Below, piece by piece: positions 1 through 64,000 of a stretch of DNA of 64,000 bases. The DNA lies in NCBI RefSeq assembly GCF_000685275.1, contig NZ_ARYK01000007.1:62001-126000 (forward strand). The letters run 5' to 3'. Position 1 is the first letter of the stretch, and each line of letters opens with the position of its first letter. The position numbers and the translations under genes are program-made. Under the pieces are notes generated by a model. It was given only the letters and a program-made list of their open reading frames with translations. It did not search any database and was not told the DNA's origin. This stretch comes from Hyphomonas johnsonii MHS-2 (GTDB lineage Bacteria; Pseudomonadota; Alphaproteobacteria; Caulobacterales; Hyphomonadaceae).

Positions 1-756
1 CGCAATGGCTGCCTTGTCCGCGTCATCCGGCGCAACATCGCCGGCCACCTGCCGCAGCCTGCTCACCGCGACCGTGCCTGCCACGGCCGCGCTGCAAGGG
101 GTGGAGAAGAACCCGCCATCGGCCTTGGACCAGCGTGTTTCCAGAGCGGGATAGACGACGCGGGGGGCGCCTTTCAAATTCGGATAATTCTGCCGCGTCT
201 TGTCAAACTGGGCGAGGACATCTTCTTCCGAAAATTGCCCGGACAGGCGCGCCGCGGTTCCGGGCGGGTAAGCATCGCGGGACGAGAGGATATTGATCCC
301 GGACTGAATTTCGAACGTCGCCGCACCCTCGTTCTGGCACAGCGACGCGGTTCCCGAGTAAACTCCGGTGAATGTATTCCACGTGACATATGTTGCCGCG
401 TACGTGCCGGGCTCGATTTTCTTGATCAGGAAATTGATCTCGTCATGGAGGACCCAAACGGATGACTTGCCACCCTCCGGGCGCTTCATCTTGTCGCCAA
501 CGCCCCAGGCGGCAAAGCCCAGGATGACCTGGTCGTCATCGAAGCCACCCCTGTCGTCCGTCAGCCGCTGAAACTGGTATCCACCAGCTGTGGCAACCGG
601 ACCGATAGCGAGAATCAGGACCGCCTCATCCGCCGCCGTGCCGTTGATGCCGGGCTGTCCGCCTGCGCTTTCAGCCAGACCAAGGCCGATAGTCGTGTGC
701 GCAGTTGCGCACCCTGCCAGCAAAACCGCCAGCGCGAAAACCTCGATTGTTCTCAT
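1..756 (-). CDS. Putative lipoprotein, 3' end outside the window
   Basis: An open frame runs from an ATG at 756 without a stop to the window edge (252 codons visible). The start has an AGAGGGG ribosome site a few bases upstream. The N-terminus MRTIEVFALAVLLAGC is a lipoprotein signal with lipobox LAGC, so the product should be an envelope lipoprotein. The mature part carries acidic and glycine-rich stretches (for example RLTDDRGGFDDDQVILGF) and no motif I recognise. It sits downstream of dusA on the same strand but 466 bases away, so it is probably transcribed separately. The function is unknown; the frame itself is convincing because it stays open for 756 bases and has a coherent signal peptide. 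Confidence 0.75.
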   Translation of the reverse strand, partial: MRTIEVFALAVLLAGCATAHTTIGLGLAESAGGQPGINGTAADEAVLILAIGPVATAGGYQFQRLTDDRGGFDDDQVILGFAAWGVGDKMKRPEGGKSSVWVLHDEINFLIKKIEPGTYAATYVTWNTFTGVYSGTASLCQNEGAATFEIQSGINILSSRDAYPPGTAARLSGQFSEEDVLAQFDKTRQNYPNLKGAPRVVYPALETRWSKADGGFFSTPCSAAVAGTVAVSRLRQVAGDVAPDDADKAAIA

Positions 757-1222
757 GTTGACCCCTCTTCACTCCTTTCAAGGAAAGCCGGGCACTGATT
801 TCCCCAAATCAAATTGCCGCCCGTTCAGCTAGCGGCCCAGCCGAGACAACACGCAAGCGATATTTTTGCGCCGATCGGCTTTGGCGCGGAGCGTGGAACG
901 GGCCAACAAGACCAGCACCAAATCCCGGACAGGGCGGAGCCCTTCCGGTGGGGTGGTGGAGTCCAGTCCTTGCGGATGGGCGGCGGAGCCGCGAGGCAAG
1001 GCAATGGGTTCAGTACAGTGAATGGTAGAGCGCCCTGCCGTGCACAGCTGGCCGCCGTTCCATCCGCGTGGGGCAGGCAAAGACCCCGGACCGGTCACCG
1101 GTGGGAGCACCGGCGACGGGGGCAGTATAGGACGGCGGGGATCGGGGGCGGAGAGGCGCGGGCGCTTTTGCCGGACCGGCTGCAGGATGCGGCGCGTGCG
1201 GTGTGGGACAGGCCGAGGCCGG
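757..1222. other. 466-bp intergenic region, no gene recognised
   Basis: This stretch lies between the lipoprotein gene and dusA. It contains short GC-rich dyads such as CCGGTCACCGG near 1097 and GCGGC-GGA-GCCGC near 975, but no hairpin followed by a T-run. Open frames here run into dusA antisense or lack a ribosome site. I looked for hallmarks of RNase P RNA, SRP RNA and tmRNA on both strands and found none. Confidence 0.5.
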
Positions 1223-2212
1223 TCAGGCGTCCACGCGATTGTCCGCATGCCCCGTGATCGCCTCGACGGCGGCGTCGAGCACGTCGAGCCCTGCGCCGGG
1301 CCGGGGCGCGCCTTCCGACAGGATGCGGCGCCAGGCGCGGGCGCCGGGCTGGCCGTTGAACAGGCCCAGCATGTGGCGCGTCATGGCGTGCAGGCCGACG
1401 CCTTCGGCGAGCCGCGCGGCCATGTAGGGCCGGTAGGCCATGATCGCGTCATGCGCCGAGACGCGCGGAGCGCCTTCCCCGCCAAAGGCCGCGTCGACCT
1501 CACCCAGCAAGGACGGGTTCTGGTAGGCGGCGCGGCCGAGCATGACGCCGTCAAAGACTTTCAGGTGCTCGCGGCACGCGTCGATCGTGGTGATGCCGCC
1601 ATTCAGGGTGATCGAGAGGCCCGGGCGTTCGGCTTTCAGGTCTGCGACGAGGGCATAGTCGAGCGGCGGCACGTCGCGGTTTTCCTTCGGGCTGAGGCCC
1701 TTCAGCCAGGCCTTGCGGGCGTGGACGGTGAAGCCGGTCACACCGGTTGCCGCGACCGTGTCGATGAAGGTGAACAGGGTTTCGCGGGCCGGCATGTCGT
1801 CAATGGCGATGCGGCACTTGACGGTGATTGGAATGTCGACGGTCTCGCGCATGGCGGCAACGCAGGCAGCGACAAGGTCCGGCTCGGCCATCAGGCAGGC
1901 GCCGAACGCCCCGGACTGGACCCGCGATGACGGGCAGCCGCAATTGAGGTTGATTTCCTGGTAGCCCGAGCTGGCGCCGATCTTCGTGGCCGCAGCGAGC
2001 TTGGCCGGGTCCGACCCGCCGAGCTGCAGGGCAGTCGGGCGATTGGTCGGCGCCTCGCCAAGCAGGCGCTCCTGGTCCCCGTGGATGATGGCGTCGGCGG
2101 TCAGCATCTCCGTATAGAGCAGCGCCGACCGCGTCAGGCAGCGATGGAAGGCGCGGCAATGCGCGTCAGTCCAGTCCATCATCGGCGCGACAGAGAAGCG
2201 GTAGTCGGTCAT
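1223..2212 (-). CDS. dusA: tRNA-dihydrouridine(20/20a) synthase DusA
   Basis: The 329-residue product is a flavoenzyme that reduces uridine to dihydrouridine in the tRNA D-loop. It opens with the Dus N-terminal motif SVAPMMDWTDAHCRAFHR, contains the catalytic-cysteine region NLNCGCPSSRVQSGAFGACLM (about residues 90-110), and has the DusA-type HARKAWLKGLSPKENR segment near 185. FMN phosphate-binding residues follow in LNGGITT and GVMLGRAAY. Length matches DusA. It is divergent from slyX with 96 bases between them. The subfamily call rests on the ARKAWLKGLSPKENR signature, which separates DusA from DusB and DusC. Confidence 0.95.
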   Translation of the reverse strand: MTDYRFSVAPMMDWTDAHCRAFHRCLTRSALLYTEMLTADAIIHGDQERLLGEAPTNRPTALQLGGSDPAKLAAATKIGASSGYQEINLNCGCPSSRVQSGAFGACLMAEPDLVAACVAAMRETVDIPITVKCRIAIDDMPARETLFTFIDTVAATGVTGFTVHARKAWLKGLSPKENRDVPPLDYALVADLKAERPGLSITLNGGITTIDACREHLKVFDGVMLGRAAYQNPSLLGEVDAAFGGEGAPRVSAHDAIMAYRPYMAARLAEGVGLHAMTRHMLGLFNGQPGARAWRRILSEGAPRPGAGLDVLDAAVEAITGHADNRVDA

Positions 2213-2308
2213 GGGGACCGTCTAGAGCCGGTGACGGGCCTGCGTCCAGCGTCTTTGGCCGCATCAATGTGTTTGCCCGCCCGGCCCTCGGCGCGCTAAG
2301 AAGCGGCA

Positions 2309-2518
2309 ATGACCGATACAGACCGCCTCGATACGCTCGAAACCCGCATCGTCCACCAGGACGTCGTGATCGAAGACCTGAACAAGACCGTCATCGCGCA
2401 GTGGAAAGAGATCGACCGGCTGACCCGCCAGGTCGCCCGGCTGACCGAGCAGTATGCGAACGCGGTGCAGGCGATGAGTTCGGAACCGGGCGAGGACACG
2501 CCGCCGCCACACTGGTGA
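2309..2518 (+). CDS. slyX: SlyX family coiled-coil protein
   Basis: This 69-residue protein matches SlyX: an N-terminal heptad-rich helix (residues 5-50, with LETRIVHQDVVIEDLNKTV and regular Leu/Ile/Val spacing) and the characteristic C-terminal PPPHW tail. SlyX proteins are short coiled coils of unknown molecular role. It starts 96 bases from dusA on the opposite strand and ends 10 bases before the VOC gene, so the two are probably co-transcribed. Confidence 0.9.
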   Translation: MTDTDRLDTLETRIVHQDVVIEDLNKTVIAQWKEIDRLTRQVARLTEQYANAVQAMSSEPGEDTPPPHW

Positions 2519-2528
2519 TGAGGAAACC

Positions 2529-3056
2529 ATGAGCCGCATATTCGGGAATGTCTGCCAGAACGGCTATGTCGTGCGCGACATCGAGAGCGCAATGGCGCAC
2601 TGGATCGAGATAATGGGCGTCGGCCCGTGGTTCTATATCGAGGACGTGAAGACCGACTGGTTCACCTATCGCGGTGTCGCCTCCGACGTGAAGATGAGCA
2701 TCGCGCTGGCCAATTCCGGCGACCTGCAGATCGAACTGATCCAGCAGCGCAATGATGCGCCCTCGATGTACAAGGACTTCCTCGACGCCGGGAAGGAAGG
2801 CCTGCAGCACATGTCCTACTGGACGCACGATTACCAGGGCCTCTACGACAAGGCCATCGGCCTTGGCTACACCGTCGGCCACGAGGGCCAGATCGGCGGC
2901 GAGAAGGGCCGGTTCGCCTATTTCGATACCGAGGCGCACCCGGGCACGATTGTCGAGATTTCCGATATCAGCGGCACCAAGGGCAAGACCTTCGCCCATA
3001 TCCGGAAACAGGCCGAAGGCTGGGACGGGACCAACCCGATCCGGACGTTCAGCTGA
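2529..3056 (+). CDS. VOC (glyoxalase/dioxygenase fold) family protein
   Basis: The 175-residue protein starts after a GAGGAAACC ribosome site. It has the vicinal-oxygen-chelate pattern: NGYVVRDIESAMAHWIEIMGVGPWF at the N-terminus, LQIELIQQ mid-protein and a second half with HMSYWTHDY, GRFAYFDTEAHPGTIVEI. H (HMSY), E (EAHPGT region) and E (VEIS) are plausible metal ligands. Family members include methylmalonyl-CoA epimerase-like enzymes and dioxygenases; the substrate here cannot be read from sequence. It follows slyX by 10 bases and its stop overlaps the convergent coaA stop by 8 bases in a TCAGCTGA palindrome. Confidence 0.85.
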   Translation: MSRIFGNVCQNGYVVRDIESAMAHWIEIMGVGPWFYIEDVKTDWFTYRGVASDVKMSIALANSGDLQIELIQQRNDAPSMYKDFLDAGKEGLQHMSYWTHDYQGLYDKAIGLGYTVGHEGQIGGEKGRFAYFDTEAHPGTIVEISDISGTKGKTFAHIRKQAEGWDGTNPIRTFS

Positions 3057-3789
3057 TCCGGTCTTCGGTGACCGCGACCGTGTGGCCGCGGTCCTTGCTG
3101 ACCACGATGTCGGCATGGGCCTTCAGCGGATGGATATGGTCGCGCAGGTTCGGCAGGTTGACGCCGTCCCAGACCGACTTGGCGAATGCCCTGAGTTCCG
3201 GCTCGCTCATGTGCAGCCATTGCGCGTAGAAGGATTTGGGGTCCGTGCGGGCAGCCTCCCAGAACCCGACAAAGCGTTCGACATACCAGTATTCGAGATC
3301 CGCTTCCGACGCGTCGAGATAGATCAGGACGTCGGGATCGCCTGCAGTCCGGTCAGGCCGGGCGGGCGGCTGGAAGCCGAGCCCTTCCAGGATCAGGATG
3401 TCCGGCAGGTGGATGGTGCGCGTCAGGGCCGGGTCGATGTCATAGATGACATGGCTGTGGGCCGGAAAATCCGCCTCGCCCTGGCGCAGGCTGGCCAGCG
3501 CCGCCGTGAAGCCGGCCCGGTCATAGGTTTCTGGAAAGCCCTTGCGCATCAGCAGGCCCTGCGGCTGCAGCACGGCGTTCGGGAACAGGAAGCCGTCGGT
3601 CGATACGCTGTCGACCGTCAGGCCGGGCACCAGCGCCGCCGAAACCTGGCCGGCCAGCGTCGTCTTGCCGGCCGCCACCGAGCCGGTCAGGCCGACGATC
3701 CGGGCATCGCGGTCGCGGCGAAGGCTGGCCAGGCAGGCCGCGAGGGCGGCAACGCCTGCGCTTGCCTCAGCGAGTGGTTCTTCCGCCAT
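3049..3789 (-). CDS. coaA: Type I pantothenate kinase
   Basis: The product (246 residues) would phosphorylate pantothenate in the first step of coenzyme A synthesis. Matches to CoaA are the P-loop GLTGSVAAGKTT, STDGFLFPN, the GLLMRKGFPETYD stretch, HSHVIYDI, PDILILEGLGF, YLDASEADLEYWYVERF and the Trp-rich C-terminus (VWDGVNLPNLRDHI). I chose the ATG at 3789 over the upstream one at 3843 because GGGAGA precedes it and homology begins just after. It is shorter than the Escherichia coli enzyme (316 residues), mainly at the N-terminus. A related uridine-kinase-like role is less likely because of the FPETYD and IYD motifs. Confidence 0.85.
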   Translation of the reverse strand: MAEEPLAEASAGVAALAACLASLRRDRDARIVGLTGSVAAGKTTLAGQVSAALVPGLTVDSVSTDGFLFPNAVLQPQGLLMRKGFPETYDRAGFTAALASLRQGEADFPAHSHVIYDIDPALTRTIHLPDILILEGLGFQPPARPDRTAGDPDVLIYLDASEADLEYWYVERFVGFWEAARTDPKSFYAQWLHMSEPELRAFAKSVWDGVNLPNLRDHIHPLKAHADIVVSKDRGHTVAVTEDRIS

Positions 3790-3945
3790 GTTGAGCCGTC
3801 TCCCGCAATGCTGTGCAAGCCTAGCGGTTCGGCGCGGCAGCACAAACCGGTTTTCGCCCGCCGCGCGTGCGGGCGCGTTCGGCCTTGGTCGCAGCGGACC
3901 GGCCTGTTAGTCTGCAATCGTGCAGGCCCCGGAAAGCCCCGAACC

Positions 3946-4866
3946 ATGCTCGGCATGACATCCTATCTCGGCTGGAAGATCGATTTTCGCCATCCCGACC
4001 GCGAACCCGCTTTCGCGGCGCCGGACTCCGTCTCGTGGCGCGTGTTCAAGAACCCGATCGCGCTCGGCGTTGGCGGCATTGCAGCGGTGCTGCTGGAATT
4101 TGCCGATGCACGCATCCGGTCCGGCGTGTGGGACCATTCAGTCTTCAAGACAGACCCGATCGGCCGGTCACGGCGCACCGGCGTCGCGGCCATGGTCGGG
4201 GTCTATGGCCCGCAATCGGCGGCGCGCCGGGTGATCCAGGGCATCACCAACATGCATGCGCATGTGCAGGGCGTAACGCCGTCGGGCGAACCCTACACGG
4301 CGCTGGACGTCGACCTGCTCGACTGGGTCAGCGCCACGGCCGGGTATGGCTTCCTGACGGCCTATGACCGGTTCGTCAGCCCGGTATCGGACGCCGACAA
4401 GCAGCGCTTCTACCGGGAAGGCGAAGCTGTGGCGCGCCTCTACGGCGTCAAGCATCCGCTGACCTGCGAGGCAGACTTCCATGCCATGCTGGCAACCCTG
4501 CTGCCGCGCTTCGAGCCGCACCCGATCAATACCGAATTCCTCGACATCATGAAGTCCGGGCGGGCCGCGCGCGGCGTGCCGAAAGGCCTGCAGAGCGCTG
4601 TCGTCCATGCGGCGGTGGCGATCCTGCCGCCGGACGTGCGCGCGCGCCTCGAACTCGGCCCGGCCTATGATCTCGGCCCGTGGGGGGAACGCGTGGTGCG
4701 GTTCATGGGCGCTGCGGCCGAGCGAATTCCCGTGCCCAACAGCCCGCCGGCCGATGCCTGCCTGCGGCTCGGCCTGCCCGCAAGCTTCCTCTGGAAGAGC
4801 CCGGACAAGCAGGCGCGCATCCTGCAGGACATGCAGCCTGCCAGCGCCCCATCGCCCGCGACATGA
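3946..4866 (+). CDS. DUF2236 / MpaB-like oxygenase family protein
   Basis: The 306-residue product resembles the DUF2236 family (relatives: fungal MpaB and rubber oxygenase Lcp, which are heme b enzymes). Visible family features are GVYGPQSAARRVIQGITNMHAHVQG, where the HAH histidines could contact heme, LLDWVSATAGYGFLTAYDRFV, and the C-terminal LGPAYDLGPWGERVVRFMGA. GGAAAG lies upstream of the ATG at 3946. A second in-frame ATG at 3955 is possible. It precedes the dienelactone hydrolase gene by 79 bases on the same strand. The substrate is unknown. Confidence 0.8.
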   Translation: MLGMTSYLGWKIDFRHPDREPAFAAPDSVSWRVFKNPIALGVGGIAAVLLEFADARIRSGVWDHSVFKTDPIGRSRRTGVAAMVGVYGPQSAARRVIQGITNMHAHVQGVTPSGEPYTALDVDLLDWVSATAGYGFLTAYDRFVSPVSDADKQRFYREGEAVARLYGVKHPLTCEADFHAMLATLLPRFEPHPINTEFLDIMKSGRAARGVPKGLQSAVVHAAVAILPPDVRARLELGPAYDLGPWGERVVRFMGAAAERIPVPNSPPADACLRLGLPASFLWKSPDKQARILQDMQPASAPSPAT

Positions 4867-4945
4867 CCCGACACCCGGTGCGCGCCTTTCCCCCGGCGCG
4901 AACTGCCCTACCCTTTCCCGCAAACCGGCAAAGAAGGAACACATC

Positions 4946-5836
4946 ATGAGCCACCGCCCCGATTCCCTGCCCGTGCCACAGGGCGCACTCGACCTCTACG
5001 ACGCCTATGCGCATGGCGCGATGTCGCGCCGCGCCTTCTTCGAAGGCCTCGGCAAGTATGCCGTCGGGGGCCTGACGGTGAGCATGCTGGCGGCCTGCAT
5101 GATGCCGGACTATGATTCCAAGCTGCAGACATCGCCTGACGACCCGCGCCTGAAAATCGAGACTTTCGCCTTTGCCTCTCCGACCGGTGCCGGCGACATG
5201 TCAGGCGACCTTGTTCGCCTCAAGGACGGCCCTGCCACGCGGCCGGGCGTGGTGGTCGTGCACGAGAACCGGGGCCTGAACCCGCACATCAAGGATGTTG
5301 CGCGCCGCGCGGCGCTGGCCGGCTATGTCGTGCTGGCACCGGACGCGCTGTTCCCGCTCGGCGGCTATCCTGGCAATGACGATGACGGGCGCGCCCTGCA
5401 ATCGCAGCGCGACAGCGGCGCGATGGTGCAGGATTTCATGGCCGCCGCCGACACGCTGCGCGCCCATCCGGAATGCAATGGCAAGGTGGCCTGTGTCGGT
5501 TTCTGCTTCGGCGGCGCGGTGACCAACCTGATGGCGGTGAACCAGCCCTGGCTGTCGGCAGCCGTGCCTTTCTATGGCGGATGGCCCGACACCAAGGAGG
5601 CGGCGATCGTGAAAGTGCCGCTGATGATCCACCTCGCGGGGCTCGACGAGCGAGTCAATGCCGGATGGCCGCCCTACGAAGCGGCGCTGAAGGCGGCGGG
5701 CGCCGACTACCAGGCCTTCATCTATGAAGGCGTGAACCACGGCTTCAACAATGACACGACCCCGCGCTATGACGCCGACGCGGCCAAGCTCGCCTGGTCG
5801 CGCACGCTGGATTTCTTCAAGGCAAAGTTCGCCTAG
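4946..5836 (+). CDS. Dienelactone hydrolase family protein, Tat-type lipoprotein
   Basis: The 296-residue alpha/beta hydrolase has the dienelactone-hydrolase triad Cys187 (GFCFGG), Asp234 (AGLDERVN) and His265 (GVNHGFNN), plus the family Glu in HENRG (residue 107). The N-terminus is exported: SRRAFFEGL at 27-35 looks like a twin-arginine motif, followed by a hydrophobic stretch and the lipobox MLAAC ending at Cys51. A lipidated, folded enzyme in the envelope is therefore predicted. AAGAAGGA precedes the ATG. Classic members hydrolyse dienelactones in chlorocatechol degradation, but no aromatic-ring genes adjoin, so the substrate is open. Confidence 0.88.
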   Translation: MSHRPDSLPVPQGALDLYDAYAHGAMSRRAFFEGLGKYAVGGLTVSMLAACMMPDYDSKLQTSPDDPRLKIETFAFASPTGAGDMSGDLVRLKDGPATRPGVVVVHENRGLNPHIKDVARRAALAGYVVLAPDALFPLGGYPGNDDDGRALQSQRDSGAMVQDFMAAADTLRAHPECNGKVACVGFCFGGAVTNLMAVNQPWLSAAVPFYGGWPDTKEAAIVKVPLMIHLAGLDERVNAGWPPYEAALKAAGADYQAFIYEGVNHGFNNDTTPRYDADAAKLAWSRTLDFFKAKFA

Positions 5837-5843
5837 GGCGCGT

Positions 5844-6494
5844 TCAGTCGCGGTTCTCGGGGATATTCATCGGGACACCGGCGCGATAGGGGCGCGCCTC
5901 ATCAAGCGCGCGGGCATAGCTTGGCCGGGCGAGCAGCCGGTCGCGATAGGCCCAGACATTCCGGAAATGATCCGGAATTCCGTAGGTCCAGTCGATATAG
6001 AGCAGGTGCGGTGCGGCGGCGCAGTCGGCAAGGCTGAAAGCGTCACCGGCCGCCCACTCCCGGCCATCCATGTGCGCGTCCAGCACGGCGAGGGCCGTGT
6101 CGGCCTTGGCCCGCCACTTTTCACCGCCATCGTCGACCTCCTGACCAATACGCGGGGCCAGCAGGCGAAATTGCGGGTAGGCGATGTAATTGTCGAAAAA
6201 CCGCTCCCACATCCGCACGTCGACCGCCACGAGCGGGTCCGCCGGGATCATCCGCGCCGTCTCCGGGAAGCGGGCGTCGAGGTATTCGACAATCGCCGTC
6301 GCCTCGAACACGGTCCGGCCGTCATCCACCAGGAGCGGCATCTTGCCGACCGGCCACAGCGCCTTGAATTCGCTCATCACCGGCTCGCTGCCGTCGATCA
6401 GCTTGCCTTCGAAGGCGAGGCCCTTCTCGTAAAGCGCCGTCACGGCCTTCTGGCAGTAGGAGGAGAAGGGATGGTAATAGAGGGTGAGGGTCAT
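5844..6494 (-). CDS. Glutathione S-transferase family protein
   Basis: The 216-residue protein has a thioredoxin-fold N-domain, LTLYYHPFSSYCQKAVTALYEKGL, with the SSYC segment at the catalytic position, the cis-proline loop GKMPLLVDDG, and EATAIVEYLDARFP for gamma-glutamyl binding. The helical C-domain (about 90-210) holds the FSLADCAAAPHLLYIDW N-capping segment. I started at 6494, where the domain begins; the longer frame to 6674 runs through the region next to tRNA-Val and lacks homology. It is convergent with the dienelactone hydrolase gene, 7 bases apart. Confidence 0.9.
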   Translation of the reverse strand: MTLTLYYHPFSSYCQKAVTALYEKGLAFEGKLIDGSEPVMSEFKALWPVGKMPLLVDDGRTVFEATAIVEYLDARFPETARMIPADPLVAVDVRMWERFFDNYIAYPQFRLLAPRIGQEVDDGGEKWRAKADTALAVLDAHMDGREWAAGDAFSLADCAAAPHLLYIDWTYGIPDHFRNVWAYRDRLLARPSYARALDEARPYRAGVPMNIPENRD

Positions 6495-6659
6495 GGGGGG
6501 GCGTTCCTGATGCTGGACAGGACATGATTTAGCATCGGGATGCGATCGCGTCGCGGGGGCAGTTGGCGATTTTGGGAAGCCCTTGCTGACGCTGCGGGCA
6601 TCCATGTCCTGAAACCGGTCCTCGACCGATTTCTGGCGCTTTGCGCCATCGGTCATGGA

Positions 6660-6734
<75 letters not shown>

Positions 6735-6788
6735 GATCCATCGGGAAGCGGCGGTAATGGCCAATCCGGCCCGCCGCGTCAAGATGGT

Positions 6789-7148
6789 TTAGGCGGCCAT
6801 CACCTTGTCGACCTCGTCGACGATCTCGCGCAGGTGGAAGGGCTTGGACAGAACCTTGGCCCCGGCCGGCGTCGGCGCGCCGGATGACAGGGCAACGGCG
6901 GCAAAACCCGTGATGAAAACGATCTTCATGGCCGGGTCGAGTTCGGCGCCCCGGCGGGCCAGTTCGATACCGTCGAGCCCCGGCATGACAATATCGGTCA
7001 GCAACAGGTCGAATACTTCACGTTCCAGGGCGTGCAGGGCAGTCTCGCCGTCTGCATAGTCCTGGATCTCGTGGCCTGCGCGACGCAACGCGGCCGCCAG
7101 GAACGTGCGCATCGAATCATCGTCTTCTGCCAGCAGGATCTTGGTCAC
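6789..7148 (-). CDS. cpdR: Single-domain response regulator CpdR
   Basis: This 119-residue receiver closely matches CpdR. It shows the acidic pocket AEDDD (8-12), phospho-acceptor Asp52 in LLLTDIVMPGLDGIELARR, and Lys102 in VLSKPFHLREIV, with the CpdR-typical KIVFITGFAAVAL. In Caulobacter unphosphorylated CpdR is a ClpXP adaptor that promotes timed degradation of substrates such as CtrA-pathway proteins; that role is inferred from the family. There is no output domain, consistent with an adaptor. The C-terminal Ala-Ala is also typical. It is divergent from the N-formylglutamate amidohydrolase gene, with 151 bases between. Confidence 0.93.
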   Translation of the reverse strand: MTKILLAEDDDSMRTFLAAALRRAGHEIQDYADGETALHALEREVFDLLLTDIVMPGLDGIELARRGAELDPAMKIVFITGFAAVALSSGAPTPAGAKVLSKPFHLREIVDEVDKVMAA

Positions 7149-7299
7149 GCTCGCCCCCTTGTGTGCGATTTAGCGAATATGGCCATAAAGCCCCCATCGG
7201 GTAAATCAGCGGTGAATAGATGCGAGAAAGGGCATGTCTTTTTTTGCCCGGTACGGGAAAAGGCTTGACCTTCCGGCGAACTGACAAACCATTGGCGCA

Positions 7300-8202
7300 A
7301 TGACCGGTGCCACTCCAATCACTCAGCGCGACCGCCCCGAACCTGTCGGCGCAACGGTATTTGACGTGCCCTACACGCTGGTTCGGCCAGCCAAGGCGGC
7401 TGCGCCCGTGCTGTTTGCCTCGCCCCATTCGGGAAATGTCTACCCGGACGCGATGAAAGCGGCGCTGTGCGTGCCGCTGATCGATGTGCGGCGCACCGAG
7501 GACGCCTTTGTCGATGAATTGTTCAGCGATGCCCCGCAATTGGGGGCCGTGCTGATGGCGGCCCGCTATGGCCGCTGCGTGGCAGACCTCAACCGCGACC
7601 CGCGGGAACTGGATGCCGGCATGTTCAGCGACGGCGCCCCGCGCCCCTGCGGCCTGCCGACGGCCCGCGTCGATGCCGGGCTCGGCTGCCTGCCCCGTGT
7701 CGCGGCCCGCGGCGAGGCGATCTATGCCCGCCGCCTGACCCGGGCCGAGGGCGAGGCCCGCCTGGCTCGCGTGCATGACGCCTATCATGACCAGCTGGGG
7801 CAGGAACTTGGCGTGATGCGCGACCTGCACCGCCATGCCCTGCTGATCGACTGCCATTCCATGCCCTCGGTCCAGCCGGGACGGCGCCACCTGGCCGATA
7901 TCGTGCTCGGCGACCGCTTCGGGTCGAGCTGCGACCCGCGCCTGACCGGGCGGGTGGAGCGGGCCTTCCGCGCGCAGGGCCTGAGCGTCGCCCGCAATGC
8001 GCCCTATGCCGGCGGTTACACGACCCGGCGCTATGGCCGGCCGAAGCGCGGCGTGCATGCGCTGCAGATCGAGATCAATCGCGGTCTCTACATGGATGAG
8101 CACGCCATTGCGCCATCCGACCGGTTCGACTCCATCCGCGCCATCGTGGCCGATGTGACGGCCGAAATCCTCGCCGTGGCCCGGCTTCTCTCCCCCGCCT
8201 GA
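7300..8202 (+). CDS. N-formylglutamate amidohydrolase family protein
   Basis: The 300-residue protein has the family pattern: FASPHSGNVYP near residue 45 (metal-binding SPHSG), RRTEDAFVDELF, ARYGRCVADLNRDPRELD, LLIDCHSMPS (Cys-His motif) and YAGGYTTRRYG. These enzymes remove formyl groups from N-formyl-L-glutamate in histidine degradation. No hut genes are nearby, so a purely catabolic hut role is not supported by context; the neighbouring cpdR suggests a lineage-conserved location instead. Confidence 0.9.
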   Translation: MTGATPITQRDRPEPVGATVFDVPYTLVRPAKAAAPVLFASPHSGNVYPDAMKAALCVPLIDVRRTEDAFVDELFSDAPQLGAVLMAARYGRCVADLNRDPRELDAGMFSDGAPRPCGLPTARVDAGLGCLPRVAARGEAIYARRLTRAEGEARLARVHDAYHDQLGQELGVMRDLHRHALLIDCHSMPSVQPGRRHLADIVLGDRFGSSCDPRLTGRVERAFRAQGLSVARNAPYAGGYTTRRYGRPKRGVHALQIEINRGLYMDEHAIAPSDRFDSIRAIVADVTAEILAVARLLSPA

Positions 8203-8212
8203 CCCTTCGGGC

Positions 8213-8243
8213 AAAAAAAAGGGCCGCACCCGGAGGTGCGGCC
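8213..8243 (-). terminator. Rho-independent terminator
   Basis: A perfect 9-bp stem (8222-8230 with 8235-8243) with a four-base loop is followed, on the minus strand, by eight consecutive T. The T-run lies only on the minus-strand side, so it ends a transcript coming from the right, not the amidohydrolase gene on the plus strand. Confidence 0.85.
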
Positions 8244-8289
8244 AAAGTCAAAGGGAGGAAACGCCAAAGGCGTCTGCACCGAAGTGCAA
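8213..8289 (-). ncRNA. Candidate small RNA with anti-Shine-Dalgarno loop and intrinsic terminator
   Basis: Reading the minus strand from about 8289, the RNA would fold as hairpin TGCAC-TTCG-GTGCA, hairpin ACGCC-TTT-GGCGT, a single-stranded stretch TTCCTCCCTTTGACTTT, then a perfect 9-bp terminator stem GGCCGCACC/GGTGCGGCC (8222-8243) followed by eight T (8213-8220). A promoter-like TTGCCA (8318-8323) and TATTCC (8295-8300) are spaced 17 bases and point at this start. The CCTCCC segment could pair with ribosome-binding sites, as in other alphaproteobacterial CCUCC-loop sRNAs. No reading frame explains the terminator direction. Length about 77 nt. This is inferred, not a recognised family. Confidence 0.55.
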
Positions 8290-8294
8290 GGACA

Positions 8295-8323
8295 GGAATA
8301 TGTTGCGGTGCACAATTTGGCAA
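8295..8323 (-). promoter_or_regulatory. Possible sigma-70-type promoter for the candidate small RNA
   Basis: On the minus strand TTGCCA (8318-8323) is followed after 17 bases by TATTCC (8295-8300). The -35 is good and the -10 is weak. The predicted start near 8288 falls at the foot of the first hairpin of the RNA. Confidence 0.4.
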
Positions 8324-8468
8324 GCGCATGAATGTCGCACCTCTGCAATTAACCTCGATTGCCTGCTTTTTGGGCAAAAAATGCCGTCCGGCACGTCGAT
8401 TGCGTAGGACTTGTTCGAAATTCCTGAATTGGGACTGTTAGCGGTCTCTGTAGCGTTTGGAGCAAGTA

Positions 8469-8864
8469 ATGGCTGATGAAACCGATCTGCACGTGGGCAA
8501 GCGCCTCCGCCGCCGCCGCCGGCTGCTGGGCATGACCCAGCAAGACCTGGCAAGCCAGGTGGGTGTGCGGTTCCAGCAAATCCAGAAATACGAGTGTGGC
8601 GCCAACCGCATCACGTCTTCGCGCCTGTACGAACTGTCGCGCGCCCTGAACGTGTCGGTGCAATACTTCTTTGACGGCATTCCAGCCGCTGATGCCCCGG
8701 ATGCCGCCAATGATGCCGAGCACATGGGCACCGACATCCTCTCGCAGAAAGAGACGCTGGAACTGGTGCGGGCCTATTACCGCCTTGGTGAACGGCCGCG
8801 CAAACGCCTGCTGGAGCTGGCCAAGGCCCTTGAAGGCGACCAGTCGAGCCACGGCGCCGCTTGA
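8469..8864 (+). CDS. XRE/Cro-CI family transcriptional regulator (PraR-like)
   Basis: The 131-residue regulator has one HTH_3 domain at about 9-65 (VGKRLRRRRRLLGMTQQDLASQVGVRFQQIQKYECGANRI; shown because the recognition helix VRFQQIQKYE is diagnostic), followed by an acidic linker and a helical C-terminus (LELVRAYYRLGERPRKRLLELAKAL). The pattern matches the alphaproteobacterial PraR/PhrR group. I start at ATG 8469, preceded by GGAG; an in-frame TTG at 8457 is less likely. It faces the candidate sRNA promoter, so this intergenic region may be a shared control region. Confidence 0.88.
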   Translation: MADETDLHVGKRLRRRRRLLGMTQQDLASQVGVRFQQIQKYECGANRITSSRLYELSRALNVSVQYFFDGIPAADAPDAANDAEHMGTDILSQKETLELVRAYYRLGERPRKRLLELAKALEGDQSSHGAA

Positions 8865-8896
8865 CGCCCGGCACCCGGCATGGCTAGCCCTGCCGG

Positions 8897-9772
8897 ATGC
8901 CTGACGGTTTTACCCTTGAAGATGAGCTGACCCTCGCCGGGCGGCTCGCAGATGCGGCCTGGATAGCCATCCGGCCGCATTTTCGTGCGCTGAAAGGCGT
9001 GGACAACAAGGCAGGCGGCCCGCCCGCCGCGCAGCCTGCCGCCCGTCCGCAACCGACAGCGACCCCCTCTATCCCCGCAAAAGCCCCCTTCGACCCCGTC
9101 ACCGAGGCTGATCGGGCCGCCGAACGGGCAATTCGCGCGATTCTCGAGGCTGAGCGCCCGCACCACGGCGTGACCGGCGAGGAGTATCCCGAGACGCCCT
9201 CCAGCAGCGGCTATCGCTGGCTGATCGACCCGGTCGACGGCACGCGGGCCTTCATTGCCGGCCTGCCGGTCTGGACGACGCTGATTTCCCTGGTCGGCCC
9301 GGACGACGTGCCGCTGATTGGCGTGATCGACCAGCCGGTGCTCGGCGAACGCTATCTCGGCTGGCCGGGCGGCGCCGCGCTGGTGAAGGACGGAACGCAG
9401 ACGCCGATCCGCGTGTCGGCGTGCAGCGACCTGCGCGAGGCCACCATTGCGACCACCGACGCATTCATGTTCAACCCGGCCGAACAGGGCGCCTGGACCC
9501 ACCTGCGCGCCACCGCCCGGATCACGCGTTACGGCCTTGATGCCTATGCCTATGCCCGCCTCGCGGGCGGGACGATCGACCTCGTCGCGGAATCCGGCCT
9601 GAAAGCCTGGGACGTTGCCGCCCTGATCCCGGTCGTGCGCGGCGCCGGTGGCATTGCCACCGACTGGCGGGGCAACGAACCGAAGCTCGGCGGCCAGATC
9701 GTCTGCGCGTCCAGCGACGGCGTGATGGAACAGGCGCTGCTGGCATTGCGCCGGTCGGCAACGCTGGCCTGA
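8897..9772 (+). CDS. hisN: Histidinol-phosphatase, inositol monophosphatase family
   Basis: The 291-residue enzyme carries the IMPase metal motifs: FDPVTEADRAAE near 72-83, GEEYPE (the first Glu ligand), WLIDPVDGTRAF near 115 and LKAWDVAAL near 235. The SGYRWLIDPVDGTRAFIAGLPVWTTLI segment and GLDAYAYARLAGGTIDL match the HisN-type group, which dephosphorylates histidinol phosphate. An alanine/proline-rich insert of roughly 28 residues (about 38-66) separates the first helix from the FDPVT motif and is unusual. It lies 32 bases after the HTH gene and 9 bases before the HAD gene. Closely related inositol phosphatase activity cannot be excluded. Confidence 0.82.
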   Translation: MPDGFTLEDELTLAGRLADAAWIAIRPHFRALKGVDNKAGGPPAAQPAARPQPTATPSIPAKAPFDPVTEADRAAERAIRAILEAERPHHGVTGEEYPETPSSSGYRWLIDPVDGTRAFIAGLPVWTTLISLVGPDDVPLIGVIDQPVLGERYLGWPGGAALVKDGTQTPIRVSACSDLREATIATTDAFMFNPAEQGAWTHLRATARITRYGLDAYAYARLAGGTIDLVAESGLKAWDVAALIPVVRGAGGIATDWRGNEPKLGGQIVCASSDGVMEQALLALRRSATLA

Positions 9773-9781
9773 GCCGTGCCG

Positions 9782-10459
9782 ATGCGGAATTTCGATGCCC
9801 TGATATTCGATTGTGACGGCGTGCTGGTCGATTCCGAGGTGATCCATGTCGCCGTCGAGATCGAATTCCTCGCCGAGCTGGGCCTGGCCTACGACCGCGA
9901 GACCTACCTGACGCGGTTTGTCGGGCTCGGCGGGCCGGATTTCCGCGCCGCGCTGGCAGGCGACTATGCCCGTCTCGGCAAGGGGCCTTTCCCGGAGGAT
10001 TTCGGTGAGCGCCTGAATGCCCGCGCCTGGCCCCGGATCGAGGCAGAACTCGCGGCGCTGGCCGGGGCGACCGCGCTGGCAGGCCGCTTTGCCGGGCCGG
10101 TGGCCGTGGCGTCATCGTCGGCGACGCCGCGCCTGCACCGGAAACTCGACCTTACCGGCCTGACGGACACCTTTGCACCGCACATCTATTCGGCCGACCA
10201 GGTTGCCCGTGGCAAGCCGGAACCGGACCTGTTCCTGTTTGCCGCCCGTAACATCTCCGCCCGGCCGGACGCCTGCCTGGTGATCGAGGACAGCGTCAAC
10301 GGCGTGCGCGCGGCGCGGGCCGCAGGCATGACGGCGTTCGGCTATACCGGCGGGGGCCATGCCGATTCCGGGCTTGCCGCACGCCTTGTCGAGGCCGGCG
10401 CGGCCGCTGCCTTCGCGAGCCATGACGCCATCGCCGCGCACCTGTTCGGCGACGCCTGA
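9782..10459 (+). CDS. HAD superfamily phosphatase, beta-phosphoglucomutase-like
   Basis: The protein (225 residues from ATG 9782; an in-frame GTG at 9776 is possible) has HAD motif I DALIFDCDGVLVDSE, motif II VASSS, motif III Lys in ARGKPEPDLFLFAA and motif IV VIEDSVNGVRAARAAGM. The cap sits between motifs I and II, as in subfamily IA phosphatases such as Gph or YniC. The substrate is unknown. It follows hisN almost directly and is probably in the same operon. Confidence 0.88.
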   Translation: MRNFDALIFDCDGVLVDSEVIHVAVEIEFLAELGLAYDRETYLTRFVGLGGPDFRAALAGDYARLGKGPFPEDFGERLNARAWPRIEAELAALAGATALAGRFAGPVAVASSSATPRLHRKLDLTGLTDTFAPHIYSADQVARGKPEPDLFLFAARNISARPDACLVIEDSVNGVRAARAAGMTAFGYTGGGHADSGLAARLVEAGAAAAFASHDAIAAHLFGDA

Positions 10460-10588
10460 CCCGACAAGAAACCCGCCCCTACAGAACCGTTGCCCTGGCA
10501 CAGCCGCATGGCACGAAGCGGCCCTCCCCCGTCGCCAGCGTGCCACGCAACGCAGGCCTGTCCTCGCGGCGGAAAGCCGCCTGTGCGC

Positions 10589-11584
10589 CTATGGCCCGGT
10601 CACTTCAAGCCCCTGCTGCCTGAGCATGGCGATCACGCTGTCGTCCCCGGCGAGATGGCCGGCGCCGACAGCGATGAGCCGGGTGCCGGGCGTATCGAGC
10701 ATGGCCGCGATCTTCGGCGCCCAGATCTCGTTGCGCGATTTCAGCAGGGCATCATAGATCTCGTCCGAACCGATCATCGCCGGATTGGCGAGCAGCAGGC
10801 CGAGGCCGGTGACATCGCCGTCGATCCATTCATCGACCATCGCGTCGAGCATGACAGCGCTCTCGTCGATCGATTCCACCGACGTCATCAGGAAGTCGAC
10901 CTGGACGGAATCCGGCAGGCCCGCCAGCCGGCCGAGCTGGTCGTCGACCGTTTCGAGATAGGCGAGGGCCTTGCCGTCGCGAACGGCCTCGGCAACCAGG
11001 ACCTGTTCGACGCCGGCATTGGGGTCAAACCCGTCCTTGGTCATCTGCATGACCGACAGGTTCACGGCCGCAAACCAGGGCCGCATGGGCTGGACCGAGC
11101 CGAGCGGCAGGCCGACATAGTCGAGCGCGTCCTGCAGTTCGACCATTTCGGTGGGGTCCAGCAGGTTGGTGAGCTGGCCACCATCGCTGAACAGGCCTTC
11201 CTCGCGGACGAATCTCATCATCGCCGGCCCGGCCGCAGGGCTCGTCGTGTCGGCCTCCAGGACCAGCGTGTCGGCCGCTGCCAGCGCCGCGTCGATCTCG
11301 TCACTGCGCCAGGCGACCTCCGGACGCAACAGGTGGACCGTGCCCATGATGTAGAGGGTGGTATCGGCATCGCGCAGCACCCAGACCGCCGGTTCGCCAG
11401 CCCCGCGCGAGGCCTTTGCCTCGGCCAGCGCAGCGGCGACTGCGGCATCGGCCTCTGCCTTTGCAGCTGCGGCGGCGGCCTCGGGCGAGACCGGGGCGGC
11501 CGGTTCGGCCTCCCTGGAACAGGCCGGCAGGCCGATCAGGACAAGCGCTGAAAGGGCCACAAGGGCCGGACGCAGGAAAGACAT
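10589..11584 (-). CDS. TraB/GumN family lipoprotein
   Basis: The 331-residue protein begins with a signal peptide ending in LIGLPAC (lipobox Cys22), then an Ala/Glu-rich linker (about 25-60). The TraB/GumN domain follows: TTLYIMGTVHLLRPEVAW (with the GTVH motif), LVLEADT, and the C-terminal LIAVGAGHLAGDDSVIAML with the second histidine (GAGH). Tiki-type metalloproteases share these motifs, so a periplasmic metal-dependent peptidase is possible but not shown. It is convergent with the HAD gene (129 bases) and its start region faces tRNA-Arg. Confidence 0.88.
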   Translation of the reverse strand: MSFLRPALVALSALVLIGLPACSREAEPAAPVSPEAAAAAAKAEADAAVAAALAEAKASRGAGEPAVWVLRDADTTLYIMGTVHLLRPEVAWRSDEIDAALAAADTLVLEADTTSPAAGPAMMRFVREEGLFSDGGQLTNLLDPTEMVELQDALDYVGLPLGSVQPMRPWFAAVNLSVMQMTKDGFDPNAGVEQVLVAEAVRDGKALAYLETVDDQLGRLAGLPDSVQVDFLMTSVESIDESAVMLDAMVDEWIDGDVTGLGLLLANPAMIGSDEIYDALLKSRNEIWAPKIAAMLDTPGTRLIAVGAGHLAGDDSVIAMLRQQGLEVTGP

Positions 11585-11715
11585 GACAGGGAGTCCTCTT
11601 ATTGGCTCTGCCTGCCTAGCCGAATTTCAGGCCCCTGCAAACGATGCCCCGGCACGGACCGGCCATTGCCCCGTTGCACCCCTGCCCGGCTTGGCCTAAA
11701 GACGGCTCCACTTAG

Positions 11716-11792
11716 GCACCCATAGCTCAGCTGGATAGAGCGCTGCCCTCCGAAGGCAGAGGTCACAGGTTCAAATCCTGTTGGGTGCACCA
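11716..11792 (+). tRNA. tRNA-Arg (anticodon CCG)
   Basis: The plus strand shows GCACCCA ... TGGGTGC-A-CCA as acceptor stem. The anticodon stem CTGCC/GGCAG encloses CTCCGAA, giving CCG. The T-loop GGTTCAAATCC is canonical and CCA is encoded. Length is 77 bases. Confidence 0.97.
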
Positions 11793-12020
11793 TTCCTTCC
11801 GAGACGTGGCGATCGGCTCATCAAGGACCGCAATGTTTACCATCGGTTGATGCGATTCCACTCTTCGGGGAATTTTGCGCTGGGGCCTGCTGCGGCGGCG
11901 CCGGCATGCGCGCCGGACGCACTGCGTTCACATGTTTTGTTAGTTTGTCGCTGGCACCCTTGCGGGCGGCCCCGTCCTTGCAACAGGCCCGGGCAAAAGC
12001 AACGGGATGGGCAACCAGCC

Positions 12021-12557
12021 ATGAACCTCTTTTTCAGGTTCCTCAGGATCTTCCTCCCGGCCTATTTTTCAGGCCGGCGCACGGAGCCGTTTGACGTGCA
12101 TGTCATCCGCTCGGCCGTCTGGCTGGGCGACCAGGACCCGATGGGTCACATGACCAATTCGCGCTATTCCTCGTTCACCGATCTTGCCATGCTGAACTAT
12201 ATCGCGCGCACCGGGTTCCTGCATGTTTTCCGCAAGCGCGGCTGGATGCCGGTCATCCAGGCCGAGGCGCTGACCTTCTACCGGATGATGCAGTTCCCCC
12301 AGAAGTTCGAGGTGCGCACAGAACCGGTCGGCTGGGAGGGCAGCTATATCCTGTTCCGGCACACGTTCGTCTCGGGCGGCAAGGTGGTTGCCGAAAGCCG
12401 CATGGTGGCGCGCCTTGTCGGCCGGAAGAAGGAGCGCGTGACGATCGACATGGTGTTCGACGGCTATGGCCTGCACCTCGACGCGCCGGAGATCCCCGCC
12501 AATTACCGCTCCATGCTGGACGATCTCAAGGCCCGCCCGGCGGACGTCGCCTCCTAA
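12021..12557 (+). CDS. Acyl-CoA thioesterase, hot-dog fold (4HBT_2 type)
   Basis: The 178-residue protein matches the THEM6-like thioesterase group: a membrane-leaning N-terminus (FFRFLRIFLPAYF), VHVIRSAVWLGDQDPMGHMTNSRYSSFTDLA where D/HMTN carries the active-site Asp/His/Asn region, and SYILFRHTFVSGGKVVAESRMVARLVG as the central strand. These enzymes hydrolyse acyl-CoA; the chain preference is unknown. Homology begins at ATG 12021, so the longer frame running back through tRNA-Arg is rejected. Its stop shares CTAA with the convergent cdd stop. Confidence 0.8.
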   Translation: MNLFFRFLRIFLPAYFSGRRTEPFDVHVIRSAVWLGDQDPMGHMTNSRYSSFTDLAMLNYIARTGFLHVFRKRGWMPVIQAEALTFYRMMQFPQKFEVRTEPVGWEGSYILFRHTFVSGGKVVAESRMVARLVGRKKERVTIDMVFDGYGLHLDAPEIPANYRSMLDDLKARPADVAS

Positions 12558-12958
12558 AGGCGAAAGCTGTTCGGCAGCAGGTCGTCGACGGTCACCTGGC
12601 TGATCGCGTCACCTTCGGCAGCCGCACAATAGATCCGCGTGGCGGGCACCGCGAGCTCGGCGATGCGCTGGCGGCAGCCGCCGCACGGCGTGATCAGCGT
12701 GTCGCCGCCAGCCACGATCAGGATCGCGCGGCATTCGCGCCCGCCGGATGCCACCATCGCACCGAGCGCCACCGCTTCGGCACAGGTGCCGAGCGGATAG
12801 GCGGCATTCTCCATGTTGCAGCCGGCCGATATGGTGCCATTTTCATCCAGAACGGCGGCGCCTACCCGGAATTTCGAATAGGGCGCATGGGCGTTGAGGC
12901 GCGCAGCGCGGGCCGCTTCCAGCAGGCGGGTCAGGACGGGCAGGGGCGCATCTGTCAC
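12554..12958 (-). CDS. cdd: Cytidine deaminase
   Basis: The 134-residue enzyme deaminates cytidine and deoxycytidine. It has APYSKFRVGAAV, the catalytic CAEAVALGAM (Cys-Ala-Glu zinc motif), and PCGGCRQRIAEL with the two remaining zinc cysteines. The substrate-binding NMENAAYP is present. I chose GTG at 12958 because it gives the normal tetramer-type length; an ATG at 13009 would add 17 atypical residues. It is divergent from the nucleoside hydrolase-ribokinase operon, which fits a pyrimidine salvage role. Confidence 0.92.
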   Translation of the reverse strand: MTDAPLPVLTRLLEAARAARLNAHAPYSKFRVGAAVLDENGTISAGCNMENAAYPLGTCAEAVALGAMVASGGRECRAILIVAGGDTLITPCGGCRQRIAELAVPATRIYCAAAEGDAISQVTVDDLLPNSFRL

Positions 12959-13079
12959 GGAGGGTCCACACGGTTTCTGGAGTTGCCTGACCGGTAACAC
13001 GCCCGTCATGTGCGGCGCAATCTTGCCTTGGCGCGATACGGGTGAAAGGATCAGTAAAAACAAGGGAACGGACCAGATC

Positions 13080-14003
13080 ATGACGGCGCGGCCGCTGATA
13101 ATCGATTGCGACCCCGGCGTGGACGACGCCGTGATGCTGATGATGGCGCTGGCGAGCCCTGCGCTCGACGTGCGCGCGATCACCACCGTGGCCGGCAACG
13201 TGCCGCTGCACCTGACCAGCCGCAATGCGCGCATGATGTGCCAGATCATTGACCGGACGGACGTGCCGGTGTTTGCCGGCTGTCCGCGGCCGATCCTGCG
13301 GGCGCCGGTGACGGCAGAGGATTTTCACGGCGAGAGCGGCATTGCCGGCCTCGACCCGTTCGAGCCGGATACGCCGCTCGCCCGTCCGCATGCCGTGACG
13401 CAACTGATCGACATGCTGCAGGCAGCAGCCCCCGGTGAATACACGGTCGTGGTGACCGGCCCGCTGACCAATATCGCCGCTGCGCTGGTCATGGCGCCGG
13501 ACATTGCCCGCGGGATCGCCCAATTGGTCATCATGGGCGGGGCCGATACGGCCGGCGGCAACATCACGCCGCATGCCGAGTTCAACCTGTTCGCCGACCC
13601 GCATGCCGGCGCGGTCGTGTTCGACAGCGGCGTGCCCGCTGCCGTCCTCAATCTCGACGTGACGCATACGGTGCGCGCCGAGCCGGAGCGCGTCGCGGCG
13701 ATCCGCGCGCTGCCAGGAGAGCGCCCGGCGATCATGGCGAAACTGCTGGACGCGGCCAACACGCTTGAAGCGCGCTGGAAAGGCGGGCAGATGACACCGA
13801 TGCACGACCCGTCGACCATCGCCTACATGCTGGCGCCAGACCTGTTCGCCGGGTACGCGGCGCGTGTCAGCGTCGTGACCGAGCCCGGCGACCGGTTCGG
13901 CAAGACACAGGTCTCAGCGCAGGCGGACGGCCCGCACACTTGGGTGACATCTGCCGACGCGGACGCCTTTTTCGCCCTCGTTGAATCGCTGGTGGCGTCA
14001 TGA
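13080..14003 (+). CDS. Nucleoside hydrolase (inosine-uridine preferring type)
   Basis: The 307-residue enzyme splits ribonucleosides into base and ribose. The hallmark N-terminal Asp cluster LIIDCDPGVDDAVMLMMAL binds calcium, VTGPLTNIAAAL supplies substrate contacts and GGADTAGGNITPHAEFNLFADPHAG carries the NxxxDP element. The Ca-ligand Asp near the C-terminus lies in MHDPSTIAYML. It overlaps ribokinase by four bases (ATGA), so released ribose is likely fed directly into phosphorylation. The exact base preference is not readable. Confidence 0.93.
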   Translation: MTARPLIIDCDPGVDDAVMLMMALASPALDVRAITTVAGNVPLHLTSRNARMMCQIIDRTDVPVFAGCPRPILRAPVTAEDFHGESGIAGLDPFEPDTPLARPHAVTQLIDMLQAAAPGEYTVVVTGPLTNIAAALVMAPDIARGIAQLVIMGGADTAGGNITPHAEFNLFADPHAGAVVFDSGVPAAVLNLDVTHTVRAEPERVAAIRALPGERPAIMAKLLDAANTLEARWKGGQMTPMHDPSTIAYMLAPDLFAGYAARVSVVTEPGDRFGKTQVSAQADGPHTWVTSADADAFFALVESLVAS

Positions 14004-14851
14004 TCACCGTCACCGGGTCCATCAACCTCGATATCGTCGCCACCGGCGCGGCCCTGCCCCGGCCGGGTGAGACGGTGACCGGTGCACGGCTGGCCCGCCA
14101 TCCCGGCGGCAAGGGGGCAAACCAGGCCCTCGCGGCCCGTCGCCTCGGCGCAGACGTCAAGCTGGTCGGCGCGGTCGGGGCCGACGACATGGCCGAAGAG
14201 GCCCTGCGCCTGTTGCAGGCCGGCGGGGTCGACCTGTCGGGTGTCCAGCATATCAACGGCGAGACGACCGGTGTCGCCCTGATCGCGGTCTCGGCCGATG
14301 GCGAGAACCAGATCGTTGTCTGTCCTGGCGCCAATGCTGCGCTGCGGCCTGCCGATGTCGAGAACCAGGCGATCACCGACATGATGGGCGTACTTGAGAT
14401 CAGCACGGACACGCTGCTGGCAGCGGCCGTCAAGGCGACCGGTTTCGTCAGCCTGAATCTCGCGCCAGCCATGCCGGTGCCGGATGCCCTGCTAGACCGG
14501 GCAAGCCTGATCAGCGTCAATGAGACCGAGGCGGCGTTCTATGGCGATGCCGTGCACCGGACCGGCGCGCTGGTCGCAGTCTCGATCGGGGCCGAAGGGG
14601 CCGTGCTCTACCGCAACGGCGCCGAGATTGCCCGGGCGACGCCGCCGCAGGTGCAGGTGGTCGATACGGTCGGCGCCGGTGACACGTTCACGGCGGCACT
14701 CACGGTGGCGCTGATCGAGGGCATGCCCGAGGCTGATGCGCTGCGCTTTGCCGTCACGGCCGGTGCCCTCGCCTGTACCCGGCCCGGCGCCCAGCCCAGC
14801 CTGCCGCACCGCGCCGACGTTGACCGGTTGCTCGCCTCTGCGCCATCTTAA
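14000..14851 (+). CDS. rbsK: Ribokinase
   Basis: The 283-residue PfkB-family sugar kinase shows GSINLDIVATGAALPRPGETVTG, the PGGKGANQALAARRLGA substrate motif, and the C-terminal DTVGAGDTFTAALTVAL signature with the catalytic Asp. It is translationally coupled to the nucleoside hydrolase. Ribose phosphorylation to ribose-5-phosphate is the natural reading given that partner; a related pentose or nucleoside kinase role is possible. Confidence 0.9.
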   Translation: MITVTGSINLDIVATGAALPRPGETVTGARLARHPGGKGANQALAARRLGADVKLVGAVGADDMAEEALRLLQAGGVDLSGVQHINGETTGVALIAVSADGENQIVVCPGANAALRPADVENQAITDMMGVLEISTDTLLAAAVKATGFVSLNLAPAMPVPDALLDRASLISVNETEAAFYGDAVHRTGALVAVSIGAEGAVLYRNGAEIARATPPQVQVVDTVGAGDTFTAALTVALIEGMPEADALRFAVTAGALACTRPGAQPSLPHRADVDRLLASAPS

Positions 14852-14926
14852 TCGGCGCAGCAGCATTGACCGGCAGGCGCAAATGGCTTTCAGGTCACCC
14901 TGCCCTGCCAGCCCGGAGACTGCTTC

Positions 14927-15721
14927 ATGAACCGCCTCATCGCGCCGCTTGTCATCGCCCTGTCCCTCGTCCTGCCGGCCCATGCATGGGGCAAGACAGG
15001 CCACCGGGTGACCGCCGAAATTGCCCAGCACTATCTCAGCGGGTCAGCCGACCAGGCGATCCACGGCATCCTCGGCCCGGAAGGGATTGCCGAGGCCGCC
15101 GACTGGGCCGATTTCATGCGCTCCAGCCCTGATCCGTTCTGGCGCTCGGAAGCCAATCCCTGGCACTATGTCACGATCCCGCAAGGCATGACCTATGATG
15201 AGATAACCGCGCCCACGGAAGGCAACGCGATCACGGCGCTGGAAAAGTTCCGGGCCATCGCGATCGACCCGGCGGCGCCGCTGGAAGACCGCCAGCTGGC
15301 GCTGCGCTTCATCGTCCACCTCGTCGGCGACCTGCACCAGCCGCTGCATGCCGGCAATGGCACCGACCGGGGCGGCAACCAGTTCATCTGCACCTTCTTC
15401 GAGGAAATGAGCAACCTGCACGAAGTCTGGGACGAGAAACTGATCCAGTACGAGGAACTGTCCTATACCGAATGGACCGCCTGGCTGGTGCAGAAGATCA
15501 CGTCCGACCAGCTGGCCGAATGGGCGAAGGCCCGGCCCGCCGAGTGGGCAGATGAGAGCGCCGCCATCCGCGACACGATCTATCCGGACACACAGATCCT
15601 GTCATGGGACTATGTCTACCAGGCCCGGCCCATCCTGAAACAGCGCCTGTCACAGGGCGGCGTGCGCCTGGCAGCCTATCTCAACGCAATGTTCGAACCC
15701 GAAATCCCGGTCGTCGAATAG
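14927..15721 (+). CDS. Secreted S1/P1 nuclease
   Basis: The 264-residue protein has a signal peptide cleaved at AHA|WGKTGH, placing Trp at the mature N-terminus, where S1/P1 nucleases use it as a zinc ligand. Further zinc ligands are visible in TGHRVTAEIAQHYL, EAADWADFMRS, NPWHYV, FIVHLVGDLHQPLHAGNGTDRGGN and NLHEVWDEKLI. The family degrades single-stranded nucleic acids and 3'-nucleotides outside the cytoplasm. It follows ribokinase by 75 bases, consistent with a nucleic-acid scavenging group. Confidence 0.92.
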   Translation: MNRLIAPLVIALSLVLPAHAWGKTGHRVTAEIAQHYLSGSADQAIHGILGPEGIAEAADWADFMRSSPDPFWRSEANPWHYVTIPQGMTYDEITAPTEGNAITALEKFRAIAIDPAAPLEDRQLALRFIVHLVGDLHQPLHAGNGTDRGGNQFICTFFEEMSNLHEVWDEKLIQYEELSYTEWTAWLVQKITSDQLAEWAKARPAEWADESAAIRDTIYPDTQILSWDYVYQARPILKQRLSQGGVRLAAYLNAMFEPEIPVVE

Positions 15722-15725
15722 GCCC

Positions 15726-17219
15726 TCAGGCGCTGGCGCGGTTGATGCGGCGGCGCTGGACGCTGGAGGGGATGTTCAGGCTCTCGCGGTATTTCGCCAC
15801 CGTGCGGCGGGCAATGTCGATACCATAGCTGGTCAGGATCTCGACAATCTGGTCATCCGACAGGACGCCGTCTTCCTGCTCGCCGTCGATCAGCATCTTG
15901 ATCCGGTGACGGACCGCTTCAGCCGAGTGGGCTTCGCCGCCCCCGGTTGCCGGAATCGAGGCCGAGAAGAAGTATTTCAGTTCGAAAAAGCCGCGCGGGG
16001 TGGCCATGTACTTGTTCGACGTGACGCGGCTGACGGTTGATTCATGCATCTCGATCACGTCGGCAACCTGCTTCAGGTTCAGCGGCCGCAGGTGAGCGAC
16101 GCCATGCGCGAAGAAGGCATCCTGCTGGCGCACGATCTCGCTCGCCACTTTCAGGATCGTCCGGGCGCGCTGGTCGAGCGACTTGATCAACCAGGTCGCG
16201 TTGGCGGCACATTCGGAGATGAACTCCTTCTCCTGGTCGCGCATCGGGATGGCGGTGACTTCGGCATAGTATGCCTTGTCCATCAGCACCCGCGGCAGCG
16301 TTTCAGCGTTCAGTTCGACCGCGAACATGCCGTTCGGCAATTCCCGGACGAAGACGTCGGGGGCCACGGCGACGCTCGTATCGCTGGAAAATCCGCCGCC
16401 CGGCTTCGGGCTGAGCTGGCGCAGCTCTGCCAGCATGTCCAGCAGGTCGGCCTTGTCGACACCGCACACATCGGCAAGCGCCTTCAGGTCGTGCTTCGCC
16501 ACCAGGTCGAGATTGGCGAGCATGGCCTCCATCGCCGGATCGAACCGGCCGCGGTCCTTCAGTTGCAGGGTCAGGCATTCGGGGATCGAGCGCGCCATCA
16601 CGCCGGTCGGTTCGAAGCCCTGGCAGACGGCGAGGACCGCTTCCACGTTCGCTTCGTCGGCGCCGAGCGCTTCGGCAATGTCGGCCAGGGATGCGCGCAG
16701 GTAGCCGGCTTCGTCGGTCTCATCGATCAGGCGGGCACCGATCAGCCGGTCAGCCGCTGAAAAGCCCGCAATGTTGAGCTGGTTGTGCAGGTGTTCCTGC
16801 AGGCTGATATCGGTCGACATGTTGGCGGTGACGTCATAGTCGTCGCCGCTGAAGCTGCCGCCGGTTGCGTTCGACCAGTCGGTCGTGGCTGACGGGCCGG
16901 ACCCTTCGGCGGGCATGGCGGCGTCCGATCCGGTGCCGGGTTCGAAGACGTCCTCGCCCGGCGCGTCGAGCTGGTCGCGCGCCGTACCGAGACCCGACGT
17001 GTCATCCAGCGACAATTGCTCGCGGCGGGTGGGCGCCTCGGCCTGGTCGGCGGATTCAGCGTTTTCCTCGGCCTTGTTGAGCAGCGGGTTGCGCTCGATC
17101 TCGGCTTCGACAAATTCTGCCAATTCCTGGTTGGACAACTGCAACAGCTTGATCGCCTGCTGGAGCTGGGGCGTCATCACCAGGGACTGGCCCTGGCGCA
17201 TGTCGAGTGATTGTTTCAT
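15726..17219 (-). CDS. rpoN: RNA polymerase sigma-54 factor
   Basis: The 497-residue sigma factor has region I (QSLVMTPQLQQAIKLLQLSNQELAEFVEAEIERNPLL, residues 11-47, described by its Q/L-rich activator-interacting pattern), an acidic variable region II (about 55-125), the core-binding domain, the helix-turn-helix (VADVIEMHESTVSRVTSNKYM) and the RpoN box ARRTVAKYRE at 470-479. It lies directly downstream of lptB, 23 bases away, the usual alphaproteobacterial order. No -24/-12 promoter stood out in this window on inspection by eye. Confidence 0.97.
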   Translation of the reverse strand: MKQSLDMRQGQSLVMTPQLQQAIKLLQLSNQELAEFVEAEIERNPLLNKAEENAESADQAEAPTRREQLSLDDTSGLGTARDQLDAPGEDVFEPGTGSDAAMPAEGSGPSATTDWSNATGGSFSGDDYDVTANMSTDISLQEHLHNQLNIAGFSAADRLIGARLIDETDEAGYLRASLADIAEALGADEANVEAVLAVCQGFEPTGVMARSIPECLTLQLKDRGRFDPAMEAMLANLDLVAKHDLKALADVCGVDKADLLDMLAELRQLSPKPGGGFSSDTSVAVAPDVFVRELPNGMFAVELNAETLPRVLMDKAYYAEVTAIPMRDQEKEFISECAANATWLIKSLDQRARTILKVASEIVRQQDAFFAHGVAHLRPLNLKQVADVIEMHESTVSRVTSNKYMATPRGFFELKYFFSASIPATGGGEAHSAEAVRHRIKMLIDGEQEDGVLSDDQIVEILTSYGIDIARRTVAKYRESLNIPSSVQRRRINRASA

Positions 17220-17242
17220 TCCTAAGCCCGCACCCTGTTAGA

Positions 17243-17977
17243 TTAAGCGGCGAACTGTTCACCCAGATAGACCCGGCGTACTTCCTCGTTCTTCAGCACG
17301 TCTTCAGGTGTGCCGTTGAACAGGACTTCGCCATCATACATCACATAGGCCCGGTCGACGATCTGCAGCGTTTCGCGCACCTGGTGGTCCGTAATCAGGA
17401 CGCCCAGGCCACGCTGCTTCAGATAGCGGACAAGTTCGGAAATGTCGGAGATGGCGAGTGGGTCAATGCCGGTGAACGGTTCGTCCAGAAGCATGAAGCT
17501 CGGACGGGAGGCGAGTGCACGTGCAATCTCGACCCGGCGACGTTCACCCCCCGAAAGGGACGTGGCCGCCTGGCCGCGCAGATGTTCCACATGCAGTTCG
17601 CTGAGCAGGCTGTCGACCTGTGCCATGCGGGCTGACCGGTCCTTTTCGACCAGTTCCGCCACGGCCATCACATTTTCTTCCACGCTCATGCCACGGAAAA
17701 TCGAGGCTTCCTGGGGAAGATAGCCCACGCCGAGGCGTGCGCGCTGGTACATGGGCAGGCGGGTCACATCTTCGCCGTCGATCGAGATCGAACCGGAATC
17801 TGCACCAATCAGGCCCATGATCATGTAAAAGCAGGTCGTCTTGCCGGCCCCGTTGGGTCCAAGCAGGCCGACAACTTCCCCGCGCTGCAGGGACAAGGAG
17901 ACGTCGCGCACCACCTGTCGTTTGCCAAAGGATTTGGCAATATTCTCAACGACAAGGCCTTCGGCCACTTCACTCAT
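17243..17977 (-). CDS. lptB: LPS export ABC transporter ATP-binding protein LptB
   Basis: The 244-residue ATPase drives lipopolysaccharide extraction from the inner membrane with LptF and LptG. It has Walker A GLLGPNGAGKTT, the Q-loop GYLPQEASIFRGMSVEENVMAV typical of LptB, signature LSGGERRRVEIARAL, Walker B FMLLDEPFTGIDP and the switch His in ITDHQVRE. It is encoded between lptA and rpoN, as in most proteobacteria. Confidence 0.97.
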   Translation of the reverse strand: MSEVAEGLVVENIAKSFGKRQVVRDVSLSLQRGEVVGLLGPNGAGKTTCFYMIMGLIGADSGSISIDGEDVTRLPMYQRARLGVGYLPQEASIFRGMSVEENVMAVAELVEKDRSARMAQVDSLLSELHVEHLRGQAATSLSGGERRRVEIARALASRPSFMLLDEPFTGIDPLAISDISELVRYLKQRGLGVLITDHQVRETLQIVDRAYVMYDGEVLFNGTPEDVLKNEEVRRVYLGEQFAA

Positions 17978-18074
17978 CTCACGAATTTGTCCCAGTTTGC
18001 GGGCAATGTCACCGCCCCGCCAAAGGCATAGCCTGACATACTTAAGATCGGCTTCACGGCTTTGCTTGAATTTT

Positions 18075-18593
18075 TCAGTTCGAGGCCGTTTCCCGGTCCG
18101 GTTCGATCACCATGCGGGTCCGGCCGTTGCCTCCATCGAGCGTTGTCCGGCGGTTGCCGATCTCCATTCGCAGGGTTTCACCTTCGGCCACATCCCGTTC
18201 GCGCAACAGGGCGACATGGCCTGTCATCGTGATCGTGTCGATCTTGGCATCATACACGCCGCGGTCACCCTTGGCCTTCAGTTCCGGCGTCACATAGAAG
18301 ACATTGCCCTCGGCCAGCATGGTCTGGATCTGGCCGAACCCGGCACCGATGCCGGTGGACCCGGCGCCGGACTTGCCGGCAAAGATGATTGTCACCGTAT
18401 CGGCCCTCAGGCGGGCGGTGCCCTGCTGGATGTCGACATTGCCGATCAGCAGCACCTTGCGCTCTTTCTCGAGGCTCTCGGTGCGCTCGGAATCAATATA
18501 GATGGGGCCGCCTTCGGACGATATCTGTGCCAGCGCAGGCGCGCCCAAGACGGACACCGCCAGCGCGGCGCCGAAATATTTAAGGATTGCCAT
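18075..18593 (-). CDS. lptA: LPS transport periplasmic protein LptA
   Basis: The 172-residue protein has a signal peptide (MAILKYFGAALAVSVLGAPALAQ) and an OstA-type beta-jellyroll: PIYIDSERTESLEKERKVLLIGNVDIQQGTARLRADTVTI, then VYDAKIDTITMTGHVALLRERDVAEGETLRMEIGNRRTTLDG (described by its alternating strands). It forms the periplasmic bridge for LPS. I chose the ATG at 18593, with AAGG eight bases upstream inside the end of lptC; lptC and lptA overlap by 14 bases, suggesting translational coupling. Confidence 0.92.
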   Translation of the reverse strand: MAILKYFGAALAVSVLGAPALAQISSEGGPIYIDSERTESLEKERKVLLIGNVDIQQGTARLRADTVTIIFAGKSGAGSTGIGAGFGQIQTMLAEGNVFYVTPELKAKGDRGVYDAKIDTITMTGHVALLRERDVAEGETLRMEIGNRRTTLDGGNGRTRMVIEPDRETASN

Positions 18594-19254
18594 CTGCATC
18601 ACCTTCAACGGTTTCCGGTGCATCAGGCTGCACCGGGTAAATCACTGTTTTGACATTACCCTCAAACACCACGCGGTTGCCACCCTCTAGAATCTCGTAG
18701 GAATCCGATTTTATGTCGCCGAGCGGTCCCTTGCCCTGAAGCGGCGAAAGGCCTTCGACCCAGTCCTTGCCGACATGCACGCGGGCACCGGCCGTGCTGA
18801 AGGAATATCCCGACATGTCGCTGATATGCACGTCATCATAGAGTTCGAGAATGCCGGCATCCCGGTCGTACATGCCCCGCGGGGCGCGCACTTCGCTGCC
18901 TGCCGCGTCCCGCAGCACCGGATTGACCAGGTCGACCGCATTATCCAACAGCGGCTTGCGCCGGGCCGATGCGGCCGTGATCGTGAAGCTCTGGCCGGTC
19001 GAATCGCGGCCGGCAAACCGCGGATTCAGCATGGTGATGACGGCATCACCTGAAATCTCCACCGGGACAGCGTCCCGGGTAATGGCGCTCTTGATCAGGT
19101 AGCCGACAAAAAAGCCGATCGAAATGGCTGCGCCGGCCATGAACAGGACCCGCAATATCCGCACGATCTCCGAGCGCTTGCGCGCCTGCGCCAGCGTCAT
19201 CTGCCGACGCGGAACCCAGAGCGATGCCGGGTCGTGATGCTTGACTGCGTCCAT
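18580..19254 (-). CDS. lptC: LPS export protein LptC
   Basis: The 224-residue protein has one transmembrane segment near 34-55 (ILRVLFMAGAAISIGFFVGYLI) and a periplasmic OstA-like domain with the LptC features NPRFAGRDSTGQSFTITAASA, MYDRDAGILELYDDVHISDMSGYSFSTAGARV and DIKSDSYEILEGGNRVVFEGNVKTVI as separate strand-rich stretches. It links the LptBFG complex to LptA. Its coding end overlaps lptA. Confidence 0.9.
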   Translation of the reverse strand: MDAVKHHDPASLWVPRRQMTLAQARKRSEIVRILRVLFMAGAAISIGFFVGYLIKSAITRDAVPVEISGDAVITMLNPRFAGRDSTGQSFTITAASARRKPLLDNAVDLVNPVLRDAAGSEVRAPRGMYDRDAGILELYDDVHISDMSGYSFSTAGARVHVGKDWVEGLSPLQGKGPLGDIKSDSYEILEGGNRVVFEGNVKTVIYPVQPDAPETVEGDADGNP

Positions 19255-19343
19255 GATGGTGATGGCGGCCTGTGACAGGTGTTACAGCCTGTGTTTACCC
19301 GCGATAGACCCGAAACAAAAGCGCCCAGCACATGACACTTGTG

Positions 19344-19958
19344 TCAGCTATGAGCGAAAATGTCCTGTTCGGCCCATCCGGCAAGGTCCAGCGCCGCACG
19401 GGTCGGAAGGAAGGCGAAACACGCCTCGGCAAGCTGCAGCCGGCCTTCGCGGACCAGGATCGCTTCCAGCCCGGCCTTGATCGTGTGCAGGTAGAAGACG
19501 TCGGAGGCCGCATATTGCAGCTGGGCATCTGTCAGGTCCGCCGCGCCCCAGTCGGAGCTTTGCTGGGCTTTCGAGAGATCGATCCCGGCAATTTCGCGCG
19601 CGACATCCTTCAGGCCATGCCGATCGGTATAGGTGCGGGCGAGTTTCGAGGCGATCTTGGTGCACCAGATGGGCGCACAGTCCACGCCGAGCCAGCGCTT
19701 GATCATCGCCACGTCAAACCGGGCAAAATGGAACAGCTTGATCACTTTCGGATCGGACAGCAGAGCCTTCAGGTTCGGGCAGTTGAAATCGCGCCCGAGC
19801 TGGACAATGTGCGCCGTGCCGTCGCCGGCCGACAGCTGGACCAGCGTGAGATGGTCACGCATCGGGTTCAGGCCCATGGCTTCGGTGTCGATGGCCACGA
19901 TGGCCCCGAAATCGATGTTCGCGGGCAGGTCGCCCTTGTGGAGTGTGATACCGTTCAT
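19344..19958 (-). CDS. RNase D-like 3'-5' exonuclease
   Basis: The 204-residue protein contains a DEDDy exonuclease domain: VAIDTEAMGLNP (motif I, Asp-x-Glu), LFHFARFDVAMI (motif II Asp), and YAASDVFYLHTI (motif III, Tyr-x(3)-Asp). It lacks the HRDC domains of full RNase D, as is normal for the alphaproteobacterial short form next to lptC. It acts on structured RNA 3' ends in related proteins. It lies 89 bases upstream of lptC on the same strand. Confidence 0.9.
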   Translation of the reverse strand: MNGITLHKGDLPANIDFGAIVAIDTEAMGLNPMRDHLTLVQLSAGDGTAHIVQLGRDFNCPNLKALLSDPKVIKLFHFARFDVAMIKRWLGVDCAPIWCTKIASKLARTYTDRHGLKDVAREIAGIDLSKAQQSSDWGAADLTDAQLQYAASDVFYLHTIKAGLEAILVREGRLQLAEACFAFLPTRAALDLAGWAEQDIFAHS

Positions 19959-20088
19959 CCGCAGCGCTTTAGCATGACAGGCGTTAAGGGCAAATGATCG
20001 CTGTCGGTGGCACGTTCCGGCAGATTTCCGGTTTGACCGCCTTCCCCGTCAGCAGGTAGCCTGAGACCTTGCCGAAGGAGTGCAAGCC

Positions 20089-20490
20089 ATGACCAGGGAT
20101 CCCATGCAGGCCATCATTGCCTCCATGCCGTTTGCCGGCATGATCGGCCTCAGAATGGTCGAGGCCACGAAGGACAAGGTGGTCGCCGAGGTTACCGTCG
20201 AGGCTGACAAGTGCACGGCGGGCGGCATCGCGCATGGCGGCTTCCTGATGACGCTGGCCGATTGCGCGGGCGCCGTTGCCGCCTTCCTGAACCTGCCGGA
20301 CGGCGCCAAGGGCACGACCACGACTGAGAGCAAGACCAACCTCATTTCAGCGGCACCAACCGGCACGGTCCTGCGTGCCACGGCCCTGCCCATCAGTGTC
20401 GGCCGGCGCCTGCAGGTCTGGCAGACACGGGTGGAAACGGTTGACGGCAAGCTGGTCAGCCTGACCACGCAGACCCAGCTCAACCTCTAG
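20089..20490 (+). CDS. PaaI-type hot-dog thioesterase
   Basis: The 133-residue protein shows the PaaI fold motif CTAGGIAHGGFLMTLADCAGAVAAF (His-Gly-Gly and the catalytic acid) and TESKTNLISAAPTGTVLRATA. GAAGGAG lies eight bases before the ATG at 20089. It hydrolyses acyl- or aryl-CoA by family analogy. Its stop overlaps that of the CoA-transferase gene at CTAG; with the adjacent hydratase and transferase, a CoA-ester handling group is plausible. Confidence 0.85.
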   Translation: MTRDPMQAIIASMPFAGMIGLRMVEATKDKVVAEVTVEADKCTAGGIAHGGFLMTLADCAGAVAAFLNLPDGAKGTTTTESKTNLISAAPTGTVLRATALPISVGRRLQVWQTRVETVDGKLVSLTTQTQLNL

Positions 20491-21770
20491 AACCCGGCCC
20501 GCATCTCCGCCCAGGCATTGGCCAGGCTGTCCCGGTGAGCCGGGTCGGCAATCGAGATCAGCCTCTCCGCGCGGGAATCAAGGCTCGCACCGCGCAGGTT
20601 GACCGCGCCATGCTCTGTCACCACCCAGGCAATGTCAGAGCGCGGCACGCTGACAGCATCCGGGCCGAGCCGGGGCACGATCCGGCTCACCCGCCCCTTC
20701 GCCGCCGACGACGGCAGCGCCACGACCGGCATGCCGCCCTGCGACGCCGCTGCCCCGCGCAGGAAGTTCGCGAGACCTCCGATCCCCGATACCTGCCGCC
20801 CCTTCAGGAATTCCGCATTCGCCTGCCCGAACAGGTCGACCTCGAGCACCGAATTGATCGCCACGAAATCCGGAATGCCGGACAGCACGTCGATGCCGTG
20901 GGTGATGTCGACGCCGCGGAACCTGAAGCGGTGGTCGCGCGCGACCCGCTGGTAGAGTTCGTCGGTGCCCACGGCGACGCCGGTCAGGATCGCGCCCGGC
21001 GCATCGACGACGCGGCCCGCATCGATCAGGCCGAGGACCGGATCGGTCACAAGGCCGGAATGAATCCGCAGGTTCGCCGGCCCGCCCGCCTCGGACAGGG
21101 CCTTCAGCACGGCCTGCTGCACGTTGCCGATCCCGAACTGGAGGCAGGCGGCCTTGCCTGCGACCAGATCCGCAATCTGCTCGCCGATCTGCGCGAATAC
21201 CGGCGGCAGCGCCGTTTCCGCGAGGCCGACCAGCGGCGTGTCGTCCGCGACCACGACAGCGAAGCGGGTCAACGCCACGCGCGGTGCATCGGCAGGTGCC
21301 GGCATGCGCGGGTTGATGATCGCCATGACCGGAATGTCCGGACGCGCCAGAACCGCACCCGAAAAATCCGCAGACAGGCCGAGACTGACCCGGCCATCGG
21401 CGTCCGGCGGCGACACCATGACGACGCCAAGGTCAATCGGCCCGGCCTGGATCTGCCGGAAACTGTCGCTGTAATGCATCGGGCGCAACTGGATCCTGCC
21501 AGCCTCGAACCCGGCACGCATGGCGCCATACATGAACGGCATTTCCGCCCGCGCACTTGCATGAAGGCTGGTCCAGTCGATCTGGTTGATGCCGGGCACC
21601 GGCACCCCCACGAATGTCAGGTCGCGGGCCAGGTCCGGTTCGGCGCCCATGACGTCGAACAGCCCGGCGGGCTCGCCGCTGCATCCGGCCAGGTAGAGCC
21701 GCGCAGGGCCCGGCTTCAAGGCGCGCAACGCGGCAAAGCCGGTCGCAAGACTGTCATGGCTCGTCATCAT
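20487..21770 (-). CDS. Acetyl-CoA hydrolase / CoA-transferase family protein
   Basis: The 427-residue protein has the Cat1/AcH pattern: YLAGCSGEPAGLFD near the N-terminus, the N-domain IDLGVVMVSPPDADGRVSLGLSAD, and the C-domain with QFGIGNVQQAVLKAL, LRIHSGLVTDPVLGLIDAG, SVLEVDLFGQANAEF (glutamate at the CoA-thioester position in EVDLFGQ) and WVVTEHGAVNLRGASL. It transfers or hydrolyses CoA from short acyl donors. The start overlaps the hydratase stop (ATGA), so the two are coupled. The substrate is uncertain. Confidence 0.85.
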   Translation of the reverse strand: MMTSHDSLATGFAALRALKPGPARLYLAGCSGEPAGLFDVMGAEPDLARDLTFVGVPVPGINQIDWTSLHASARAEMPFMYGAMRAGFEAGRIQLRPMHYSDSFRQIQAGPIDLGVVMVSPPDADGRVSLGLSADFSGAVLARPDIPVMAIINPRMPAPADAPRVALTRFAVVVADDTPLVGLAETALPPVFAQIGEQIADLVAGKAACLQFGIGNVQQAVLKALSEAGGPANLRIHSGLVTDPVLGLIDAGRVVDAPGAILTGVAVGTDELYQRVARDHRFRFRGVDITHGIDVLSGIPDFVAINSVLEVDLFGQANAEFLKGRQVSGIGGLANFLRGAAASQGGMPVVALPSSAAKGRVSRIVPRLGPDAVSVPRSDIAWVVTEHGAVNLRGASLDSRAERLISIADPAHRDSLANAWAEMRAGF

Positions 21771-22552
21771 TTGAAGGTGAATCTCGCCGGGCGCTTTTCG
21801 AGGAAGGCGGTATAGCCTTCCTTGAAGTCCTCGCTGGCAAAACCGGCGAGGAACAGGGCCTGCGCCTCGGCGCTGGTCTCGTCCCATCCGGCCGTGACGC
21901 CCGCGACCATCTGCTTGATCGCGCGGGCAGACCATTGCGAATTGGCCGCGATGGCCTCTCCCAGTTCACGGGCGCCGGCCAGCGCGCTGCCCGCAGGAAC
22001 CGTCCGGTTCAGCAGGCCGAGTGTCGCCGCCTCGGCCGCGTCAAATATCCGCCCCGTCAGCAGGACATCCTTGGCCCGGGCCGCGCCCATCGCGGCCACG
22101 AGGCGCCGCGTGTCGCCCACGGGATAGACGATGCCGAGCTTGGCCGGGGTGATGCCAAAGCGCGCCGTTTCGCCTGCCACGCGCAGGTCGGCCGCCATGG
22201 CGAGGCTCGTGCCACCGCCGACACAGGCGCCTTCGATGGCGGCGATGACCGGCTTCGGGCAGGTCTCGACCGCGCCAAGTGCGGCCTCGATCGTCTCGCC
22301 TGCTGCGGCGGCGCTTTCCGGTGTCGAATAGATGGTCGGAAATTCGGAAATATCGGCCCCGGCGGCGAACGCGCCCGCGTCCCCACCATGGATGAGCACG
22401 ATCTTGACGGTCTCGGCCGCCACGGCGCGTTCGATCAGTTCAGGGATCGCCGCCCACATGTCGACTGACAGGGCATTGCGCTTGTCGGGCTTGTTGAGAA
22501 TGATCTCGCCAAACGGCTCACGGATCTCGAAACGGATGGATGGCTGGCTCAA
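21767..22552 (-). CDS. Enoyl-CoA hydratase/isomerase family protein
   Basis: The 261-residue crotonase-fold protein has NKPDKRNALSVDMW, the oxyanion motifs AFAAGADISEF and IEGACVGGGTSLAMAADLRVA, and GITPAKLGIVYP. The GGG between Val and Thr is complete. It begins at a TTG codon (22552) preceded by GGAG. The hydratase Glu positions are not unambiguous, so an isomerase or other crotonase activity is possible. It is coupled to the downstream CoA-transferase gene. Confidence 0.9.
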   Translation of the reverse strand: MSQPSIRFEIREPFGEIILNKPDKRNALSVDMWAAIPELIERAVAAETVKIVLIHGGDAGAFAAGADISEFPTIYSTPESAAAAGETIEAALGAVETCPKPVIAAIEGACVGGGTSLAMAADLRVAGETARFGITPAKLGIVYPVGDTRRLVAAMGAARAKDVLLTGRIFDAAEAATLGLLNRTVPAGSALAGARELGEAIAANSQWSARAIKQMVAGVTAGWDETSAEAQALFLAGFASEDFKEGYTAFLEKRPARFTFK

Positions 22553-22631
22553 GTGCTCTCCGGGTCTGGGGCGCCGGGCCGGCGCACATGCGCGTCCGTC
22601 TTCGCAAGAAGGCCGACGCAGCGCAAGGCGC

Positions 22632-23102
22632 TCAGCGGCCCCGCTTCAGCGCGACCAGTGCCTCGTCCAGCGCCGACAGGAAGCGCGACCGGTCGGCCTT
22701 GGTGAAGGGTGCCGGACCGCCGCCGCGCGGCGCTCCTGTTTCGCTGATGCCGACGCGCAGGTCGGCCAGGATGGCCCGCGTCGCCACTGCCGCACCGATG
22801 GAATCATCGGTGAACGGCTTGCCCGTCGACCCGATCACCCGTGCGCCCGCCTTCAGGCAGCGGTCGGCCAGCAGGATATCCGCCGTGATCACCACCGCGT
22901 CGGCATCCGCCTGTTCGGCGATCCAGTCATCGGCTGCATCGAAGCTGTCGCTGACGATCTGGCGCGAGATCAGCCTGTGTTCGGGAATGCGGATATAGGA
23001 ATTGGCGACGATGGTGACCGGCACGCCGTGGCGGATCGCAACGCGATAGACCTCGTCCTTCACCGGGCAGGCATCTGCATCCACGAGAATCTGTATCGTC
23101 AT
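22632..23102 (-). CDS. YaiI/YqxD family protein (DUF188)
   Basis: The 156-residue protein carries the DUF188 signature: IQILVDADACPVKDEVYRVAIRHGVPVTIVAN near the start, VIVSD-like IVSDSFDAADDWIAEQADADAVVITADILLADRCL, and GAPRGGGPAPFTKADRSRFL at the end. The acidic residues resemble a PIN-like nuclease fold but no activity is established. It is conserved, soluble and single-domain. Confidence 0.92.
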   Translation of the reverse strand: MTIQILVDADACPVKDEVYRVAIRHGVPVTIVANSYIRIPEHRLISRQIVSDSFDAADDWIAEQADADAVVITADILLADRCLKAGARVIGSTGKPFTDDSIGAAVATRAILADLRVGISETGAPRGGGPAPFTKADRSRFLSALDEALVALKRGR

Positions 23103-23128
23103 GACGCGGCTTTACAGCGTCTGCCGGC

Positions 23129-24199
23129 TCACGGCAATTCTGCCGCGTCCATGCTGGCGATCCATTCGCGCACCAGCGCCACGCCGTCCTCGTCGACGAC
23201 GGTGCGGCCGAGTTCCGGCATGGCCACGCCCGGCTCGGTCGACGCCATCCGGTAGACCATGATCGACTGGTCCGGCGCGCCGGGCGCGATGACGTAAAGG
23301 CTGTCGCCCGCCCCGCGTCCGGCTGCCGTCGGGTGCTTGCCGACACCGATATGCACCGGCGACGTTTCACCTGAATCGAGCCACAGGCCGGAATTCGACG
23401 CCGACCCGGTCGCCTTGTGGCAATGACCGCAATTGATGTCGAGATAGGCCCTGGCCCGGTCTGCGACCGGCAGGCGGACGTCATGGATGGCCGGGGCGAC
23501 GGGCGGATGACCGGGCAAGCCGTCCAGCATGCCGCGCGCGCGCCAGTCCACCAGCTGGTTCACACCGGCCGGGCCGTCATGGTTCAGGTTGCGTGCCTTG
23601 GGCCCGATCGGCAGCACCGCCTCGCCGTCCTGGTGGCAGGTCTTGCACTGGTTCTTGTTGGGGATGGCATAGTCGATCACAAGCGACGCGCCGGCCGCGG
23701 TGGTGACAGAGACCTTCCGTGTCCCACCGGTCGGCGCATAGGTCGCCACGGTGCCCGCCGCGTTCCAGGCGTAGGGAAAGGCCGCCCAGCCGTCTTCCTT
23801 CCGGATAAGGACACGCGTCTCCACCTTGTACTGGCCCACCTCGGGCGTGCGCAGGTCTGGCGCGAACGCAAACGTCTTGATCAGGGCCGTACCGACGGGA
23901 AAGTCCATCGCGGCCGTATCGGAATAGGCAGCCGTCCGGCCTTGAGGCACGAAAACGAACCGGTGCTTGAGGGCATGGTCTGAAAACAGCGGATTGATCA
24001 GGTCATAGGCAACCACGCCGTCCGCCGGCTTTTCGGCTGCGGCATCCTTGAAGAATCCGTAGTCTGCAAGGGTCGGCGCGGGCGTCTCCGCAAGCACGAC
24101 CGACAGGTCGGGGCCTGGGCTGCGCGCCGCTTCGCCGCCCCTGGCTCCGCAGGCCGCGAGCAGGACGAGCGCTGCCGCAAGACACGCAAACTGCTTCAT
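23129..24199 (-). CDS. Diheme c-type cytochrome lipoprotein (HNE_0200/SO_2930-like)
   Basis: The 356-residue protein has lipobox LLAAC (Cys17) and two c-type heme motifs, CKTCH at 185-189 and CGHCH at 257-261. Methionines in PGVAMPELGR (327) and YRMAS (318) are possible axial ligands. The N-terminal half (LADYGFFKDA, YDLINPLFSDHALKHRFVFVP, FPVGTALIKTFAF) matches the family usually found beside a beta-helix lipoprotein. It starts at ATG 24199, overlapping the upstream gene by four bases. It should sit lipid-anchored facing the periplasm or cell surface and accept electrons; partner and function are unknown. The family link is from memory. Confidence 0.8.
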   Translation of the reverse strand: MKQFACLAAALVLLAACGARGGEAARSPGPDLSVVLAETPAPTLADYGFFKDAAAEKPADGVVAYDLINPLFSDHALKHRFVFVPQGRTAAYSDTAAMDFPVGTALIKTFAFAPDLRTPEVGQYKVETRVLIRKEDGWAAFPYAWNAAGTVATYAPTGGTRKVSVTTAAGASLVIDYAIPNKNQCKTCHQDGEAVLPIGPKARNLNHDGPAGVNQLVDWRARGMLDGLPGHPPVAPAIHDVRLPVADRARAYLDINCGHCHKATGSASNSGLWLDSGETSPVHIGVGKHPTAAGRGAGDSLYVIAPGAPDQSIMVYRMASTEPGVAMPELGRTVVDEDGVALVREWIASMDAAELP

Positions 24200-25449
24200 T
24201 CGGCTCCGGCATCCTGTGGCAGCTTGACCGCGCCAGGCTCGGCCACTGCCAGGCCGCGCGGCCGATCCGTGCTGGGCGCAAGCGTCGCCGGATCCAGCGG
24301 GTAGGCGCCGACACCGAGATTGAGGAAGCCGACAGCCGGGTCTTCGTCGACAACGATGTTCACCCGTGCCGCTTCGGCGCCCGGCCATTTCGTGACGCCA
24401 TCGGTGACGATCGCGGGCAACGTTCCGCCTAACGCCTGCGCGACCGCCGTCAGGTCTCCCTGCGGGTCTTCGCCGCCACCGGTCCAGCGATTGTTGCGCA
24501 CCACGATATCGCGCGGCAACGGGTTGTAGCGCGCGTCCGTGAAGGGCTCGCCATAGGCCGTCAGCAGCACATGCGCCGTGCGATTGTCGGCGAAATCATT
24601 GTCGAACACATGCACGTTCCTGTTGGCGAGGACGATGACACCCGTACCCGACGGCACACCAGCCACGATATTGCCCACCGGCGCGAAGTTCCGCGTGTTG
24701 TTGTGGACGATCTGGTTGTTGAAGATGCGTGTCGAATGCCCGCCGACCATTGGCAGGTCCGGCAGGTCGAACACCAGGATGCCGCCGGCATTGTCGCGCG
24801 CCACGTTGCCATAGACGTCGGCATTGGTGGAATTCTCGATCTCGATCCCGGCGACATTGTATTCGGCAATCGAGTTGCGCACGATGATATTGTGCGACTG
24901 GCCGACATAGATGCCGGCGTCGGATGCGCCGCGAACGGTCACGTTCTCGATCAGCACGTCTTCCGATTCGACCGGGTAGACGCCATAGGCGCCGTTCTCC
25001 TCGTCCGGTTCGCCCGGCCAGTCGACCGTCAGGTCGCGATAGGTGATCCGGTCGGACCCTTTTGACTTGATCCCGTCACCCCTGGTGTCACGAATGGCGA
25101 ACGCCATCAGTGTGACATCGTCAGCGGTCACCAGCAGGCCTTCGCCCGCACCGGTCTGGCCGGAAAAGTCGAGGATTGTCTTGTCCTGCCCGGCGCCGAG
25201 GACGGTGACGCCGTCAACATCCAGCGACAGGCCGGTATCCAGCATGAAAATGCCTTCCGGCAGGCGGATCGTGTCACCCGGCTTCGCCTCGATCAGCGCA
25301 AGCTGGAGGGTCGATCCGAAATCGCCTTCCGCCGACAGCACGCCCGGCAGCCCGGGCGTCGCGTCGCCGGGTATGGCGGCGTCCTTCGGCCCACAGGCGG
25401 CGAGCGCAAGCGCTGCGCATCCCACTGCCAATCTGACTTGGAACTTCAT
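24196..25449 (-). CDS. Parallel beta-helix repeat lipoprotein
   Basis: The 417-residue protein has a lipoprotein signal (ALALAAC, Cys19) and right-handed parallel beta-helix repeats from about 45 to 330: TILDFSGQTGAGEGLLV, DGIKSKGSDRITYRDLTVDW, DVLIENVTVRGASDAGIYVG, HNIIVRNSIAEYNVAGIEIE, TNADVYGNVARDNAGGILV, NVHVFDNDFADNR and DIVVRNNRW. Such helices bind or cleave polysaccharides, but no lyase catalytic set is evident. It is the first gene of a pair with the diheme lipoprotein and follows a 44-bp palindrome. Families of this kind commonly occur as this two-gene unit or as fusions. Confidence 0.85.
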   Translation of the reverse strand: MKFQVRLAVGCAALALAACGPKDAAIPGDATPGLPGVLSAEGDFGSTLQLALIEAKPGDTIRLPEGIFMLDTGLSLDVDGVTVLGAGQDKTILDFSGQTGAGEGLLVTADDVTLMAFAIRDTRGDGIKSKGSDRITYRDLTVDWPGEPDEENGAYGVYPVESEDVLIENVTVRGASDAGIYVGQSHNIIVRNSIAEYNVAGIEIENSTNADVYGNVARDNAGGILVFDLPDLPMVGGHSTRIFNNQIVHNNTRNFAPVGNIVAGVPSGTGVIVLANRNVHVFDNDFADNRTAHVLLTAYGEPFTDARYNPLPRDIVVRNNRWTGGGEDPQGDLTAVAQALGGTLPAIVTDGVTKWPGAEAARVNIVVDEDPAVGFLNLGVGAYPLDPATLAPSTDRPRGLAVAEPGAVKLPQDAGAE

Positions 25450-25459
25450 GCCTGCGTCC

Positions 25460-25503
25460 TCCCCGGATCAATGTTGACGTGAGTGTCAACTTCAATCCGG
25501 GGA
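25460..25503. promoter_or_regulatory. 44-bp palindrome upstream of the beta-helix gene
   Basis: A near-perfect inverted repeat is centred between 25481 and 25482. The core GTTGAC-gtgagt-GTCAAC (25473-25490) is perfect; the outer arms CCGGAT/ATCCGG (25463-25468 and 25495-25500) match, extending to 25460/25503, with three mismatched pairs between. It ends 10 bases upstream of the beta-helix ATG, so it can act as an operator or as a hairpin in the leader. The TTGAC arms resemble MerR/TetR-type operators, but I cannot place a clear -10. Confidence 0.6.
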
Positions 25504-25530
25504 AAAGCAAGAGGGCGGCGTTTGCCGCCC
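25503..25530 (-). terminator. Terminator of the DUF1150 gene
   Basis: On the minus strand GGGCGGC-AAAC-GCCGCCC (25513-25530) is followed by TCTTGCTTTT. The stem lies five bases past the DUF1150 stop and separates that gene from the beta-helix pair. Confidence 0.65.
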
Positions 25531-25535
25531 GTGCG

Positions 25536-25778
25536 TCAGTGCACGCTCAGCGGTTTGAGATCATTGGCCAGGGCCGCGGCAACGGCCGCGTCCCGCCCCT
25601 CGACAACGGCGAGGCGAACCCCGTCGGCCGACAGGACCACGAACAGTTCGTCGGGGTCATTGATCTGGCCTACTGCGTTGGGTGGCAGCAGGCTTTGCAA
25701 TTCGTCTGCATCCAGGTGGCGGATGTAGACAAAGGCTTCGCTTTCAAACGGGTTCGTTTTCAGTTCAGTCGTCATCAT
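25536..25778 (-). CDS. DUF1150 family protein
   Basis: The 80-residue protein matches DUF1150: an ELKTNPFESEAFVYIRHLDADEL opening, a central NDPDELFVVLSADGVRLAVVEGRDAAVAAALAND stretch (described by its VxxADG and FxAAxxA-like pattern) and PLSVH at the end. The family is small, alphaproteobacterial and often near small heat-shock proteins; none is present here. Two consecutive ATGs at 25778 and 25775 follow an AAGGA ribosome site; I use the first. The longer frame upstream to 25919 lacks homology. Confidence 0.82.
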   Translation of the reverse strand: MMTTELKTNPFESEAFVYIRHLDADELQSLLPPNAVGQINDPDELFVVLSADGVRLAVVEGRDAAVAAALANDLKPLSVH

Positions 25779-26055
25779 TCCATTCCTTTCCGTCACAAGA
25801 CAGATACACCGAACGCCGGAACCGGTTGCTTGCCTCAGGGGGCGGACCCTTCGTTCACGTTTAAAATGGGGGAGCAATGTGGCCGCTTCAAGCGCCGGGA
25901 TGCGGCGGAAGTGAGACAATGTTCACATAATAGTGACGCTAAACCAGCCACATCGGCGGTTAACAGGCGGCTGTGGCATGGGCCGGAAACTGCCCTGACC
26001 CTGCCTCAGGCGGGGTCCAGCGGTCCCGATTCGGACCCTGCTGAAATCAGGGAAG

Positions 26056-26133
<78 letters not shown>

Positions 26134-26181
26134 TGATCAGGGAAGGCGAGAAGTAGACGCGCAGACCGCGCCTTTCAAGCC

Positions 26182-26724
26182 CTAATCTTCATCATCGTCG
26201 AGCACGAGCGGATCGTCGTCGTCGTCATCGTCATCATCGAGATCGAACGCGTCATCATCGTCCGGAAGAACGACATCGTCTTCGTCGTCATCGTCGTCAT
26301 CAACGCCTTCTTCGGTAAAGCCGGCGGGAACCTTGGTTCCTGTCGCTTCTTCCTCGTCATCGTCGACAGCGCCTTCCAGGATGACTTCGGCTGCGTCGCC
26401 GCCCAGTTCCTTGGCGTCTTCCTCGTCGTCGATTTCGTCTTCGTCATCGTCGTCGATGTCGTCGTCATCGTCGCCCTTGCCTTTGCCCTTGCCTTTGGCA
26501 GCGACCTCGTCGTCTTCATCGTCGTCATCATCGTCATCGTCGGACTTGACGGCGGCACGGGCAGCCTTGGCTTTCACCTTGGTGATCGTGGTCTTGATGA
26601 CTTCGTCTTCGGGGTCGAACTCGTTGCCGCACTTGGGGCAGACAGCCGGGCGTTTGTGGAGGTCGTAGAAGCGGGCTTCGCAGTCTGGGCAGACTTGCTT
26701 GGTTCCGAGTTTGTCTTTCGACAC
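26182..26724 (-). CDS. TIGR02300 / FYDLN-acid family protein
   Basis: The 180-residue protein starts with the family motif SKDKLGTKQVCPDCEARFYDLHKRPAVCPKCGNEFDPE, a four-cysteine zinc-ribbon (CPDC and CPKC) with FYDL. The rest (about 60-180) is an extreme acidic tail, with uninterrupted Asp runs up to nine residues broken by a KGKGKGKG patch. I use GTG at 26724 with GGAGG upstream. It is divergent from aroA, the usual alphaproteobacterial arrangement. The function is unknown; the tail suggests a protein or nucleic-acid-mimicking interaction. Confidence 0.88.
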   Translation of the reverse strand: MSKDKLGTKQVCPDCEARFYDLHKRPAVCPKCGNEFDPEDEVIKTTITKVKAKAARAAVKSDDDDDDDDEDDEVAAKGKGKGKGDDDDDIDDDDEDEIDDEEDAKELGGDAAEVILEGAVDDDEEEATGTKVPAGFTEEGVDDDDDDEDDVVLPDDDDAFDLDDDDDDDDDPLVLDDDED

Positions 26725-26837
26725 GGGGCGGCTCCCTCCGGGTTTCAATGATTTTGGTCTGGGCGGGCGCTTGCCATGAACGCCGCGCGCTGTCAAAGCC
26801 CGAATTCACGCTGAAAACACCCAAACGGAATTTGCTC

Positions 26838-28166
26838 ATGGTCTGGACCAGCCACCCCGTCAGTCGCCTGAAAGGCGTTATCCGTGCGCCCGGCGACAAG
26901 TCGTGCAGCCACCGGGCCCTGATCCTGGGCGGAATCGCGGCCGGAACGAGCCACTTCACGGGACTGCTGGAAGGCGACGATGTACTGCGCACCGGCACGG
27001 CCATGCAGGCGCTGGGCGCCACTGTCACCCGCATCGGGCCCGGCCAGTGGGAGGTTACCGGCACCGGCCCGCGCGGGCTGTCCTCGCCCGCCGCCCCGCT
27101 CGATTTCGGCAATTCCGGCACCGGCTCGCGCCTGATGATGGGCCTGATGGCCGGCTACGACCTGACGGTCGACCTCGTCGGCGACGAAAGCCTCAGCGCC
27201 CGGCCAATGAATCGCATCCTGGCCCCGCTGCGCCTGATGGGCCTTGCCGACACGGCCGAGCCCCACGGCCGCCTGCCCTTCCGTCTCACCGGCACGAACG
27301 CCCTGAAGGCCATCACCTACGCCCCGCCGCAGGCCTCCGCGCAGGTCAAGTCGGCCGTCATGCTCGCCGGCCTCAATGCGCACGGCACGACAATTGTCGA
27401 GGAAGCCAGGCCGACCCGTGACCATACCGAACGCATGTTGCGCGGGTTTGGCGCCGAGGTCGCCGTCAAGCGGGGCGACGGCCAGGCGCGCACGATCTCG
27501 CTTCCCGGCCGCCAGCCGCTCAGCGCCATCGAGGCCGCCATTCCGGGCGATCCGTCGTCCGCCGCCTTCCTGATCGCCGCCGGCCTGATCTCGCCGGATG
27601 GCAATGTCCTGGTCGAAGGCGTGATGTCCAACCCGACCCGGTCCGGCTTCTTCGACCTTGCCGAACTGATGGGCGCACGCCTTGGCGCCGAAGACACCGG
27701 CGATGCGGCTGGCGAGCGCCTGATCGACATCCAGTCCGGCTCTGCCGCCCTGATCGGCCGCAACGTGCCCGAACGCCTCGTCGCCTCGATGATCGACGAA
27801 TTCCCGATCCTCGCCGTGATCGCCGCCTTTGCCACCGGCGAGACCCGCGTCACCGGCGCTGAGGAATTGCGCGTCAAGGAAACCGACCGGGTGAAGGCCG
27901 TGGTCGACATGCTGCGCGCCAATGGCGTCGAGGCCGAAGAGCGTGAGGACGGTTTCACCGTACAGGGTTGCGGCGGCCCTCCCCCCGGCGGCGGCCTCGT
28001 CGAGACCCGCCACGACCACCGCATCGCCATGAGCGCCCTGGTCCTCGGCACCGCTGCGCAACAGCCCGTCAGCGTCGACGACATCTCGATGATCGCCACC
28101 AGCTACCCGGACTTCCTTTCCCACATGGCGTCCCTGGGAGCTGACATATCCGAGAGGCCGGCATGA
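26838..28166 (+). CDS. aroA: 3-phosphoshikimate 1-carboxyvinyltransferase, class II
   Basis: The 442-residue enzyme makes EPSP in the shikimate pathway. Motifs: RAPGDKSCSHRALILGG (PEP site Lys/Ser), LLEGDDVLRTG, DFGNSGTGSRLMMGLM, SAQVKSAVMLAGL, TRDHTERMLRGFGA and ELRVKETDRVKAVV; DHRIAMS is near the end. The layout follows the CP4-type class II enzyme, but where CP4 has Ala100 (NAATG) this one has Gly94 (NSGTG). It overlaps cmk by four bases. The start is ATG 26838; the longer frame is antisense to the FYDLN gene. Confidence 0.95.
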   Translation: MVWTSHPVSRLKGVIRAPGDKSCSHRALILGGIAAGTSHFTGLLEGDDVLRTGTAMQALGATVTRIGPGQWEVTGTGPRGLSSPAAPLDFGNSGTGSRLMMGLMAGYDLTVDLVGDESLSARPMNRILAPLRLMGLADTAEPHGRLPFRLTGTNALKAITYAPPQASAQVKSAVMLAGLNAHGTTIVEEARPTRDHTERMLRGFGAEVAVKRGDGQARTISLPGRQPLSAIEAAIPGDPSSAAFLIAAGLISPDGNVLVEGVMSNPTRSGFFDLAELMGARLGAEDTGDAAGERLIDIQSGSAALIGRNVPERLVASMIDEFPILAVIAAFATGETRVTGAEELRVKETDRVKAVVDMLRANGVEAEEREDGFTVQGCGGPPPGGGLVETRHDHRIAMSALVLGTAAQQPVSVDDISMIATSYPDFLSHMASLGADISERPA

Positions 28167-28801
28167 TCATCGCCATCGACGGAACCACGGCCTCGGGAAA
28201 AGGCACCATCGCAACGCGCCTCGCCGCGAAATATGCGCTGCCGCACATGGACACCGGCTGCCTGTACCGGGCCACCGCCGTCGCCGCCCTGAACCAGGGC
28301 GTCGCGCTGGACGACTCCGCAGGCCTGGCGGCCATCGCCACTTCGCTCGATCTCTCCAAATTCCGGGATTCAGAGCTTCGCACGGGCGAGGCGGGCAAGG
28401 CGGCGAGCAAGGTTGCGGCCATTCCGGACGTGCGCCGGGCGCTTTTCAACCTGCAACGGGCGTTTGCCACCCAGCCCGGCGGGGCCCTGCTCGACGGCCG
28501 GGATATCGGCACTGTCATCGCACCGGACGCCGACGTGAAGCTCTGGATCGACGCCAATGTCGAACAGCGCGGCTTCCGGCGCTGGAAGGAACTGGTTGCG
28601 ACTGAGCCTGGCCTGACACTCGAAGATGTCATCCGGCATCTGCGTATTCGTGACGAACGCGACCAGTTGCGCAAGGATGCCCCGGCAACGATTGCGGCAG
28701 ATGCTGTCTTGATCGATACGACTGATCTGACTATAGACGCCGCAGTGGAGAAGGCGATCGCAGCCGTTGAGGCCGTTCTCGCCCGTGGAAAGACCGTCTG
28801 A
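28163..28801 (+). CDS. cmk: Cytidylate kinase
   Basis: The 212-residue kinase phosphorylates CMP and dCMP. It has the P-loop IAIDGTTASGKGTIATRLA, HMDTGCLYRATAVAAL (CMP-binding), LLDGRDIGTVIAPDADVKLWIDA and the lid RHLRIRDERDQLRKDAP. It is coupled to aroA by a four-base overlap and precedes rpsA by 135 bases. Confidence 0.95.
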   Translation: MIIAIDGTTASGKGTIATRLAAKYALPHMDTGCLYRATAVAALNQGVALDDSAGLAAIATSLDLSKFRDSELRTGEAGKAASKVAAIPDVRRALFNLQRAFATQPGGALLDGRDIGTVIAPDADVKLWIDANVEQRGFRRWKELVATEPGLTLEDVIRHLRIRDERDQLRKDAPATIAADAVLIDTTDLTIDAAVEKAIAAVEAVLARGKTV

Positions 28802-28863
28802 GGGGCCTCACAAGGGCTCAAATCCAAACAGATGGTGCCGCTCTGAAGATGACAGACCACTTT

Positions 28864-28915
28864 AACGGGTCGTTCCGACGCGGGCTGCAATGGTGCACGC
28901 CCGCCTTGAACCGTT
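28864..28915 (+). promoter_or_regulatory. Three-way-junction RNA leader of rpsA
   Basis: The leader folds by inspection into a closing helix AACGG/CCGTT (28864-28868 with 28911-28915), a hairpin GTCG-TTC-CGAC (28869-28879) and a longer hairpin (28880-28904) with ten pairs, GCGGGC-TGCA against TGCA-c-GCCCGC, loop ATGG and one bulged C. Six unpaired bases CTTGAA (28905-28910) complete the junction. It ends 21 bases before the rpsA ATG and just upstream of GGAG. Escherichia coli S1 represses its own mRNA through a folded leader, so a similar role is plausible. Confidence 0.5.
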
Positions 28916-28936
28916 CGCCCCGTCCCCGGAGAGACA

Positions 28937-30952
28937 ATGACTGAAAAAATGAACCCAACAACCGACGATTTCGCCGCGATGTTCGAATCGTCCGCTGCGG
29001 CGGGCGCGATGAAGGAAGGCCAGGTTATCCCGGCCACCGTGATCGGCATCGAGAACGAAAACGTCCTGGTCGATATCGGCCTGAAGACCGAAGGCCGTAT
29101 TCCGACCAAGGAATTTGCCCTCGAAGACGAGCAGCCCAAGGCCGGCGACATCATTGATGTCTATCTCGACCGGATCGAGAACGCCCTCGGCGACGCTGTC
29201 CTTTCGCGCGACAAGGCCCGCCGCGAAGAGCGCTGGATCAAGCTCGAGCGCAGCTTTGCCAAGGAAGAGCCTGTCAAAGGCGCCATTTCCGGACGCGTCA
29301 AAGGCGGCTTCACGGTCGACCTCGGCGGTGTCAACGCGTTCCTGCCGGGTTCGCAAGTGGATATCCGCCCGGTCCGCGACGTCGGTCCGCTCATGGGTGA
29401 AATCCAGCCGTTCGCCATCCTCAAGCTCGACCGTACACGCGGCAACATCGTTGTCTCGCGTCGTGCGATCCTCGAAGAGAGCCGCGCCGAACAGCGCGCC
29501 GAGATCGTCTCGGACATGAAGGAAGGCGACGTCCGCACAGGTATCGTCAAGAACATCACCGATTACGGTGCGTTCGTGGACCTCGGCGGCATCGATGGCC
29601 TGCTGCACGTCACCGACATGAGCTGGAAGCGCATCAACCACCCGTCGCAGGTTGTTGAAGTCGGCCAGGAAGTCGAAGTGCAGATCGTCAAGATCAACCC
29701 TGAAACCCAGCGTATCTCGCTCGGCATGAAGCAGCTCGGTTCCGACCCGTGGGACGGCATCGACTCGCGTTACCCGGTCGGCGCACGGCTCAAGGGCCAG
29801 GTCACGAACATCACCGACTATGGTGCGTTCGTTGAACTGGAAGACGGCGTTGAAGGCCTGATCCACGTCTCCGAAATGAGCTGGACCAAGAAGAACGTCC
29901 ACCCTGGCAAGATCCTCTCGACGACCCAGGAAGTCGACGTGGAAGTGCTGGATGTCGACAGCGACAAGCGCCGCATCTCGCTCGGCCTGAAGCAGACCAT
30001 GGACAATCCGTGGAATGCCTTCATCGCCGAACACCCGGTCGGTTCTGAAATCGAGGGTGAAGTCCGCGGCATCACCGAGTTCGGCCTGTTCGTGGGCCTC
30101 GGCCCCGATCTTGACGGCATGGTGCACATCAATGACATCGCTTGGGACAAGTCCGGCGAGCAGGCCATTGAAGGCTTCACCAAGGGCGACATGGTCAAGG
30201 CCCGCGTCCTCGACGTCGATATCGACAAGGAACGCATCTCGCTCGGCATCAAGCAGCTCAGCGGCGACCCGATTGCGGCCCCTGCCGATGGCAGCACCGG
30301 CCTCAAGCGTGGCTCGATCGTCACCTGCACCGTCACCGAGATCACCTCGGGCGGCGTCGAAGTCGAGTTCGGCTCCCCGGCGATGAAATCCTTCATCCGC
30401 CGCTCCGACCTCAGCCGCGACCGGGCAGACCAACGTCCCGAACGCTTTGCGGTCGGCGACAAGGTCGACGCCAAGATCCTCACAGTCGACCGTGGCTCGC
30501 GCCGCGTGACGCTGTCGATCAAGGCACTCGAGATTGCCGAAGAAGCAGATGCCGTCGCACAGTACGGTTCGGCTGATGCCGGTGCTTCGCTGGGCGATAT
30601 CCTCGGCGCTGCGCTCGCCTCCTCGTCGGTCGGCAAGCCCGACGCGAAGGCCGAGACCAAGCCGGAGCCGAAAGCCAAGGCAGCAGCACCTGCTGCTGGT
30701 GACGCCAAGGCGATGGACGAACGCGGCCGCCTGGCTGCCCCTCAGGGGGATGCCGACGATCTGAAGCAGATCAAGGGCGTCGGTCCGGCGTTCGAGAAGA
30801 AGCTCCACGAAGCGGGCATCTTCCACTTCTGGCAGATCGCTGCTCTCAGCGAGGCCCAGGTCAGCGAGCTTGAAGAAGAGCTCAGCTTCCAGGGCCGCAT
30901 GGAACGCGACGGCTGGAAGGCCCAGGCCGAGGAGTTCATGAACCAGGCCTGA
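28937..30952 (+). CDS. rpsA: 30S ribosomal protein S1 with C-terminal HhH-like domain
   Basis: The 671-residue protein contains six S1 RNA-binding domains at about 28-94, 113-178, 198-267, 284-353, 370-440 and 457-530, with the ITDYGAFV pattern in domains 3 and 4. S1 recruits mRNA to the ribosome. Caulobacter-type S1 ends near 570 residues. Here an Ala/Lys/Pro/Glu-rich linker (about 565-606) leads to DDLKQIKGVGPAFEKKL ... FHFWQIAALSEAQVSELEEEL (607-665), a helix-hairpin-helix-like domain with KGVGP at 613-617, known to me from C-termini of alphaproteobacterial NuoE and L21 proteins. The frame is continuous, with no sign of a sequencing fusion. GGAG precedes the ATG. Confidence 0.93.
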   Translation: MTEKMNPTTDDFAAMFESSAAAGAMKEGQVIPATVIGIENENVLVDIGLKTEGRIPTKEFALEDEQPKAGDIIDVYLDRIENALGDAVLSRDKARREERWIKLERSFAKEEPVKGAISGRVKGGFTVDLGGVNAFLPGSQVDIRPVRDVGPLMGEIQPFAILKLDRTRGNIVVSRRAILEESRAEQRAEIVSDMKEGDVRTGIVKNITDYGAFVDLGGIDGLLHVTDMSWKRINHPSQVVEVGQEVEVQIVKINPETQRISLGMKQLGSDPWDGIDSRYPVGARLKGQVTNITDYGAFVELEDGVEGLIHVSEMSWTKKNVHPGKILSTTQEVDVEVLDVDSDKRRISLGLKQTMDNPWNAFIAEHPVGSEIEGEVRGITEFGLFVGLGPDLDGMVHINDIAWDKSGEQAIEGFTKGDMVKARVLDVDIDKERISLGIKQLSGDPIAAPADGSTGLKRGSIVTCTVTEITSGGVEVEFGSPAMKSFIRRSDLSRDRADQRPERFAVGDKVDAKILTVDRGSRRVTLSIKALEIAEEADAVAQYGSADAGASLGDILGAALASSSVGKPDAKAETKPEPKAKAAAPAAGDAKAMDERGRLAAPQGDADDLKQIKGVGPAFEKKLHEAGIFHFWQIAALSEAQVSELEEELSFQGRMERDGWKAQAEEFMNQA

Positions 30953-30989
30953 GAGCCCGGGAATCGAGCTTCCTAAATTCGACGAAATG

Positions 30990-31021
30990 TTTGCGGCGGG
31001 GGCCTAGGCTCCCGCCGCAAA
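30990..31021 (+). promoter_or_regulatory. Strong hairpin between rpsA and ihfB
   Basis: TTTGCGGCGGG (30990-31000) pairs perfectly with CCCGCCGCAAA (31011-31021) around a ten-base loop. It lies 19 bases before the ihfB ATG. No T-run follows on the plus strand, so it is more likely a processing or attenuating hairpin than a simple terminator. Confidence 0.55.
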
Positions 31022-31040
31022 TGCGTTTAATAACAAACAC

Positions 31041-31340
31041 ATGCTTAAGTCTGAACTCATCGCAAAGCTCGCCTCGGAATACAGCCATCTCCGGCAGGAA
31101 GACCTTGAGCGCGTCGTCAATGTCATCCTTGACGAGATCGGCGGCGCCCTGGCCCGCGGCGATCGCGTGGAACTGCGCGGCTTCGGGGCCTTTTCCGTGC
31201 GCCAGCGCAATGCCCGCAAGGGGCGCAATCCACGCACGGGAGAACCGGTCAAGGTGCCGGCGAAGTCTGTCCCCTTCTTCAAGGCCGGCAAGGAATTGCG
31301 CGCGCGCGTCAATGGCGGCGAAGATCCCGAAGCCCGTTAG
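31041..31340 (+). CDS. ihfB: Integration host factor subunit beta
   Basis: The 99-residue DNA-bending protein has [55 protein letters not shown] (with the DNA-intercalating NPRTGE arm) and [16 protein letters not shown]. The RNPRTGE proline is present. It pairs with IhfA for sequence-specific bending. Position after rpsA is the conserved proteobacterial location of ihfB. Confidence 0.95.
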
Positions 31341-31451
31341 GGCGTATTCCGAAGGACTCCCCTTGCTGTTGAACCTGCTTGACCCTCAAATCGAATAGTA
31401 GGAATCATTTTTACTGGCGTGTGGGATAACAAACATTAGGAGGGGTATTCA

Positions 31452-31862
31452 ATGCTCAAGGAATTCAAAGAATTTGCCATGAAGGGCAATCTTGTCGACA
31501 TGGCCGTCGGCTTTGTCATGGGCGGCGCATTCGCGACCGTCGTCACGGCTTTCATCCAGGGCGTGTTTCTGCCGATCCTGGCACCGATCATGGGCGGCAT
31601 CGACCTGGCCGCGCTGACCTACACAATTTCCCCTGCCGTCGTGGATGCCGCCGGCGAAGTGACGACACCGGCTGCGATCGTCGACATTGGCGCATTCCTC
31701 AGCGCGCTGATCTCGTTCATCATCGTCGCGTTCGTGATGTTCATGATCATCAAGGGCATGAATTCGATGAAAAAGAAGGAAGAGGCTGCGCCGGCCGAGC
31801 CGCCGCGCCAGGAAGTCCTGCTTGAGGAAATCCGCAACCTGCTTGCAAAAGGCGCCAAATAG
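31452..31862 (+). CDS. mscL: Large-conductance mechanosensitive channel
   Basis: The 136-residue protein has the MscL opening LKEFKEFAMKGNLVDMAVGFVMGGAFATVV (amphipathic S1 helix then TM1), a periplasmic loop (about 45-75), TM2 (FLSALISFIIVAFVMFMIIKGMN), and the cytoplasmic bundle starting KKKEEAAPAEPP and QEVLLEEIRNLLAK. It releases solutes on hypo-osmotic shock. AGGAGGGG precedes the ATG. Confidence 0.96.
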   Translation: MLKEFKEFAMKGNLVDMAVGFVMGGAFATVVTAFIQGVFLPILAPIMGGIDLAALTYTISPAVVDAAGEVTTPAAIVDIGAFLSALISFIIVAFVMFMIIKGMNSMKKKEEAAPAEPPRQEVLLEEIRNLLAKGAK

Positions 31863-31940
31863 GCCGCCTCTGCGAGGTTCGTAAAGCGTTAGGACTTTTT
31901 CCTTAAGCCTTGCGAGCAGTAGAGTGAAATGTAGATTAGG

Positions 31941-31974
31941 AGAGGGGCAGCCTTGTTGGCTGCCCCTCTTTTTT
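31941..31974 (+). terminator. Rho-independent terminator after mscL
   Basis: A perfect 12-bp stem, AGAGGGGCAGCC (31941-31952) with GGCTGCCCCTCT (31958-31969), has a TTGTT loop and a run of six T (31969-31974). The T-run overlaps the stop codon of the convergent HAD gene. Confidence 0.93.
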
Positions 31975-32593
31975 ACAGGTTCAGGGCATCCGCCAACGCC
32001 TGGTGCGCGCCTTCCGTGAAGTGGAAGGCCTGCCAGCCGAGGTCGCGAGCCGCCTCCACATTTTCAACCATGTCATCGACCAGAAGGAATTCCGCGCCCG
32101 GGAGTCCCAGTTCCTGCTCGATGTGACGGAAATAGCCCGGATCGGGTTTGGCCACGCCCATTCGCCCCGCCGCGAATATCCGTTCCATGTGGTCGGCAAA
32201 GCCCATCACCGACTCGATGAACGCCGTGCGATGAATCTCGTTGTTCGTGGCCATGACATTCGCCACGCCGCGCTGGCGCATCGTCTCAACCATCAGCAAC
32301 ACATCCGGATCATGCAGGGCGTCGCGGGTGAACCAATAGTCCAGGATTTCGTGTTCGCGGCCAGCTGCGCCGTTGGATTGCGCCCACTCCCGCACGAGTT
32401 CGACCAGACAGGCTTGCCCCACCATCGCCTGACGGAACCGGCCCTGAAACAGGAAACGGCTGAAAGACTCCAGGGACAGGCCAAGGTCGGCTTCGAAATT
32501 CCGCGACCATGCGAAGACGCCGTCCCTGATGTTCCGGTTGAGCACGCCGTCAAAGTCCCAGGCGACAACCCTGATGGCGTCCGGCCGGATCAT
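31973..32593 (-). CDS. HAD superfamily hydrolase
   Basis: The 206-residue protein has motif I VVAWDFDGVLNRN, motif II VMATNNEIH, the Lys of motif III in GVAKPDPGYFRHI and motif IV FLLVDDMVENVEAARDLG. The ATNNE form of motif II and the short cap are seen in epoxide-hydrolase-like and YihX-like phosphatases. The substrate is unknown. It ends in the terminator T-run of mscL. Confidence 0.85.
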   Translation of the reverse strand: MIRPDAIRVVAWDFDGVLNRNIRDGVFAWSRNFEADLGLSLESFSRFLFQGRFRQAMVGQACLVELVREWAQSNGAAGREHEILDYWFTRDALHDPDVLLMVETMRQRGVANVMATNNEIHRTAFIESVMGFADHMERIFAAGRMGVAKPDPGYFRHIEQELGLPGAEFLLVDDMVENVEAARDLGWQAFHFTEGAHQALADALNL

Positions 32594-32597
32594 CCGG

Positions 32598-33317
32598 TCA
32601 ATACTCGTACTTTTCGATCGACGTCATCTCGATTGTATAGGCCGCATCGGCGAGATCGGATTCCTGCGTCTTCGCGTGGATCGTACCTTCGATCCAGACG
32701 GCCTGGGCGAGGTCCTTCAATTTGATCGGGTTCACCGTCTCGACAAAGATGGTCTGGTTCGGCGGCGGTGGCGGCGCGTGGATACAGGCCCCGAAATAGG
32801 GCACCAGCAGGAACTGCGTGATCTCGGCCTTCGATGCATATTCGAACGGCACGGTATAACCCGGGATGCGGATCTTCTGCCCGTCCAGGGCGGCGACCGT
32901 GTTGAACGTGCCGATCTGGATGGCGGTGTCCATGGCCGACCCCTCGGCGATCGCCGAGCCCGAATACAGCGATTCCATCTGCGACTGGTACATCTGCGCG
33001 AGGCGCTCTTCCTCGCCTTCCGGCATCAGGTCTTCCCACCCGATACTGCGAATGCCGCGCGCCTCGAGGTCTGCTGCAATCCGGGCTTCTTCCATCGCCT
33101 TGGCCACAACCGAGGCCTGGCGCTCTGCCTTCCTGGCAGCCGCCTTCGCGGCCTTCTCGGCCTCGCTCTCGCCAATCTTGTCGCCCACCTTCGGTCCCGC
33201 ATCAGTCACCGCGGCAGCCGCGGCAGGAGCTGCCGACGATTCCGGCGCCGCCGACTGGTCACAGGCGGCAAGGAGCGCCAGCAGCGCGGCGGCAGTGAGG
33301 ATCAGGATCGGTTTCAT
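32598..33317 (-). CDS. DUF3299 lipoprotein
   Basis: The 239-residue protein has a lipobox LLAAC (Cys19), an Ala-rich linker and charged helix (about 45-85), then the DUF3299 core: IRSIGWEDLMPEGEEE, GTFNTVAALDGQKIRIPGYTVPFEY (IPGYVVPL-like), and FLLVPYFGACIHAPPPPPNQTIFV, with the GACIHxPPP motif (Cys and His suitable for metal). DUF3299 proteins accompany DUF2796 proteins and FtsX-type ABC transporters in zinc-related loci. I use ATG 33317, preceded by GAAAGG. Confidence 0.85.
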   Translation of the reverse strand: MKPILILTAAALLALLAACDQSAAPESSAAPAAAAAVTDAGPKVGDKIGESEAEKAAKAAARKAERQASVVAKAMEEARIAADLEARGIRSIGWEDLMPEGEEERLAQMYQSQMESLYSGSAIAEGSAMDTAIQIGTFNTVAALDGQKIRIPGYTVPFEYASKAEITQFLLVPYFGACIHAPPPPPNQTIFVETVNPIKLKDLAQAVWIEGTIHAKTQESDLADAAYTIEMTSIEKYEY

Positions 33318-33376
33318 GGTGACCTTTCTAAGCGGGACGGCGGGCCAGCGCCAACAGGTTTGAGCGGTTCCAAGTG

Positions 33377-34645
33377 TCACAGCTTCACCGACAGGCCATC
33401 CGCCAGCGACCTGCGGAAGGCCGTCCAGGCCGGCACCATGCCGATCAGCAGCGCGGCCAGCGTGACCGCGACCAGTGTGTAGAGGTCTGTCAGGCCCGGC
33501 CCAGTCCCGGCGAGCGAGACGCCATAGCGTGCCTCGATCACTGGCCCCGCCACGGCCAGCACGGCGTGGATGACGAGGATACCCGCCAGCGCCCCAAAAA
33601 AGCCGACCAGGCCGGCTTCCAGCACCAGCAGGCTGAAAACATGCCCCGGCCGGGCACCGACCGCCCGCAGGATCGACATCTCCCGACGCCGTTCATTGAG
33701 GCTGGACAGGATCGAGGTCAGGATCGACACCAGCCCCACCGCGATCACGAACACCGACACCGCCATCAGGGCGCGCTCGGCAAAGGCTGTCACGCTCCAC
33801 AGCTCGGCCAGCGCCGCGCTCGGGATGATCGCCATCAGCGGCTCGCCCTTGTTGGTATTGATCGCCCGGCGGGTGGTGAGGATCGTGCCCTTCTTTTTCA
33901 GGCCGACGAACAGGGCAGTGACCGTCTTCGGCGTCAGGTCGAACCCCCGGATCATCTCTTCGGTAATCGTGTCGGACAGGGGGTTCTTGGCGCCGGTCTC
34001 CCAACCGACATGGATGGCCGTTATCGCCTCCAGCGAGACGTGCACCGTGCGATCGACCGGTGTGCCTGTCGGCGCAAGGACGCCGGTTACGCGGAAGGGC
34101 CTGTTCTCGTGACCACTGCCGAGATTCGCCTTGCCCAGCCCATGACTGAGCACCAATGGCGAGCCGATCCCGTAACCAAGCTCGCGCGCGACATCGGCGC
34201 CGATCACCGCATCGAACAGGTCGTCGAGCCGGTGTCCTTCAGCCAGTTCCAGTGACTGGTTGCGGCCATATTTGTAATAGTCGAAATAGGTATTCTCCGT
34301 GCCAAGCACGCGGAACCCGCGATGGCTGTCGCCAAGGGAAATCGGCACTGCCCAGGCGATATCCGGGCGCGCGGCGATTTTCTGATAGGTCGGCCACGAC
34401 ACTTCCGCGGTGGCATTGCCCATCCGGAACACGGAATACAGCAGCAGGTTCACCGTGCCTGTCGGCGCGCCCACGATCAGGTCGGTGCCGGAAATCGTGT
34501 TGCCAAAGCCTTCGCGCGCCCCCGTCCGTGCTTTCTCGACGCCCAGGAACAGGGCCACCGACAGTGCCACGGCAACGATTGTCAGGATCACCGATCCCTT
34601 GCGATTCAGCAGGCTTTTCCAGGCAAGGGAGAGGATCGCACTCAT
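33377..34645 (-). CDS. FtsX/MacB-type ABC transporter permease
   Basis: The 422-residue membrane protein has an N-terminal TM (LTIVAVALSVALFLGV), a large periplasmic MacB-core domain (about 45-270; GTDLIVGAPTGTVNLLLYSVF, YFDYYKYGRNQSLEL, PSDT-like DTITEEM), and three C-terminal TMs from about 290 (ALMAVSVFVIAVGLVSIL, VLEAGLVGFFGALAGILVI, LVAVTLAALLIGMVPAW). FtsX-type permeases transmit ATPase work to periplasmic partners. It overlaps the ATPase gene by four bases and belongs to the metal-linked locus. Confidence 0.9.
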   Translation of the reverse strand: MSAILSLAWKSLLNRKGSVILTIVAVALSVALFLGVEKARTGAREGFGNTISGTDLIVGAPTGTVNLLLYSVFRMGNATAEVSWPTYQKIAARPDIAWAVPISLGDSHRGFRVLGTENTYFDYYKYGRNQSLELAEGHRLDDLFDAVIGADVARELGYGIGSPLVLSHGLGKANLGSGHENRPFRVTGVLAPTGTPVDRTVHVSLEAITAIHVGWETGAKNPLSDTITEEMIRGFDLTPKTVTALFVGLKKKGTILTTRRAINTNKGEPLMAIIPSAALAELWSVTAFAERALMAVSVFVIAVGLVSILTSILSSLNERRREMSILRAVGARPGHVFSLLVLEAGLVGFFGALAGILVIHAVLAVAGPVIEARYGVSLAGTGPGLTDLYTLVAVTLAALLIGMVPAWTAFRRSLADGLSVKL

Positions 34646-35337
34646 GCGCTGACCCCGGCCCGGTTGATCTCCGCGAGGTCCACGGCCCGGTCGAACAGGC
34701 GGGCCAGGGAAACGTCATGGCTGACGAATAGCAGGGCTGCACCCGTCCGCGCCGTCTCTTCCGACAGCAGTTCGATGAACCGGTCACGCGCATCGGCGTC
34801 GACGGCAGAGGTCGGTTCGTCCGCGATGACGATTTCCGGTGCGCCGATCAGCGCCCGGGCGGCGGCCACGCGCTGTTGCTGGCCGACCGACAGGTCCGAT
34901 ACGCGGCGCGCCAGCAGGGCCGGATCAGTCAGGCCAAGGCGTGCCAGCAAGCGCCCGGCCTCTGCCTCCGGATCGCTGCCGACGGCCCGCCGGCGGATGG
35001 CGGAGAATTTCAGCGGCAGCGTGACGTTTCCGGTGACAGACAGGTACGGCACCAGGTTGAACATCTGGAAGATGACGCCGAGATGGTCTGCCCGCATCCG
35101 GTCGCGCGCCGCGCCGCTGAGGGCGGTCATGTCTTCACCCAGCACACGCACGCTCCCGGCGCTGGCGCCCAGCACCCCCGCAATGATGCCGAGCAGGGTC
35201 GACTTGCCCGAGCCCGACGGCCCGCGCAGGAACAAGCGCTCGCCACGGGCCAGATGGAAGGACGGAATGTCCAGCACGGGCGCATGCTTGCCCCAGGCAA
35301 AGCGCAGCCCTTCAATCTCGATGGCAGGTACAGTCAT
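34642..35337 (-). CDS. LolD/MacB-type ABC transporter ATP-binding protein
   Basis: The 231-residue ATPase has Walker A GPSGSGKSTLLGIIAG, Q-loop IFQMFNLVPYLSVTGNV, signature LSVGQQQRVAAARAL (Val in place of the second Gly), Walker B IVIADEPTSAVD and switch FVSHDVSLA. It pairs with the overlapping permease. I use ATG 35337, 16 bases after the DUF2796 stop, rather than the overlapping start at 35367. Confidence 0.9.
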   Translation of the reverse strand: MTVPAIEIEGLRFAWGKHAPVLDIPSFHLARGERLFLRGPSGSGKSTLLGIIAGVLGASAGSVRVLGEDMTALSGAARDRMRADHLGVIFQMFNLVPYLSVTGNVTLPLKFSAIRRRAVGSDPEAEAGRLLARLGLTDPALLARRVSDLSVGQQQRVAAARALIGAPEIVIADEPTSAVDADARDRFIELLSEETARTGAALLFVSHDVSLARLFDRAVDLAEINRAGVSA

Positions 35338-35353
35338 TCGCGCAGGCCTGGCT

Positions 35354-35935
35354 TCAGTTGACGGCAAGTTCGGGATTGGCCGCGGTCAGGACCGATGCTG
35401 TCTGCATGTCAGGCCCGATGAATACCGCATCCACTGACTGGAATCCGGGGAATTCACTGAAAACATTTAGCCGCACACCGTCCAGCGCCGCAAGTTTCGC
35501 GCAGGCAAATGTCACTGTCAGCGTCAGCGCAGCATGGTCACCATTGGTGCGGGTCTGGATGTCCCGGTCACCTTCCTTGCAGCCTGCCGCGCCGGTGAAA
35601 GTGACCAGGTGGTCGCCGATGCCCGTGCTGATCTGCAGGGCGCCTGCATCGGATTCACCAAGCCCGAAATTCGCCAGCGGCGCATCCAGCGTGACCGTCA
35701 GCACATCGCCGTCCACGGTGACGGCAAGGTCGCCCGATCCGTGCACATGCGCCTCGTGGATCTCGCCGGTACCGCTGTCAGGGCCTGGCTCGCTGGCGAC
35801 CGGTGACTCTGCCACGGCGGCGATCGGTGCCGCTGCCTCAGGGGTGGGTGCCGCCGGGCCGCACGCTGTCAGGCCAAGACCGAACAGGGCAACAAGGCCG
35901 CTCGACAGCGCGCTTGGGGATATCAGCGTGGTCAT
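35354..35935 (-). CDS. DUF2796 (ZrgA-like) lipoprotein
   Basis: The 193-residue protein has lipobox LTAC (Cys25) and the DUF2796 core: EAHVHGSGDLAVTVDGDVLTVTLDAPLANFGL and ALTLTVTFACAKLAALDGVRLNVFSEFPGFQSVDAVFIGP. DUF2796 includes Vibrio ZrgA, a zinc-induced periplasmic protein. The long His/Asp repeat common in the family is missing; only HEAHVHG and GDH histidines remain. AGGAG precedes the ATG at 35935. It is divergent from the ZIP transporter. Confidence 0.85.
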   Translation of the reverse strand: MTTLISPSALSSGLVALFGLGLTACGPAAPTPEAAAPIAAVAESPVASEPGPDSGTGEIHEAHVHGSGDLAVTVDGDVLTVTLDAPLANFGLGESDAGALQISTGIGDHLVTFTGAAGCKEGDRDIQTRTNGDHAALTLTVTFACAKLAALDGVRLNVFSEFPGFQSVDAVFIGPDMQTASVLTAANPELAVN

Positions 35936-36111
35936 GGAATCTCCTGAAGCCAGCGTGTGGAAAATGCAGTAACCGCAAATTATGTCTCGCGATCCCCATA
36001 ATGAGACTATATAACATTTTTTCACAAGACCCTTCGGTACCAATCGCCGCAGCGTCGCCCCCAGGACCCCAATTCGGCCCCGCAAGGCCTCGCGAGACAC
36101 GCATCCCCACC

Positions 36112-36906
36112 ATGCTTCAATCCATGCAGGCCCCTCTTTTCTTTGCCTTGATTGCTGCGTTCGTGACCTCGATCGGCCTGATCGCAGTGGCTGCCCGCGG
36201 CGACTGGAGCGAGCGCCATTCCGGCCTGTTCGCCCTGGCGGCTGGCGGCATGCTGGTAACGCTCAGCCTTTTGCACATCACGCCGGAGGCCTTCGCGCTC
36301 AGTCGGCATGCCCCGGCCCTGATCCTGACCGGGTTCCTGGGCGGGCTGATGCTGAGCTTCCTTGTCCGCGCCGTCTTCCCGGAGGGCGGTGATGCCGGCC
36401 AGGCAGCCGCGATCACGCCCGTCATGGCTGTCGCAACGCATGCCTTCATCGACGGCATCATCTATTCGGTAACCTTCGCGGCGAGCTTTTCGTCGGGTGT
36501 TTACGCGGCAGCCTCGCTGCTGCTGCACAAGTTTCCGGAGGGCGTGATCGCCTTCGCCATCCTGCGTCGGCACGGCTTTGCCAACCGGCAGGCCTTCCTC
36601 CTGGCCTTTTTGGCCGCTGCGGCCACAACGCCGCTCGGCGTCATCGCATCGGCGCCCTTCATGTATGGCCTCGGCCCGGAAACCATCGGCGCGCTGTTCG
36701 CGCTGTCGGCGGGCCTGCTTCTCTACGTCGCCACGGGCCCGCTGATGGAGCCCCTGAAGGAAGAAACGCCGATGCGCAGTTTCCTCGCCCTCGGCGCCGG
36801 GGTCGGCATCGCCATCCTGATCGCCACCCTTCCCGTACACGGGCCGGAGAAAGGCCACGGCCTCAGCCCGCTCGCTTCGCATGACCTGTTGGACATGGTG
36901 CCGTGA
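36112..36906 (+). CDS. ZIP family metal transporter
   Basis: The 264-residue protein has about eight hydrophobic segments and the ZIP metal-site motifs: THAFIDGIIYSVTFA in TM IV (His-x3-Asp-Gly) and LLLHKFPEGVIAFAI in TM V (HKFPEG). ZIP proteins move zinc or related divalent cations into the cytoplasm. I start at ATG 36112, where homology begins. It overlaps the HupE gene by four bases and is divergent from the DUF2796 lipoprotein. Confidence 0.9.
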   Translation: MLQSMQAPLFFALIAAFVTSIGLIAVAARGDWSERHSGLFALAAGGMLVTLSLLHITPEAFALSRHAPALILTGFLGGLMLSFLVRAVFPEGGDAGQAAAITPVMAVATHAFIDGIIYSVTFAASFSSGVYAAASLLLHKFPEGVIAFAILRRHGFANRQAFLLAFLAAAATTPLGVIASAPFMYGLGPETIGALFALSAGLLLYVATGPLMEPLKEETPMRSFLALGAGVGIAILIATLPVHGPEKGHGLSPLASHDLLDMVP

Positions 36907-37721
36907 CAGCGCAGTTTCGCTGCCTGTTGGCTGCCTGCGCGTGCCTCCTTGTCCTGACTGGCCTCGCCGCCGCGCCTGCCCATGCCCACCCGGCCGACGA
37001 ATTGTGCACCCCGGACGGCGGCATGGATCCCGCGCTCTGCCGCGAACTTGCCCGGCTCGACAGCAAGACGGCCCAGCCCGCAGCGCCGACACCGGCAGCT
37101 GAAGAGCCGGAAGACGACTCCGAATTTGATCGTTCCGCCCCCGCCACGGCGGCCTTCTATGTCGGGATCGGATTCCAGCACATCCTGCCGAAAGGTGTGG
37201 ACCATATCCTGTTCGTGCTGGCCCTGTTCCTGTCCAGCCAGCGGGTGCGCCCGCTGCTGTTCCAGATATCCGCGTTTACCATTGCCCATACCGCCACGCT
37301 TGGGCTTGCCGCCTCTGGCGTGATCACGCCGATGCCCTCGCTTGCCGAACCGCTGATCGCGTTGACCATCGCCTGGGCCGCCCTCGAGAACATCATCTTC
37401 GCTGACACGCAGGCCTGGCGGCCCTTGCTGGCATTCGGCTTCGGCCTGGTCCACGGCATGGGCTTTGCCGGCGCATTCAGTGATCTCGGCCTGCCGCAGG
37501 GCGTCTTCTGGCCGGCCCTGATCGGGTTCAATATCGGCGTTGAATTCGGCCAGTTGGCCGTCATCGGCATGGCAATTGCAGCGGCGGTCTACTTCAAGGG
37601 CGTCCTCAGGCAGGCCGGGCAGATGCAGCTCTACCGGCCGCTCCTGGTCTGGCCCGTTTCAGCCACCATCGGGGCCATCGGCCTCTGGTGGGCGATTGAG
37701 CGGGCCTTCTTCCAGGGCTGA
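36903..37721 (+). CDS. HupE/UreJ family membrane protein
   Basis: The 272-residue protein starts at GTG within the ZIP stop. It has a signal peptide (AAAPAHAHPADE), an acidic periplasmic linker (about 50-80), then a HupE/UreJ domain: FQHILPKGVDHILFVLALFL, ISAFTIAHTATLGLAA, FGFGLVHGMGFAGAF and FNIGVEFGQLAVI. The His/Asp and His-Gly-Met motifs suit nickel, cobalt or other metal transport; here proximity to ZIP and DUF2796 genes suggests a metal role. Confidence 0.88.
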   Translation: MTAQFRCLLAACACLLVLTGLAAAPAHAHPADELCTPDGGMDPALCRELARLDSKTAQPAAPTPAAEEPEDDSEFDRSAPATAAFYVGIGFQHILPKGVDHILFVLALFLSSQRVRPLLFQISAFTIAHTATLGLAASGVITPMPSLAEPLIALTIAWAALENIIFADTQAWRPLLAFGFGLVHGMGFAGAFSDLGLPQGVFWPALIGFNIGVEFGQLAVIGMAIAAAVYFKGVLRQAGQMQLYRPLLVWPVSATIGAIGLWWAIERAFFQG

Positions 37722-37756
37722 GAGGTGCGCCCGACAGATTGCCAGGAGCATCCGCC

Positions 37757-38647
37757 ATGTGGATCAAACGACTCGGCCCCAAATTCGCCGCTGCGGCGAT
37801 CACCGCCGGACTGACGGCACTGCCCGGTCTTGCCGGCCCCGCAAGCGTCGATGCGGCGTGCGGCCTGCGGGACGCGGCGAACTTTCGGGAATCCCTGGTA
37901 TCGCCCACCGAGGAAGCCAGCCCCGCCTACCTGCTGCGCACGTCAGAGGCGTTCATCGACGCCTGTCCCGACCGGTTTGAAATCCGCGACGCCCATCTCG
38001 TTGCCGCCCGGGCCGCGCTCGACGCTGGCGCCGCCCGCAAGGCCGTCGCCCATTACGACGCGGCATTGGCCGGCGGATTTCCGGCCGACCCCCAGACACA
38101 TCTCGACCATGCCGTCGCCCTGCTCGCCACCGGCAATTCCCGGCGTGCCCGCGACGCCCGCGACGACGCCGTCGCGGAATGGCTGGCGGAACTGGACCAG
38201 CGCCAGGCGGTCCGCGTGACGACGGTGCCCGTGCCTGACGGCATGATCTATACCGTTCGCTACAACGCGCCGGACGCCAACCTCGGCATCACGTCGCTCT
38301 GGCTCGCCGTGCCCAAGCATGACGGTCTGCCCGCCGCTATCCTGATCCGGCCTGCTGCCAAACGGGCAGCCTGGCGGGCCCTGCGCATGGGCGGCGAACC
38401 GACCGACCTGGTGATTGCCGAACAGGTCAATTGCCGCACCTCGCACATGCTGACGGAAGTATCAGCCCGCACCATCCACGCGGCGATCGACGAAGCGGCC
38501 CGCAGTGCCCTTGCCGACTACCTCGGCGCCCCTGACGGCCTCCACACGACACCTGACGGTGAACCGCTGGCCGCCTGCCTCGGCCTTGACCGCATGCTGC
38601 ATGTGCCCGGCCGCACCCGGACCGCCATGCTGCGCGGCCGTAACTAG
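37757..38647 (+). CDS. Secreted TPR-like hypothetical protein
   Basis: The 296-residue protein has a signal peptide cleaved near AGPASVDA|ACG. Residues 55-155 form helical, alanine-rich repeats like tetratricopeptide units (AYLLRTSEAFIDACPDRFEIRDAHLVAARAALDAG and THLDHAVALLATGN). The C-terminal half has VNCRTSHMLTEV and a GLDRMLHVPGRTRTAMLRG end. I recognise no family. AGGAG precedes the ATG at 37757. Its stop shares CTAG with the convergent lrp gene. Confidence 0.7.
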   Translation: MWIKRLGPKFAAAAITAGLTALPGLAGPASVDAACGLRDAANFRESLVSPTEEASPAYLLRTSEAFIDACPDRFEIRDAHLVAARAALDAGAARKAVAHYDAALAGGFPADPQTHLDHAVALLATGNSRRARDARDDAVAEWLAELDQRQAVRVTTVPVPDGMIYTVRYNAPDANLGITSLWLAVPKHDGLPAAILIRPAAKRAAWRALRMGGEPTDLVIAEQVNCRTSHMLTEVSARTIHAAIDEAARSALADYLGAPDGLHTTPDGEPLAACLGLDRMLHVPGRTRTAMLRGRN

Positions 38648-39105
38648 ACCGGCAATTCGGTCGTGTTCTTCAGGCATTCCATCGCGAATGTCGCGCTGAC
38701 ATCGGCAATGTCGACCCGCGAGATCAGCGCCTTGTAGACGCGGTCATAGTCCTGGACGCTGCGCGCCTGCACTTTCAGCAAATAGTCGACCTCGCCCGCC
38801 ATGCGGTAGAACTCCACGACTTCCGGAATCGTGCGCACGGCGTCCGCAAACCGCTTCAGCCAGGCCGCCGAATGATCGCGGGTGCGGATCGCCACGAAGA
38901 TCGTCTGGCCGAGACCCAGCTTTTCCGGATCGATCAGCGCGACCCGCCGGGCGATCAGGCCACTCTCCTCCAGCCGCTTAACCCGCCGCCAGCACGTATT
39001 GGTCGAGATGCCCGCCCGCTCGGCAAGTGATTCGAGGGATTGTGTGCCGTCTGCCTGCAGGGCGCGCAGCAGGATTCGGTCCGTATCATCAATTTTTTCT
39101 TCCAT
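38644..39105 (-). CDS. Lrp/AsnC family transcriptional regulator
   Basis: The 153-residue regulator has an N-terminal HTH (IDDTDRILLRALQADGTQSLESLAERAGISTNTCWRRVKRLEESGLI; the recognition helix is STNTCWRRVKRLEE) and the C-terminal ligand-binding RAM domain (VVEFYRMAGEVDYLLKV, with the GxxDYLLKV motif). It senses an amino acid by family analogy. It is divergent from the PLP-dependent synthase, with a palindrome between them, so it probably controls that gene and itself. Confidence 0.93.
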   Translation of the reverse strand: MEEKIDDTDRILLRALQADGTQSLESLAERAGISTNTCWRRVKRLEESGLIARRVALIDPEKLGLGQTIFVAIRTRDHSAAWLKRFADAVRTIPEVVEFYRMAGEVDYLLKVQARSVQDYDRVYKALISRVDIADVSATFAMECLKNTTELPV

Positions 39106-39132
39106 CCCGGAGTGTTATCGAAAATTCTCGCC

Positions 39133-39147
39133 ATATTCCATGAATAT
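39133..39147. promoter_or_regulatory. Candidate Lrp-type operator
   Basis: ATATTC-CAT-GAATAT is a perfect inverted repeat lying 27 bases from the lrp start and 74 bases from the synthase start. The AT-rich form with a short spacer fits Lrp/AsnC binding sites. Confidence 0.55.
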
Positions 39148-39221
39148 ATTCGCATGATTGCGATGAAGTTGGATGAAGGGCGTGAGACTCTTCCTGATCT
39201 GAATAATTCGAGGTCCTGCCG

Positions 39222-40289
39222 ATGCCTGCTCTTGCTGCCACCCTGCACGAACCCGGCAACGCCATCCGGCCGGCACACGTTCCGCCCGCTCGCCTCAAGG
39301 CGCTCGGCGCGCTGATCGGCCGGACACCGCTGCTCTCGATCCGTCTGCGCTACCGCGGAGTCGAGCGGGTCATTCACGCCAAGGCCGAACACTACAACCT
39401 CACCGGTTCGATCAAGGACCGCATGGCCCTCTCGATCCTTGCCCGCGCCTATGCCAGCGGCGCCCTGAAGCCCGGCGACCTGATCGTTGAAGCGACCAGC
39501 GGCAATGCCGGCATCGCCCTGACGGCGCTGGGGCGTGCCCTCGGCCATCCGGTGCGGATCTACATGCCCGACTGGATGAGCGACGAACGCAAGTGCCTGC
39601 TGCGTAGCCTCGGCGCGGAACTCCACCTCGTCAGCCGCGAAGAGGGCGGGTTCATTGGCGCCATCGCCGCGACACGGGCGCTGGCGGCGGATCGCGACGA
39701 CGTGTTCCTGCCCTGCCAGTTCTCCAATTGCGACAATGCGCTGGGCCATGGCGAAACCACCGGGCCGGAACTCCTGCGCCAGCTGGCCTCGCTCGGCCTG
39801 ACGCCTGACGCCTTCGTCGCGGGTGTCGGGACAGGCGGTACGGTGATGGGCGTCGGCCGGGCCCTGCGTGCGGCGGTGCCGGGCGTGAAGGTGCATCCGC
39901 TGGAGCCGATGGAGTCCCCGACGCTGTCGACCGGACACAAGGTCGGCAGCCACAGGATCCAGGGCATATCCGACGATTTCATCCCGGCCATCGTGGAGTT
40001 CACCGAACTGGACGACGTCATCGCGGTCTCTGACGGAGACGCGATCCTGATGGCCCAGGCCCTCGCCAATGAACTTGGTCTCGGCGTCGGTATATCGTCA
40101 GGCGCAAATCTCATCGGCGCCCTGATCGCTGCGGAGAAGCTGGGACCGGATGCCTGCGTTGCCACGGTCTTCTGCGACGACAACAAGAAATACCTGTCGA
40201 CAGCACTGGCCGGGGCCGAGCCGGCGAAAGCGGGTCACCTCAGCCCGGAAATCGAGCTTCTCGACTTCGAGGCGGTCGCCTGCAGCTGA
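39222..40289 (+). CDS. PLP-dependent cysteine synthase family protein
   Basis: The 355-residue fold-type II enzyme has the PLP lysine in [12 protein letters not shown], the phosphate/substrate loop [14 protein letters not shown], and [15 protein letters not shown]. The canonical CysK versions are SVKDR and TSGNTGI, so it is a divergent member. A C-terminal [10 protein letters not shown] loop is present. O-acetylserine sulfhydrylase is the default guess, but a substrate variant (for example a degradative or alternative amino-acid synthase) is equally possible. Divergent Lrp supports amino-acid responsiveness. Confidence 0.8.
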
Positions 40290-40305
40290 CCAGCCGAGTC
40301 AGGCC

Positions 40306-40872
40306 TCAGGCCTGACGCCAATGCCTCAGCCGGATGGCGAGGATGATCATCAGCCCGCCAAAGACGACAGCCCAGAGGGCGATCAGCCAGATCAGCGCCA
40401 GTGCACCGGAGCCGGGCGCCGCCAGCAGGACGACACCGAACACGACCGACAACAGGCCGGCCAGGATCAGGAGCCACTCATGCGGGATTTCCCGGCGCAC
40501 GCGAATGGCCAGCATGATTTCCATCACGCCACGGACAATTGACCACCAGCCAATGATGAAGACCAGGACAATGGCCGTGAGGCCCGGCCAGGCAATGGCG
40601 ATCACGCCGGCGGCAACGCCCAGAGCACCGCTGAGCAGCAGCAGCCAATAGCGCAACGCACCGCCCCGGAAGGCGGCGATGATCAGGAAAGCGCCGTCCA
40701 TGATGGCGTAGGCGCCATACACGATCATCAGTGTCAGAAGACTGATTTCCGGCCAGGCAAAGCTCAGGATGCCGAACAGGACTGCCGCAATGCCACGCAG
40801 CAACATGGCCCACCATGTGACCGTCAGGAAGCGCTCCGACAGTGTTTCAGGGAAAGCATCAGAAGCCGTCAT
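40306..40872 (-). CDS. HdeD/DUF308 family membrane protein
   Basis: The 188-residue protein has six hydrophobic segments in three helix pairs, starting AMLLRGIAAVLFGILSFAWP, YGAYAIMDGAFLIIAAFRG, WLLLLSGALGVAAGVIAIAWPG, and ending LAGLLSVVFGVVLLAAPGSGAL, matching DUF308/HdeD repeats. HdeD is linked to acid stress in enterics; the role here is unknown. AAGGAG precedes the ATG at 40872. Confidence 0.88.
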   Translation of the reverse strand: MTASDAFPETLSERFLTVTWWAMLLRGIAAVLFGILSFAWPEISLLTLMIVYGAYAIMDGAFLIIAAFRGGALRYWLLLLSGALGVAAGVIAIAWPGLTAIVLVFIIGWWSIVRGVMEIMLAIRVRREIPHEWLLILAGLLSVVFGVVLLAAPGSGALALIWLIALWAVVFGGLMIILAIRLRHWRQA

Positions 40873-40976
40873 GGCCTGTCTCCTTCTTCGGGGGAGAGCA
40901 AAAGGGGCGCGCTCCACCTGCCTAATATAGGGCATCTGCCCCGCTTGGTCAGGCAGAAATGAACTGGCCCGTTGCC

Positions 40977-42257
40977 TCAGGCCCGCGCAGCCATTTCAGC
41001 CTTCACGTCCAGGTACCGGCTGGTGAACTGCGTGACGCGCGGCACGATTTCGGTACGGAACCGATTGCCGTTGAACACACCATAATGGCCGACGCCGGGC
41101 TGGACGTAGTCCGCCTTCATGTCGTCCGGAATATTCGTGCACAAATCATGTGCTGCCTGGGTCTGGCCGATGCCGGAAATATCGTCCTTCTCGCCCTCAA
41201 CCGTCATCAACGCGATGTCGCGGATGGCAGACGGCTTGACCAGGCGCGTGTCGCGATACTTGTAGATGCCGCGGGCGAGGTGGTGTTCCTGGAACACCCG
41301 CTGGATGGTCTGGAGGTAGAATTCTTCCGTCAGGTCGAGCACGGACCGGTATTCGTCGTAGAATTCGCGGTGCTTGTCGGTCTCGTCGCCGTCACCTTCG
41401 ACAAGGTGGTTGAAGAAATGCCATTGCGCATCGACATGGCGATCCCAGTTCATGTGCATGAACGACGCGAGCTGGACAAAACCCGGATAGACGCGGCGCA
41501 TGACGCCCGGATAGGGCGCCGGCACGGTGTGGATCATGTTTGCCTCGAACCAGCTGAAAGACTTCTCTTCAGCCAGTTCATTCGGCACGGTCGGGCTGCG
41601 GCGCGCGTCGATCGGCGAGCCCATGAATGTCATCGAGGCAGGCCGGGCCGGATCATCATCCTCGGCCATCATCGACAGGGCCGCCAGCACAGGCGGTCCC
41701 GGCTGGCAGACACCGAGCACATGCGCACCGCCGCCGATGTGCGTCAGCATATCGCGGATATGGTCGACATAGTCATCCAGGTCGAACCGACCGAGCCAGA
41801 CCGGCGCCATGCGCGCATCCGACCAGTCGGTGATGTAGACGTCGTGATTGGGCAGGAACGCCTCCACCGTGCCGCGCAGCAGCGTGGCATAATGGCCTGA
41901 CAGCGGCGCGACGATCAGCATCCGGGGCAGCGGCGGCGAACCGGGCTTGCGCGCAGCGGCGAGCTGGTCGGGATCCTTCTTGAAATGCAGGAGGTTGCAC
42001 CAGGGCGAGCGCCACGCGACGGTCGGCGTCACATCTACCGGCGCACTGTTGACCCGCACGGTGTCGATCCGCCATTCCGGTTTGCCATAATAGCGCGTCG
42101 TGCTCTCGAAGACGTCGGCAAACGCTGCCAGAGACTTCCCGTACTCAGTCTTTCCGATCGGGTTAAGGGGCGACAGGAGGGCGGCCCGTCCGGCCTTTGC
42201 CGCAAGGCGCATCGGCGCCATTGCAGCCCGGTTCAGTTCGACGAGGGAGTAAAGCAT
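40977..42257 (-). CDS. phaZ: Intracellular polyhydroxyalkanoate depolymerase
   Basis: The 426-residue enzyme mobilises stored polyhydroxybutyrate. It matches the i-PhaZ family: FESTTRYYGKPEW, MLIVAPLSGHYATLLRGTVEAFLPNHDVYITDWSDARMVP-like segment, the lipase-like box GVCQPGPPVLAAL with a Cys nucleophile, the Asp region EGEKDDISGIGQT and catalytic His in GVGHYGVFNGNRF. No pha synthase or phasin gene is in the window. A PhaR-like half-site lies upstream. Confidence 0.93.
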   Translation of the reverse strand: MLYSLVELNRAAMAPMRLAAKAGRAALLSPLNPIGKTEYGKSLAAFADVFESTTRYYGKPEWRIDTVRVNSAPVDVTPTVAWRSPWCNLLHFKKDPDQLAAARKPGSPPLPRMLIVAPLSGHYATLLRGTVEAFLPNHDVYITDWSDARMAPVWLGRFDLDDYVDHIRDMLTHIGGGAHVLGVCQPGPPVLAALSMMAEDDDPARPASMTFMGSPIDARRSPTVPNELAEEKSFSWFEANMIHTVPAPYPGVMRRVYPGFVQLASFMHMNWDRHVDAQWHFFNHLVEGDGDETDKHREFYDEYRSVLDLTEEFYLQTIQRVFQEHHLARGIYKYRDTRLVKPSAIRDIALMTVEGEKDDISGIGQTQAAHDLCTNIPDDMKADYVQPGVGHYGVFNGNRFRTEIVPRVTQFTSRYLDVKAEMAARA

Positions 42258-42277
42258 CGCATTACAAACCTTTCATG

Positions 42278-42288
42278 CTGCATTGCAA
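42278..42288. promoter_or_regulatory. Possible PhaR-type site upstream of phaZ
   Basis: CTGC-ATT-GCAA lies 21 bases upstream of the phaZ start. Alphaproteobacterial PhaR sites are TTGC-N3-GCAA-like, so this is one base off. A second GTGCAGC follows at 42294. Confidence 0.35.
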
Positions 42289-42446
42289 CATAAGTGCAGC
42301 TTGGCCCGGTAGCAAACGGATTCGCCAGTCAGGCGCTGCAGCAAATCCTGCCAGGAAGTGTTTAATTTCCGTTGAATTTTCATCGCCAGCGCCGCCAGAG
42401 GTTAACGCACGCATGCTTTATGGTTCACTCGAGGAGGCAAAAAGCC

Positions 42447-42830
42447 ATGTTCCTGAAATGCGAACCCAACCCCCATCGCGCCGGCCAGATGACCCGCGCC
42501 GTGTTCATGGAAAACGTCCCCGGCCAGCGTTTTGCGATTGATGCAGAGGAGCTGCACAAGCGCCCGGAACTGCTGAATGCCTTCGGGCGGAACATGTATG
42601 TCCGCTTCCGTGTCCTCGATGCCCTGGCCTATTTCATCTGCCTGCTCGGCTTTCTGGCGACCCTGGCCTTTGTCTGGTGGGCCTTCATTCCAGGCCTGGC
42701 AATCTGCGCGCTGATGCTGGCCGTGAACCGCAAGTCCGCCGGCGAAATCGCCCGGCGCGCCGCCAGCCGCTCGGTCGACAATTTCAGGGCCCTGCACGAA
42801 ATGGGCTGCCTCTGGCTGGTCTACGCCTAG
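42447..42830 (+). CDS. Small membrane protein of unknown function
   Basis: The 127-residue protein has two adjacent hydrophobic segments (about 57-75 ALAYFICLLGFLATLAFVWW, and 78-92 AFIPGLAICALMLAV), a soluble N-terminus and a C-terminal ARRAASRSVDNFRALHEMGCLWLVYA. GAGGAGG precedes ATG 42447, and the conserved start fixes the frame. I recognise no family. Its stop shares CTAG with the convergent gene. Confidence 0.65.
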   Translation: MFLKCEPNPHRAGQMTRAVFMENVPGQRFAIDAEELHKRPELLNAFGRNMYVRFRVLDALAYFICLLGFLATLAFVWWAFIPGLAICALMLAVNRKSAGEIARRAASRSVDNFRALHEMGCLWLVYA

Positions 42831-43249
42831 AGCCCGATCAGCCCGAGAATCGCTGCAATTACGGCGATCAGGGTGAACATCAGCGACAGGCTGACAGATA
42901 CCGCGCGCTGGTCCTTGCGCCGGGTGCGCACGCCTTTCGGATTCTTGCCCACTTTCGGCGCCAGCATCATCCGCGTGGCATAGAAGCCAAACGCTGCCAG
43001 AAGCGCCGTCGCACAGGCCACCCAGCTGGTTGCCAGCGCGAACAGCGCGCCTGCCGCCAGCATCATGCAGGCAATCGGGATGGCCGTCTGGTGCAGCAGT
43101 TCGCGCACATGCCCGTCGGCCCGGCTGCCATCCAGCTTGTCATAGCTGCAATTGGGCGACGCAATCGTCACCACCCAGGCTGCCCCGATGGCCATGGCAC
43201 TGGCGGCAACGCCCAGTCCGCCCGCATAGTTCTGGATTTCCTGTACCAT
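42827..43249 (-). CDS. Membrane protein of unknown function
   Basis: The 140-residue protein has about four hydrophobic segments (YAGGLGVAASAMAIGAAWVV, AIPIACMMLAAGALFALAT, WVACATALLAAFGFYA, LSLMFTLIAVIAAILGLIGL), a basic loop KVGKNPKGVRTRRKD and a periplasmic loop containing Cys and Asp residues (NCSYDKLDG). I recognise no family. It is divergent from nrtS, 70 bases between. Confidence 0.65.
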   Translation of the reverse strand: MVQEIQNYAGGLGVAASAMAIGAAWVVTIASPNCSYDKLDGSRADGHVRELLHQTAIPIACMMLAAGALFALATSWVACATALLAAFGFYATRMMLAPKVGKNPKGVRTRRKDQRAVSVSLSLMFTLIAVIAAILGLIGL

Positions 43250-43319
43250 GACGGAGTAGATGCAGGGATTCGCGCCGGTTCAGGAAGCAAATTCGTCCCG
43301 GCCCGATACTGGAGGCACC

Positions 43320-43499
43320 ATGCGCGCAATTCTCATCCGCGGCTTGATCGTCGCTGTGACCGTCGGGTCCATCCTGACCCTTATCAACCAGTTCGAGCGC
43401 GTGATCGCCTTCGAACCGCTGAACTGGTGGAAAATGGGGCTCAGCTTCGTCGTGCCGTTCTGCGTGTCGGTATTCAGCGCCCTGGCCGTCAAACCGTAA
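43320..43499 (+). CDS. nrtS: NrtS family small membrane protein
   Basis: The 59-residue protein has two transmembrane helices around TVGSILTLINQFERVIAFEPLNWWKMGLSFVVPFCVSVFSAL (described by the LxLINQ, LNWWK and VPFCVS motifs), matching the nitrate/nitrite transporter NrtS group described in marine cyanobacteria. GGAGG precedes the ATG. No nitrate reductase genes are nearby, so the substrate here is a family inference only. Confidence 0.7.
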   Translation: MRAILIRGLIVAVTVGSILTLINQFERVIAFEPLNWWKMGLSFVVPFCVSVFSALAVKP

Positions 43500-43514
43500 C
43501 CCCGGCGCGGCGCC

Positions 43515-44186
43515 TCATCCGGTACTCAGCGCCAGCAGCCGGCTGATCGTCGCGCGCGGCAGGCCCGACTGGTCATGCCAGCGGTTCACTGCGGCCTGGA
43601 CTTTCGCCTGATCGCCCTTGCTGGTTGCGACCGGCGTGTCGAGCACACCTTCACGCACCAGTGCCGTGCGCATGTCCGTCGACGTGATCCACGCATCCCA
43701 GCCGCAAAACCGCAGGAAATACTGCGCCGTCGCGCCGCCGAGCCGCGAGCCCTTCTTGTGCAGGAACGCCATCAGGCCGGTCTGGTCATCGGCCGGCCAG
43801 GCGGCGAGGAACGTGCCGAACCCGCCTTCGGCCTGCTCGATCTCTGCCACCATCCGTGCATTCTCGAGCGTCGCCCTGATCTTCTGGCCATTGCGCACGA
43901 TCCGCGCGTCGGAGACCAGGTCGCCCATCATCTCGTCGCCGAAAAAGGCCAGCCTGGCCGGATCAAACCCCTCGAACGCCGCTTCGAAGCCGTCCCACTT
44001 GGCGTCGATGACCTTCCAGTTGAACCCGGCATTGAACACGCAGCGCGCCATTGTCGACAGCAGCCGGTCGGCGGGAACCTTCGACAGGTCCTCCACGGCG
44101 TGAGGATTTGCAGCGCGTTCAAGCACGGCGGCGCGTCCGCCATGGTGGCCGGCAGCGCGCTCAATCACCTCGTCGAACGCACCCAT
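43515..44186 (-). CDS. DNA-3-methyladenine glycosylase I family protein
   Basis: The 223-residue protein resembles Tag: MARCVFNAGFNWKVIDAKWDGFEAAF, DEMMGDLVSDARIVRNGQKIRATLENARM, then FLHKKGSRLGGATAQYFLRFCGWDAWITSTD. The NAGFNWKVI and IVRNGQKIRAT positions match the HhH glycosylase core. The standard Tag zinc-binding His/Cys termini are not obvious, so it may be a Tag-like variant with uncertain base specificity. Confidence 0.75.
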   Translation of the reverse strand: MGAFDEVIERAAGHHGGRAAVLERAANPHAVEDLSKVPADRLLSTMARCVFNAGFNWKVIDAKWDGFEAAFEGFDPARLAFFGDEMMGDLVSDARIVRNGQKIRATLENARMVAEIEQAEGGFGTFLAAWPADDQTGLMAFLHKKGSRLGGATAQYFLRFCGWDAWITSTDMRTALVREGVLDTPVATSKGDQAKVQAAVNRWHDQSGLPRATISRLLALSTG

Positions 44187-44197
44187 GCCGATGGCTC

Positions 44198-45331
44198 CTA
44201 TCCCAGCGCGATTTCGTAGACGCGGGCATAATCATCGGCCCCCATCGTGCGCGGGTTGCCGAAATGCGCGAGGTCCTTCTGGGCGAAGTCGACAATGCCC
44301 GGGCCATCTGCCGCCGTCAGGCCGATGTCCGACAGGGTTTTCGGAATGCCGATGGCATCATTCAGGTCCTGGATCGCATCGCCAAGGTCCGCCTTGGGCT
44401 TCAGGCCCATCGCCGTCCTCAGGCGCGCGTATTTCTCGTCAGCCGATCCTTCGTGGAACCGCAGGATGTGCGGCAGGAAGATCGCGTTCAGCGTGCCGTG
44501 GTGCAGCTTCTTCTCGTGCAGGCGGCCCGCCGCATGGCTGAGCGCATGCACGCCGCCGAGGCCCTTCACGAAGGCCAGCGCGCCCTCATAGCTCGCCATC
44601 ATCATGTTCCAGCGCGCCTCTGTGTCGTTACCGTCCTTGACCGCGCGCTTCAGCCAGTCGCCACCCAGCGCCCGCGTCACGCCGTCATAGCCGATGCCCT
44701 CGGCCGGCGGATTGACCGTCGGCGTCAGCACCGCCTCGATGCAATGGGTCACCGCGTCCATGCCGGTCGCCGCCGTCAGGAAGGCCGGCAGGCCGATCGT
44801 CAGGTCCGGGTCGCAGATTGCCGTCGACGGGATCAGGAAGGGCGAGGCGAAGGTTTCCTTGCGGCCATTCTCCATCGTCGTGATCATGCCGATCGACACT
44901 TCAGAGCCGGTTCCGGCCGTGGTCGGGATGGCAATCAGCGGCGGGATCTTGTGAATCTTCTTCGCACCGCCGATCAGCGCGGCATAGGTTTCCAGCGGTT
45001 CATCATGCGAGGCCATCAGGCCGATCGCCTTGGCATGGTCCATTGAAGACCCGCCGCCGAGCGCGATGATGCCGTCTGCGCCACTGTCCTTGTAGGCCTG
45101 CGTCGCAATCTTGGCCTGTTTTTCCGTCGGATTGGCGACCGTCTCGGCGAAGATACCCGCCGGCGTGCTGCCCAGCGCCGCAATCACCTTGTCAAGAATG
45201 CCCACGGCCTTGATGCCGGGATCTGTCACGATGAAGGCCCGCGTGATGCCGAGCTTCTTTGCCGTGACTTCCAGTTGCTTCAGCGCGCCGGAGTCAAAGA
45301 TGCAGGGCGTAAGGAAATTGATGACGGGCAT
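44198..45331 (-). CDS. Iron-containing (group III) alcohol dehydrogenase
   Basis: The 377-residue enzyme has the NAD-binding GADGIIALGGGSSMDHAKAIGL, the PTTAGTGSEVS motif, and metal ligands Asp, His, His, His in DAVTHCIEA, GGVHALSHAAGRLHEKKLHHGTLNAIFLPHIL. It oxidises or reduces an alcohol/aldehyde pair with NAD(P). The substrate is unknown. It lies 11 bases upstream of tag on the same strand, and 297 bases of mostly featureless sequence separate it from ompW. Confidence 0.92.
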   Translation of the reverse strand: MPVINFLTPCIFDSGALKQLEVTAKKLGITRAFIVTDPGIKAVGILDKVIAALGSTPAGIFAETVANPTEKQAKIATQAYKDSGADGIIALGGGSSMDHAKAIGLMASHDEPLETYAALIGGAKKIHKIPPLIAIPTTAGTGSEVSIGMITTMENGRKETFASPFLIPSTAICDPDLTIGLPAFLTAATGMDAVTHCIEAVLTPTVNPPAEGIGYDGVTRALGGDWLKRAVKDGNDTEARWNMMMASYEGALAFVKGLGGVHALSHAAGRLHEKKLHHGTLNAIFLPHILRFHEGSADEKYARLRTAMGLKPKADLGDAIQDLNDAIGIPKTLSDIGLTAADGPGIVDFAQKDLAHFGNPRTMGADDYARVYEIALG

Positions 45332-45595
45332 AAGCGATATCCTGTGATGGCCGTTTCCGGCGTGGGTCTGGCGGGCATGTTCATCGCTCGCGCCGACAAG
45401 TTCAAGCCTGCCGCTAGGGGAAAGGCCCTGTCATCACGCCGCACCGGCCGGCGGATCAGGCGCAATTCATCACTGTCCTGCCTACCCGCATCCGACACAA
45501 TCGGGACTTTTACCTAGAAGCGCGCACATGCCGCGCGGCGTGAAACCGCGCGTCAAAACGGGCAATTACCCCTTCAAAATCAATGGCCTACATCG

Positions 45596-45618
45596 CCCGC
45601 ATTGGATCACAATGCGGG
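45596..45618 (+). promoter_or_regulatory. Perfect hairpin just upstream of ompW
   Basis: CCCGCATTG (45596-45604) pairs perfectly with CAATGCGGG (45610-45618) around GATCA. It ends 10 bases before the ompW ATG, so the G-rich arm occupies the place of the ribosome site. It can be a translational control hairpin or a repressor operator. Confidence 0.55.
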
Positions 45619-45628
45619 GTACAGACCA

Positions 45629-46309
45629 ATGAAAAGACTAGTCATCACAACTCTCATGGCAAGCGCAGCATGGACCGGCGTCAGCGCCGCAGCCCACGCC
45701 CAAGACAGCCCGTGGATGCTGCGGGCCCGCGTGCTCGGTGTCCTGCCTGACGAGGCAGGGACATTGAAGGCCGGCGGTGCGACCTTGCCCGGTGACGTCG
45801 ATATTTCCGACCAATACGTGCCGGAATTCGACATCACCTATTTCTTCAACAAGCATGTTGCGGCCGAGCTCATCCTCGCCGTCACGCCGCACGACGTGAA
45901 GGCCGTCAACGTCACCGTGCCCGGCGCGCTGACCGACGCGACGGTAGACCTTGGCGATGTCTGGCTGCTGCCACCCACCCTGACGGTGCAGTATCACTTC
46001 ACCGAAATGGGCCAGTTCAAGCCCTATGTCGGTGCAGGCGTGAACGCGACCTTCTTCTTCGACGAGGACGAAGGCCCGGTTGCCGACGGCATCTCCTATG
46101 ATTCCAGCTTCGGACCGGCCCTGCAGGCCGGCTTCGACTATGACCTTGATGGCGAGCCTGGTGGCTGGGCTTTCAACGCAGACATCAAGAAAATCTGGAT
46201 CAACACAGACGTCAAAGTCGACTTCACCACGGCGCTCGGCACCGATGTGAAGGCTGATGTCGATATCGACCCGCTCGTTGTCGGGGTCGGCTTCGGCTAC
46301 AGGTTCTGA
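45629..46309 (+). CDS. ompW: OmpW family outer membrane protein
   Basis: The 226-residue protein has a signal peptide (SAAAHAQDS) and an eight-stranded OmpW barrel: WMLRARVLGVLPDE, VPEFDITYFFNKHVAAELILAVTPHDV, LPPTLTVQYHF, FKPYVGAGVNATFFFDE, GPALQAGFDYDLD, FNADIKKIWINTDVKV and the C-terminal aromatic GFGYRF. OmpW channels transport small hydrophobic molecules. The barrel-terminal Phe is present. A terminator follows. Confidence 0.9.
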   Translation: MKRLVITTLMASAAWTGVSAAAHAQDSPWMLRARVLGVLPDEAGTLKAGGATLPGDVDISDQYVPEFDITYFFNKHVAAELILAVTPHDVKAVNVTVPGALTDATVDLGDVWLLPPTLTVQYHFTEMGQFKPYVGAGVNATFFFDEDEGPVADGISYDSSFGPALQAGFDYDLDGEPGGWAFNADIKKIWINTDVKVDFTTALGTDVKADVDIDPLVVGVGFGYRF

Positions 46310-46357
46310 CAACCCGGCGACCGGCCTGCCTCCCGATGGGCCGGACCCGCCAACTCA

Positions 46358-46386
46358 AACCGCGCCCTAACCGGCGCGGTTTTTTT
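46358..46386 (+). terminator. Rho-independent terminator after ompW
   Basis: AACCGCGCC (46358-46366) pairs with GGCGCGGTT (46373-46381) around CTAACC, then T continues to 46386. Confidence 0.9.
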
Positions 46387-46436
46387 GTGCATTGAAAACA
46401 TTGCACACCTTCCCTGTGCCTGTAGAGATTGCCGTC

Positions 46437-48272
46437 ATGAGCATACTTTCCGTGAAAGACCTTGTGGTCGATTTCTCCACGCCCGACGGCAGTGTCCATG
46501 CCGTGCGCGGTATCAGTTTCGACGTCGCCGCCGGCGAATGCCTTGGTATTGTCGGTGAAAGCGGTTCGGGAAAGAGCCAGACGTCGCTCGCCAGCCTCGG
46601 CCTGCTCGCCGAGAACGGCACGGCCACCGGCCGGGTCGACTTTGACGGTGTCAACATGCTCGAAGCCCCGGTCGAGACGCTGCGCAAGATCCGCGGCGCC
46701 AAGATGTCGATGATCTTCCAGGACCCGCTGACCAGCCTGACACCGCACATGACGGTGGGTGCGCAGATGCGCGAGACTCTGGCCCTGCACATGGGCCTGA
46801 AGGGCGAAGCGGCCGACAAGCGCTGCGTCGAATGGCTGGAGAATGTCCGCATCCCGGAAGCGGCCCGGCGCATGGACCAGTTCCCGCACGAGCTGTCCGG
46901 CGGCATGCGCCAGCGCGTGATGATTGCCATTGCCATGCTCTGCAATCCGCAGCTGCTGCTGGCCGACGAACCGACAACGGCGCTCGACGTCACGGTCCAG
47001 GCACAGGTCCTCGACCTGATGAACGACCTCAAGAAGGAAACCGGCACCGGCATCGCCCTGATCACCCACGACATGGGCGTCGTGGCGCGCATGTGCGACC
47101 GGGTCATCGTCATGCGCTATGGCGAGATCGTCGAACGCGGCACTGTCGACGACATTTTCTACAATCCCCAGCATGACTACACGAAAATGCTGCTTGAAGC
47201 GGTTCCGCGGATCGACCAGCCGGACCGGCGTGGCCGCCCGGCGCTCGGCCCGGCCCCGGACAGCAGCATCAAGCCGGTGCTCGAAGTCGAGGACATGAAG
47301 GTCCACTTCCCGATCCGCATCAAGGGCGGCCTGTTCGGCAAGATGAAGCCCCTGAAGGCCGTCAACGGCGTGTCATTCGACCTCCGCCCCGGCGAAACGC
47401 TCGGCGTCGTCGGCGAATCCGGCTGCGGCAAGTCCACCCTCGCCCGCGGCGTGCTGCGCCTCATCCCGCCGACATCCGGCACGGTTGCCTGGCTGGGCAA
47501 GGACATCACCAAAGCCGGCAAGTCCGAAATGGACGCCCTGCGCGACGACCTCCAGATCGTCTTCCAGGACCCGCTCGCCAGCCTTGACCCGCGCATGACC
47601 ATCGGCGCCTCGATCGCCGAGCCGCTGCAGGTGCACGAACCGCGCCTGACCCGCGCCGAGCGCGACCAGCGCGTGCAGGCCATCATGCCCCGCGTCGGCC
47701 TCGACCCCGCCCTGATCAACCGCTACCCGCACGAATTGTCCGGCGGACAGAACCAGCGCGTCGGCATCGCCCGCGCCATGATCCTGAAGCCGAAGCTGGT
47801 CATCTGTGACGAGGCCGTCTCGGCCCTCGACGTGTCGGTCCAGGCCCAGGTCGTCGACCTGCTGATCGAGCTGCAGAAGGAATTCGGCCTCGCAATGATC
47901 TTCATCAGCCATGACCTCTCCGTCGTGCGCGAGATCAGCCACCGCGTGATGGTTCTCTATCTCGGCCGCGTCGTGGAACTGGCCGGACGCACGGCGATCT
48001 ACGAAGATGCCCGCCACCCCTATACCAAGGCCCTGATCGCCGCCGTACCCGCCGCCGACCCGAAACTCGAACGCAGCCGCGAACGCATCACGCTGACCGG
48101 TGACCTGCCCAGCCCGCTCGACAGCCGCGCGCCGCTGCGCTTCCTCAAGTCGAAACTGGTCGATGACCCCGACGCGGAACAATACCAGCCGCAGCTGGTC
48201 GAAATCGCCCCGGGCCATCTCGTCGCCGAACATGACGCCATCCTCGGCAGCGAAGGCCTGCACCTCGCCTGA
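46437..48272 (+). CDS. Fused dipeptide/oligopeptide ABC transporter ATPase (DppD-DppF type)
   Basis: The 611-residue protein carries two complete ATPase domains in one chain: Walker [15 protein letters not shown] (about 41) and [13 protein letters not shown] (about 326), signatures [12 protein letters not shown] and [12 protein letters not shown], Walker [14 protein letters not shown] and [13 protein letters not shown], and switches LITHDMG and FISHDLS. The YejF-type layout fits uptake of peptides or related solutes. No permease or binding-protein genes are adjacent, so the partners lie elsewhere. Confidence 0.92.
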
Positions 48273-48405
48273 CCTCGCCCACACCACGCCCTGCCCCACC
48301 CCGGCCAGCGCGACGAAACGCCCCTGCCACCGCCTCGCCTCCCCCGCCTTGCCCTCACCGGATTGCAAGAATAGGGTGCGCCCGACCTGAACCGGGACCT
48401 CCTGA

Positions 48406-49632
48406 ATGCCTGATACACTCACCACCACCCTGCCCGTAACGCTGTCTGATATCGAAGCCGCTGCCCGCGTCCTCGAAGGCCAGATCGTGCACACGCCAAT
48501 GATGCATTCGCGGACACTGTCGGCCATTACGGGCGCAGAAGTGTGGGTGAAATTCGAGAACCTGCAATTCACCGCAGCCTTCAAGGAACGCGGCGCGCTC
48601 AACCGGCTCTCCCACCTGACAGATGCCCAGCGCAAGGCGGGCGTCATCGCCGCTTCGGCTGGCAACCATTCCCAGGGCGTGGCCTACCACGCCCGGCGCC
48701 TCGGAATCCCCGCCACCATCGTCATGCCCCGCACCACGCCGTTCAGCAAAGTCGAACAAACCCGCAGCCACGGCGCCACGATCGTGCTCGACGGCCTCAG
48801 CTTCGACGAGGCCAAGACGAAAGCCTACGATATCTGCCAGCGTGAAGGCCTGACCTTCATCCATCCCTTCGACGACCCTCATGTCATCGCCGGACAGGGC
48901 ACCGTTGCCCTTGAAATGCTTGCGGAAAAACCTGATTTCGACACGCTCGTCGTTCCGATCGGCGGAGGCGGCCTGATCGCCGGCATGGCGGTTGCGGCCA
49001 AGGGCATCAACCCGGACATCAGCATCGTCGGTGTCGAAACCTCGATGTATCCGGCCATGCTTGCCGAACTGGAAGGCCGCGAAGTCAAGGTCGGTGGCGC
49101 CACGATCGCCGAAGGCATCGCCGTGCGCGATGTCGGCCGCCTGACACTCCAGATCACCCGTGAACTTGTCGATGAGGTCCTCCTCGTCGAGGAAGAGCAC
49201 CTGGAGCGCGCGATTACCCTTTTCGTCAACGTCGAAAAGACGGTCGCAGAGGGTGCCGGCGCTGCGGGGCTCGCAGCCCTGCTGGCGCATCCTGAAAAAT
49301 TTGCCGGCCGGAAAGTCGGCCTCGTCCTGTGTGGCGGCAATATCGACACGCGTTTGCTGGCCTCCGTCCTGACACGCGCTCTGGTCAGGGAAAAGCGCCT
49401 CGCGTCCATCCGCATCGTCGGCGATGACCGGCCCGGCCTGTTGGCGCTGGTTTCCAAGGTGATCGGCGATAATGGCGCGAACATCATGGAAGTCGCGCAT
49501 AACCGGCTCGCGCTCGACGTGCCGGCCAAGGGCGCTGAATTCGACATCCTGATCGAGACCCGCGATGCCCAGCACACACAGGACGTGATCGACGCCCTGA
49601 CAGCAGAAGGCTACCCGCCCCGCGCGCTGTAG
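48406..49632 (+). CDS. Threonine ammonia-lyase with C-terminal ACT domain
   Basis: The 408-residue enzyme has the PLP-binding Lys60 in AAFKERGALNRL, SAGNHSQGVAYHA, PIGGGGLIAGMAVA and the regulatory ACT-like domain (about 330-408; IRIVGDDRPGLLALVSKVIGDNGANIMEV). It converts threonine to 2-oxobutanoate, feeding isoleucine synthesis or degradation; the ACT length suggests the catabolic or simple-allosteric type. It is a stand-alone gene after the ABC ATPase. Confidence 0.92.
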   Translation: MPDTLTTTLPVTLSDIEAAARVLEGQIVHTPMMHSRTLSAITGAEVWVKFENLQFTAAFKERGALNRLSHLTDAQRKAGVIAASAGNHSQGVAYHARRLGIPATIVMPRTTPFSKVEQTRSHGATIVLDGLSFDEAKTKAYDICQREGLTFIHPFDDPHVIAGQGTVALEMLAEKPDFDTLVVPIGGGGLIAGMAVAAKGINPDISIVGVETSMYPAMLAELEGREVKVGGATIAEGIAVRDVGRLTLQITRELVDEVLLVEEEHLERAITLFVNVEKTVAEGAGAAGLAALLAHPEKFAGRKVGLVLCGGNIDTRLLASVLTRALVREKRLASIRIVGDDRPGLLALVSKVIGDNGANIMEVAHNRLALDVPAKGAEFDILIETRDAQHTQDVIDALTAEGYPPRAL

Positions 49633-49704
49633 CGGTAAGGTGACTTGACCGGAAAACGGCCCTAGACCCGCGGCAGATAAAGAACCAGACGGAGCTGACC
49701 CGAG

Positions 49705-50589
49705 ATGATCCGCATATTCGCTGCAGCCTGCGCTGCCCTCTTCATGATCGCTGCCTGCAGCGAGACCAAGGACTTGACTGACGTGAACGCTCCATTCGAA
49801 AAATACCTGCCCTGGGACGCAGCCGGAAAGGACGTGAAGTCCGGCGAAGGCGGCCTGCAATACATCGTCCTCAAGGAAGGGCCGAAAGGCGGCAAGTCTC
49901 CCGTCGCGACAGACATGGTCAGCGTCAACTATGACGGCCGCACCGCTGCAGGCGAAAAATTCGACAGCTCCTTCGACAAGGGCAGGCCGATCCAGTTCCG
50001 GCTGAACCAGGTCATTCCCGGCTGGACCCAGGGCCTGCAGCTGATGAGCGAAGGCGACGACTATCTCTTCTTCATTCCCAATGCGCTTGCCTACGGCAAT
50101 TCCGCACGCGGCAACGTCATCAAGGCCGGCGACGACCTCGTCTTCCGCGTCCAGCTGGAATCCGTGCTGGTTCCCAAGGCAATCGACAAGGCCGCCTGGG
50201 CGAAATACACGCCGTGGAATTCAGACCTGCCTGAAGTCATGAAGACCGGATCGGGCCTTGAATACGTCGTGCTCGCCAGCGGCGACCCGGCGGGCCCCTC
50301 GCCAGAAAATGGCGAAATGGTCGCCGTGCACTATGAAGGCCGCCTCGCCGAAACCGGTGACATGTTCGACAGCTCCTACGAGCGCGGCAATCCGGAAACC
50401 TTCCCGTCGAACCAGCTGATCCCCGGCTGGGTCGAGGCACTCGCCATGATGAAACCGGGTGACCGCTGGATGATCTACATCCCTTCAGACCTCGCCTATG
50501 GCCCAGCCGGAACGCCGGGCGGACCAATCCCGCCCAACGCGGCGCTGGTCTTCGAAGTCGAACTGATGGACGTAATGAAGCGCGGCTGA
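49705..50589 (+). CDS. Tandem FKBP-type peptidyl-prolyl isomerase lipoprotein
   Basis: The 294-residue protein has lipobox MIAAC (Cys18) and two FKBP domains, about 65-158 (VSVNYDGRTAAGEKFDSSFDKGRPIQFRLNQVIPGW and LAYGNSARGN) and 198-291 (VAVHYEGRLAETGDMFDSSYERGNPETF, QLIPGWVEAL and LAYGPAGTPGGPIPPNAAL). The FDSS and VIPGW sites are conserved in both. A periplasmic folding catalyst is likely. Two domains in one lipoprotein is less common than the single-domain form. It is 26 bases before cysQ. Confidence 0.9.
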   Translation: MIRIFAAACAALFMIAACSETKDLTDVNAPFEKYLPWDAAGKDVKSGEGGLQYIVLKEGPKGGKSPVATDMVSVNYDGRTAAGEKFDSSFDKGRPIQFRLNQVIPGWTQGLQLMSEGDDYLFFIPNALAYGNSARGNVIKAGDDLVFRVQLESVLVPKAIDKAAWAKYTPWNSDLPEVMKTGSGLEYVVLASGDPAGPSPENGEMVAVHYEGRLAETGDMFDSSYERGNPETFPSNQLIPGWVEALAMMKPGDRWMIYIPSDLAYGPAGTPGGPIPPNAALVFEVELMDVMKRG

Positions 50590-50614
50590 GCCGCCTGAGT
50601 TTCCGGGAACCGAT

Positions 50615-51403
50615 ATGAGCCTTACGCCAGACGACCTCGCCCGCATCGCCCTTCAGGCCGGCGCAGTGATCATGGACATCTACGAGAGCGACTTTGGTGT
50701 CGCCCAGAAGGATGATGCTTCGCCCGTGACGGCGGCCGACCAGAAAGCCGAAACGCTGATCCTGGAAGCCCTGAAAATTGCCGACCCCGACCTGATGGTC
50801 ATTGCCGAAGAAGCTGCGAGCGAAGGCAATGTTCCCGAGCACGGCCACAGGTTCGCGCTTGTCGACCCGCTCGACGGGACACGGGAATTCGTCAGCCGGA
50901 ACGGTGAATTCACGGTCAATATCGCCATTATCGAACACGGTCGCCCGGTCATGGGCGTGGTCTACGCCCCGGCAAGGCAGCGCCTGTTCGTCGCCGAAAG
51001 CCACAATTCGGGCTGGCAGGCAGCGGTGGCGCCGGGCGGAGACGTACCGACAGACCGCACGCCGCTGAAGATCCGCGCCTGCCCGGCCGGTGGGCTGACC
51101 GCGATCGCATCAAAATCGCATCGCACGCCTGAAACCGACACCTGGCTCGGCAAGCATGATGTCCGCGAGACGCTGAGCGCCGGATCATCTCTCAAATTCT
51201 GCCTCATCGCAGCGGGCGAAGCCGACCTCTATCCCCGCATGGGCCGCACCATGGAATGGGACACGGCCGCCGGGCACGCCGTGGTCGAGGCAGCTGGCGG
51301 ACGGGTGCTGACGGAAGACGGTACCCCGCTGCTCTACGGCAAGCGCGAGCGCGGCTACGACAATCCGCACTTCATCGTCTATGGCGACGTGACGCCCTGC
51401 TGA
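50615..51403 (+). CDS. cysQ: 3'(2'),5'-bisphosphate nucleotidase CysQ
   Basis: The 262-residue IMPase-family enzyme has SPVTAADQKAE, IAEEAAS, VDPLDGTREFVSRNGEFTVNIAI and MEWDTAAGHAVVEAAGG. The TREF and RNGEFTVNIA segment matches CysQ, which removes phosphate from PAP in sulfur assimilation. It lies between the FKBP and glmM genes on the same strand. Confidence 0.88.
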   Translation: MSLTPDDLARIALQAGAVIMDIYESDFGVAQKDDASPVTAADQKAETLILEALKIADPDLMVIAEEAASEGNVPEHGHRFALVDPLDGTREFVSRNGEFTVNIAIIEHGRPVMGVVYAPARQRLFVAESHNSGWQAAVAPGGDVPTDRTPLKIRACPAGGLTAIASKSHRTPETDTWLGKHDVRETLSAGSSLKFCLIAAGEADLYPRMGRTMEWDTAAGHAVVEAAGGRVLTEDGTPLLYGKRERGYDNPHFIVYGDVTPC

Positions 51404-51462
51404 CCGCCCCTCTCGCTTAAACCACGCAAATCTGCCAAGAAAACAGCAGGGAGACGAGGCGC

Positions 51463-52803
51463 ATGGTACGGCAATATTTCGGCACCGACGGCATACGCGG
51501 ACGGGTGAACCAGAAACCCATGACCGCTGAAACAGCGCTGCGGCTGGCGATTGCCGCTGCCCGCACCTTTGCGCCGGACGGCAACGGCACAGTCATCATC
51601 GGCCGCGATACACGGCGTTCCGGTGACATGATCGAGGCGGCCCTCGTCGCGGGCCTGACCAGCATGGGCCTGACACCCTGCCTGGCAGGAATCGTCCCGA
51701 CACCGGCCGTCGCCATGACAACCCGCCTGACAGGCGCCCGCTTCGGCCTGATGGTGTCGGCCTCGCACAACAAGTATGCAGACAATGGCATCAAGCTGTT
51801 CAGTCCCGAGGGCCTGAAATTCGACGATGCCACGGAAGAAACGCTCGAAGCCGCAATGGCAGGCGCATTCGAAGGCGCCTATGTAGCGCCCGAAGCGATC
51901 GCCTCGCCGCAACGGATGGCGGGCGTCGGTGACGACTATGTCCGCACCTGCCTCGCGACCATGGGGACCGCAGATCGCATCAAGGGCATGAAAGTCGTGA
52001 TCGACTGCGCGCACGGTGCGGGTTTCGATGTCGCCCTCGAAGCACTGCAGCAGTGTGGTGCCGATGTCACCGTGATTGGCGCCGCTCCCGACGGGATCAA
52101 CATCAATGCCGGGTGCGGCTCGACCGATACGACCGCGCTGAAAGCCGCCGTCCTGGCGCGCAAGGCCGATGTCGGGCTCGCCCTCGACGGCGATGCCGAC
52201 CGCGTCATAGTTGTCGACGAGACCGGCGCCGAAATCGACGGCGACCAGGTGATGGCCCTGATCGCCCGCGAATTGCATGAATCCGGGCGCCTGAAGGGCG
52301 GTGGCATGGTGTCGACAGTGATGTCGAACATGGGCCTCGACCGCTACCTGCGCAGCTGTGGCCTGACGCTCGCCCGGACCCGGGTCGGCGACCGCTATGT
52401 CGGCGAACACATGCGCGCGCACGGGTTCAATTTCGGTGGTGAGCCGTCCGGCCACATCATCCTGTCGGATGTCTCCACGACCGGTGACGGGCTTCTTGCG
52501 GGCCTGCACGTGCTTTCGGTCCTTGCCGGGAGCGGGCAGAAAATGTCCGAGCTCGGACATGTATTCGAACCGGCGCCCCAGGAACTCGTCAATATCCGCT
52601 ATTCCGGTGCCAACCCGATGGAGAACGCCGCCGTGCTTGAGGCAATCACTGCCGCCGAAGCGATGATGGGAGAAGACGGCCGGATGGTGGTGCGCAAGTC
52701 CGGCACTGAACCGCTGATCCGCGTCATGGCCGAAGCGCTGGAGGCGGGCCTGATGCGCCGCGCGCTGGAACATGTCGTGGCGGCTGTCAAAGCCGCGTCC
52801 TGA
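51463..52803 (+). CDS. glmM: Phosphoglucosamine mutase
   Basis: The 446-residue enzyme converts glucosamine-6-phosphate to glucosamine-1-phosphate for cell-wall precursors. It has RQYFGTDGIRGRVN, the phosphoserine loop MVSASHNKYADNGIK (Ser101), the magnesium loop LALDGDADRVIVVDE, the sugar loop GGEPSGHII and phosphate loop VRKSGTEPLIRVM. Length and motifs match GlmM closely. Confidence 0.96.
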   Translation: MVRQYFGTDGIRGRVNQKPMTAETALRLAIAAARTFAPDGNGTVIIGRDTRRSGDMIEAALVAGLTSMGLTPCLAGIVPTPAVAMTTRLTGARFGLMVSASHNKYADNGIKLFSPEGLKFDDATEETLEAAMAGAFEGAYVAPEAIASPQRMAGVGDDYVRTCLATMGTADRIKGMKVVIDCAHGAGFDVALEALQQCGADVTVIGAAPDGININAGCGSTDTTALKAAVLARKADVGLALDGDADRVIVVDETGAEIDGDQVMALIARELHESGRLKGGGMVSTVMSNMGLDRYLRSCGLTLARTRVGDRYVGEHMRAHGFNFGGEPSGHIILSDVSTTGDGLLAGLHVLSVLAGSGQKMSELGHVFEPAPQELVNIRYSGANPMENAAVLEAITAAEAMMGEDGRMVVRKSGTEPLIRVMAEALEAGLMRRALEHVVAAVKAAS

Positions 52804-52888
52804 CCGCCCTGCCCTGCCGCCACGTCAGGGGCGGGAATCATGCCGGAATTCACGACCGGGGGATGGAATATGCCGCCCGATGCCATAA

Positions 52889-52922
52889 ACTCCCTTGCAA
52901 TGATAAAAGTATTCAAGGGAGT
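52889..52922. promoter_or_regulatory. Inverted repeat covering the ribosome site of the CoA ligase gene
   Basis: ACTCCCTTG (52889-52897) and CAAGGGAGT (52914-52922) are perfect arms separated by 16 bases. The right arm contains the AAGGGAG ribosome site, eight bases before the ATG at 52931. It may be an operator or an RNA hairpin that hides the site. Confidence 0.55.
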
Positions 52923-52930
52923 ATGCTGCC

Positions 52931-54790
52931 ATGGCCGAGGGCCACACCCTGCCGGAATTTCGCCTCCTGCCAATGAAGGCGCCGGACATCGAGATGACCC
53001 GCGCCGAAGGCGGCATCATCTATCTCACACCGCGGCAGGCGCCGGGCGATCGCCCGAAAACCATCCCCCATTGCCTGGATGAGCGCGCCCTTGCGCATCC
53101 GGACCGCCCGTTCCTGCGCGAGCGCGACCCGGAAACCGGCGTGTGGCAGACCCTGACCTATGGTGAGGCAAAGGCCATTACCGACAGCCTCGCCCAAGCC
53201 TTTCTCGATCTCGGTGCAGGCCCCGATGCGCCAGTGATGATCCTGTCCGGCAACTCCACGCGGGCGGCGATGGTGATGCTGGCCGCGCAGAAGGCGGGCG
53301 CGCCTGCCGCGCCGATATCCGTGCCATATTCACTGATGTCGACAGACCATGAAAAGCTGCGCCACTGTTTCAACGCCGTCCAGCCTGCCATCATCTTTGC
53401 CGAGCAACTCGCCCCCTTCCGCAAGGCCATCGATGCGCTCGGCAATACAGGCTTCAAGGTCGTGGCAGCCGACACCGGCGGCGACAACACGGTTCTCGCC
53501 TACGATGCGCTCGCGGCCACGGCGCCGACCGGTGCTGTCGCCGATGCCATGGCCAGGCTGGACGATGACACGGTCGGCAAATACCTCTTCACGTCCGGAT
53601 CGACCGGGCTGCCAAAACCGGTGCCGACCACGCAGGGCGCCATGTGCGCCATGATCGCCGGGCAGGAAGGCCTGCGCGATGATTCCCGTGACCCCGAACA
53701 TGACCCGGACCACGTGGTGAACATGCTCGACTGGCTGCCCTGGAACCACATTTCCGGTTCCAATGTGAATTTCAATGGCGCGATCTGGAACGGTGCCACG
53801 TTCTGGATTGACGATGGCAAGCCAACTGCAGCCCTGTTCCAGAAGACCATCGACAATATTCGCGACTGCTCGCCGTCCTCGTTCGGCACGGCGCCCATTG
53901 CCCTGGCCATGCTGGCCGACGCGATGGAATCCGATGATGTGCTGCTGGAAGCCTTCTTCCGCAACATGCGCTCCATCGGCTATGGCGGTGCAACGCTGTC
54001 GGACGATCTCTACGACCGCCTCCAGTCACTGGCGATCAGGGCAACGGGCCGACGCATCCCGATCATCACCATGTACGGCGCAACCGAGACGCAGGGCATC
54101 ACTGTCGTGCACTGGGAAGCCGAAAGGGTCGGGCTGATCGGGTTGCCGCTGCCCGGCATGACACTGAAGCTCGTTCCCAACGGCACCAAGCTGGAAGTGC
54201 GGGTCAAGGGCCCCTCCGTGATGCCGGGCTATCTCGACAGCCCGGAGAAGAATACCGAAGTCTTCGATGACGAAGGGTATTATTGCCTCGGCGATGCCGT
54301 GACTTTCGTTGATGAAGACAGGCCCGAACACGGCCTGGTGTTTGACGGCCGCGTCGGCGAGGATTTCAAGCTCTCCTCCGGCACATGGGTCAGCGTTGGC
54401 ACGTTGCGGCCTGATTTCGTGTCAGCCTGCTCGCCGCTGGTCTTCGACGCGGTGATCGCCGGGCAGGACAAGGATTTCGCATCCGCCATGGTCTGGCCGG
54501 CGCAGGCCGCCGTGGAACAGCATGTCAAGGCAGCGGGCGGCGATGTCGCCAGGGCGCTTGATACGCTGACGGATGAAATTGCCCGCAAGGCTGCCGCCTT
54601 CAATGCATCCGAAACCGGTTCGTCGCGCCGCATCAGGCGCCTGCTCGTCCTCAGCGAGCCCCCCTCGATTGATGCCGGAGAGATAACCGACAAGGGTTAC
54701 GTCAACCAGCGCCTGGTCATCGACCGGCGGGCCACCAGCGTTGCATCGCTGTACGCAAACCCTCCGGGAGAGGGCGTCGTCAGCCTTTAA
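52931..54790 (+). CDS. Feruloyl-CoA synthase-like AMP-dependent ligase
   Basis: The 619-residue adenylate-forming enzyme has the P-loop LFTSGSTGLPKPVPTTQGAM, LDWLPWNHISGSNVNFNGAIWNGATFWID, the adenine site YGATETQGITVVHWE and the hinge GRVGEDFKLSSGTWVSVGTLR. The order matches feruloyl-CoA synthases, which activate hydroxycinnamates; the aryl substrate is not proven. No feruloyl-CoA hydratase/lyase gene is directly adjacent. It starts beside an inverted repeat that overlaps its ribosome site. Confidence 0.82.
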   Translation: MAEGHTLPEFRLLPMKAPDIEMTRAEGGIIYLTPRQAPGDRPKTIPHCLDERALAHPDRPFLRERDPETGVWQTLTYGEAKAITDSLAQAFLDLGAGPDAPVMILSGNSTRAAMVMLAAQKAGAPAAPISVPYSLMSTDHEKLRHCFNAVQPAIIFAEQLAPFRKAIDALGNTGFKVVAADTGGDNTVLAYDALAATAPTGAVADAMARLDDDTVGKYLFTSGSTGLPKPVPTTQGAMCAMIAGQEGLRDDSRDPEHDPDHVVNMLDWLPWNHISGSNVNFNGAIWNGATFWIDDGKPTAALFQKTIDNIRDCSPSSFGTAPIALAMLADAMESDDVLLEAFFRNMRSIGYGGATLSDDLYDRLQSLAIRATGRRIPIITMYGATETQGITVVHWEAERVGLIGLPLPGMTLKLVPNGTKLEVRVKGPSVMPGYLDSPEKNTEVFDDEGYYCLGDAVTFVDEDRPEHGLVFDGRVGEDFKLSSGTWVSVGTLRPDFVSACSPLVFDAVIAGQDKDFASAMVWPAQAAVEQHVKAAGGDVARALDTLTDEIARKAAAFNASETGSSRRIRRLLVLSEPPSIDAGEITDKGYVNQRLVIDRRATSVASLYANPPGEGVVSL

Positions 54791-54860
54791 TCCGTAATCA
54801 CATTAAAGTCTTGTCAGGATTTTTCGCGCACTCTCCCGGCGAGATGTGGAGGAATGCGTC

Positions 54861-55760
54861 ATGACGTTCGACGCGCGCAAGGGTAGTGAGCTGCCCGGGA
54901 GCAACAATTCGCTTTACGCTGCGGTGGTTGTCGCGGTGGTTGGCGGCGCATTCTTCCTCGCGCTGACCGTCCCTCTTCCCGGCAAGGCGACCAGCCCTGA
55001 CAAACCACGAACGGACGTCATCGCAACGCTTGAACCGGCTGCCCCGCCGACGCCTACACTGCTTTCGTCAAAATCGGCCGAGAAATATTTCGAGACACTC
55101 CACAGGGTTGATCCGGCCGCCAGCCGGGCCCTGCAGAAGCGCCTGATCGAAGGCGCGAATCTGCCTGCAAGCGTACAGTCGCAAATTGCCTTCGAACACG
55201 CTGCCGAGCTCTTCAAGCGTCGGTCGGGCGACCTTGCCCTGGCTGATACGCGCCACGTCGATGACCTGCTAAGCATGACGCGCGAAAGCCTGAGATCGGC
55301 GTCCCGGTCCCGCAGTGCCTGGTGTAAGGGCAGCCAGTATGCCGCCCTCGACCAGGCCTCCTTCACCGATGGCAGCAAGGTGATCGAAGAACTCGAAATG
55401 CTTGAGGAGCCGCTCCGCGATTTCGGATACGACGTCATGACCAGTCTCCTCGTCGCGATCGAGGATGCCGAGGAGCACCCTGTCCGGCACGGTGCCCTGA
55501 CACCGACCGACAAGGCTGCCCTGCAGGGCGTGATGATGTCGATGGTCTCCGACCCCCAGGTCATGCCGCTGCTGATGGCGGCGCAAAGCGGGGCCGACAC
55601 TGACGCGGTGATGAAATCGCTGAATGTCTGCGAACTCGGCGCTACAGCGATGACTGCCCTCAAGACATTGCCGCAGGACACCAAGGGCCGCGTCTTCGCC
55701 GATCTGGTCCGCCAGTCGGGTTCGAATGGCGTAAACCTGGAATCGCTGACCCGGTTCTAG
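54861..55760 (+). CDS. Membrane-anchored hypothetical protein
   Basis: The 299-residue protein has a short cytoplasmic N-terminus, one transmembrane helix (about 19-42, LYAAVVVAVVGGAFFLALTV), a Pro-rich linker (LEPAAPPTPTLL), then a mostly helical periplasmic part. AAELFKRRSGDLALADTRHVDDLLSMTRESL and GALTPTDKAALQGVMMSM suggest amphipathic helices. GGAGG precedes the ATG. No family is recognised. Its stop shares CTAG with the isomerase gene. Confidence 0.68.
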   Translation: MTFDARKGSELPGSNNSLYAAVVVAVVGGAFFLALTVPLPGKATSPDKPRTDVIATLEPAAPPTPTLLSSKSAEKYFETLHRVDPAASRALQKRLIEGANLPASVQSQIAFEHAAELFKRRSGDLALADTRHVDDLLSMTRESLRSASRSRSAWCKGSQYAALDQASFTDGSKVIEELEMLEEPLRDFGYDVMTSLLVAIEDAEEHPVRHGALTPTDKAALQGVMMSMVSDPQVMPLLMAAQSGADTDAVMKSLNVCELGATAMTALKTLPQDTKGRVFADLVRQSGSNGVNLESLTRF

Positions 55761-56416
55761 GACGTCACCGAATCGCGGCGCGCCACGCCGGCCTGACCGA
55801 GCCGCCATTCCAGCAGGTCGAGCCGGTCCTGCCCGAAAAAGGCTTCGCCCTCGAATACCATCAGCGGCACACCCCAGTGATGGGGATCCTGTGCGGCCTG
55901 GTTTTCCGCGATGATCGCTTCGATCCGGTCGGTCTCCTCGGCCTGTCTTCGGTCCAGGTCGGCCAGGTCAAACCCGGCACGTGCCGCGGCGTCAGCCAGC
56001 GCCGTGCCCTCCGTCCACGCTCCGCCAGACCAGATCAGGGTCGAGACCTCGTCCATGAACGCCCAGCCTTCGTCATCCCCCGCTTCGCAGGCCAGGATGC
56101 CAAGCCGCGTCAACCGGTGAATGTAGGGCTGCTCGTCTGCAATCTCGCGCGTCATCATGTTCATCACCACCGGATCCGGGTTCAGCGGACCGAATGGCAG
56201 TTCAAGGTATTGCGACAGGCGCACGATGTCGCGCACCAGGTAGGGCACCCATTGGGGGCGGATCTGGCTGAAGAATTCCGGCGTGCGGATGGCGATCGGA
56301 TAGACCGGCCGGGGGCGCACCCGGACATCCCAGGTCTTGCTCATCGCACGCAGTCGGCGGGTGGCGAGATAGGAATAGGGAGAGCGGAATGACCAAAAGA
56401 CATCGACAGTTTTCAT
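55757..56416 (-). CDS. DsbA-fold 2-hydroxychromene-2-carboxylate isomerase-like protein
   Basis: The 219-residue protein has a thioredoxin-fold N-terminus, VDVFWSFRSPYSYLATRRL, with a Ser-Pro-Tyr-Ser in place of the DsbA CxxC, and the C-terminal GVPLMVFEGEAFFGQDRLDLLEWRL. That pattern defines the HCCA isomerase/kappa-GST family, which acts in naphthalene breakdown with glutathione. No other naphthalene genes are here, so the substrate is unknown. Confidence 0.82.
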   Translation of the reverse strand: MKTVDVFWSFRSPYSYLATRRLRAMSKTWDVRVRPRPVYPIAIRTPEFFSQIRPQWVPYLVRDIVRLSQYLELPFGPLNPDPVVMNMMTREIADEQPYIHRLTRLGILACEAGDDEGWAFMDEVSTLIWSGGAWTEGTALADAAARAGFDLADLDRRQAEETDRIEAIIAENQAAQDPHHWGVPLMVFEGEAFFGQDRLDLLEWRLGQAGVARRDSVTS

Positions 56417-56480
56417 GGAACCGAGTTTGGCCTCTCGATTACGCCTTCACAAGGCCGAATTTCGCTCCCATCTTGGCGCC

Positions 56481-57437
56481 ATGACGCTTGATGACTCCTT
56501 TCGCCAATTCATGGACCGTTTCCAGCTTCCCGACATGTCCGGGCTCGACTGGAAGGGATCCACCGACAAGCTGCGCCAGCAGTTTTACGTCGCCAGCCGG
56601 GCCATCGAGCGCGACGCACCGGAAATGGCGGACATTTCCCTGCTGAAGGCGACCGGCGCAGCGGGCCCGTTGCGGGCGCGGCTCTACACGCCCCTCGGTG
56701 CCGGCGTGCCGCCGGGCCCCGGAATCGTCTTCTTCCACGGCGGCGGCTTCATGCTGGGCGATCTCGACAGCCATGACATGGTCTGCAAGCGGCTGGCCGA
56801 AGGCGCGCGGTGCCGCGTCATCGCCGTGGACTATCGCCTGGCCCCCGAACACACTTTCCCGGCCGCGCACGAGGATGCGCTCGCCGCATGGGCCTGGATC
56901 GTGGAGAACGCGACGCGCCTCGGCCTCGACCCGCAGCGGCTTGCCGTCTGCGGCGACAGCGCGGGCGGCAATCTGTCAGCCTATCTCGCCCAGGAGATGA
57001 ACCGCACCGGCGGCCCGCGTCCGGCATTCCAGCTGCTGCTTTATCCGCTTGTCCAGTTCGTCGACATCCGGACCAAGAAGATGAGCTTCCAGGAAGGCGG
57101 CTTCTTCATCTCGGCCAACCTGTTCGAGTATTTCCGAGACAGTTACATCACTGACGAAAGCCAGCGCATGGACGTGCGCGTATCGCCGCTGTTTGCCGGA
57201 CCGGATGCCTTCAAGGGCCTGCCGCCGGCCCATTTCGTCCTGTGCGGCTGGGACCCGCTCAAGGATGAAGGCCTCGCCTATGCTGACAAGATGGCCAGTT
57301 TCGGCGTTCCCGTGACGGTCCGCGAACACCCCGGCATGGTGCATGGCTTCATGAACATGACTGCATTGTCGGATACTGTCCGCCTCGCCATCCGCGATGC
57401 CGGGCATGTTGCGGGTCGGGCACTGGGCGCAATCTGA
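56481..57437 (+). CDS. HSL-family alpha/beta hydrolase esterase
   Basis: The 318-residue enzyme has HGGGFMLGDLDSHD (oxyanion hole), the nucleophile GDSAGGNLSAYLAQEM (Ser in GDSAG), acid in CGWDPLKDEG and catalytic His in HPGMVHGFMNM. HSL/lipase family IV esterases prefer short-chain esters. I start at ATG 56481 where the domain approaches; an ATG at 56415 overlaps the divergent isomerase start and is less likely. Confidence 0.9.
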   Translation: MTLDDSFRQFMDRFQLPDMSGLDWKGSTDKLRQQFYVASRAIERDAPEMADISLLKATGAAGPLRARLYTPLGAGVPPGPGIVFFHGGGFMLGDLDSHDMVCKRLAEGARCRVIAVDYRLAPEHTFPAAHEDALAAWAWIVENATRLGLDPQRLAVCGDSAGGNLSAYLAQEMNRTGGPRPAFQLLLYPLVQFVDIRTKKMSFQEGGFFISANLFEYFRDSYITDESQRMDVRVSPLFAGPDAFKGLPPAHFVLCGWDPLKDEGLAYADKMASFGVPVTVREHPGMVHGFMNMTALSDTVRLAIRDAGHVAGRALGAI

Positions 57438-57549
57438 TGATCGCCATTTTCACCTGCGCTTAACTCACCGTTGCATTTTTGCGACGGTCCCATGCAATCG
57501 GTTGGGTGCGATCCGAAACGGCTTTGGTCACCGGTGGATTGCACCATAT

Positions 57550-57606
57550 GGGTAACGTGTACCCGCCCTCCTCCCAGAGCCCATGGGTACAAGTCATAAA
57601 CTTGTA
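57550..57606. promoter_or_regulatory. Two dyads upstream of the first TonB receptor
   Basis: GGGTA-ACGTG-TACCC (57550-57564) and TACAAGT-CATAA-ACTTGTA (57588-57606) are perfect inverted repeats. The second ends 20 bases before the receptor ATG and resembles a LacI/GntR-type operator. GAGGAAA follows as the ribosome site. Confidence 0.5.
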
Positions 57607-57626
57607 AAATCCAGAGGAAACCCAGA

Positions 57627-59981
57627 ATGAAATTGAAACAAATGCTGGCTTTGTCAGCATCCGCGATCGTATTTGTCGCAAGTTCAGCCATTGCCCAGGA
57701 AACGGAAGCAGCACCGGCCCGCGAAAGCGCCGTCGACCGTATTCTCGGGACAGTCACCGTCACCGCCACCAAGAAGGCCAATGTCGAAAACGTGCAGGAC
57801 GTGCCTGTCGCCGTCACCGCGTTCAACAGCGACACGCTCGACGCGCTCAAGGTCAATGACCTGCAGGGCCTCAGCTATTCCACTCCCAACGTCTCGCTTG
57901 AAGATGTCGGCACGTCCAAGGGCGTTGCAAACTTCTCGATCCGCGGCCTCGGCATCAACTCGTCGATCCCGTCAGTCGACCCGACCGTCGGCGTTTTCGT
58001 TGATGGTGTGTATCTCGGCGTGAACTCCGGCGTCGTGCTCGACCTGTTCGACCTCGACAGCGTCGAAATCCTTCGCGGTCCACAGGGCCTGCTGTTCGGT
58101 CGCAACACGACCGGCGGTGCTGTCCTGATCAACACCGGCAACCCGACCGACGATTTCCACTACAAGGCCCGCGCCACGGTCGAAACACCGATCGACGATG
58201 ATCGCGGCGGCCCGAACACGACCCTGCAGGCCACCGTTTCCGGCCCGCTGATCCAGGACAAGCTGAACGGCAAGCTCGGCATCTACCACAATTTCGATGA
58301 CGGCTACTTCAAGAACCTCGCCACAGACGACAACCTCGGCGAAGCTCACACGACCATCGTGCGTGGTGCCCTCGAATGGATGCCGACCCCGGACCTCACC
58401 TTCCTCGGCAAGGTCGAGAATTTCCAGACCAGCTCCGATGGCCCCAACGGCCAGAACCGCGGCTTCTACGACCGTGGCAGCTTTGACATCGCCATCAACA
58501 ATCCGGGCTTCCTGGACAACGACACGACGTTCGCCACGCTCCGCACGGATCTCGATGTCGGATTCGGCAATGGCCGGATCACCAACATCATCGGCTACCG
58601 CGATGTCGACTCCACGACGAGCGCCGACATTGATGCGACGCCGCTGACCCTGTTCCACTCGGACACCGAGTTCCAACAGGAGCAGTTCTCCGAAGAACTG
58701 CGCTATTCCGGCACGTTCGACCGGGCTGACGTCACCGTCGGCGGTTTCTACTTTACCCAGGAAGTCGGCTATACCGAGCGCCGCAACCTGCCGACCACCC
58801 GCCCGGCCACGTTCCCGGCCGGTCTCGACTGGGAATTCAATGGCGGTGGCCGCCAGGACCACACGGTCTACGGCATCTTCGGCCAGGTCGACTATGACTT
58901 CACCGAAAAGCTGACCGGTATCTTCGGCCTGCGCTACGGTTACGAAGAGAAGGACGTGGATGTCACCTATGTGCGCCCACGCCCGCATTGCTCTGTCGTC
59001 GATGCAACCTGCCCGACCACCGGTACCAACCCGTACATTGCCGGCGAGCCGAACGGCTTCTCCGACAAGGACGACTGGAGCGAAGTGACGCCAAAGATCG
59101 GCGTGCAATACTTCCACACCGACGACACCCAGTTCTACGGTACCTACACCAAGGGCTTCCGTTCGGGTGGCTACAACTTCCGCATCACGAACGCCCTGGC
59201 GTTCGAAGCGCTCTTCCCGGCAACGGGTTCGCGCGCCTTTGATGAGGAACAGGTCGACAGCTTCGAAATCGGCATGAAGCACACCACCGCTGACGGTCGT
59301 GGCCAGCTCAACGCAGCCGTGTTCCTGAACGACATCAAGGACATGCAACGCGAGCTGAACCTCTCTTCGCCATCCTCCGGTGTGGCCCAGACGATCATCA
59401 ATACGGCTGATGCCGAAATCTACGGTCTCGAACTGGAAGGGCGTTACGCGCTTACCGATTCGCTCCTCGTCACGGCCAACCTTGGCCTGATCGATGCTGA
59501 ATATACCGACGTCATCTTTGACATCTCGGGTGACGGTGTTGTGGACGGCAAGGATCTTGATCTGGATCTGCCCCGCGTGCCGGAAGCCACTTACGGCTTT
59601 GCCGTCATCCACGATTACGACATGGCCGACCGTGGCTCGCTCGTATCGCGCCTGACCTTCCAGCACCGTGACAAGAACGCCTTCACGGACAACAATTTCG
59701 GTTGGATGAGCGCAGCTGACCAGCTGGATGCGAACCTGACCTGGAACACGCCGATGGACGGCGTCTCCGTGTCCGTGTTCGGCAAGAACCTGATCGACGA
59801 AGCCATTGCTGGCGGCGACACGCAAGTGCCGTTCGGCGGAACACTGGCCGGGTTCGCGCCAGGTGGCTCAAACAACTCGACCGGCGTCGACGTGCCGTTC
59901 GCGACCAACCCCGCAATCGGCACATTCTCGCCGCTGCAGAAGGGTCGCCTGATCGGTATCGAGTTCACGATCAGCCGCTAG
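57627..59981 (+). CDS. TonB-dependent outer membrane receptor
   Basis: The 784-residue receptor has a signal peptide (SSAIAQETE), the TonB-box-like stretch GTVTVTATKKANVENVQDVPVAVTAF, a plug domain (SLEDVGTSKGVANFSIRGLGIN, VEILRGPQGLLFGRNTTGGAVLINT) and a 22-strand barrel ending FTISR. It should import a bulky nutrient with ExbBD-TonB energy; the ligand is unknown. Two dyads precede it, and it shares a terminator with the convergent receptor. Confidence 0.94.
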   Translation: MKLKQMLALSASAIVFVASSAIAQETEAAPARESAVDRILGTVTVTATKKANVENVQDVPVAVTAFNSDTLDALKVNDLQGLSYSTPNVSLEDVGTSKGVANFSIRGLGINSSIPSVDPTVGVFVDGVYLGVNSGVVLDLFDLDSVEILRGPQGLLFGRNTTGGAVLINTGNPTDDFHYKARATVETPIDDDRGGPNTTLQATVSGPLIQDKLNGKLGIYHNFDDGYFKNLATDDNLGEAHTTIVRGALEWMPTPDLTFLGKVENFQTSSDGPNGQNRGFYDRGSFDIAINNPGFLDNDTTFATLRTDLDVGFGNGRITNIIGYRDVDSTTSADIDATPLTLFHSDTEFQQEQFSEELRYSGTFDRADVTVGGFYFTQEVGYTERRNLPTTRPATFPAGLDWEFNGGGRQDHTVYGIFGQVDYDFTEKLTGIFGLRYGYEEKDVDVTYVRPRPHCSVVDATCPTTGTNPYIAGEPNGFSDKDDWSEVTPKIGVQYFHTDDTQFYGTYTKGFRSGGYNFRITNALAFEALFPATGSRAFDEEQVDSFEIGMKHTTADGRGQLNAAVFLNDIKDMQRELNLSSPSSGVAQTIINTADAEIYGLELEGRYALTDSLLVTANLGLIDAEYTDVIFDISGDGVVDGKDLDLDLPRVPEATYGFAVIHDYDMADRGSLVSRLTFQHRDKNAFTDNNFGWMSAADQLDANLTWNTPMDGVSVSVFGKNLIDEAIAGGDTQVPFGGTLAGFAPGGSNNSTGVDVPFATNPAIGTFSPLQKGRLIGIEFTISR

Positions 59982-60009
59982 GCTGTTCCAACCTCACCCC
60001 AAAAGGAAA

Positions 60010-60037
60010 GGGCGGCCCCACGGGCCGCCCTTTTTTT
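60010..60037 (+). terminator. Rho-independent terminator between two TonB receptors
   Basis: GGGCGGCCC (60010-60018) pairs with GGGCCGCCC (60022-60030) around CAC, then seven T (60031-60037). It ends the plus-strand receptor transcript; on the minus strand the opposite side is A-rich, not T-rich. Confidence 0.93.
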
Positions 60038-60059
60038 GTCTGGTGTCTGAAGCCGGGGC

Positions 60060-62933
60060 CTAGTTGCCCGAGCCGCCGAACCGCTTGGTCACGCTGATCT
60101 TGAACGTGCGACCGAACGGGTTGTGCGTGTAGGGATCGTAGTTCAGGTCGAAGGCCGCGAATGGCGGGTCCTCGTCCGTCACGTTGACCACGGAGAGGCC
60201 GAAATCGAACCCTCCGAAGGCTTCCGACTGCAGGCTGTAGTACAGATCGAACGTCGTCTGGCTGTCGATCTTCTCGCCAACACCGCCACGGGCGGCCGCT
60301 GCACGTTCGTCCTTGTAGCTGTCGATATGGCGCATGACGGCCCGGAAGTTGTGATCCCCGAGGCCATAATTGGCGAAGAGGTTCGCTTTCCATTGCGGCA
60401 TCGACCGGGTGAAGTTGCCCCGGTTGAACTGGCCGACATAGTCACCACCACCGATTGCCAGACCCTCGACGAAGTAAGGATCAACATCATACTCGATGAT
60501 GTAGGTGGCGTCGGCACCCACGGCGAACTCTGCATTATTGCTGAGTTCCCAGCTGTTCTGCAGCCGAAGGTCAAGGCCCGACGTCTTGATGTCAGGGCCG
60601 TTCGTGACGTTGGTGCGGACACGCGAAATCGTGCTCGCTGTCGGCGCCATCGGATCGTTGAATGTGATCCGTGCCAGGATGGCATCATCATCCGTCGTGG
60701 CTGTGGCGAGTGCGGCAACCGCTGCGTTCACAATGTTCGCCTGCTCTTCCACGATGACCGGATCAGAGAAGTCGAAATTGTAATAGTCGAGCGAGGCAAA
60801 GAAGTTGCCCATCTCATAGATGCCACCAAGGTTGAAGCTGAACGCCGATTCCGGCTTCAGGTCCGGATTGCCGAACGTATCGACGGCCTTGAATGCCGAG
60901 GCCGCAGAGATGAACTGCAGCGACGTGCCAACGCCACCCAACTGGTTCAGCGTCGGCCCCTTGAACGAGGTCTGGGCCGAGCCGCGCAGGGCAAAATTGT
61001 CCGTCACGTCCCACTTGGCTGCAATCTTCGGGTCGAAGGTAGAGCCGATATCACCGCCGTAATCCTCGTAACGCACGGCAACCTGCACGTTGAGGGTATC
61101 GTACAGAGGCACCTGCAATTCGCCGAAGATGGCAAAGATCGTCTGGTCTTCGTCCGCCCGCGTCGTGCCGGCAAGGAACGAATAAGGTCCCGTGCCACCA
61201 GGTCCCGGTGTCAGGTCGAGGTCTGTCAGGGCAGACGGGTCCACCTTGTAGCTTTCCCGGCGAACCTGCACGCCAGCAGCCCAGCCAACCGCGCCGCCAG
61301 CAGCCTGGACGTTGCTCTCGCCCGAGAAGACGCCATCAAAGACCAGCAGGTCCGTGTTGGCGATTGTCAGGCTTGGGTCGGTAATCCAGTCAGCCAGCGT
61401 TGCCGAGTTTTCCAGTCCGGCAACATAGTTCGGGTTTGCTGTACCCGTAACGGCGTTGGCAGGAATGGCGTTCGAGAACGGGTTGTAATATTCACACCCG
61501 CCGGCACCTGGAATGAGCGCCCCGGCATAACCGGCCGCATACGGCACTGTTCCCGTGGCGGGATCGAACCCCGTGTTCGGGTCGGTACAGACACCGAAAC
61601 CGCGCAGGGCGGATGTCAGGCCGGTGATATAGGTATCATTGGTTGAACGTTCGCTTTCGGTCGCCGAATAGCTGAGGGCCGCATCATAGTGCACGCCATT
61701 ATCGAAATCGCCGATATAGGAACCGGACAAGCGATAGGTCTCGCTCTTGCGATAGCCTTCCTGTGCGCCGCCTGTACCGGGGAAACCACCCCAGCCGAAC
61801 GAACGGCCGATGAAGAGGGCCCCCACGGACGTGGCCGGGAACGCACCGGGATTGTCAGCAACATATTGCTGGAAACCAGGCGCGCTTGCCGGCACGAACT
61901 GGTTCAGCAGTGCCTGTGGCGGATAGGACGGTGATGTCTTCCAGGTCGGAACGTCCGAAGACGCGTAGAGCGCTTCGAGATGCAATTCCGCGCCGTTCGA
62001 CAGGTTCCGGTTGTATTCGGAGAAGATCTGGTAACGCTCTTCTTCTTCAACCAGGTTGTCGAAATTGGTGAACTGGAAGCGGCAGGTGCCTGCGACGACG
62101 AGACCACCCACGCCTTCGCAACCGCTATCATTCGTTGCACCCTGAATGGGCGTGCCGGCAGGACCGATTGGAACATAATAACCGGGGTTCGACAGCGTTG
62201 ACCAGCCGCCGACAGGGTTCTCGTCATATGGCAGGATCGCCCAGTCTTTTTCCGTCAGGCCGACTTCGCTGCGCTTGTTGTAGCCAACTGATGTCACCCA
62301 GCTGAAGTTCTGGCCCTGCAGGCCGTAGGCGGCGGAAAGATCATAGTCGCCGTCGGTCCCCTCGAAGGTGGTAAACGAGCCACCGACCTCAAACCCGTCC
62401 AGGTCGCGATTGGTGATGAAGTTCACGACGCCGGCGATGGCATCAGAGCCGTACAGCGCCGCAGCACCGTCTTTCAGCACTTCGATCCGGCCAATGGCGA
62501 CGGAAGGAATATTGTTCGTGTCAACAAACAGCTGTGCCTGCTCGCCGATCGAATACGGGTGGTAGGTCTGGCGGTGGCCGTTGATCAACACCAGGGTCCG
62601 TGCCGGGCCAAGGCCGCGCAGGTTGACGTTCGACGTGCCCTCAAGGCCGTTCGATGCGAACTGGTTGGTCTGGCCGTCAACACCCGAGGATGGGCCAAGG
62701 TTGCGGATCAGTTCGGTGATCGAAGGCTGGCCTTCGAGTTTCAGGTCGGCGGCTGTCAGCACGTCGACGGGCAGCGCTGCGTCTTCGGGTGTCCCCTGGA
62801 TGAACGAACCGGTCACCGTGACCGTCGACAATTTTCGGGTGCTGTCACTACCCTCTTCCTGCGCAAATGCCGGCAAAGCCGTCATGAGCGCGAGCGCGGA
62901 TGCGCCCAACACGAGATTGGTCGAAAATTTCAT
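60060..62933 (-). CDS. TonB-dependent receptor, Caulobacter OMR type
   Basis: The 957-residue receptor has a signal peptide (LPAFAQEEGSD), the LSTVTVTGSFIQGTPEDAALPVDVLTAADL opening, NLRGLGPARTLVLINGHRQTYHPY (plug) and GRIEVLKDGAAALYGSDAIAGVVNFITNR, features of the large Caulobacter receptor class. The C-terminus KISVTKRFGGSGN differs from a classic aromatic barrel end but matches that class. The cargo is unknown. It is divergent from selO, 192 bases between. Confidence 0.93.
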   Translation of the reverse strand: MKFSTNLVLGASALALMTALPAFAQEEGSDSTRKLSTVTVTGSFIQGTPEDAALPVDVLTAADLKLEGQPSITELIRNLGPSSGVDGQTNQFASNGLEGTSNVNLRGLGPARTLVLINGHRQTYHPYSIGEQAQLFVDTNNIPSVAIGRIEVLKDGAAALYGSDAIAGVVNFITNRDLDGFEVGGSFTTFEGTDGDYDLSAAYGLQGQNFSWVTSVGYNKRSEVGLTEKDWAILPYDENPVGGWSTLSNPGYYVPIGPAGTPIQGATNDSGCEGVGGLVVAGTCRFQFTNFDNLVEEEERYQIFSEYNRNLSNGAELHLEALYASSDVPTWKTSPSYPPQALLNQFVPASAPGFQQYVADNPGAFPATSVGALFIGRSFGWGGFPGTGGAQEGYRKSETYRLSGSYIGDFDNGVHYDAALSYSATESERSTNDTYITGLTSALRGFGVCTDPNTGFDPATGTVPYAAGYAGALIPGAGGCEYYNPFSNAIPANAVTGTANPNYVAGLENSATLADWITDPSLTIANTDLLVFDGVFSGESNVQAAGGAVGWAAGVQVRRESYKVDPSALTDLDLTPGPGGTGPYSFLAGTTRADEDQTIFAIFGELQVPLYDTLNVQVAVRYEDYGGDIGSTFDPKIAAKWDVTDNFALRGSAQTSFKGPTLNQLGGVGTSLQFISAASAFKAVDTFGNPDLKPESAFSFNLGGIYEMGNFFASLDYYNFDFSDPVIVEEQANIVNAAVAALATATTDDDAILARITFNDPMAPTASTISRVRTNVTNGPDIKTSGLDLRLQNSWELSNNAEFAVGADATYIIEYDVDPYFVEGLAIGGGDYVGQFNRGNFTRSMPQWKANLFANYGLGDHNFRAVMRHIDSYKDERAAAARGGVGEKIDSQTTFDLYYSLQSEAFGGFDFGLSVVNVTDEDPPFAAFDLNYDPYTHNPFGRTFKISVTKRFGGSGN

Positions 62934-63125
62934 TGTATTTCCTCCGTTTGTGCCTGTGATGACCCCGGATTATGTTTCCAGGTGTTTCCCTCACCGACGC
63001 CAAGCTTAGACACATCGTGCCCCTGCGATAGGGATGAGTTATGCTGCACTGCAGTAACGCATGGCACCTATGCATTCCAGCAAAGCCATTGCGAAAGGGT
63101 TTGATTTCAGGTCAAAAATGAATGG

Positions 63126-64000
63126 ATGTTGCGCGAATCCCCCTCCACGCCCCCGTTTCTTGCGCTGGCAGACCATTTCGCAGATGCGGTAGAACCGATA
63201 GAATTTCCCCGCCATGTGTTGCGATTTCGCAACCGTCGCTGGGCGAATGCCGTCGGGCTGGGCGATCTGGACGAACCGCAATGGCTCGAACACTTCGCGC
63301 GCTTCGTTCCGCTGCCCGGAAATCTGCCCCGTCCGCTCGCCCTGCGCTATCACGGCCACCAGTTCGGAACGTACAATCCGCAGCTCGGCGACGGGCGCGG
63401 CTTCCTGTTCGCCCAGGTCCGCGACTCGTCCGGACGCCTGCTTGATCTCGGCACCAAGGGGTCAGGCCAGACGCCCTGGTCCCGGCGGGGCGACGGGCGC
63501 CTCACGCTGAAGGGCGGGGTCCGTGAGGTTCTTGCCGCGAGCTATCTCGAGGCGCTGGGCGTGCACACGTCCAAGCCGTTCTCGCTCGTCGAGACGGGCG
63601 AGCAGCTCCATCGCAATGACGAACCCTCCCCGACCCGGTCCGCCGTCCTCGTGCGCCTGTCGGAAAGCCATGTCCGGTTCGGCACGTTCCAGCGCTGCGC
63701 CTATTTCGAGGACCGCGAAGGGCTGGCCCGGCTTGTCGATTACTGCGTCGCCGAATTCCACCCGGCCGCCGACGCCCCGGACATGGCCGCGAAAGCCTGC
63801 AACCTGCTCGAACAGGTCACGATCGCCACCGCGCACATGATCGGCCAGTGGATGGCCGCCGGCTTTGTTCACGGCGTCATGAATACCGACAATTTCAACG
63901 TCACCGGGGAAACCTTCGATTTCGGCCCGTGGCGCTTCCTGCCTGTCTCGGACCCGAATTTCACCGCAGCCTATTTCGACGAGAACGGACTCTACCGGTT
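63126..64000 (+). CDS. selO: Protein adenylyltransferase SelO, 3' end outside the window
   Basis: An ATG at 63126 opens 291 full codons to the window edge. SelO (YdiU) features are YHGHQFGTYNPQLGDGRGFLF, GTKGSGQTPWSRRGDGRLTLK (nucleotide-binding region), LVRLSESHVRFGTFQRCAYF and GFVHGVMNTDNFNV (catalytic Asp in NTDN). SelO is a pseudokinase that AMPylates proteins. The stop and C-terminal Cys/Sec end are beyond the window. The ribosome site is weak, so an upstream start is possible. Confidence 0.88.
   Translation, partial: MLRESPSTPPFLALADHFADAVEPIEFPRHVLRFRNRRWANAVGLGDLDEPQWLEHFARFVPLPGNLPRPLALRYHGHQFGTYNPQLGDGRGFLFAQVRDSSGRLLDLGTKGSGQTPWSRRGDGRLTLKGGVREVLAASYLEALGVHTSKPFSLVETGEQLHRNDEPSPTRSAVLVRLSESHVRFGTFQRCAYFEDREGLARLVDYCVAEFHPAADAPDMAAKACNLLEQVTIATAHMIGQWMAAGFVHGVMNTDNFNVTGETFDFGPWRFLPVSDPNFTAAYFDENGLYR

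Follow-up and report, generated by a model that had tools for sequence, protein, structure and literature searches.

The fold shared by cytochromes P460 and cytochromes c'-beta is described in a 2025 review as unique to those two families (PMC11928373). The lysine that cross-links to the heme is Lys106 in NsP460, and c'-beta proteins carry Phe or Met at the corresponding position (PMC11928373, including Table 2 therein); a search through the text of the review turned up no diheme, fused or Shewanella member. Among beta-helix proteins, the alginate epimerases are marked by the motif YGFDPHE, in general form YG(F/I)DPH(D/E), with Tyr149, Asp152, His154 and Asp178 as catalytic residues. Hydroxylamine oxidation by P460 requires a distal carboxylate, and the diheme proteins MauG and MbnH oxidatively modify side chains of their partner proteins. 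For the families TIGR03805 and TIGR03806, and for their members HNE_0200 and SO_2930/SO_2931, the papers searched hold outer-membrane cytochrome lists only, with neither a function nor a link to P460. Our analysis of one such locus suggests that what is new is the link of the diheme family to P460, the pair itself having already been catalogued without a function.

A lipoprotein gene pair in Hyphomonas johnsonii and other bacteria

We studied a locus in a 64,000-nucleotide stretch of the Hyphomonas johnsonii MHS-2 genome, referred to here as the window (Table 1). The initial annotation had described two lipoprotein genes overlapping by four bases, and both reading frames and the ATGA overlap were recovered, together with both LAAC lipoboxes, the heme motifs CKTCH and CGHCH and the methionine candidate in MPELGR. 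The families named in the initial annotation also proved right in HMM searches of both products, each of which scored far above its curated cut-off: the beta-helix product matched TIGR03805 over model positions 1-314 of 314 (426.2 bits, E 6.5e-128; cut-off 141.5 bits), and the diheme product matched TIGR03806, now named "SO2930 family diheme c-type cytochrome" at NCBI, over positions 2-314 of 314 (374.8 bits, E 3.2e-112; cut-off 313.3 bits). The window locus is thus an ordinary member pair of TIGR03805/TIGR03806, with gene order, overlap and pairing as in the families. A protein with long aspartate runs is encoded at window positions 26182-26796, beside a tRNA-Ala(GGC) gene at 26058-26133.

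Table 1. Features of the locus, in window coordinates
Feature	Coordinates	Strand	Basis
Beta-helix lipoprotein gene (TIGR03805)	24196..25449	-	ORF, 417 aa, lipobox LAAC with Cys19
Diheme c-type lipoprotein gene (TIGR03806 / SO2930 family)	23129..24199	-	ORF, 356 aa, lipobox LAAC with Cys17
ATGA stop/start overlap of the two genes	24196..24199	-	sequence
P460-like domain, mature residues 16-206	23534..24106	-	VIA-align and HHalign
Arg64 (mature), 28 residues before Lys92	23960..23962	-	alignment, invariance
Lys92 (mature; precursor K108), aligned to the P460 cross-linking Lys	23876..23878	-	profile alignments
Glu111 (mature), strand 4, candidate distal carboxylate	23819..23821	-	invariance
First heme motif CKTCH, mature 169-173, end of P460-like domain	23633..23647	-	sequence
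Second heme motif CGHCH, mature 241-245, C-terminal cytochrome c domain	23417..23431	-	sequence
Met311 (mature) in MPELGR, likely axial ligand of second heme	23219..23221	-	invariance
44-bp palindrome/stem-loop	25460..25503	.	19-nt arms, 84% complementarity, 6-nt spacer
Promoter-like pair TTGC (25510-25507) and GACACT (25487-25482)	25482..25510	-	first bases 23 nt apart
Shine-Dalgarno-like GGGGAGGA, partly within 3' arm of stem-loop	25457..25464	-	sequence
Terminator-like hairpin after upstream DUF1150 gene	25513..25530	-	1 found vs shuffle mean 0.9

That the pair is conserved beyond close relatives was confirmed by a synteny survey of 80 loci carrying the diheme gene, drawn from Alpha- and Gammaproteobacteria, Bacteroidota and Neomarinimicrobiota. 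The beta-helix gene lies upstream on the same strand in 75 of the 80 and is directly adjacent in 74; the five loci that lack it are from Bacteroidota. About 30 of 75 other loci have the 4-base overlap, taking the nearest start. TIGR03806 and TIGR03805 were each found in 29 of 299 Pseudomonadota genomes and both in 27 (Fisher p 8.5e-34, computed on unweighted, partly related genomes and ignoring kinship), and every genome that scored above the TIGR03806 cut-off had both genes. SAR86 genomes also keep the pair, and 42 of 61 sampled relatives' genomes scored above the TIGR03806 cut-off. Fusions, which had likewise been expected, exist: in several proteobacterial genomes one continuous reading frame (885-1026 aa) encodes both the beta-helix and the diheme part, and all four fused proteins that we scanned matched both family models. 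The two proteins are almost always found together, and their co-occurrence, the arrangement in 75/80 loci and the fusions mark them as one unit.

A census of neighbours at about 60 loci revealed no universal third gene and no pointer to a substrate, the scattered neighbours being TetR, SDR, MacB-type ABC, FadL, TonB and MarR genes. About 10 loci (including L054, L055, L047, L062 and L077) have a TetR-family regulator gene in divergent orientation upstream of the pair. Closely downstream of the diheme gene in two gammaproteobacterial loci (L070 and L073) are three genes that fit a HlyD/MacB-type ABC exporter, an assignment made from pooled counts and not protein by protein. A FadL-like transporter gene precedes a fused beta-helix/diheme gene by 31 nt in locus L169 (4793-8848), where a NorR homologue is convergent. 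In one genome (L162, 7597-12770) a second diheme copy stands apart from a fused one, and an integrase-type transposase gene lies between the two. Finally, the TIGR03805-type beta-helix at L176 (5948-9437) carries a heme motif at its C-terminus and has as neighbours a diheme gene of the MbnH/MauG family and a PdsA-like cytochrome.

The upstream palindrome and promoter-like elements

The 44-bp palindrome that had been reported 10 bases upstream was found 10 bp before the ATG of the beta-helix gene. Its core, GTTGAC-N6-GTCAAC, has a single occurrence in the window and none in 100 shuffles, and folding of the single strand gave z = -6.7. The length alone is not extreme, as other inverted repeats in the window score equal or higher; perfect 12-nt inverted repeats at 31941-31969 and 60007-60033 outscore it in a simple scan. 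Many relatives have bulged stems, and for this reason we scored recurrence by RNA folding and not by an ungapped palindrome count. A stem is present at the same upstream place in most Hyphomonas (z -2.8 to -6.7 in 11 of 13 tested regions), and its arms vary by lineage, reading CCCCGG...CCGGGG or CCCTCCCCTTGG...CCAAGGGGAGGG. Because a stem with differing arms stands at this position in most of the genus, we regard the palindrome as more than a chance occurrence. Rfam gave no match to it, and its core has only one exact site in its own genome, with no sign of a regulon.

Wherever an upstream region contains both TTGC and GA(C/A)A(C/T)T, the two are spaced by exactly 23 nt; this holds also for two Henriciella genomes that have no palindrome stem. 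We read the TTGC/GACACT pair as a putative promoter enclosed by the palindrome. Transcripts starting there would lack the 5' arm, and in read-through transcripts from the DUF1150 gene the stem would form and partly mask the ribosome-binding site. Alternatively, the palindrome could serve as a repressor operator.

The N-terminal heme domain of the diheme protein

The AlphaFold2 model of the diheme protein, built with 50 homologues, was of high confidence (pLDDT 91.3, pTM 0.89). When it was compared with the PDB by VIA-align, all of the top 16 rows were P460 or c'-beta proteins, at Z scores that are moderate (5.7-7.6, over 115-135 residues), and the next unrelated row had a Z of 3.5. The superfamily matches span model residues 12-215, and the best single row is a c'-beta protein. 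Foldseek gave weak matches, with P460 and c'-beta chains among its top rows and, taken alone, none with E < 0.001. The matched domain consists of five strands and an extra hairpin and ends after the first heme motif; the C-terminal half of the protein is a cytochrome c of ordinary type, in which one Met is invariant.

Profile comparisons pointed in the same direction. HHalign of the TIGR03806 family profile against 15 P460 proteins gave an E of 2.7e-6, with Lys placed on Lys and CxxCH on CxxCH, and taking the heme motif out of both profiles left a score of 32.8, where the highest of 50 column-shuffled controls scored 22.1. Nine of 12 family members showed sub-threshold matches to PF16694, the best at 26.3 bits; the Pfam gathering cut-off is 27 bits, which no member reaches, and we therefore file the diheme protein as a same-fold relative and not as a Pfam P460 member. 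The window protein itself had no PF16694 match and no Pfam match at 0.001. Since a PDB sequence search with the TIGR03806 family profile did not return a P460 match either, the link rests on fold and on profile-profile comparison. We conclude that the N-terminal half of the model has the cytochrome P460/c'-beta fold, at moderate Z scores, and that it is probably a ligand-binding or catalytic heme domain and not a plain electron carrier.

All 125 distinct members of the family that were compared, distant fused forms included, share K92, R64, E111, H173, H245 and M311, and no other Met or His that could serve as sixth ligand of heme 1 is invariant among them, which suggests an open distal site. 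The cross-linking lysine of NsP460 was located through the K106L mutant sequence in the PDB, in the stretch DGTVIVKEL, which aligns here with VGTALIKTF and so with Lys92. Lys92 thus appears to occupy the cross-link position of P460, and a covalent heme-lysine link might be expected from it. The spacing of 28 between Arg64 and Lys92 equals that between Arg50 and Lys78 in McP460. Glu111 is a candidate for the distal carboxylate, although the profile alignment does not put it on the position of Glu96 of NeP460 or Asp102 of McP460. Compared with cytochrome P460 (PF16694; NeP460, McP460 and NsP460), the diheme protein is alike in fold, domain-terminal CxxCH, lysine at the cross-link position and arginine spacing, and unlike in being lipid-anchored, in its fused second cytochrome c domain, in its beta-helix partner and in scoring below the Pfam cut-off.

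These features bear on two other readings of the diheme protein. The pair could be a pure electron-transfer conduit in which the two hemes do no more than pass electrons along at the outer membrane, as has been assumed for SO_2930/SO_2931 of Shewanella. The listing among outer-membrane c-type cytochromes of S. oneidensis, the lipoprotein signal and the cytochrome c domain agree with such a role, but the P460 fold, the lack of a conserved sixth ligand at heme 1, the invariant Lys, Arg and Glu and the retention of the pair in SAR86 do not, and we consider it unlikely. Surface electron transfer by the pair, as initially suggested, is possible. The lipid-anchored heme protein and its glycan-type beta-helix partner stand, the latter through the structural matches described below, whereas the initial annotation missed that the N-terminal half is P460-like and probably not a plain electron carrier. 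Binding or scavenging of NO or CO in the manner of cytochrome c'-beta seems still less probable: the fold superfamily is the same, c'-beta gives the top VIA-align row and a NorR homologue is convergent to one fused gene, but the lysine is invariant here, unlike the Phe or Met of c'-beta, and a fused electron relay would be unnecessary for gas binding.

The beta-helix partner and a proposed mechanism

The AlphaFold2 model of the beta-helix protein (pLDDT 93.5) was most similar in the PDB to the A-modules of the mannuronan C5-epimerases AlgE6 and AlgE4 (Z 33.8 over 302 residues), followed by the RbmB lyase. NosD, also a beta-helix, matched with a Z of 27.7; unlike NosD, the beta-helix protein has no invariant His, Cys or Met for copper among 75 sequences, and it scored 43.4 bits against the NosD model TIGR04247, below the cut-off of 300, with a weak match to NosD in Pfam. 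Invariant in the 75 sequences is a block around NGAYGVYPVE, SDAGIYVGQS and NVAGIEIEN. Its Y-G-x-x-P-x-E stretch resembles the AlgE motif, and when YGVYPVE was aligned by eye with YGFDPHE, invariant Tyr and Val fell on the positions of Asp152 and His154. The beta-helix thus appears to be an alginate C5-epimerase fold without the catalytic Asp and His. We suggest that so strongly conserved a block would fit a role in docking, and the natural fusions point likewise.

The aromatic residues W144, Y155, Y158 and Y181 of the beta-helix are invariant too, as might be expected if the diheme protein oxidatively modified side chains of its partner in the way of MauG and MbnH. The beta-helix relative next to an MbnH/MauG-type diheme gene at L176 would fit such a relationship, but the aromatics may be structural and the diheme protein has no MauG/MbnH match, TIGR03806 being the only NCBIfam model matched at E <= 0.001; we hold this to be improbable. 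The oxidative polysaccharide-handling unit proposed in the initial annotation, in which the beta-helix would bind or cleave a glycan for oxidation by the hemes, draws on the epimerases and polysaccharide lyases as top structural matches (Z up to 33.8) and is the most doubtful reading, as the epimerase Asp and His are apparently missing and the neighbour census found no recurring polysaccharide genes.

As the best explanation of the computed fold, heme motifs, conservation, pairing and fusion, we favour, at a probability of about one half, a P460-type redox enzyme that is anchored to the membrane, contains its own electron relay and docks on the beta-helix. The operon would supply two lipid-anchored envelope proteins that act as one unit in a complex. 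The P460-like domain would hold a c-type heme whose open distal site is probably lined by, or cross-linked to, Lys92, and a small substrate would be oxidised at this heme. Electrons would then pass via the second heme, in the His/Met cytochrome c domain, to a periplasmic acceptor. The beta-helix partner, its epimerase chemistry apparently lost, would act as a docking or substrate-binding subunit.

With more reserve, we suggest that TIGR03806 might represent an as yet unrecognised third branch of the P460 superfamily, membrane-anchored, with a covalently modified heme, a relay of its own and a degenerate epimerase-fold partner, in marine and soil heterotrophs outside the nitrifiers and methanotrophs. 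The link to P460 gives a pair found in several phyla, SAR86 included, a first testable mechanism. If it is true, a rare lysine-linked heme cofactor would range well past the nitrogen-cycle specialists.
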